Origin: a virus
Length of the DNA: 21,319 bases
IMG/VR virus record: IMGVR_UViG_3300001848_000862
Location: 1 to 21,319 of that record
Reading direction: 5' to 3' (one strand)
This document shows positions 1 to 21,319 of the stretch, piece after piece; the first letter of the stretch is position 1; every line of letters starts with the position of its first letter. A program made the translations under genes and the position numbers. Below the pieces are notes generated by a model. It was not told the origin of the DNA. It was given only the letters and a program-made list of their open reading frames with translations, and did no database searches.

Positions 1-3000
1 TGGCTACGTTTTGAGTAGATGGGAAATTGCTAACTGAAACAGAACCAATGGCATTTGCACCAGCAGGCAAGCTAGGTAAGGAAGTAACCCCAACTGTGCC
101 AATTGCATTAGAGCCAGCATTTAAGCCTACGTTCCAAGTACCTGATTGAGCAGCATTTACTGTACCCGTAACAGTTTGAGTTGCAGGAAAATTTGATACA
201 GAGACCGAACCAATGGCATTTGCACCAGCAGGTAATGATGGTAAAGAAGTTACCGCTACGTTTGGCGTTCCAGAAATTGTAGCAGTTACGTTGTTAGCTA
301 CAGTTTGGTGTGAAGCTACAAGAGTTACATAGCTAATTGTTGCGCTTACTACACCAGTAACAACGCGAGCACGAATATATCTAAACTGAGAACCTGAATA
401 GTTTGTTGAAACAGGAGTAGAGCCGCCTGTTACACCAGTTACTTGAGTCAATCCTTGTACCCAGTTAATATTGTCGTCAGATCCATCTAATGCAAAAGTT
501 ACAGCAGAACCACCTGCACCTTGGTTAACAATCATTGTATAAGCAGCATATCCATCGCAATATAAGGCTGCTGAAGCGCTGTTTGTTGTTGCAGGGTTAA
601 TAGTTCTATCAATTATGTTACGTTCGTAAATACCATTAGCAGTTGAACGAGTACTAGAAATGGTTCTTGTAAAACTTGGCGTAGTTCCACCAATTGTTTC
701 AACATATCTAAAATATGAACCGTCTAGTTTTAAAGCAGGAGTTTGATAAAAACCAACTGCTGTAATACGAGGCATTTGATAAACAGTATTCCAGTTTACG
801 TTATCTGTACTAGATTGAACTGAAAAATCGTATGTTTGACCTGTACCAGAAGTTACGGTTACCGCTACGTTTAAGCTTACAGCCACACCTTGAGTAACAG
901 TTTTTGTTGCCGATGTTGTAGTTGCTGTAATTGCAGCAGATGCCTGTTCAGCTACCTGATATAATGTATTTTCGTTAACCGCACCAATTGTGTTAGCGCC
1001 AGCAGCTAAAGCACCTGTAATTGCTGAAATATTTGATACGTTAACTGAATTACCATAACCAGTTAATTGTAATGGTTGTCCTAATGTACCAACTACACCT
1101 TGAACAGTAAGAACAGTACCGGTTGTGGTAACTTGAATACGCATCCACTTAAACCCATTAGGCATAACTCTATAGGTTGAAGCAGCTGTCATTGTTAATG
1201 CGCCGGCGTTGTTGTTTAATGCAAGATCTTGTACTGGCAAAGATACCCAAGTTGTAAGAGTTGGGTCATTAGTACCTTGTGCAGTTAAAACTGTTGTAGT
1301 AACAGCAGAAATTTGAATATCTACTTCCGAAAAACCACTAACATCAATTGGACCAGATAATGTATTACCGGCAGTTACTGAATATACCCAAGGTAGTAAT
1401 ACGCGAGTATTTGGTACGTTTGCTGGAGTAACAAAAGCATACGCCGTACCGGATGTGTAAGAGGTCATATTGGCTCTTACATAAATTTGCTGACTTGTAG
1501 CACTTGTAATATTAAGAAGTGCAGGATTTATTAAATACAATCCATTAGCTGTGGTAGTAGAAGTTTGAGCAGAACTTGCAGGAGAAGCTATTGGATTTGT
1601 AGCTAAGCTAAACCAACTAATATTATCTAACGAGTATTGAAACGTAATTGTTCCAACCCATGCTGTAGTAGCAGCAGGACCATTTGTAATTGTTAAATAA
1701 TAAGATCCGCCACTGTTTAAAATATATGTGACTGTAGAATTAAGAGAAGCTAAGTTGTTGGCAGTAGGAGTAGAAATTATTGAACCAGGAGATGCAATAA
1801 CAGGCAAGTTAGCTTGATCTGTAGCTAAAACAACCGGCAAAGAATTGGCTGATACAGTTTTTCCTTTAGATGGTAGTTTTGTATCAAGAGAAGCTGTGCT
1901 TGTTTGAATAGCAGACAAAGAAGTATTGCCAGTTGTTTGTAAGGCCGAAGTCGAAGCGCCAGTCGGTAAACTTACTGTACCCGCTATATTGTTTATATTC
2001 CAAGTACCAGACTGAGAGACTGGAACAGCAGATTGGTTTGATGCTATAGTTACAGGCAAAGAGTTGGCCATAGTATTTTGGCCAACTACTCCAGATATGT
2101 CACCGAGAGCGGTGGTGAGGGCACCTGACGGCGTGACCTTCACATTTACATAACCTCCTCCACCTCCTGTAGTTCTCCCTGTAATAACAGATCTATTTAG
2201 TGCAGCTAATGTATAATCTGTTATAATAGCATTTATATTGTCTAAGTTAGAAGTTGTTCCTGCTGCCCAACAGGCAGTATAAATTGTAAGCAAAGTAGCA
2301 TCTGCAGATGTTTTTGACACATCTACTGTCATTGGTAAATTTGGATTAGCAACAGAAGGGTTTAAAGAGCTGTTAGGCTGTTTGATTGTATGAAAATTTA
2401 TCCAAGTTCCATCGGGAGAAAAAACATCAAATAAAATTGATCCAGAACCTAACCAAGCAAATCTTATTCTAAATAAATTACTAAAAGTTAAATTTATAGC
2501 TTCAGGAGTTCCATTTCTTTTAAAATTAGAATTACTGTTTCCATCTAAAAGATCGTTATTAAAACTAGAAATAGGTATAAAAGTGTCTGATCCAGAAGTT
2601 CTTTTAGTTAAACCAAAAGTAGTTCCATTATAACCTATAAAAAAGCCATTGTTTGTATCATATATGCCAATTCTTTGATAAGAATTGGCAGAAGTCGGAG
2701 TAGTAAAAGCTGCAGTAAAATACGCATAAATTTCATTTGCAGGACGATACTCAACCGTTTGAACAGATATACCCTTAGCGGATGATGTAGTAGCTGTGCT
2801 TGTTGAGTACAAAGTGTGGCCATTTGTTTGGGTTACCGATCCTCCTCCGCTTATAGTATTTGTAATCAAATTTGTATCAAGGGTACTTTCAAAATTAACT
2901 TCTATTTGATTATACTTACTAGCAAAAATTGTAGATCCAAGAACATCAGTTCCAGCCGCTGTGGTTATATTGGCGTTTAAAGTTCCAGTAACTGGAATAG

Positions 3001-3313
3001 CAGTCTGATCGGAGGCAATAACTACCGGAGCAGAGTTAGCCATTAAATTCTGGCCCACAACATCATAAATAATAAGCAGCTTATCAGAACCACTCATTGA
3101 CGATGTGTTGTAAGCTAAAGTCAACACTGTTCCAGATAAGTTGGTTAAGCCATATTGAGACTGCCCTACGACGTATATTATCTGATTCTTATCTATGTTT
3201 ATGATAGCGTACAGTTTCTTTACGTTGAAACCCGATATTCCGTAAAGATCTACTGTCCCTACTCCAGCGGCTCCAGGGCTAAATGTATATGAGGGGGTTA
3301 TACTTTGTTTCAT
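1..3313 (-). CDS. giant repetitive tail fiber / adhesin-like virion protein, 3' end outside window
   Basis: An ATG at 3311-3313, preceded by AGGA six bases upstream, opens a frame with no stop for 1104 codons up to the left edge, so the C-terminus is missing. No function-defining catalytic motif is seen. The protein is rich in Thr, Ser, Ala, Asn and Gly. It carries spaced modules of the type NSLPVxIAxDQxxxPV at about residues 88, 412 and 484, which are familiar from phage fiber proteins. A lectin-like beta region lies at about residues 130-330 (Tyr/Phe rich, no repeats). Three beta modules follow, each marked by a D-N-[IV]-[NS]-W motif (near residues 563, 834 and 946). The last part shows AGANAIG repeats. 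It is the last gene of the fiber cluster, 8 bases after the 69-aa gene. Probably a virion-exposed receptor-binding or adhesin protein. The fiber role is inferred from composition, repeats and context; the exact attachment point is unknown. Confidence 0.75.
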   Translation of the reverse strand, partial: MKQSITPSYTFSPGAAGVGTVDLYGISGFNVKKLYAIINIDKNQIIYVVGQSQYGLTNLSGTVLTLAYNTSSMSGSDKLLIIYDVVGQNLMANSAPVVIASDQTAIPVTGTLNANITTAAGTDVLGSTIFASKYNQIEVNFESTLDTNLITNTISGGGSVTQTNGHTLYSTSTATTSSAKGISVQTVEYRPANEIYAYFTAAFTTPTSANSYQRIGIYDTNNGFFIGYNGTTFGLTKRTSGSDTFIPISSFNNDLLDGNSNSNFKRNGTPEAINLTFSNLFRIRFAWLGSGSILFDVFSPDGTWINFHTIKQPNSSLNPSVANPNLPMTVDVSKTSADATLLTIYTACWAAGTTSNLDNINAIITDYTLAALNRSVITGRTTGGGGGYVNVKVTPSGALTTALGDISGVVGQNTMANSLPVTIASNQSAVPVSQSGTWNINNIAGTVSLPTGASTSALQTTGNTSLSAIQTSTASLDTKLPSKGKTVSANSLPVVLATDQANLPVIASPGSIISTPTANNLASLNSTVTYILNSGGSYYLTITNGPAATTAWVGTITFQYSLDNISWFSLATNPIASPASSAQTSTTTANGLYLINPALLNITSATSQQIYVRANMTSYTSGTAYAFVTPANVPNTRVLLPWVYSVTAGNTLSGPIDVSGFSEVDIQISAVTTTVLTAQGTNDPTLTTWVSLPVQDLALNNNAGALTMTAASTYRVMPNGFKWMRIQVTTTGTVLTVQGVVGTLGQPLQLTGYGNSVNVSNISAITGALAAGANTIGAVNENTLYQVAEQASAAITATTTSATKTVTQGVAVSLNVAVTVTSGTGQTYDFSVQSSTDNVNWNTVYQMPRITAVGFYQTPALKLDGSYFRYVETIGGTTPSFTRTISSTRSTANGIYERNIIDRTINPATTNSASAALYCDGYAAYTMIVNQGAGGSAVTFALDGSDDNINWVQGLTQVTGVTGGSTPVSTNYSGSQFRYIRARVVTGVVSATISYVTLVASHQTVANNVTATISGTPNVAVTSLPSLPAGANAIGSVSVSNFPATQTVTGTVNAAQSGTWNVGLNAGSNAIGTVGVTSLPSLPAGANAIGSVSVSNFPSTQNVA
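44..254 (-). repeat. AGANAIG-type repeats in the giant fiber
   Basis: The sequence at 44-86 recurs at 209-251 with a few changes, a spacing of 165 bases (55 codons). It encodes LPAGANAIGSVSVSNFP twice. A diverged copy between them reads AGSNAIGTVGV, and an older copy (AAGANTIGAVN) lies near 1000. The right-to-left series suggests that further copies may lie beyond the left edge. Confidence 0.75.
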
Positions 3314-3321
3314 CCGCGTTC

Positions 3322-3531
3322 CTATCCGTAGACTAACGAGTTGATGATTGAATTTACGTTATTAGTAGGAGCCCAGTCATTATTGTTAGGCCCAAATTTA
3401 TGATATTCAGCACTACCGTCTGTCATTACAGCAAGAGACCCTATTGGTGCTTCAATTGGAGAAGAAATAGGGTTTTCATCTACTTCTAAAATAAGGATTT
3501 CATTTACTGTGATCTCACCTAAAATAGCCAT
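3322..3531 (-). CDS. small stand-alone fiber N-terminal-module protein (69 aa)
   Basis: ATG at 3529-3531 with GGAG upstream. The protein resembles the first 65 residues of the 862-aa fiber encoded two genes upstream: both begin MA-[IN]-L/I, have a short beta stretch ending in a V-D-x-N-P motif, then GSLAV-x-x-DGS and a terminal W. This looks like the same small beta module kept as an independent gene. In the fiber it forms the N-terminus, the end that usually attaches to the virion, so the free copy may be an adaptor, a plug, or the N-terminal part of a split fiber whose distal part is the next gene. The homology is judged by eye; the function is inference. It is not a shadow, since it has its own ribosome site and tight spacing to both neighbours. 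Confidence 0.7.
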   Translation of the reverse strand: MAILGEITVNEILILEVDENPISSPIEAPIGSLAVMTDGSAEYHKFGPNNNDWAPTNNVNSIINSLVYG

Positions 3532-3546
3532 GATAAGCTCCGCAAA

Positions 3547-3747
3547 TTAACCATCAATCTTTTTAATTATTGCTTTAGATAGTTTTACTTTTGGTGAACT
3601 CCACAATGCATTAAGCTCATTTGAGTATTCTGGATGACATGAAATGCATAAAAACTCTCTGGAGCTGATGTCTTCGCCTTCCTGTATGCAAATGATTTCG
3701 TTTATATTTTTGTTTTTTTTACATGCATTGCATCGTTGGCTAGCCAT
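3547..3747 (-). CDS. small Cys-pair (putative zinc-binding) protein (66 aa)
   Basis: ATG at 3745-3747 with AGGAG eight bases upstream. Two CxxC pairs are visible, C6/C9 and C34/C37, the second followed by His, which fits one zinc-ribbon or treble-clef-like site. The C-terminal half is basic (KVKLSKAIIKKI). It sits between two fiber genes, which is an odd place for a nucleic-acid-type zinc ribbon. I do not recognise the family. It could be a small regulator or a metal-stabilised structural part. The zinc site is inferred from the cysteine spacing only. Confidence 0.6.
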   Translation of the reverse strand: MASQRCNACKKNKNINEIICIQEGEDISSREFLCISCHPEYSNELNALWSSPKVKLSKAIIKKIDG

Positions 3748-3775
3748 ACATCAGCTCCTGAGTTTTAGTTGCTAG

Positions 3776-6364
3776 TTATGGAAGAGTAATAACTGTATAG
3801 GTTACTGTCCAATCTACGTTGTTATTAGCTGCAGCGTTTACTCTTATTCGTGCTGAAGTTCCACTAACATCTAAAGTTCCATTCCAAGATGCTTGATCTT
3901 CAGATGTATAATCAGATTGCAAGTTAAGAATAGTTACAGTTCCACTTACGTTTTTAAAACGAGCACTACGTATATAAACTGCAGAATCCCCACTTGCTCC
4001 AGAAGTACCTCCAGTTCTTCTTCCTACTATCTGAGCTTGTACTAAAATAGCAGAATTAGAAGCAACTGAAATACTAGCAAGTGTTGTGACGGTTGCATCG
4101 GTAGTACTAACTTGCGCTTGAGACATTTCCCAATTAGCTTTAGTTGCACTAGAATCTACATATTTCATAGAGCCACGGAAAAAAGAACTTCCGTTAACAT
4201 CCAAGGATCTAGCTGGAGCGTTAGTTCCAATACCTAAACGATTATTTGAGTCATCCCAAAAGAGATTGGCATTATCTTGTCCAGGAAGACCATTTGCATC
4301 AGCAAAAAACACAGAACCTTGAGTCAAGGCAGAGTGCTCTACGATAGCGCCGGAACTAGAGATCATAATGCGGTTGTTATTTAACGCAGCGCTACTGTTA
4401 GTACCACCGTTAGCAATTGGAAGAACACCAGACACGTCAGCGGTTAAGCTAACAGCAGCCCAAGACAAATTACCAGATCCGTCATTGTGCATAACAGAGT
4501 TAGCAGCACCTTGCGTCAATGGTAGTATATAGTTATGCGAGGTCGCGCCGTTACCTACATATAGACCGATGTTCTTGCTAGCATCTGGGCTATAAAAAGC
4601 GGCTTTACCGTCTGGGTTAAGTACCAATCTGTTAAGAGAGCTATTAGAAGAAGACCCAGAAACGCCCCCTGCTGGAGATACCTGAAACGCAATGATTCCA
4701 CCAAGCCCCGTTCCAGTAGATTCACCAGATTTAATAGTTAAGCTACCAGAAGCTAAGTCAGTGCCAACCATTTGAGCAGTCTTAATGACACCAGTTTGTG
4801 CGCTAGATGCTGTACCGCCACCTAAGAATACAATATGGTTAGATGCAGTATTACTGTTTAGCTGAAGAGTAGTAACGGCAGTAGCAGTTGCGTTGGGAAC
4901 AGTTCTAAGTAACAAACGTGTTCCATTAGCGCCTACACCATAATTTTCATTGGCAACTCCATTTATTTGAGCGCCTTGAATATAACTAGACCCATCATAT
5001 CCAGCAAAAGTTATAGACCCTAAAGTATCGCCACTTTGAACTGCTGCGCCAGCTCTTTGTTTTCTAAGAGACAAAAATGGGTTATTTGTGTTTGCTCCAG
5101 TGTGTTCAATCCATTGACCTACGTTAGCAGCCGCTGATCCACGAATATGAAGTTTAGCTTGTAAGGAACTGTTTATACCAATACCAAGCTGTGCGTTGGT
5201 AGAATCCCAGAAAAAGTTAGCATTATCTTGTCCAGGAAGACCATTTGCGTTAGCAAAAAATACAGATCCCTGAGTAAGAGCTGAATGCTCTACAATAGCT
5301 CCACTGCTGGAGATCATAATTCTATTGTTATTTAGAGCGGTGCTAGAGTTAGTACCGCCGTTAGCGATTGGTAATACGCCGGATACATCAGCGGTTAAGC
5401 TGACTGCACTAGAAGACAAATTACCATTTGAATCGCTATGTACAACTCCCGTACTAAGAGCGCGTACACGAGCATTACCGTTAACATCGAGAGCTACGCT
5501 AGGAGCGTTTGTGCTAATACCCAAACGGTCATTGATCGCATCCCAAAACAAGTTGGATTCGGAATTGATCTTATTAGCATCTTTGTAAAATGCTACTTGA
5601 CCTGCAACTCCAACGTCTGCATCATCTCGCATAACAAAAGTTCCGCTTGCATCAGCGAACTTTTGAACACGACCGGCAGAAAGATTTGCTAAACTAAGAC
5701 TATTACTATAAGCTACATTTGGAGCTAACAGCTCATAACCGTTTCGGTCAGAGCTTACTTTTAAATAACCAGTAATAAGACTATTTTCTTCAAATTCCAG
5801 CCCCGAACCACCAGCCGAAGTGGCGGCTCCACCTTTATTTAAAGTAATAAGTTTGTCTTTAATTTGGGTGTTAGTAGAGTTAAGGTATACTAGAGATCCA
5901 TTAACCGTTAAATCACCATTAACTATAACGTTATTACCAAAAGTTTTATCACCATTTATGGTTTGAGCGCCTTCAGTCAAAACAAAGCTAGCGCTTGCTC
6001 CACTAATTGCTGGGACAGTATATATTTGAGCTGAAGAACGAGAAGCTGCTTCAATTTGAATAGCAACACTTCCAGATCCTTGAGATACAGCGTCATCAAG
6101 AGTTTGACCACTGGCGTTAGTGTTGTAAATAGGTAGTTTTAAATAATCACCTACTGCAATCCCGCCATCTGCAGCTGTAGAGATTTTATCCCAGGCAGTA
6201 TCGGAGGATCCCGTTTTAATATATGCTCTACCTACATTAGAGCCATCTTCCCATACCGCTAAAGACCCCACTTCAGCAGAAGTTCCAGCTCCATCAGCTG
6301 GATTAGCATCGACAACAAGATATTTCTTTTCGCCAATAGTTATTAAATTTAATATGTTAGCCAT
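3776..6364 (-). CDS. modular phage tail fiber protein (862 aa)
   Basis: ATG at 6362-6364, with AAGGAG about 11 bases upstream. The N-terminal module (about residues 1-65) contains VGSLAVWEDGS and matches the free 69-aa protein downstream. A coiled or beta-helical part around residues 130-170 has NGDKTFGNNVIVNGDLTVNG, typical of fiber shafts. Modules with GVLPIANGGTNSS and FWDxxNxxLGIGxNxP-type motifs appear at about residues 318-395 and 637-714, with a third half-copy near 270-297. Such modules are common in phage fibers. The C-terminus (about 735-862) is a beta-rich domain ending in VDWTVTYTVITLP. I see no S74 intramolecular chaperone at the end. Probably a trimeric receptor-binding fiber. 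The virion-surface role is well supported by motif and context; the receptor is unknown. Confidence 0.85.
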   Translation of the reverse strand: MANILNLITIGEKKYLVVDANPADGAGTSAEVGSLAVWEDGSNVGRAYIKTGSSDTAWDKISTAADGGIAVGDYLKLPIYNTNASGQTLDDAVSQGSGSVAIQIEAASRSSAQIYTVPAISGASASFVLTEGAQTINGDKTFGNNVIVNGDLTVNGSLVYLNSTNTQIKDKLITLNKGGAATSAGGSGLEFEENSLITGYLKVSSDRNGYELLAPNVAYSNSLSLANLSAGRVQKFADASGTFVMRDDADVGVAGQVAFYKDANKINSESNLFWDAINDRLGISTNAPSVALDVNGNARVRALSTGVVHSDSNGNLSSSAVSLTADVSGVLPIANGGTNSSTALNNNRIMISSSGAIVEHSALTQGSVFFANANGLPGQDNANFFWDSTNAQLGIGINSSLQAKLHIRGSAAANVGQWIEHTGANTNNPFLSLRKQRAGAAVQSGDTLGSITFAGYDGSSYIQGAQINGVANENYGVGANGTRLLLRTVPNATATAVTTLQLNSNTASNHIVFLGGGTASSAQTGVIKTAQMVGTDLASGSLTIKSGESTGTGLGGIIAFQVSPAGGVSGSSSNSSLNRLVLNPDGKAAFYSPDASKNIGLYVGNGATSHNYILPLTQGAANSVMHNDGSGNLSWAAVSLTADVSGVLPIANGGTNSSAALNNNRIMISSSGAIVEHSALTQGSVFFADANGLPGQDNANLFWDDSNNRLGIGTNAPARSLDVNGSSFFRGSMKYVDSSATKANWEMSQAQVSTTDATVTTLASISVASNSAILVQAQIVGRRTGGTSGASGDSAVYIRSARFKNVSGTVTILNLQSDYTSEDQASWNGTLDVSGTSARIRVNAAANNNVDWTVTYTVITLP
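4227..4461 (-). repeat. intragenic repeat copy B in the 862-aa fiber
   Basis: This stretch matches 5178..5412 with an exact offset of 951 bases (317 codons), so the frame is kept. It encodes the LGIG / FWD / LPGQDNAN / EHSALTQGSVFF / GVLPIANGGT module. Blocks of about 25-28 bases are identical between the copies, while most other differences are at synonymous third positions. Confidence 0.85.
5178..5412 (-). repeat. intragenic repeat copy A in the 862-aa fiber
   Basis: First copy (in reading order) of the module repeated at 4227..4461. It differs at scattered, mostly third-codon, positions. Such long in-frame direct repeats can recombine to delete or add 317 codons of fiber shaft. Confidence 0.85.
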
Positions 6365-6380
6365 TTATTTTTATCTCCTT

Positions 6381-6398
6381 AAGATAAAAGATTATCTT
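6381..6398 (-). other. small AT-only hairpin upstream of the 862-aa fiber
   Basis: A perfect 7-bp inverted repeat (AAGATAA / TTATCTT, 4-base loop) lies directly before the AAGGAG ribosome site of the fiber gene, in a 64-base gap. It has no U-tract, so it is not a convincing terminator. It might influence ribosome access. Such AT hairpins also arise by chance in AT-rich DNA. Confidence 0.3.
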
Positions 6399-6428
6399 TA
6401 TTAAGTAAAAACTTTATATTACAAATAC

Positions 6429-7388
6429 TTATGTGCTTCCTACGAGCAGCTCTATATTAACGTGTCCTGTCCAATAGATCACGTCAGTTGTACCAGCCTT
6501 TACAGTAAGATTTAAGTCTGTTGCAGTAAGGCTGTAACCTACATCAAGATTGTTATCGTTCTTGATTGTTTGGTCAGATAGCCAAGTTCCTTGAGATTGA
6601 ACATTACTAAGTTGTCTATAAAATAAGCCAGTTCTTTTAAAAGTACATCTTTTAGTTCCATCATCAGATCTTCCAACAACAATGTATTCTACTCTTACAA
6701 CGCATGGGTTAGGTAAAGTTATAGAGTAAGCTATCTGTGAAGTTAATGAGTCAGTATATAATGCAAAGGTTTCTTGACGAAGCCCGGTGCCAGGATAGCC
6801 CATGTGGCTTTTTTGATGAAAATGAGCTATAGGAATATCAACATCTGGTCCTAGCCCAAACCTTCCTTGCTTATCTATTTTAGCAACTCTAACATTGTTG
6901 GTGCGAATATTAAGATCTTTAGCATCAACGGTTCCTAAAAACTGCAGGTTATCATCTATTCCTGCATTTCCGTCTAATGCCCAAAAATTCTTTTCAATCA
7001 TAGAAACCGCTTCAGTTACTACATACAAGATGCCAACTGTAGCATCTTGTTTCATAACTTGGGCTACTATACCTCCGTTAATTGTAGTAGATAAGTTTCC
7101 ATTTGCGTCACTATAAAGATAGCTACCAACTGTCCAAAGTGAAGTGTCTACATCAACCATAAAACCAAACGCACAAACCATACCGGTTTTTCCATTGGCT
7201 ATAGTGTCATAAGTTACTCCAAAATTGGGATGCAAAGATGGATTGGCAAGCTCTACTTGAGGATAAGCAGTTCCCTGAGAAGTTAGCCTTACAGCCTTCA
7301 TGGCTAATATTATACTTCCGGTATTGTTCTCCACCACCTCATTTGTTGGGCTGTGAAGGTCTCTTCCTTTGAGCCTTGAATGAAGCAT
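6429..7388 (-). CDS. tail fiber-like virion protein with decoration-type N-terminal module (319 aa)
   Basis: The ATG shares one base with the TAA of the 72-aa gene (TAATG), which implies coupled translation. The N-terminal half (about residues 25-128) holds LTSQGTAYPQVELA, GVTYDTIANGKTG, DTSLWTVGSYLYSDANGNLS and a run ending GILYVV. This is a small beta-barrel pattern seen in phage capsid-decoration and fiber-base proteins. The middle (about 140-190) has a fiber-shaft motif, FLGTVDAKDLNIRTNN followed by GRFGLG. The last 120 residues form a beta-rich domain ending in YWTGHVNIELLV, similar in layout to the end of the 862-aa fiber. Probably a short fiber or fiber-base protein. Function is inferred from motifs and position between other fiber genes. 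Confidence 0.7.
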   Translation of the reverse strand: MLHSRLKGRDLHSPTNEVVENNTGSIILAMKAVRLTSQGTAYPQVELANPSLHPNFGVTYDTIANGKTGMVCAFGFMVDVDTSLWTVGSYLYSDANGNLSTTINGGIVAQVMKQDATVGILYVVTEAVSMIEKNFWALDGNAGIDDNLQFLGTVDAKDLNIRTNNVRVAKIDKQGRFGLGPDVDIPIAHFHQKSHMGYPGTGLRQETFALYTDSLTSQIAYSITLPNPCVVRVEYIVVGRSDDGTKRCTFKRTGLFYRQLSNVQSQGTWLSDQTIKNDNNLDVGYSLTATDLNLTVKAGTTDVIYWTGHVNIELLVGST

Positions 7389-7606
7389 TAGATGGTCACC
7401 ACGTTTCCATTATTATCTATAACTACCCTAGGTCCATCTTCTAAAAAAACTCCATAAGCTGGATCCCAGGTATGAAAAATATGTCCAGCAGAATTTCTTT
7501 GTGCGGTTACTATTCTGTCTGAATTAAAGTTTCTTACAACATCCAATTGTCCAGTTATAGGATTAAGAACCAACTCTTCTTTATCGCGCGGACTATTATT
7601 ACTCAT
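7388..7606 (-). CDS. hypothetical small virion-cluster protein (72 aa)
   Basis: Starts with an ATG inside an ATGA overlap with the 194-aa gene and ends in a TAATG overlap with the 319-aa fiber, so the three form one translationally coupled unit. The protein is hydrophilic, with no cysteine, no membrane segment and no recognised motif. A central HIFHTWDPAYGVFLEDGPRVVID and a terminal NGNVVTI suggest short beta strands. I do not recognise the family. Position suggests a small structural or assembly partner of the fiber encoded next. Confidence 0.6.
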   Translation of the reverse strand: MSNNSPRDKEELVLNPITGQLDVVRNFNSDRIVTAQRNSAGHIFHTWDPAYGVFLEDGPRVVIDNNGNVVTI

Positions 7607-8187
7607 GATGTCCTCTTATATTTTATTGCGGATTTTGCTGCGTCATAAGTTACTTCTATCACGCCCACAGGTAATGAGTTTTTAAAGAAGTTATAGGATA
7701 AGGGATCTTCTGAAGCATCTCTAATAATTGTTACTTCATCAAAGTCCGCAGGTGCTAAACCTACAGCATTAACTATCTCAACAGGTATAGGATTATCTTT
7801 GCTATAATGTTCGCCGGTATCGTCAACAGCTATAACTCGCTTTGCAAGTATAGGTTCTTCTTCATAAGAAGCTCTATTTATGTGCTCTAAAGTTATACCG
7901 GGTCTAGGCTGTTTAGGTGCAGAAACCGCTGCATTATCTAATATTTTGTATGCAGATACATTGATGCGGGCGTCTATATTTTCACCTTTTTTTCCTACAT
8001 AAAAAGATGTAGAAGATTCAAAACGCTTTATTTCGACTTGTAAAGGAGGTTGGGTGTCAGACGTAAGAATGACAATTTGTTTAACAAAGAAACCACGCAC
8101 ATCTTCTACTTGCACGAGGCCGTAAGAAGATCCGTCGACGATGAAAGCACGCGGCTTCACCTCTATCAGGTGTCTTTCAAACCACAT
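7603..8187 (-). CDS. conserved-type virion structural protein (194 aa)
   Basis: ATG at 8185-8187 with AAGGAAAAGG just upstream. It is the first gene after the strong terminator at 8291..8323, so it probably heads the fiber transcription unit. The N-terminal domain (about residues 1-85) reads MWFERHLIEVKPRAFIVDG, then ILTSDTQPPLQVEIKR and FYVGKKG, a beta-rich module. A middle segment has a YEEEPILAKRVIAVDDTGEHY pattern (about 107-130), followed by NPIPVEI. The layout resembles virion proteins that precede fibers in large myophages, but I recall this only as a general resemblance. Likely a structural protein linking tail or baseplate to fibers; the precise role is unknown. Confidence 0.6.
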   Translation of the reverse strand: MWFERHLIEVKPRAFIVDGSSYGLVQVEDVRGFFVKQIVILTSDTQPPLQVEIKRFESSTSFYVGKKGENIDARINVSAYKILDNAAVSAPKQPRPGITLEHINRASYEEEPILAKRVIAVDDTGEHYSKDNPIPVEIVNAVGLAPADFDEVTIIRDASEDPLSYNFFKNSLPVGVIEVTYDAAKSAIKYKRTS

Positions 8188-8262
8188 TGTCCTTTTCCTT
8201 ACCTACGACTTAAGCCATCTCAAGAAGGTAGAGCCATCTCTACATGTTCAAGATTATCGTTC

Positions 8263-8270
8263 CTTTATAA
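8263..8270 (-). promoter_or_regulatory. candidate promoter -10 (TTATAAAG) for the fiber unit
   Basis: On the minus strand, TTATAAAG lies about 76 bases before the start of the 194-aa gene and directly downstream of the terminator, where a new promoter is expected. It resembles the TATAAATA core of T4-type late promoters. No convincing -35 element is seen at 17 bases (TTCATT). A similar ATATAAAG occurs at 6412-6419 before the 862-aa fiber. Confidence 0.3.
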
Positions 8271-8290
8271 GATATCATATTTATTAATGA

Positions 8291-8323
8291 AAAATAAAAA
8301 CCCCAGCATTTACGCTGGGGTTT
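8291..8323 (-). terminator. strong rho-independent terminator after the tail tube gene
   Basis: On the minus strand the stem AAACCCCAGC / GCTGGGGTTT (10 bp with seven G-C/C-G-rich pairs, 6-base loop) is followed directly by TTTTTATTTT. The position, 26 bases after the tail tube stop codon, is ideal for ending the sheath-tube transcript. The reverse orientation has a weaker U-tract (TTTATATT), and there is no plus-strand gene to serve. Confidence 0.9.
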
Positions 8324-8348
8324 ATATTAAATAACAAGAAATAGAGAA

Positions 8349-8795
8349 CTAAGGTAGGCTTACTGCGCCAGCCTCTTCTTGATCGCCACTTTCGTCAGAA
8401 ACTTTAAGTCCAACATAGCTAATACTAATACGGGTAGTAGCTCGTGCGCTTGGAGCTGAATTGTAGCTTGTAGGAATACATCCAATAGCAGTCATAATAA
8501 GTTCGCCACTTTGACGGTCTCTAATAGAGATAGTTACCGAACCAAGATTTAAAATATCTTGAAGTTTAGGAAATTTAGGCAAAGTGTGAACACCGTTGCC
8601 AACTACCCTAAAACCTGCACAGCTTATATTGACTGCTTCATAGCTTGTTGGGGTAATTTCGGCAGGACCAAAACGACCAAGAATATGAATAGGCTCTACA
8701 CCTATATTTGCACCATAGCTGCAGTTTTCAAAAACACCAACAACTTGGTTGTCTACGCTGATGACTGCCCGGCCACCGGTTAAGACTTTAGACAT
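8349..8795 (-). CDS. tail tube protein (148 aa)
   Basis: ATG at 8793-8795 with AAAGGAG upstream. Lies directly after the sheath gene, the usual sheath-tube order of contractile tails. Length fits the inner tube subunit. The sequence shows the tube pattern: an N-terminal GGRAVISVDNQVVGVFENCSYG, a central VEPIHILGRFGPAEITPTSYEAV, a strand with VTISIRDRQSG and a final strand with RISISYVGLKV. It should polymerise into the hollow tube through which DNA passes, surrounded by the sheath. The C-terminal tail (DESGDQEEAG) is acidic, which fits a charged lumen or surface. The family assignment rests on pattern and position, not on a search. Confidence 0.85.
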   Translation of the reverse strand: MSKVLTGGRAVISVDNQVVGVFENCSYGANIGVEPIHILGRFGPAEITPTSYEAVNISCAGFRVVGNGVHTLPKFPKLQDILNLGSVTISIRDRQSGELIMTAIGCIPTSYNSAPSARATTRISISYVGLKVSDESGDQEEAGAVSLP

Positions 8796-8814
8796 ATTTA
8801 ACTCCTTTAATCAG

Positions 8815-10965
8815 TTACTGGTTTGCTGCCGACTGAACTTGAGAAATGCTCAATTCAATTGGAATAAAGTAAATTGTGGTGCTTAGTTTGATTTCAAGGC
8901 TAACAGACATAGTTGGCCCTGAAATTGATACCTTAGCATTTCTATATCCAAGAGGCGCTTGATCGTCAGCAGTAATAGCTTTTACTCTGCGATATTCATC
9001 CATCTTGGAAGCAATAAATGCCAATGCTGTAGCGGAATCTACGTCTGCAAGCGATTGACCTACAAAAGCCCTCTGAAGAGCATCCGATAGATCAAGAGCT
9101 ACTATATCCGCCAAATAAACGGCTTGCATGCTATTGTATACAAAATTGGTATCAAAACCATAAGTAGTTTGATCAGAAACCCATTTAACGCCAGCAGTAT
9201 CATTTTGAAGAATAAGAAGCCCGCCAAGAAGAGCATCTTCTACATCTCCAGGGTTGCCGGAATCAAAACCTGAAGGATCCTCAAAGCTGATTATGTTAGC
9301 AAGCTTATTTGTGATTCCTTTATAAAATCCAGCAGCTTGCATACCAGCAGCTACGCAAGCTGCGTACCAAGGAAGATATTTTTGTATTACACCTTGGCTA
9401 TCAATTTGACTAACTTTTTGAAATGCCATGTTCATGCGGTAATTGGCTGCAATTTGAGCTTTAGCCTTAGAATTAGCATAACTTCCAAAATATGATAAGA
9501 CAGCTATACGATTACGTTTTAGCTTAGGGGTGCTCATCTTTAAGCAATGATTTTTTACTGCAGCGTGAATAGCATCAATAGTATATGTCGATAAAGAATC
9601 GGTAAGACCATCAGCAAGATCGCTGCTTGCATCTCTACTAAACAATGGAACAACAAAGTTTGCTTGCAATGCCTCTAAAGCAGCAAGAGCATCTACGATA
9701 TCAGCTGCAAGAGTAGCCCCCTTAGCTCCATTAGACAAAAATTCATAAGAAGACATTGGAGAAGGAAGGCCAGAAGAAGCTTGTTCAACCCACTCTACAG
9801 CAGAGCTATTAGCTATTGCATCTTCCCAATTTGACAAAGATCGCTTCACTCTACCCGGCATTAAGCTGGATCCACTTGAGCAAATTCCAATAGAGGATAC
9901 ATTATCAAGTTTGTTTGGATTAGATTGTTGAGAAGCAACAGGAACAGCTGCTGTGTATCCTGGTTTTGAAGAAATAAAATCAGCAAGATCCTTTAGAGTA
10001 GCATATGAAGACATATCAATGCTTAAAGCCGAACCAGATCCACCTACAACGACTGTTGATAGGCTATTGCCTGAAATAGTCATTGTTGCAGTAGTTCCAG
10101 CATATCCAATCTCTAAAGCAATATCTCCAGAAGCTTCTAAAGTTTCATTTAAACCAATATCGCTTCGAATAACGGACATCTCTACTGCAGACTCTGCACC
10201 AGAAATAGAAAGACCCTCAGCAAGACCTAAGGCTGCTAAATCCCCCAAATTAAGTTCAATAATTTCAAAACTTTTTGCCCAACCTTTGCGATAATTCGCA
10301 GGATCAGCAGAAAGAAAAAGCTTAAGAGAGTTTGCTGCTGTACCAGCAATAGCAGAAATACCTGCGGGAAGTTCAGAGTTAAGCTCAGTAATTAAATCGT
10401 TAATATTTCCATGATCTCCAGCAATTCCGCTCAAAGTAACAACGGCAGATGCACCGCCATTAATTCTAACCGCAAATGTCTTGTTGTTAAGAGCTGCACC
10501 AAAAGAAGAGATAGTAGAACCACTATAAGAAGGAGCTTCTTCTGCTTGACTAGCGATAATTTTATACTTAATTTTGTTACCTTCGACTCCAAAATTTTTA
10601 GCTTTTAAACTTCCATAGTCGGTATCTACAATAGCAGAAGCTTTTGTTCCAGAATTGGTTTTTAAAATTAAAATGTTTGTAGCAGAACCCACAATATTTG
10701 CATCTGCCGATGGAGAGCTAAGCGCTTGCATAGCATCTACAATAGGTCCAGAAACATACTTTTTAATAACTTTATCGGCTTGATCTGGAGAAAAAAAGTT
10801 GCTTTTTAGATCTTCATCTCCAAAAGCCGCTCCTCCAGCTGCTTCGCCTATAATAGCTACTACGCCTGTATTTCCTATTCCAACAGGAATAGATTTAACG
10901 CTAACGCTTGGATAAGCGCCAGGAATTACGGTGTTAATGAACGAAGTGGTCAGTCTCTGTGCCAT
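8815..10965 (-). CDS. contractile tail sheath protein (716 aa)
   Basis: ATG at 10963-10965 after AGGGAG. The N-terminus (FINTVIPGAYPSVSV, then GVVAIIGEA) is the classic sheath opening, where the chain wraps to the neighbouring subunit. The centre (about residues 110-390) is a variable, Ser/Ala/Gly-rich beta insertion. The conserved C-terminal part starts near residue 430 (AALEALQANFVVPLF, then KRNRIAVLSYFGS). It ends with the small alpha/beta domain (about 610-716: YLADIVALDLSDALQRAFVG, YRRVKAI, then SLEIKLSTTIYFIPIELSI). It is longer than the roughly 400-residue sheaths of small myophages, nearer to T4 or jumbo phage sheaths. It forms the outer cylinder whose contraction drives the tube into the host. 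Paired with the tube gene just downstream. Confidence 0.93.
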   Translation of the reverse strand: MAQRLTTSFINTVIPGAYPSVSVKSIPVGIGNTGVVAIIGEAAGGAAFGDEDLKSNFFSPDQADKVIKKYVSGPIVDAMQALSSPSADANIVGSATNILILKTNSGTKASAIVDTDYGSLKAKNFGVEGNKIKYKIIASQAEEAPSYSGSTISSFGAALNNKTFAVRINGGASAVVTLSGIAGDHGNINDLITELNSELPAGISAIAGTAANSLKLFLSADPANYRKGWAKSFEIIELNLGDLAALGLAEGLSISGAESAVEMSVIRSDIGLNETLEASGDIALEIGYAGTTATMTISGNSLSTVVVGGSGSALSIDMSSYATLKDLADFISSKPGYTAAVPVASQQSNPNKLDNVSSIGICSSGSSLMPGRVKRSLSNWEDAIANSSAVEWVEQASSGLPSPMSSYEFLSNGAKGATLAADIVDALAALEALQANFVVPLFSRDASSDLADGLTDSLSTYTIDAIHAAVKNHCLKMSTPKLKRNRIAVLSYFGSYANSKAKAQIAANYRMNMAFQKVSQIDSQGVIQKYLPWYAACVAAGMQAAGFYKGITNKLANIISFEDPSGFDSGNPGDVEDALLGGLLILQNDTAGVKWVSDQTTYGFDTNFVYNSMQAVYLADIVALDLSDALQRAFVGQSLADVDSATALAFIASKMDEYRRVKAITADDQAPLGYRNAKVSISGPTMSVSLEIKLSTTIYFIPIELSISQVQSAANQ

Positions 10966-10976
10966 TGCCTACTCCC

Positions 10977-11246
10977 TTATTTCCTCAATCCAAAATGTTC
11001 TATACCTTTTCCAAAAAGTTCTGGTTTATCACAACCGATGCTTTTTAGATGAGCCCAAAGTACATCTTCTAGCTCTTTAGGCCTATCATATTTTCGACGC
11101 TCCGAAGCCCACCAAGCGCAGAAAATCTCTTTTGCTTTATAATCACCATACCTACCCGTAGGGGTGGGTACTTGTCGAGACTCTTCAAGTTTCTCTTTGA
11201 TCTCAACTTCTCGCGGTTTATTGTCAGGGTTCTTTTTTCGACCCAT
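10977..11246 (-). CDS. hypothetical basic protein upstream of sheath (89 aa)
   Basis: I chose the ATG at 11244-11246 because it makes a TAATG overlap with the previous gene, as elsewhere in this cluster. An alternative ATG four codons upstream (11258) would give 93 aa and a 13-base overlap. The N-terminal third is basic and disordered-looking (MGRKKNPDNKPREVE). The rest holds an aromatic and charged segment, FCAWWASERRKYDRPKELED, and ends HFGLRK. No membrane segment. I do not recognise it. It lies just before the sheath gene, so a tail-assembly or completion role is possible but not shown. Confidence 0.65.
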   Translation of the reverse strand: MGRKKNPDNKPREVEIKEKLEESRQVPTPTGRYGDYKAKEIFCAWWASERRKYDRPKELEDVLWAHLKSIGCDKPELFGKGIEHFGLRK

Positions 11247-11674
11247 TACTTTTTCCATTTCTCAGGCTTTACACCAGCAGCTACGCATACAGCATGTGGA
11301 TCCTTAACGTCGGGGCTCTTTTCTTTTACTTTGCGAGTGCAACGATCGTGTTTTGATTCCTCTTCAGATTTTTTTAATCTTTTTTTGCTTTTATAATCTA
11401 TAAACTTATTAAGAGGTTTTTGATGCAAAGAAGACATATTAGGATGACCAAAATCTTTTTGCTTAGGAATTATTTTTTCTTGAGCTGTAGGGATTTTTTG
11501 GTGTGGAATCTTTAAGTCTGCCATCTCAGCTGCACTTTGGCTTTGAGGCGCGGCTTTTTTAAGAGTTTCTTCCTTAGCCTTGCTATTTTTTTCAAGGCGC
11601 TCTTTAGCCATCTGCTTAACTTTTTCAAGGACTCCAAGAGCCGCTTCTTTGGGCGTATATTCTTTCTTTTCCAC
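11246..11674 (-). CDS. Lys-rich protein with a C-terminal Cys-pair motif (142 aa)
   Basis: GTG start at 11672-11674 with AGGAG eight or so bases upstream. Residues 1-105 are highly charged, rich in Lys, Glu and Gln, and probably helical or disordered. The last about 35 residues form a compact motif: HDRCTRKVKEKSPDV, then DPHAVCVAAGVKPE. A similar Cys-x(about 17)-Cys pattern with an [AY]-x-V-C-x-A core occurs at the ends of various phage structural proteins, as I recall it; I cannot verify this here. Coupled by overlap to the 89-aa gene. The function is unknown; a virion-associated or assembly role is inferred from context. Confidence 0.65.
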   Translation of the reverse strand: MEKKEYTPKEAALGVLEKVKQMAKERLEKNSKAKEETLKKAAPQSQSAAEMADLKIPHQKIPTAQEKIIPKQKDFGHPNMSSLHQKPLNKFIDYKSKKRLKKSEEESKHDRCTRKVKEKSPDVKDPHAVCVAAGVKPEKWKK

Positions 11675-11736
11675 AGTTTCGTCTCCTAACGAACTAAAGA
11701 TTATTGTCCTTATTAAAATCCTTTAAAATCAAAAGC

Positions 11737-12435
11737 TTATTTTTTGTTCTTAGATGATTTTAAGATTCCTGTTGCCCCTAAAGTTTTATCTATTTCTTTT
11801 TTATGATCTTTAGACTTTCCAAAAGGATACCCAATTCTAGCATTAATCGTTTGGCCTCCTGGTGGAGAAGCTGAAGGCACTGAAGGTGGCGGTGGCGATG
11901 GGGGTAAAGGTGCGCTTGCAGCAGGCCCTCCCCCAAATGGGTACCCAATTTTAGCATTAATTGTACCGTCAGTTTTTGACATTTCACGCTTTTCGGACAT
12001 GCGAACCATAAATTTTTGAAGTGGCCGAGGCATTTTAGGTATTTTGTTTCCACCCTTAAAACCATCCGAAGGAGCCCCAGCTCCTGCTGGCGTTATAGGG
12101 GGGTGCAAATTAGAACTTGAAGCGGGCATTTTAGGCATTTTTATCTGTTTAGGTCGTTGCCCAAGTTTAGCTTCGGCATTAAGCTGTTTTTGGCTATGCA
12201 TTTCAGAGAGAGCTTGTTGATGTACATCTTTATTTAGTACTGACTCTGAAGCAGCTGGAATATGACTCTCAGGAAGTTTTTGATTTCCAGGAATCTTCAT
12301 GTTATGAACAGCATGCTCTAAAGCATGAGGCTTAGTTATAGAAACTTTTCCTTGCTGAAAAGCTTTCATGATTGCTTTGTGTAGAGCTTTTTTGATGTCA
12401 TCTCTCATAAAGTTAAGATTGCCTCTCTCACTCAT
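11737..12435 (-). CDS. low-complexity Pro/Lys-rich protein with repeated NA[KR]IGYPFG motif (232 aa)
   Basis: Start ATG at 12433-12435 overlaps the stop of the upstream gene by 8 bases (ATGAGTGA). An alternative ATG at codon 10 has GAGAGG upstream. A short helical N-terminus (MRDDIKKALHKAIMKAFQQG) is followed by a long disordered Pro/Lys/Ser stretch. Near the end, the motif INAKIGYPFGG and INARIGYPFGK occur twice, separated by a proline-rich linker (PLPPSPPPPS). Two copies of a short hydrophobic motif on a flexible chain look like docking peptides for a partner protein. No catalytic motif is seen. Possibly a scaffold, tape-like or assembly factor in the tail region. A downstream stretch of about 62 bases (11675-11736) holds nothing obvious. 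Confidence 0.65.
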   Translation of the reverse strand: MSERGNLNFMRDDIKKALHKAIMKAFQQGKVSITKPHALEHAVHNMKIPGNQKLPESHIPAASESVLNKDVHQQALSEMHSQKQLNAEAKLGQRPKQIKMPKMPASSSNLHPPITPAGAGAPSDGFKGGNKIPKMPRPLQKFMVRMSEKREMSKTDGTINAKIGYPFGGGPAASAPLPPSPPPPSVPSASPPGGQTINARIGYPFGKSKDHKKEIDKTLGATGILKSSKNKK

Positions 12436-13429
12436 CTACGGTTAGCCAAGGCTCATCTTCATCGTCTAAAAAAGATGGTGCATTTTGGCTTAAAATGCGT
12501 ATTCCCCCTTTAAAACCTTCATTTTCTAAATTTTCATTAAGATTATCAATTATTTGTACGTTTTCTATTACTCTACGGGGCGTTTTAAGCCAAGTGTTTT
12601 CTACTTGACCAGACAAAGTTATAAACCTAGAGTAAACGTTTTCTCCGCCAGGAACTCCCCAATCATTATTTGGCATCAAATCAGAACTTGATATAGAAGA
12701 TTCCGCAAAAGATCTAGCCTCAAGAAGTCCTTCTCTATATCTTAAAAGAATGTGAACTATAAATGCATGAAGCCACATCAAAATAGATGGATCCCCATGA
12801 ACATGACAACCTATATGATATGTTTCTCTAAAAAAACTATGCTCTCTTCGCACTCTATAAATTTGATATTTTGGAACAACAGCTAATCTGGATGCAGATA
12901 TCTGCATGCCTGCCTCTATAGCAATACCATTTTTGCCGCTTCTACCTAATACTACGTAACCTTGACCGTTATCTGGATTAACTAAAATCATATCTTTAGA
13001 CACAAGCGTGCTATTGATTTCATTTGGAAGAATCACTATACCAGTATCTTGGTCATAAGATATTGGAATAAACGGTTTTAATATATAAGGTATGGGTTTA
13101 CCAATTTTGTTTGGCATAAGTTCAATTACTTCTGAAGAAAGATCTCCCATACTTTTTTCTTCGATTATTTCGCTTGAGGATCCTAAGCCTATAGTGACAC
13201 ACGGAAGCTCATCTTTATCTCCAGGTCGACTTTGAAGATTAATTGATATTTTATTATTTGCAAGCCACTGTTTAGCTTTATCTATCTCTGATTGACCATA
13301 TTTTTTTTGTAAAGCAGGCTCATCAACCATTTGACTAAGAATATCATCAACAAGCCAAAGGTTTTTGCGCATATCATCTAAACCTTGTTCTATGGCTGTT
13401 TTTATTATAACATCACCAGAAAATATCAC
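12428..13429 (-). CDS. probable tail terminator / neck protein (333 aa)
   Basis: GTG start at 13427-13429 within a GTGA overlap with the previous gene, with AGAGG six bases upstream. The N-terminal half contains ELPCVTIGLGSSSE and a beta-rich part with DMILVNPDNGQGYVV and AVVPKYQIYRVRREHSF. The C-terminal half is marked by HIGCHVHGDPSILMWLHAFI, then LLRYREGLLEARSFAESS and GENVYSRFITLSGQVEN. This alternation of a beta core with one long amphipathic helix and a conserved Tyr-Ser-Arg strand resembles tail terminator or tail-completion proteins of myophages. The place between a gp10-like neck protein and the sheath agrees. It would cap the tube and join the tail to the head. The family is inferred; it could be another neck component. 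Confidence 0.6.
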   Translation of the reverse strand: MIFSGDVIIKTAIEQGLDDMRKNLWLVDDILSQMVDEPALQKKYGQSEIDKAKQWLANNKISINLQSRPGDKDELPCVTIGLGSSSEIIEEKSMGDLSSEVIELMPNKIGKPIPYILKPFIPISYDQDTGIVILPNEINSTLVSKDMILVNPDNGQGYVVLGRSGKNGIAIEAGMQISASRLAVVPKYQIYRVRREHSFFRETYHIGCHVHGDPSILMWLHAFIVHILLRYREGLLEARSFAESSISSSDLMPNNDWGVPGGENVYSRFITLSGQVENTWLKTPRRVIENVQIIDNLNENLENEGFKGGIRILSQNAPSFLDDEDEPWLTVDE

Positions 13430-14193
13430 TTAAACCTCTTTAAGATCTCAGGAAGAATTTCGTTTTCCCAAGCTTGGTTTGCCCATTCAAGCGCTTGTTC
13501 AAAAAATTTATCCCCTTCTCTACCAGGATGTATCCATTTATTTCCTTTATGTTTGCTACTTACCATCCTAAAGGTCATAATATCGCGACGAACTTTACCT
13601 TCAGCAGTCTGTGTTTGATATATTCTAAGGCCAGATAAAGCCTCATGACTAGCGCGTGCTGTAGGTTTTGGGCTAGTAATATCAAATTTGTGAAGCAAAC
13701 CTATTCGCGGACTTCCATCAGGATTATATTCAAGTTTTTTGAAGGGTATTTTAGCTCCTATACGAGAAGATTCATCTCTAAGTACTTGCTTTATTAAGCG
13801 CACCATTTCTTTTTGAAAGGCACCCTGTTGAGAAGGCGCCTTAGAGTGTTCAAACGGTATAGCTTTATATTTTGATCCATCTTTTGCTGTATGGGCATTA
13901 TTTTTTAATAGATCTTCAGTCATATCTCCAGACTTACGCCCTTCTTCAATCCACAAAGCAGGGGCATCCAAACTTACTACCCAAATACCAGGCTGAACTT
14001 CTTGAAAATCTAAATTATCCATATACATTTTTCTAGTAGTACTAAGTTTAGATGAAGCAAACTCTTTAACTTTAGCGTGCGTAGATGCCGCTAAAGCTTT
14101 AACGCCATCTTCTATAGCTTTTTTAGCTTCTTGCTTAAAGTTTTGAAGTTCGGCCACAATTGAGTCTGCATCTACTAAAAAGTTTAATCTCAC
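13426..14193 (-). CDS. HK97 gp10-like neck / tail-completion protein (255 aa)
   Basis: GTG start at 14191-14193 with AGAGG eight bases upstream. The N-terminal helix (about residues 8-50: ADSIVAELQNFKQEAKKAIE, then VKALAASTHAKVKEF) is typical of gp10-like neck proteins. The middle holds DAPALWIEEGRKSGDMTEDLL. The C-terminal strand-loop-helix (about 206-255) has FRMVSSKHKGNKWIHPGREG followed by FFEQALEWANQAW, the conserved finish of the family. This protein would sit at the head-tail junction and complete the tail attachment. It is longer than the usual 120-170 aa, with an insertion around 105-190. It is one base downstream of the -1 frame stop discussed at 14195..14428. Confidence 0.7.
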   Translation of the reverse strand: MRLNFLVDADSIVAELQNFKQEAKKAIEDGVKALAASTHAKVKEFASSKLSTTRKMYMDNLDFQEVQPGIWVVSLDAPALWIEEGRKSGDMTEDLLKNNAHTAKDGSKYKAIPFEHSKAPSQQGAFQKEMVRLIKQVLRDESSRIGAKIPFKKLEYNPDGSPRIGLLHKFDITSPKPTARASHEALSGLRIYQTQTAEGKVRRDIMTFRMVSSKHKGNKWIHPGREGDKFFEQALEWANQAWENEILPEILKRFK

Positions 14194-14194
14194 C

Positions 14195-14428
14195 TTAATA
14201 CCTCTTATGGGTAATATCGCCTTTTAAATCTAAAGCAACAGGCTTTTTTACGTCTATATACTTAACCTTACCTGTTTGATTATCAATTTCTTTCATTTCA
14301 CCTCTGTAATTTATAGCATGCTCTGGAATTTGAGGTTTAGTTATATGTTTAGTTGTTTCTTTGGCCGGTAACCTGCTTTTGGCTACAGGCCCTGAGGCTT
14401 TGGGGCATTGGGCACCTCCGAGCGCCTG
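14195..14428 (-). CDS. candidate -1 frame C-terminal extension of the cyclase-palm protein (77 codons)
   Basis: Reading in the -1 frame from the slippery heptamer gives 77 sense codons and a TAA at 14195-14197, one base before the GTG of the next gene. The codon use (AAA, GAA, GAT, AAT, ATA) resembles that of neighbouring genes. The peptide starts QALGGAQCPKASGPVAKSR, passes KPQIPEHAINYRGEM and ends VKKPVALDLKGDITHKRY. The frame has no ATG, GTG or TTG in the first 44 codons. Its first start codon is an ATG with GAGG just upstream (14295-14297), which would give only a 33-aa gene. If joined by frameshift, the product is 454 + 77 = 531 aa. Alternatives are a free 33-aa peptide, a sequencing error or a recent frameshift mutation. 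Confidence 0.5.
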   Translation of the reverse strand, partial: QALGGAQCPKASGPVAKSRLPAKETTKHITKPQIPEHAINYRGEMKEIDNQTGKVKYIDVKKPVALDLKGDITHKRY

Positions 14429-15789
14429 TTTTTTTCTTCAGATCCTTCCATATGACGAGCAAGTTCTATTGTTTGTTTTAGAAGACCTATAATTGAATCG
14501 TACAAATCAGGATTACTTCTTTTCATGGAAACAATTATGTCTTTATTTTGTTTAAATTTTTTTAGTATTATTTTTATTTTATTTTTAGTATCATCATGCG
14601 ATTGAGATTCAGATAACAAAGAAGATAGCAGATTAAGTTCGGAAGGCCCTTCATAATCATCTGACGAAGTTTCAGGGTATTTTTGATCTAAAGATTCTTT
14701 TGATGTATCCACCATTGAATCATCTGTATTTTGAAAATTTTCTTGATCATCACTAAAAGCTTTTTGATCAAAATTTTGTTCTTCTTCGCCTGTATCATTG
14801 GATAAGTCATCTTTTTCTGGTTCTTTTATTTGATCAATTAAAGAATCTTTCATATTTGGCACTTGATCATCGAGTTCTGGTATATGATCATCATCATCAT
14901 GATCTTCTTCAGAAGATCCAGTCATCAAAGCATCTACTTGATTTTCTGGTTTTTGCTCAAGCTCATTATCTTTGGAAGCCTGCTCCATAGAGGTTGGGGT
15001 TTCTTCTTCTTCTTCTTCTTCGTGCTCCATATTAGAGCTTTCTGGTATATCTAATGGCTGCTCTTCATTTTGTTTTTCACCTTCAAGATCTTCTCCTTGA
15101 AGATCTAACCCTTGTTGCGCTGGTAAAGATTCTTCAGAAGCATCGGCATAAGTTTGCCCCGTACATAAAGGACAATTGCAACCAGTTTTTTCTTCATCTT
15201 CTGAGCTAGACTCAACTTCTTCTGGCATTCTTTCTTCTGGCATTCTTTCTTCTGGCATTCTTTCTTCTGGCATTTCTTCTTCGATGTCATTGTAATTATC
15301 TCCTTCTTGGTATTCGTTTTTATCGTCCATAACATGGCTAAGATAGTGCTCATCTATCTTTTGGGCTTCTTTGCCTCCTGCACCAGACATTGCCTCAGAA
15401 TGAGCTTGAGAAAGTATTTGCTCTATATGATCATCATAGTTTATGATCATATTTTTTCCACTAAGCTTTCCTGCCATAAGAGATTTGCCCGCTTGACTTA
15501 AAGAGAGGCCGGTACCTATAGTTACAGTAAAACCTGTAACGTTTTCATACATCTTTTTAAGCTCTAAAAGCTGTTGATGTTTAGAGGGATCAATAAAAAA
15601 AGTTGCTTCATCGCCACCTTCCGATATTACGGTACCACCATTAGCTGATACCCAATCGCGAACAGTTTGCCCGCCCTGCTTAATTTTAGTTGAAATAGTA
15701 TTTAATAATTGAGCATCATCTTTAAGAACAGCAGCTCCAACTTGTTGTCCAGCATTGTCGCCGTCTATAGCCACGTAAAGCTTGTTCAT
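14383..15789 (-). CDS. GGDEF/mCpol-like nucleotidyl-cyclase palm domain with acidic tail (468 aa)
   Basis: ATG at 15787-15789, in a 4-base ATGA overlap with the 304-aa gene and after AGGAGC. Residues 1-113 form a palm domain: YVAIDGDNAG (D9 and D11), a helix, then SEGGDEATFF (GGDE at 58-61) and a strand-helix region with VTIGTGLSLSQAG and LMAGKLSGKN. The metal-binding Asp positions and the final G-K-N fit the GGDEF / Cas10 / mCpol / GTP cyclohydrolase III superfamily. After a helix (114-150) comes a long acidic, disordered chain with four MPEER repeats (about 173-191), a CNCPLC cluster (204-209), a run of seven Glu, and a basic helix (about 410-450). The acidic tail looks like that of a scaffold or core protein. 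Activity and product are unknown. It could be catalytic, a nucleotide binder or a structural reuse of the fold. Confidence 0.75.
   Translation of the reverse strand: MNKLYVAIDGDNAGQQVGAAVLKDDAQLLNTISTKIKQGGQTVRDWVSANGGTVISEGGDEATFFIDPSKHQQLLELKKMYENVTGFTVTIGTGLSLSQAGKSLMAGKLSGKNMIINYDDHIEQILSQAHSEAMSGAGGKEAQKIDEHYLSHVMDDKNEYQEGDNYNDIEEEMPEERMPEERMPEERMPEEVESSSEDEEKTGCNCPLCTGQTYADASEESLPAQQGLDLQGEDLEGEKQNEEQPLDIPESSNMEHEEEEEEETPTSMEQASKDNELEQKPENQVDALMTGSSEEDHDDDDHIPELDDQVPNMKDSLIDQIKEPEKDDLSNDTGEEEQNFDQKAFSDDQENFQNTDDSMVDTSKESLDQKYPETSSDDYEGPSELNLLSSLLSESQSHDDTKNKIKIILKKFKQNKDIIVSMKRSNPDLYDSIIGLLKQTIELARHMEGSEEKNRRSEVPNAPKPQGL
14428..14434 (-). promoter_or_regulatory. candidate -1 ribosomal frameshift site A AAA AAC
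   Basis: In the zero frame of the 468-aa gene the bases read GAA-AAA-AAC (codons 452-454), giving the X XXY YYZ heptamer A AAA AAC. A Shine-Dalgarno-like GGAAGGA ends 8 bases upstream, as at bacterial frameshift sites such as dnaX. A 5-bp stem (GGCGC / GUGCC, 6-base loop) lies one base downstream, and a longer GGCC-bounded region follows. The -1 frame is closed by TGA just upstream and open for 77 codons afterwards. Confidence 0.5.
15217..15276 (-). repeat. 15-bp tandem repeat (4 copies) encoding MPEER
   Basis: The plus-strand unit TTCTTCTGGCATTCT recurs with a 15-base period (GGCATT at 15224, 15239, 15254 and 15269). It encodes an in-frame acidic pentapeptide in the disordered tail of the palm-domain protein. 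Copy number can change by slippage without breaking the frame. Confidence 0.9.
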
Positions 15790-16700
15790 ACTTTGCTCCT
15801 ATTTTTAGATCTTAACGTTTCTAGTAACATCTGAATGTTTTCTGCATCCCAACTTTTTGGAAATCTCATAGAAAACCCATCTTCAGTTTTTTTAATATAT
15901 ATTTTATTGTCTCTATCGTCTCCAAAACACACACATCCAGAATAAACACCTTTCATAAATATATTTTTTTTGCAATCAGGACAAGTAATTTTTTCATTTT
16001 TATTAAGAACTACATGAAATTCTGGTCGTTTTCTTTTGTTTTCTTTTTTATCAAGAAAGTTTTTTAATTTTGGTTCTTTTTTAATAGTAATAGGCTTTTG
16101 GTCTTTATTATTTTCTTCTTGTTTTATGGGCAAACTAGCTTCAGTTATAGCTTGAGTCAATTTGCTTCTTATGATTTGATCTAAAGCTTCTCTTTCTGAT
16201 ATTCGTTGATCTACAACTTGACGAACAAGATGGTGCAAACCAATTCTTTCATCTATAATTGCTTGTATTTTGGATATATCAGGAGTAAGTTGTGGTATTG
16301 GCATAGAAGCTAATGATTCCATATCATAAAGCTCAAAAGTTGACATTATAACTAATCCAACTCCCGGAAGACTTCTATTAGCAAATTTTGCTATAATCTT
16401 GCCATTTTGGTATATATTCCCAGTATAAACATCGTTTGACATCTTTGTAACTTGAAGAGTAGCTTCTGGAAACACTGGCAACTTTAAATCTTTACCTTCA
16501 TTAGGTTTCATGGAAGCAAGCTCTTTTTGAAGCAATGATAGAACAGTTCTAGGAACTATTTGCAAAGCTGTGCGAACTTCTTCTGGATCAAGAACAGTGT
16601 TTGTTTGCAGCTTGTATAGCTCAAATTTGCGAAGCTCTTCTAGGCAATCGCTACCTAAAGTTTTTGCTAAAAAATGCTCTGCATGCTCCGTAAGCTTCAT
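15786..16700 (-). CDS. hypothetical protein with C-terminal four-Cys cluster (304 aa)
   Basis: ATG at 16698-16700. No clear ribosome site is present; the gene starts two bases after the previous stop, so coupled translation is likely. Residues 1-135 are a mixed alpha/beta domain (PRTVLSLLQKELA, then GNIYQNGKIIAKFANRSLPG and LVIMSTFELYDME). Residues 140-185 are helical and 190-225 are very basic (KKENKRKRP). The end (about 237-285) has C240-x2-C243 and C256-x-C258, with TCPDCKKNIF and SGCVCFGDDRDNK, then a strand with FSMRFPKSWDAENIQ, which could form a zinc-stabilised module. I do not recognise the family. Overlap with the palm-domain gene and a cysteine cluster in both proteins hint that they work together. 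Confidence 0.65.
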   Translation of the reverse strand: MKLTEHAEHFLAKTLGSDCLEELRKFELYKLQTNTVLDPEEVRTALQIVPRTVLSLLQKELASMKPNEGKDLKLPVFPEATLQVTKMSNDVYTGNIYQNGKIIAKFANRSLPGVGLVIMSTFELYDMESLASMPIPQLTPDISKIQAIIDERIGLHHLVRQVVDQRISEREALDQIIRSKLTQAITEASLPIKQEENNKDQKPITIKKEPKLKNFLDKKENKRKRPEFHVVLNKNEKITCPDCKKNIFMKGVYSGCVCFGDDRDNKIYIKKTEDGFSMRFPKSWDAENIQMLLETLRSKNRSKV

Positions 16701-16702
16701 AG

Positions 16703-17155
16703 TTATGCTTTTGTAATTTCTTCGTTGATGATTTTTGTATCATCTATTTCTAAATATATGATTAGATTGCTGCTATCGGCTACTATATAGCGCTTATCAT
16801 AATTTGAAAGATACGTCCAATCATTAGGCTTACATACTATACCTACATCTCCTGTAGGAGCATCGACAGCACCAGGCAAAAGTGCAGCTGCCAATAAATC
16901 ATTAGAAAACCTAACAGACCCTACACTGCCACTATCATTGTATATTGCTAAATTTGATCCTAATTTTAGAGAGCGAATAGAAGAAGCATCTGTGGTTAGT
17001 CCTCCTGTTCCATCATTTATCGGAGCAAGAGCCGGACCTACTCTAACGCTTTTTCTTGCACCAGCTTGTTCGTTATAAGTTAAATCGGTTATAGAACCTG
17101 TATCTTGAACTTTAGATCCTTTTTTGACACGAATATTCTTATTTGGAAATTGCAT
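16703..17155 (-). CDS. hypothetical virion-region protein (150 aa)
   Basis: ATG at 17153-17155 with AAAGAGG upstream. A short basic start (MQFPNKNIRVKKGSKVQD) leads into a beta-rich region with repeated Gly-Ser strands (SSIRSLKLGSNLAIYNDSGS, then VGSVRFSNDLLAAALLPGAV). It ends with a strand pair and acidic tail (YIVADSSNLIIYLEIDD). No cysteine cluster or membrane helix; one Cys. I do not recognise it. Position between a probable structural protein and the palm-domain cluster suggests a small head or neck component such as a decoration protein, which is inference only. Confidence 0.6.
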   Translation of the reverse strand: MQFPNKNIRVKKGSKVQDTGSITDLTYNEQAGARKSVRVGPALAPINDGTGGLTTDASSIRSLKLGSNLAIYNDSGSVGSVRFSNDLLAAALLPGAVDAPTGDVGIVCKPNDWTYLSNYDKRYIVADSSNLIIYLEIDDTKIINEEITKA

Positions 17156-17180
17156 ATATCTACCTCTTTATCCTTTTATA

Positions 17181-18101
17181 TCAAGATTCCTGCTCAATGT
17201 TTGTCATGTTAACGTGAACGACAGTCCCGTTTGGATCTTCATTTATTGATGGCTGAGAAACAGTTCTCTTTGGATCTTCAGGGGTTAGCTCAGTACGTTT
17301 GCCTGCATTTACTTGGTTTTGATATATATACTCTCTTTGTACAACAGCATGATAAGCCATTCTTTCAGGTACCCTTTTGTCACCTTCTGTAATATTAGTC
17401 AATCGAACTTCTTTAGGAATAGCTATTATATACCAAAAGGCTTTATAAAGGTATCGAATAGAGTAAACTCGCCCAGTACTCGTTTCAGGGTTTATACCTG
17501 GATTATTTCCTCCAGCTACCCATTTGATGTTGCCCTCGCAAACTTCAAAATCTTGACCTTCTTTATATGATATTCCCCGACTATCTACTACTGTTTCTAT
17601 TTTTACTATAGGAAACATTGGTCTATTTTCTTCAGATTCTTTGTATTCCATCCTTTGATAGTTTGGAACCAAATCGTCAGCATCTTTATCTGCTAAGTAA
17701 ACTCTATCTCCTGGAGCAAGATATATCCTATCCCCGTTAGCTACTTCTTCTGCTTTATTGTAAAATCTAGGCATGATCAAGCGAGAAGTAGAATAGTCAA
17801 GAACACCACCGTCAGAACGTTTTTGACTTTTAGAGTTATCTACCATGGTTGCAGTGAAGCATCCAGATTTAGTATAGATCATTCCATTAGAGCTAATAAC
17901 GTCAAGTTCTCCATCAGAACGCCTATAATCTCCACGATCGTTCATGCCAATTGGAGAAGGCATTGCTTTATAATGAACAAAATCTACTCCTAAGGATGTA
18001 ACAAAAGCGTCTTGTTTTCCTAAATCAAATGATACTTGAAACGGTGAAGCCGCAGGGGATATAGCGTCTAGCTGTGTACCCTTTGGATTTCTGTCAGACA
18101 T
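17181..18101 (-). CDS. probable virion structural protein (306 aa)
   Basis: ATG directly after the TAG of the 121-aa gene, with GGAGAG upstream. The sequence has the look of a conserved phage structural protein: SPFQVSFDLGKQDAFVTSLG, then FVHYKAMPSPIG and RGDYRRSDG near residues 44-64. A strand-rich middle holds SSNGMIYTKSGCFTATMVDN and RIYLAPGDRVYLAD. A C-terminal part has GRVYSIRYLYKAFWYIIAIP and ERMAYHAVVQREY (about 210-262). I recall similar proteins near neck and head genes of large myophages, without being able to name one. An RGD tripeptide is present but probably not meaningful. Likely a head-tail junction or portal-proximal component. Confidence 0.6.
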   Translation of the reverse strand: MSDRNPKGTQLDAISPAASPFQVSFDLGKQDAFVTSLGVDFVHYKAMPSPIGMNDRGDYRRSDGELDVISSNGMIYTKSGCFTATMVDNSKSQKRSDGGVLDYSTSRLIMPRFYNKAEEVANGDRIYLAPGDRVYLADKDADDLVPNYQRMEYKESEENRPMFPIVKIETVVDSRGISYKEGQDFEVCEGNIKWVAGGNNPGINPETSTGRVYSIRYLYKAFWYIIAIPKEVRLTNITEGDKRVPERMAYHAVVQREYIYQNQVNAGKRTELTPEDPKRTVSQPSINEDPNGTVVHVNMTNIEQES

Positions 18102-18467
18102 CTATCTCTCCAAGCTTGTTTTAATATGAACAGAGAGATCTTCAAGACTCTTGTCTATGTAATTATGAAAGTTTACAACTTCTTTAGCTAACCATGTAAG
18201 GGCAATATTTTTTTCTATACCCCTTACTTTTTGTGCCATTTTGGCTTTGGTTATAGAGCAATCTACTTTATCTATACAAAGCTCAAACGGTTCAATTACT
18301 TTAAGCTTCATTGCTTTTAATAAATCAGCTAAAAAAATAACTATTTTTTCATCGTCAACATTCCATTTTATAAATACACATTTAACATCAACAAGCTGCG
18401 TTTCTATTGGCAAGCTTAAAACATAATTTTTGATAGATCCATCTTTGTATGTTAACAAGACTGACAT
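18102..18467 (-). CDS. hypothetical protein (121 aa)
   Basis: ATG at 18465-18467 with a strong AGGGGG site upstream, two bases after the 185-aa gene. It starts with a beta hairpin (MSVLLTYKDGSIKNYVLSLP), then strands and helices. The C-terminal half is helical (IEKNIALTWLAKEVVNFHNY, then an amphipathic end). No cysteine cluster that would bind metal (three isolated Cys) and no membrane segment. I do not recognise it. Location among head-side genes suggests a small structural or assembly protein. Confidence 0.55.
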   Translation of the reverse strand: MSVLLTYKDGSIKNYVLSLPIETQLVDVKCVFIKWNVDDEKIVIFLADLLKAMKLKVIEPFELCIDKVDCSITKAKMAQKVRGIEKNIALTWLAKEVVNFHNYIDKSLEDLSVHIKTSLER

Positions 18468-18469
18468 AC

Positions 18470-19027
18470 CTACCCCCTAGAGACAATTTTAGCAGCATCA
18501 AACCGGCTACCGTCATGCTCTATATAAGATTTTCCTTCACTTAGCGCCTTAGTAGCAGCCGCTGAAGCTACAGCTTTTGAAAATCCTACAGTTTCTTTGT
18601 TGATAGGAACTTTTGATTTAAAAATAGCTAAACTATCTTCTTTTAATTTAGCAGAATAAGAATTTACCTCATTTCCAAATTTAGTTAAAACAAAAGAAGT
18701 TTCCTCGCTTTTTTCAAGCATTAATAGATCGTATCCTTTATCTCTCATTTTTTTAGGAAGAAGCTCAGAAAATCCAACTATATTAGCTTCTGGAATAAAA
18801 GACTCACTCTTTGCAAGAATTGGCTGAAAATCTGGATGAGCTTTTTCTACATTATACTTAACTATAGCAGGATGACTACCGGCAGCCAAAGCTTCATCTT
18901 TCTTTTTTCCTTTAGGGCGTCCAATAGCTACCCAAAACCCTCCCATAGTACGAATCATACGTACAGGGCCATTATCTAAGTGCCCTATATTTTCTACTCT
19001 ATCAATCTCGCTAGGCTTTATCTCCAT
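18470..19027 (-). CDS. hypothetical protein (185 aa)
   Basis: I chose the ATG at 19025-19027, which has GGAG seven bases upstream. A TTG four codons earlier (19039) would give 189 aa, but it lies in the ribosome-site region. The N-terminal domain (about residues 10-45) has DNGPVRMIRTMGGFWVAIG followed by a basic GRPKGKKKDEAL. The rest is mixed alpha/beta (SFIPEANIVGFSELLPKKMR, LLMLEKSEETSFVLTKFG). It ends with a helix and KSYIEHDGSRFDAAKIV. No catalytic motif is recognised. It is the first gene after the polyvalent protein, with a 58-base gap that contains an AT-rich stretch but no clear terminator. Confidence 0.55.
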   Translation of the reverse strand: MEIKPSEIDRVENIGHLDNGPVRMIRTMGGFWVAIGRPKGKKKDEALAAGSHPAIVKYNVEKAHPDFQPILAKSESFIPEANIVGFSELLPKKMRDKGYDLLMLEKSEETSFVLTKFGNEVNSYSAKLKEDSLAIFKSKVPINKETVGFSKAVASAAATKALSEGKSYIEHDGSRFDAAKIVSRG

Positions 19028-19085
19028 GATGATCTCCAAATATTAAAGATTGCTTTTCTTATAATTGTTAAATACTTACAATATC

Positions 19086-21319
19086 TTACCTTGATGGAGT
19101 GGCGTTAGTAACAAATAGCGCCAAGCCCCCAAGAGCATTTTTTCCCATTCTATGCTCTTCAGAGACCGGCTGAGCATGATAAAGAGCCACCACGTTTGTT
19201 AGCCCGTAGGGATGCGCTGAGTTGTAGAAGCCGTGATACCCAGCCTTCTTTAGTCTAGCGTGCACCATGTCCATATTGAGAGCGCCATTATTTTCAGCTA
19301 CTGCTGCCTCTATATGCTTCTCTGGATCAGTTCCTAGGTCATATAACTTAGCGTGGTCTGGAAGGTCTATAACATACCGACTACGAGCCCTGTTAGATAC
19401 AATGTGCTCGGGCTCCGTACCGGCAATGTAGAAGAAGGAGTGCGGGTGCTCAGTGTCTCGACCCTTAACGCCCGCGTCTACGCCGCGCCCCTTGAATTTG
19501 GGGTCAATCTGCTTGAGGCCCTCCTCGGTGGAGTAGTGCTCGAGCTTCTTGGACTTGCCGAACGACCTGTCGCGCTGGGCCCACAGTTTTTTCGCATCCT
19601 GAGACTGGGAGGTGGACGGCACTACCTTCATACCGGTGTGCTTCTGAGCCAACCTGTATGCCTCCGAAGCCAGCCCTTTTCTTTCGTGTCCCTTGTTCGT
19701 CTGGGCAAAAACAGGATAGATGGTACCGGGAGAGTCCTTGGTAAAATGATACTTCCCAGCAACTTTTCCGGAAGGATGAGTGGCGATCACGGTAGTTATG
19801 TCAGATTGGGTCATGGGATTTCTAACGTCTTGGATCTTGAAGGTGTATCCTTCCTTCTCCCAGTCGCCACCAGCGCCCTTCTCAAGCTCGCCCTTGTTAA
19901 ACTGCTTGGTCCACTTGTCGACCTGCTCGTCCGCCTTTTTGGAGCGAAGCTCCATCACCCGGCGGTCGCCGTCCTCGGCGCTGATCTCGGTCCCGGTATC
20001 GGGGTTGTGCCAGTTATCGCCCTGGAGGCGCTGAAGCTGGGCAAGGGTCATGTTCTTGTGAGGTTGCTTTGCGTACTTGGTCGAGAAGCGCTTCTTGGGC
20101 ACAAGACTTTTTATTATTTCTGATGCAGCAAGTTTTTTTGGCATCTTTGAAATAAGGCGTCTGCGAGCTTCTTTGCTGTGACCTCTTCCTCGTAAGTTGA
20201 TCAAAGCATTTACATCAGAAACCTTTTGCCAACCTTTTTTGGGATCAAACTTAAGCGAACCTTCCTTGATTTGGGTCATACGCTCGCGCGTCTCTGGATT
20301 CTGAAGATGGCTGGAGCGGTCATACAGGGCTTCCTGACCCTTAATATCTTTAGCGCGATGGAACCGAGGCTCCCTGGTATCCCAAGTAAGTTCAACATTT
20401 TTTTCTGGATCTATCTCTAATGCTGGAAGCCCTTTAGCTCGTCTTTTTGTGTTAAAATCTTTCAACTTTTTGGCGGACATCTGAGTCTTTTTGGCCTTGT
20501 TAGCAGGAAGGCCAAGCATTCGTCTGATCTGATTTTCCACGGACATCGGCTGAACTTCCCAAGAGGTGCGCTTGCCTTGAGCATGACCGTAATCCTGTCC
20601 ATGGCGCCCATACGCTGCGTCCATCTGTTCTTGAAATTCTTGCGCGGTGGTTTCCTCAGGCGCCAGGTTTAGATGCGCAAGCTCGTGCACGGCGGCGTCG
20701 GGCGACGGCTGGGTCTCCAAGACGTCGCTGTGCCAGTGCGGCTTGGGGTCTGTGCGGGTCTCCCCGCGCTCCTTGACTTGGGCAAGGCGTTCCTTTTCGG
20801 CGGCGACGCCCTGGCGGCTGAACACGTCATATGGCTCGTGGGCGAGGTCGGGCTTCTCGCGCAGCCTGCCCTGCTCGTCGCGCTTGCCCTGGGCGGTCTG
20901 GAGGTCCATGCCGTACTGTTTGCCAGCATAGTCTCGGATGCGCTGCATCATCTTGATGCGCTTGTCGGACAGGCGCGAAGGCTGGGGATTTTTGCCAAAA
21001 ACTTTAGCCCGCTGTTCTCGCACGTTTTTGGACTTTTTGATGTATTCTTTAAGCTCGGAAGACTGCTCTTTTGCTTCCTCTTTGAGCTTCTCTTTGGTAG
21101 GATGCTTGAGTGTGCTGACCAGGCGCCTGTGCTCGCGCACGGCCTGCTCCTTGGGCATGCAGATCTCTTTCTTCAAGAGATTCTTTGCATAATTCTCAGA
21201 AGCCGCAAGCGGCTCTCCTTGCCCAAACTTTTGCTGAATTAGTCCTTTTACGTCAGGGTGAACGTTCGGGTTATCAGCTAAGTTTTCAAGCACGAATCTG
21301 CTTGTCTTTGGGTGGTTTA
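19086..21319 (-). CDS. polyvalent protein: zincin motif, GNAT-like and ADP-ribosyltransferase-like domains (5' partial)
   Basis: The frame is open to the right edge, with codons before the GTG at 21291-21293, so the true start probably lies outside; numbering below counts from that GTG. Residues 60-130 are charged helical. HELAH at 203-207 is the HExxH signature of zinc metallopeptidases. Residues about 250-440 are a linker with many Lys/Arg. Residues about 470-580 resemble a GNAT acetyltransferase, with VIATHPSGKVAGKYHF and the acetyl-CoA loop RKGLAS (from R538), then STSQSQDAKKLWAQRDRSFG. Residues about 584-722 resemble the polyvalent-type ADP-ribosyltransferase: LEHYSTEEGLKQIDP, HSFFYIAGTEPEHIV, GYHGFYNSAHPYGLTNVV. 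Polyvalent proteins are thought to be carried in the virion and act early in the host. Activities are inferred from motifs. GC content varies strongly along the gene. Confidence 0.75.
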   Translation of the reverse strand, partial: NHPKTSRFVLENLADNPNVHPDVKGLIQQKFGQGEPLAASENYAKNLLKKEICMPKEQAVREHRRLVSTLKHPTKEKLKEEAKEQSSELKEYIKKSKNVREQRAKVFGKNPQPSRLSDKRIKMMQRIRDYAGKQYGMDLQTAQGKRDEQGRLREKPDLAHEPYDVFSRQGVAAEKERLAQVKERGETRTDPKPHWHSDVLETQPSPDAAVHELAHLNLAPEETTAQEFQEQMDAAYGRHGQDYGHAQGKRTSWEVQPMSVENQIRRMLGLPANKAKKTQMSAKKLKDFNTKRRAKGLPALEIDPEKNVELTWDTREPRFHRAKDIKGQEALYDRSSHLQNPETRERMTQIKEGSLKFDPKKGWQKVSDVNALINLRGRGHSKEARRRLISKMPKKLAASEIIKSLVPKKRFSTKYAKQPHKNMTLAQLQRLQGDNWHNPDTGTEISAEDGDRRVMELRSKKADEQVDKWTKQFNKGELEKGAGGDWEKEGYTFKIQDVRNPMTQSDITTVIATHPSGKVAGKYHFTKDSPGTIYPVFAQTNKGHERKGLASEAYRLAQKHTGMKVVPSTSQSQDAKKLWAQRDRSFGKSKKLEHYSTEEGLKQIDPKFKGRGVDAGVKGRDTEHPHSFFYIAGTEPEHIVSNRARSRYVIDLPDHAKLYDLGTDPEKHIEAAVAENNGALNMDMVHARLKKAGYHGFYNSAHPYGLTNVVALYHAQPVSEEHRMGKNALGGLALFVTNATPSR

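Follow-up and report, generated by a model that had tools for sequence, protein, structure and literature searches.

A conserved candidate -1 frameshift signal in a head-tail-region phage gene encoding an mCpol-domain protein

The dnaX gene undergoes a -1 frameshift at the heptamer A_AAA_AAG, which is accompanied by an upstream SD-like element and a downstream stem. Among phages, the lambda G-GT region yields two products from a morphogenesis gene through a -1 slip, and frameshift extensions are described for the T3 coat protein, for Lactobacillus phage A2 and for the Listeria phages A118, A500 and PSA, with direction and need varying among relatives (PMC5009743). The mCpol domain is known from the Panoptes anti-phage system, in which the acidic active-site residues of OptS are Asp6 and Asp57 (PMC12657218). 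Within the accessible portions of the literature on mCpol with phages, on frameshifting in phage genes and on phage Mx1, we found no description of the mCpol gene reported here. The kind of event we propose, bacterial -1 frameshifting, is a known one.

The stretch of DNA analyzed (the window) is a virus record of 21,319 bases from a metagenome assembly. Its minus-strand gene cluster contains a tail sheath gene (phrog_279, E 1e-34 in PHROGs), as well as a tube-like protein and an SP10_terminator-like gene recognized with Pfam and PHROGs, all of which lie downstream of the mCpol gene. In L002, one of the relatives, the order is a major head protein gene (phrog_752), several unassigned genes, a phrog_1004 head protein gene and then the mCpol gene. 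Since the gene follows head genes in L002 and precedes terminator-like and sheath genes in the window, we place it in the head-tail region. The following features of the window are relevant here:

14383..15789, minus strand: 0-frame ORF of 468 aa, with the mCpol domain (approximately residues 5-118), an acidic linker and a helical segment (approximately residues 390-450)
14428..14434, minus strand: A_AAA_AAC, in frame, not conserved
14415..14419, minus strand: SD-like GGAGG, 10 nt upstream of C_CCA_AAG, identified by anti-SD duplex energy
14398..14404, minus strand: slippery heptamer C_CCA_AAG, in frame and conserved in relatives, the proposed actual -1 shift site
14363..14391, minus strand: downstream hairpin GGCC..GGCC, beginning 6 nt after C_CCA_AAG, supported by folding and by covariation in its class
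14383..14385, minus strand: 0-frame stop TAG, which ends the short product
14198..14404, minus strand: -1 frame extension with the conserved C-terminal peptide, 69 codons from the slip site
14195..14197, minus strand: TAA that closes the -1 frame, a single base short of the following gene's GTG (14193)
13426..14193, minus strand: next gene, 255 aa, GTG start, a conserved neighbor (phrog_16819)

We propose that this gene would produce both a 468-aa and a predicted 531-aa protein through a -1 slip at C_CCA_AAG, aided by GGAGG and the hairpin, a reading to which we assign a probability of roughly 0.9. The 468-aa protein is presumably the usual outcome, released by ribosomes that stay in the 0 frame as far as TAG. 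A fraction of the ribosomes would pause at the heptamer (14404-14398), with GGAGG pairing to 16S rRNA and the hairpin 6 nt downstream also assisting; both tRNAs would re-pair one base back, on CCC AAA, and the slipped ribosomes would read the -1 frame to TAA, adding a basic C-terminal peptide. The extended form may be present in small amounts in the virion or during assembly, and its C-terminal module might dock onto a head-tail partner. Slippage at C_CCA_AAG and its efficiency are what we infer from a comparison that reveals a conserved peptide, heptamer, spacing and stem, as well as selection.

Like dnaX, the window carries a three-part signal of heptamer, SD-like element approximately 10 nt upstream and downstream stem; unlike in dnaX, where the slip truncates the product, here it would extend it, and both the heptamer and the gene are different and unrelated, respectively. 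The predicted product shares with the T3, A2, A118, A500 and PSA cases a C-terminal addition to a protein of the virion cluster, but those additions are largely Ig-like domains, whereas here the addition is a short basic peptide with a small predicted beta structure, and the carrier protein has an mCpol domain. The resemblance to lambda G-GT lies in a -1 slip within a gene of a phage morphogenesis cluster and in two predicted products; however, the site is not located between tail tube and tape measure genes, but in a gene upstream of the terminator-like and sheath genes.

When employed alone as a query, the 468-aa protein gave no matches in the phage collection or in viral contigs. Relatives were found via the conserved downstream protein, in successive rounds that gave 3, then 37 and then 78 viral loci, to which were added Myxococcus phage Mx1, the only cultured relative found, and three contigs of metagenome-assembled genomes, recovered in a second search of genome contigs after a first one without matches. 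The collections are largely metagenomic, and several loci end at contig ends. The peptide lies in the -1 frame in 58 split loci (31 of them fetched after the pattern had been stated), which correspond to 45 distinct junctions after removal of near copies. The next gene was readable for 41 of these junctions, and grouping them by its sequence at 70% identity gave 30 clusters. All 45 distinct junctions display the -1 relation. The only +1 pair is L052 and L053 (L052:5601-5790 and L053:5702-5891), where the peptide is in the +1 frame after CCCACAGCRRTAA and no canonical heptamer is present.

In order to survey slip sites, we selected, for every split locus, the longest ORF that overlaps the peptide in another frame, and listed all in-frame X_XXY_YYZ heptamers. 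In 44 of the 45 distinct junctions, C_CCA_AAR or A_AAA_AAG is present in frame at 7-28 nt upstream of the 0-frame stop, and the heptamers comprise 21 CCCAAAG, 6 CCCAAAA, 17 AAAAAAG and 1 AAAAAAC. The same heptamers occurred in the last ten codons of 7 of 353 other long ORFs (Fisher p 6e-50, a value that treats related rows as more independent than they are), and the background rate of CCCAAAR and AAAAAAG is approximately 0.9 per 1000 codons. C_CCA_AAG is reported to be highly shift-prone in E. coli (PMC5009743), and in the window it is a 0-frame heptamer inside the two-frame overlap, as canonical -1 frameshifting requires.

A sequence-only reading of the window had already proposed a -1 frameshift extending the palm-domain (mCpol) protein, but had located it at A_AAA_AAC, with GGAAGGA as stimulator. 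What it described is indeed there: A_AAA_AAC is in frame within the overlap and canonical (14434-14428, minus strand), GGAAGGA lies 8 nt upstream (14449-14443), a gap of 189 nt separates the ORFs, and the -1 frame is open up to its TAA, one base short of the next gene, yielding 531 aa from either heptamer, with the two versions differing in approximately 10 residues. However, both A_AAA_AAC and GGAAGGA are missing from the nearest relatives, L002, L003 and L004, and the hairpin at 14391-14363 lies 36 nt downstream of A_AAA_AAC versus 6 nt from C_CCA_AAG; moreover, an overlap this long would contain some in-frame XXXYYYZ by chance in approximately 14% of cases. It had overlooked the second in-frame heptamer, C_CCA_AAG, which with GGAGG and the hairpin makes up the conserved set: C_CCA_AAR and the downstream stem are conserved in the nearest relatives, and the SD-like element too in most of these loci. 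Comparison thus upholds the extension and moves the site. We regard slippage at A_AAA_AAC as very unlikely; this heptamer is probably there by coincidence and would at best serve as a minor second site, and the slip site of the window is very probably C_CCA_AAG, 30 nt downstream of it.

The elements flanking C_CCA_AAG were analyzed by energy and folding calculations. The duplex between the SD-like element of the window and the anti-SD reaches -10.8 kcal/mol, a strength that none of 345 in-frame windows across this ORF attains. Most loci of the CCCAAAR class have a strong element, and many of the AAAAAAG class (for example L025, L027 and L036) have a weak one or none. The hairpin of the window has an MFE z of about -2.6 to -3.5. 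When 50 nt were folded at each of the 45 junctions, the helix started 5-7 nt past the heptamer in 39 and exactly 6 nt past it in 28, with a mean z of -2.5; stems are weak or absent in some loci, such as L024 and L067. In the class 1 stem (MAFFT alignment, ten pairs), 89% of cells are paired versus 14-44% in slid registers and the covariation score is 0.42 versus 0.01-0.09, although the unslid register is favored because the structure was drawn from these same sequences; the shuffles are therefore the better control, and against these there are 15 double-change cells versus 5.0 (0 of 500). These values indicate compensatory changes in the predicted class 1 stem.

Slippage of RNA polymerase on a run of A, instead of ribosomal frameshifting, would find substrates in the AAAAAAG class, with its runs of at least 6 A, and in the 7 A of the window at 14435-14429. 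Nevertheless, 27 of the 45 junctions are CCCAAAR, with no long single-base run, and the SD-like element and the stem are spaced as expected for a ribosome, which makes this explanation even less likely than the displaced site.

The -1 frame is open far beyond what chance would give. The basic, conserved peptide of approximately 65 aa is encoded by the -1 frame in the window and in the first three relatives, is conserved across a 16-sequence alignment and is recognized by profile in 75 of the 87 sequences searched, the window included. In the closest CCCAAAR-class pairs, those of lowest estimable dS, dN/dS is 0.05-0.2, which is no estimate for the whole family since dS is saturated in many pairs; these values indicate that the predicted -1 frame product is under purifying selection. 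The peptide had no match in PHROGs, no significant sequence match in the PDB and no reliable fold match, its copy in the window had no match in Pfam, and the window peptide modelled alone attained a pLDDT of only 71.

Another possibility is that the peptide has a small gene to itself, with an independent start and perhaps dependent on translational coupling. Such a gene would suit the dense packing of the cluster and the single base that lies between the peptide's stop and the following gene. However, the entire -1 frame of L002 and L003 is devoid of ATG, GTG and TTG, and in the window the first -1 ATG is located inside the conserved region, 108 nt beyond the C_CCA_AAG slip site and 44 codons past A_AAA_AAC, in line with the 44 codons lacking a normal start that had been counted from the sequence. 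The peptide is also fused in a single ORF in L015, L016, L037, L058, L062 and others. We consider an independent gene highly improbable, below polymerase slippage in likelihood.

The peptide lies within one ORF in 16 loci, Mx1 included, and in these fused lineages the extension can be made without any shift. On an unrooted tree built from 39 rows of the downstream protein, split and fused states are separated by four changes, which carry no direction. A slippery heptamer persists in about half of the distinct fused loci, in about six lineages: in L016, L058, L062, L068/L070 and L087 the domain is preceded, at a distance of 28-31 nt, by AAAAAAG or CCCAAAR in frame, and L037 carries AAAAAAA in the corresponding place. 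Ribosomes slipping by -1 in these fused loci would read 1-2 further codons (14 for L062) before reaching a stop, and most of the loci retain a stem. The canonical heptamer is missing at the junction in L015, L017, L019, L055, L056, L080, L081 and Mx1. We read the fused loci with a heptamer as an inverted, dnaX-like arrangement, noticed after the sequences had been viewed and with the background of approximately 0.9 per 1000 codons as its sole null; in L016, L037, L058, L068 and L087 a -1 slip would soon be followed by termination, an outcome resembling that of dnaX. That fused relatives keep both the heptamer and a close -1 stop suggests that selection holds a ratio of short to long product, and that both products are under selection.

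Homologs with the two frames already fused had been named in advance as a pointer to a sequencing error or a mutation, and they do occur in some lineages; such loci are a minority, with the four changes noted above and about half of them slippery, and therefore do not point to either event in the window. An error, or a recent frameshift mutation in one ancestral gene, is the least credible explanation, since even with fused homologs and a metagenome assembly to speak for it, 45 distinct junctions share the -1 relation, the slippery site, the spacing and a covarying stem. On the above comparison, an independent start, a sequencing error, RNA polymerase slippage and the A_AAA_AAC site were all rejected.

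The protein carrying the proposed shift at C_CCA_AAG matches the mCpol profile PF18182 at its N-terminus (E 7e-17, 62.3 bits versus a gathering cut-off of 26.4), and phmmer matched it to the solved OptS relatives 9nwn and 9mnr, with D9 and D60 of the window aligned to Asp6 and Asp57 of OptS. The AlphaFold model of a naturally fused relative, L081, confidently resolves the mCpol domain (pLDDT above 90) and also shows helices and, at the C-terminus, a small beta module (pLDDT about 84-88), the linkers being disordered; in a Foldseek search with this model, OptS ranked first, with 9mnr at a TM of 0.87 of the target. The N-terminal PF18182 domain and the aligned Asp are thus shared with Panoptes OptS (PDB 9mnr, 9pd0, 9nwn), but here the domain is part of a larger protein of a phage virion cluster. 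Panoptes systems carry an adjacent effector gene of the OptE or S-2TM-beta type; no such 2TM effector domain was seen in the part of the neighborhood covered here, ten proteins of the window by Pfam and ten by PHROGs.

All three Asp are retained in every CCCAAAR-class row that has an mCpol domain. The first is replaced by Asn in 12 of the 16 AAAAAAG/AAAAAAC-class rows aligned there, and Mx1 has lost both key Asp. As the active-site Asp are kept in the window and the CCCAAAR class and partly lost elsewhere, catalysis is possible in the window and is not a constant of the family.

Other observations concern the variability of these loci. The acidic linker of the window protein contains a tandem PEERM repeat (15221-15280). 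The 3' parts of the mCpol genes of L006 and L008 are nearly identical and their mCpol domains strongly different, which looks like a recombinational domain swap. The C-terminal peptide is kept and fused in L015, L016 and L019, yet an mCpol domain was not detected there; in L014 (4190-5971) the mCpol ORF runs into the next gene, and the peptide was not found. A homing-endonuclease-like gene (L088:7215-8768; phrog_3339, E 3e-91) lies directly after the major head protein gene of the relative L002, and in L018 (4912-5931) and L020 (2840-3844) the conserved downstream protein has next to it, on the other strand, a relative of the terminator-like gene and lacks an adjacent mCpol gene.

With the proposed extension, the frameshifts known from phage structural clusters would gain a -1 case that is deeply conserved and that gene calling likely misses because the extension has no start codon of its own and fills an inter-ORF gap in the window. 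Heptamer type, direction and default frame have all changed in these natural replicates, so that selection for two products could be studied directly. The comparison also establishes the mCpol domain as a standing part of the virion gene cluster in a poorly known group of phages. A broader reading, which we hold to be rather unlikely, is that in a clade of large myophages a head-tail-cluster protein bears a potentially active mCpol cyclase of the Panoptes type, and that a recoding signal keeps its two forms at a set ratio, persisting through inversions of the frame in which the slip either extends or terminates the product. If this were true, virions or infected cells would contain a fixed amount of a nucleotide-signalling enzyme, anchored through a frameshift-encoded peptide.

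Follow-up and report, generated by a model that had tools for sequence, protein, structure and literature searches.

An mCpol-type cyclase domain in the virion operon of large phages related to Myxococcus phage Mx1

Introduction

Why a large phage should encode, among the genes for its virion, a protein carrying the palm domain of a nucleotidyl cyclase is the question raised by a stretch of viral DNA of 21,319 nucleotides (positions 1 to 21,319 of IMG/VR record IMGVR_UViG_3300001848_000862), referred to here in its full length as the window. A preliminary description of the window had proposed a cyclase palm of the GGDEF/Cas10/mCpol superfamily, encoded in a structural operon next to neck genes and fused to a scaffold-like acidic tail. 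Descriptions of the minimal CRISPR polymerase (mCpol) have so far placed the domain in bacteria and archaea. No published report of a phage mCpol was found in a literature search, most subscription papers and preprints lying outside its coverage, and the main text of the two 2025 papers on Panoptes (PMC12657218, PMC12657230) contains no mention of phage-encoded or prophage mCpol.

Assignment of the domain to mCpol

The 468-residue window protein, whose N terminus reads MNKLYVAIDGDNAG, contains the three motifs on which the earlier proposal was founded, YVAIDGDN (residues 5-12), GGDE (58-61) and LSGKN (109-113), with D9, D11 and D60 intact; its gene lies on the minus strand, which the preliminary description had left unstated (Table 1). 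The ATG shares four bases (ATGA) with the stop of the upstream gene, and an AGGAG is found just 5' of it, within that gene.

Table 1. Coordinates of the mCpol-bearing ORF, its parts and neighboring genes in the window
Feature	Position	Strand	Description or basis
mCpol-bearing ORF	14383..15789	minus	468 aa, ATG start; mCpol, acidic tail and C-terminal helical module
mCpol (minimal CRISPR polymerase) domain	15436..15777	minus	residues 5-118; D9, D11, S33, G58-G59-D60-E61, K108, K112
Acidic low-complexity tail	14590..15387	minus	29% D/E, pI 4.1; MPEER-type repeats
CNCPLC cysteine motif, single, within acidic tail	15163-15180	minus	sequence
Conserved C-terminal helical module	14452..14586	minus	residues 402-446
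Virion structural protein	17181..18101	minus	phrog_1004, E 1.1e-5; DUF4815 weak, E 0.0015, below cut-off
150-aa operon gene, function not assigned	16703..17155	minus	synteny
Zn-ribbon gene, 304 aa, CPDC...CVC	15786..16700	minus	upstream, constant mCpol neighbor; family alignment, beside mCpol in all new loci
Putative head-tail joining (neck) protein	13426..14193	minus	phrog_16819 (function not assigned), E 5.5e-16; position and synteny
SP10-terminator-like protein	12428..13429	minus	Pfam E 4e-6, 26.7 bits vs cut-off 27; phrog_1000, E 3e-8
Tail sheath	8815..10965	minus	42% identical to annotated Mx1 sheath over 88% of query
Probable tail tube protein	8349..8795	minus	directly after sheath, as in Mx1

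Profile searches bear out the palm assignment and narrow it to a single family. The Pfam mCpol model (PF18182) matches the protein over its full length, positions 1-114 of 114, with an E-value of 8.1e-18 and 65.3 bits (cut-off 26.4), and the NCBIfam mCpol model (NF033576) matches with 1.3e-14 and 54.8 bits (cut-off 40). The sole matches in a sequence search of the PDB are 9nwn (1.1e-10) and 9mnr (6.6e-10), both mCpol/OptS, and PADLOC returns CARF_HEPN_mCpol (PDLC01967, E 2.7e-7). Pfam yields no GGDEF (PF00990) match in the protein, the Cas10 palm profile reaches 22.7 bits, under its cut-off of 27, with other Cas10 domains absent, and PHROGs is without any family for the mCpol domain.

Structure prediction leads to the same family. 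An AlphaFold (AF2) model of the domain, built with an alignment of 20 family members, has a pLDDT of 96.8 and a pTM of 0.89, and the top six Foldseek matches to it in the PDB are all mCpol/OptS structures (best E 5e-10; TM 0.78-0.80 on the query and 0.87-0.90 on the target); GTP cyclohydrolase III, GGDEF and Cas10 rank next. The best match is mCpol and not TOPRIM, the unrelated fold that the preliminary description had raised as an example. In a phylogenetic tree whose exact root is unsure because the branches are long, the phage proteins and stand-alone bacterial mCpols are split from the Cas10 palms with support of 100/100, and the phage proteins, including that of Mx1, form a single group (89/89). 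Judged by sequence, predicted fold and tree, the window domain is mCpol proper, neither GGDEF nor Cas10.

Carrier phages and operon context

Profile searches of IMG/VR, in which the E-values for related loci are relative to the candidates, gathered 36 phage contigs with one mCpol protein each, all at the same virion-operon site; near-identical groups among the 36 are L034/L035, L119-L121, L125/L126 and L138-L140. Except for Mx1, all loci are on metagenomic contigs. The carriers are phages of about 170 kb related to the virulent myovirus Mx1: the most complete records measure 155-171 kb and Myxococcus phage Mx1 169.6 kb, with genes for capsid, portal, terminase, sheath, DNA polymerase III alpha, a RecA-like protein and GroEL common to these records and Mx1. 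Mx1-like phages are virulent myoviruses of T4-like appearance (PMC6070905); the carriers are probably virulent. The Mx1 record also holds, at 119182-127421 and 55548-58564, genes annotated as NAMPT and NMN adenylyltransferase (NAD rebuilding), macro-domain, SLOG and TROVE proteins. Together these resemble counter-defence, and a NAMPT homologue occurs in the related record G011 too.

A tblastn search of INPHARED gave only matches of E 2 for the window domain and none for KpOptS, and one family member retrieved Mx1 alone; a scan of genome contigs with the phage profile, by a strict pattern method, returned no bacterial or prophage relatives. The best viral match in a BFVD fold search (E 3.6e-10, TM 0.88) is A0A6J5L1I5, an uncharacterised protein of an uncultured Caudovirales phage with no assigned name or function. 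By its predicted structure this protein is probably an unrecognised member of the family, members of which would therefore sit nameless in databases.

In all newly found loci the gene order is DUF4815-like structural gene, 150-aa gene, Zn-ribbon gene, mCpol, phrog_16819, SP10-terminator-like gene and sheath, the sheath being seen where the stretch reaches it and the match is strong enough, and the L139 stretch beginning at the Zn-ribbon gene. In most loci the start of mCpol and the Zn-ribbon stop overlap by 4 or 8 bases. Promoter and terminator scans gave results at shuffle level. This conserved order, together with the likeness of the sheath to that of Mx1, confirms the structural operon; the neighboring neck genes are plausible by position only, as the downstream neighbor matches a PHROG family to which no function is assigned.

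Several other features of the region deserve mention. The Zn-ribbon protein was modelled as a possible nucleotide receptor; the model (pLDDT 67) has no PDB match, and scattered Acb4 matches with E-values of 0.6 or worse are noise. In L007 an ORF for an HNH-type homing endonuclease (644-1162) lies exactly between the Zn-ribbon and mCpol genes, and the two genes of L018 lie some 500 bases apart (between 9059 and 9566), perhaps owing to an insert as well. The interval from the neck-region genes to the sheath encodes strongly charged, probably disordered proteins (11246-12435 of the window, 13730-14236 of L003), the same site being so occupied in relatives. Farther away, a 735-aa ORF on the minus strand (19086-21293) is ADP-ribosyltransferase-like by eye in its C-terminal part, with no Pfam match; its GC content is 51-54%, against 34-43% elsewhere in the window, its positional counterpart is L003:4452-5498, and it may be a chimera or have been imported recently.

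Active site and selection

Twelve residues, D9, D11, G14, S33, G52, D60, G92, G94, L104, K108, G111 and K112, are identical in all 36 phage proteins, a count to be read with the fact that part of the search patterns demanded D9/D11 and partly GKSL and so pre-selected those residues. Because of this, the count unbiased for D9/D11 is that of a search with the Zn-ribbon gene, which found 19 contigs: 16 with an intact mCpol, two without the domain, and one cut at the contig end. The GGDE motif itself varies among the 36, with G59 replaced by S in seven and E61 by Q (GGDQ) in nine.

The conserved positions can be read against characterized enzymes. D9 and D60 align with the catalytic D6 and D57 of KpOptS, which hold metals and whose Asn mutants lose cyclic dinucleotide synthesis (PMC12657218), and S33 aligns with the adenine-selecting S30 of the KpOptS and ECOR31 enzymes. 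That serine favors ATP, its replacement in S30N moves the product toward cGAMP, and the position varies across other mCpols. Since S33 is invariant in the phage proteins, use of ATP is predicted. KpOptS makes its second base contact through N34, a position that is not conserved and is K37 in the window protein, so that the product could differ.

In ten protein pairs, dN was lower in the mCpol domain than in the tail in every case. The values for the domain range from 0.03 to 0.27; dS is saturated or exceeds 0.7 in nine pairs, and the tenth pair is near-identical, a pattern of strong purifying selection on the domain. From these comparisons the phage mCpol is likely to be catalytically active.

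Modularity of the protein

All 39 family proteins have the C-terminal helical module. They include that of Mx1 and those of two phages, L023 (170.6 kb) and L026, which carry the CxxC/acidic tail and C-terminal module in the protein encoded next after the Zn-ribbon gene; mCpol is missing from that protein and from the rest of both records. The Mx1 orthologue keeps the domain (E 6e-19 against the family profile) and S33, with substitutions D9 to S, D60 to A, K108 to Q and K112 to G, and with LGA in place of GGD. Tail and module being constant while mCpol is absent in two phages and inactivated in Mx1, the cyclase is a separable and optional enzymatic addition, intact wherever present apart from Mx1, which argues against a purely structural role.

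The tail is indeed acidic, as first described, and its scaffold-like nature finds no such agreement. The site where a scaffold gene usually lies, immediately upstream of the gene for the major capsid protein, is taken in three complete relatives (G002, G008 and G011) by a homologue of Mx1 orf326, so that the head scaffold reading was set aside, and the two phages described above have the tail without mCpol. The tails of L006 (4359-5675), L007 (1113-3011) and L030 (10935-12803) contain up to six DDCxYC-type cysteine pairs, compared with a single CxxC pair in the window protein, and these multiple pairs suggest metal binding.

Possible functions

The domain, its fold, the conserved catalytic and base-selecting residues, the selection on it, its operon position and its modularity are well supported; from them we infer catalysis and product, a virion location and an immune target. 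The reading preferred here, to which a probability of roughly 45% is given, is that of an ATP-using cyclase, carried on a virion-operon protein, that would make an adenine-containing cyclic dinucleotide and disturb nucleotide-sensing immunity of the host. The acidic tail and helical module would be the part engaged in particle assembly, and the N-terminal mCpol would dimerise and be active without a trigger, as is OptS; mCpol in Panoptes is constitutively active and needs no added stimulus. The product would most likely be 2',3'-c-di-AMP or a close relative. Presumably made late with the structural proteins, the enzyme may be packaged and delivered with the DNA, and its signal in the infected cell might, for example, hold Panoptes-type effectors inhibited or occupy receptors. 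The parts of this proposal differ in strength: chances appear evenly balanced that the protein is virion-associated, and interference with host immunity is a tentative suggestion, its odds somewhat short of even. Unless it is packaged, a protein from a late structural operon acts late, a timing that fits poorly with a block of early immunity.

An active cyclase could instead serve the phage itself or host physiology, with a signal for the timing of lysis or assembly or for c-di-nucleotide homeostasis. The conserved catalytic residues, the invariant site in an assembly operon and the lack of a known immune partner in the phages are all in keeping with this, as is the recurrence of cyclases in the region, Mx1 having a separate GGDEF cyclase there; but the domain is missing in two phages and its residues are lost in Mx1, for which an accessory function fits better than a core step of assembly, and this explanation is rather unlikely. 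Slightly less probable still is a palm that has no catalytic role and acts by nucleotide binding or dimerisation only, organising the head-tail joint. Because Mx1 keeps the fold, and the position in the operon, without D9, D60, K108 and K112, such a role is possible at least in that phage. In the other 36 members, however, the metal- and phosphate-binding positions are kept, S33 included, and L023 and L026 do without the domain, which is hence not structurally essential.

Since an anti-phage system has mCpol as its synthase (PMC12657218, PMC12657230), the phage protein could also be half of a Panoptes-like system that the phage carries against its competitors, in superinfection exclusion. Cap15-type effectors (PF18153, the OptE S-2TMbeta type) were found in none of 18 phage records by a search that does detect OptE beside OptS in Rahnella, and SAVED (the SAVED-2TM alternative) was not found in the 18 either, in a search run without a positive control. 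The neighbors of the phage gene are, moreover, virion genes. With no Cap15-type effector in the 18 records, the family was rejected as a Panoptes system; superinfection exclusion is highly improbable.

In the preferred reading, an immune-directed cyclase, 2',3'-c-di-AMP made by a phage would protect against Panoptes once phage sponges strip the host signal, as this compound restrains OptE (PMC12657218, PMC12657230). It is conceivable, if a long shot, that large virulent phages package or late-express a captured immune cyclase and flood the cell with an inhibitory cyclic dinucleotide, keeping Panoptes-type tripwire effectors off as other proteins of the phage soak up CBASS signals; such a counter-defence would work by making rather than destroying a signal. 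The natural deletions in L023 and L026 and the inactivated Mx1 copy provide ready-made comparisons for the question of OptE protection. More broadly, a conserved and apparently active mCpol in a virion operon suggests that phages themselves make cyclic dinucleotides of the immune type, whereas the known sponges and phosphodiesterases remove such signals.

Comparison with known systems

Among related enzymes, Cas10 palms share with the phage domain the palm fold and the GGD(E/D) motif (Foldseek E about 1e-4) and differ in their sub-cut-off Pfam score and their place outside the mCpol clade. The CARF-HEPN-mCpol proteins (PDLC01967) have the mCpol domain in common with the window protein, in which neither CARF nor HEPN was detected. 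Phage GGDEF diguanylate cyclases, such as WNM70324.1 of Mx1, belong to the same cyclase superfamily and are also phage-encoded, with mCpol constituting a different family. The Mx1 enzyme (L040:3174-3905; Mx1 record 17173-17904; Pfam E 1.3e-9) is encoded between the prohead protease and major capsid genes, has no relative among other INPHARED phages, and has no GGDEF counterpart in the 23 related records searched besides Mx1.

The closest likeness is to the OptS/mCpol enzymes of Panoptes (KpOptS, 9MNR and 9PD0; ECOR31, 9NWN), with which the phage mCpols share about 28% identity, the fold, the catalytic pair of aspartates, the adenine-selecting serine and the conserved lysines. Unlike the Panoptes synthase, the phage gene has no adjoining OptE-type effector, and the phage proteins retain GGD(E/Q) where KpOptS has AAD. 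The phage mCpol is encoded in the virion operon of large phages and is fused to an acidic tail and a helical module.
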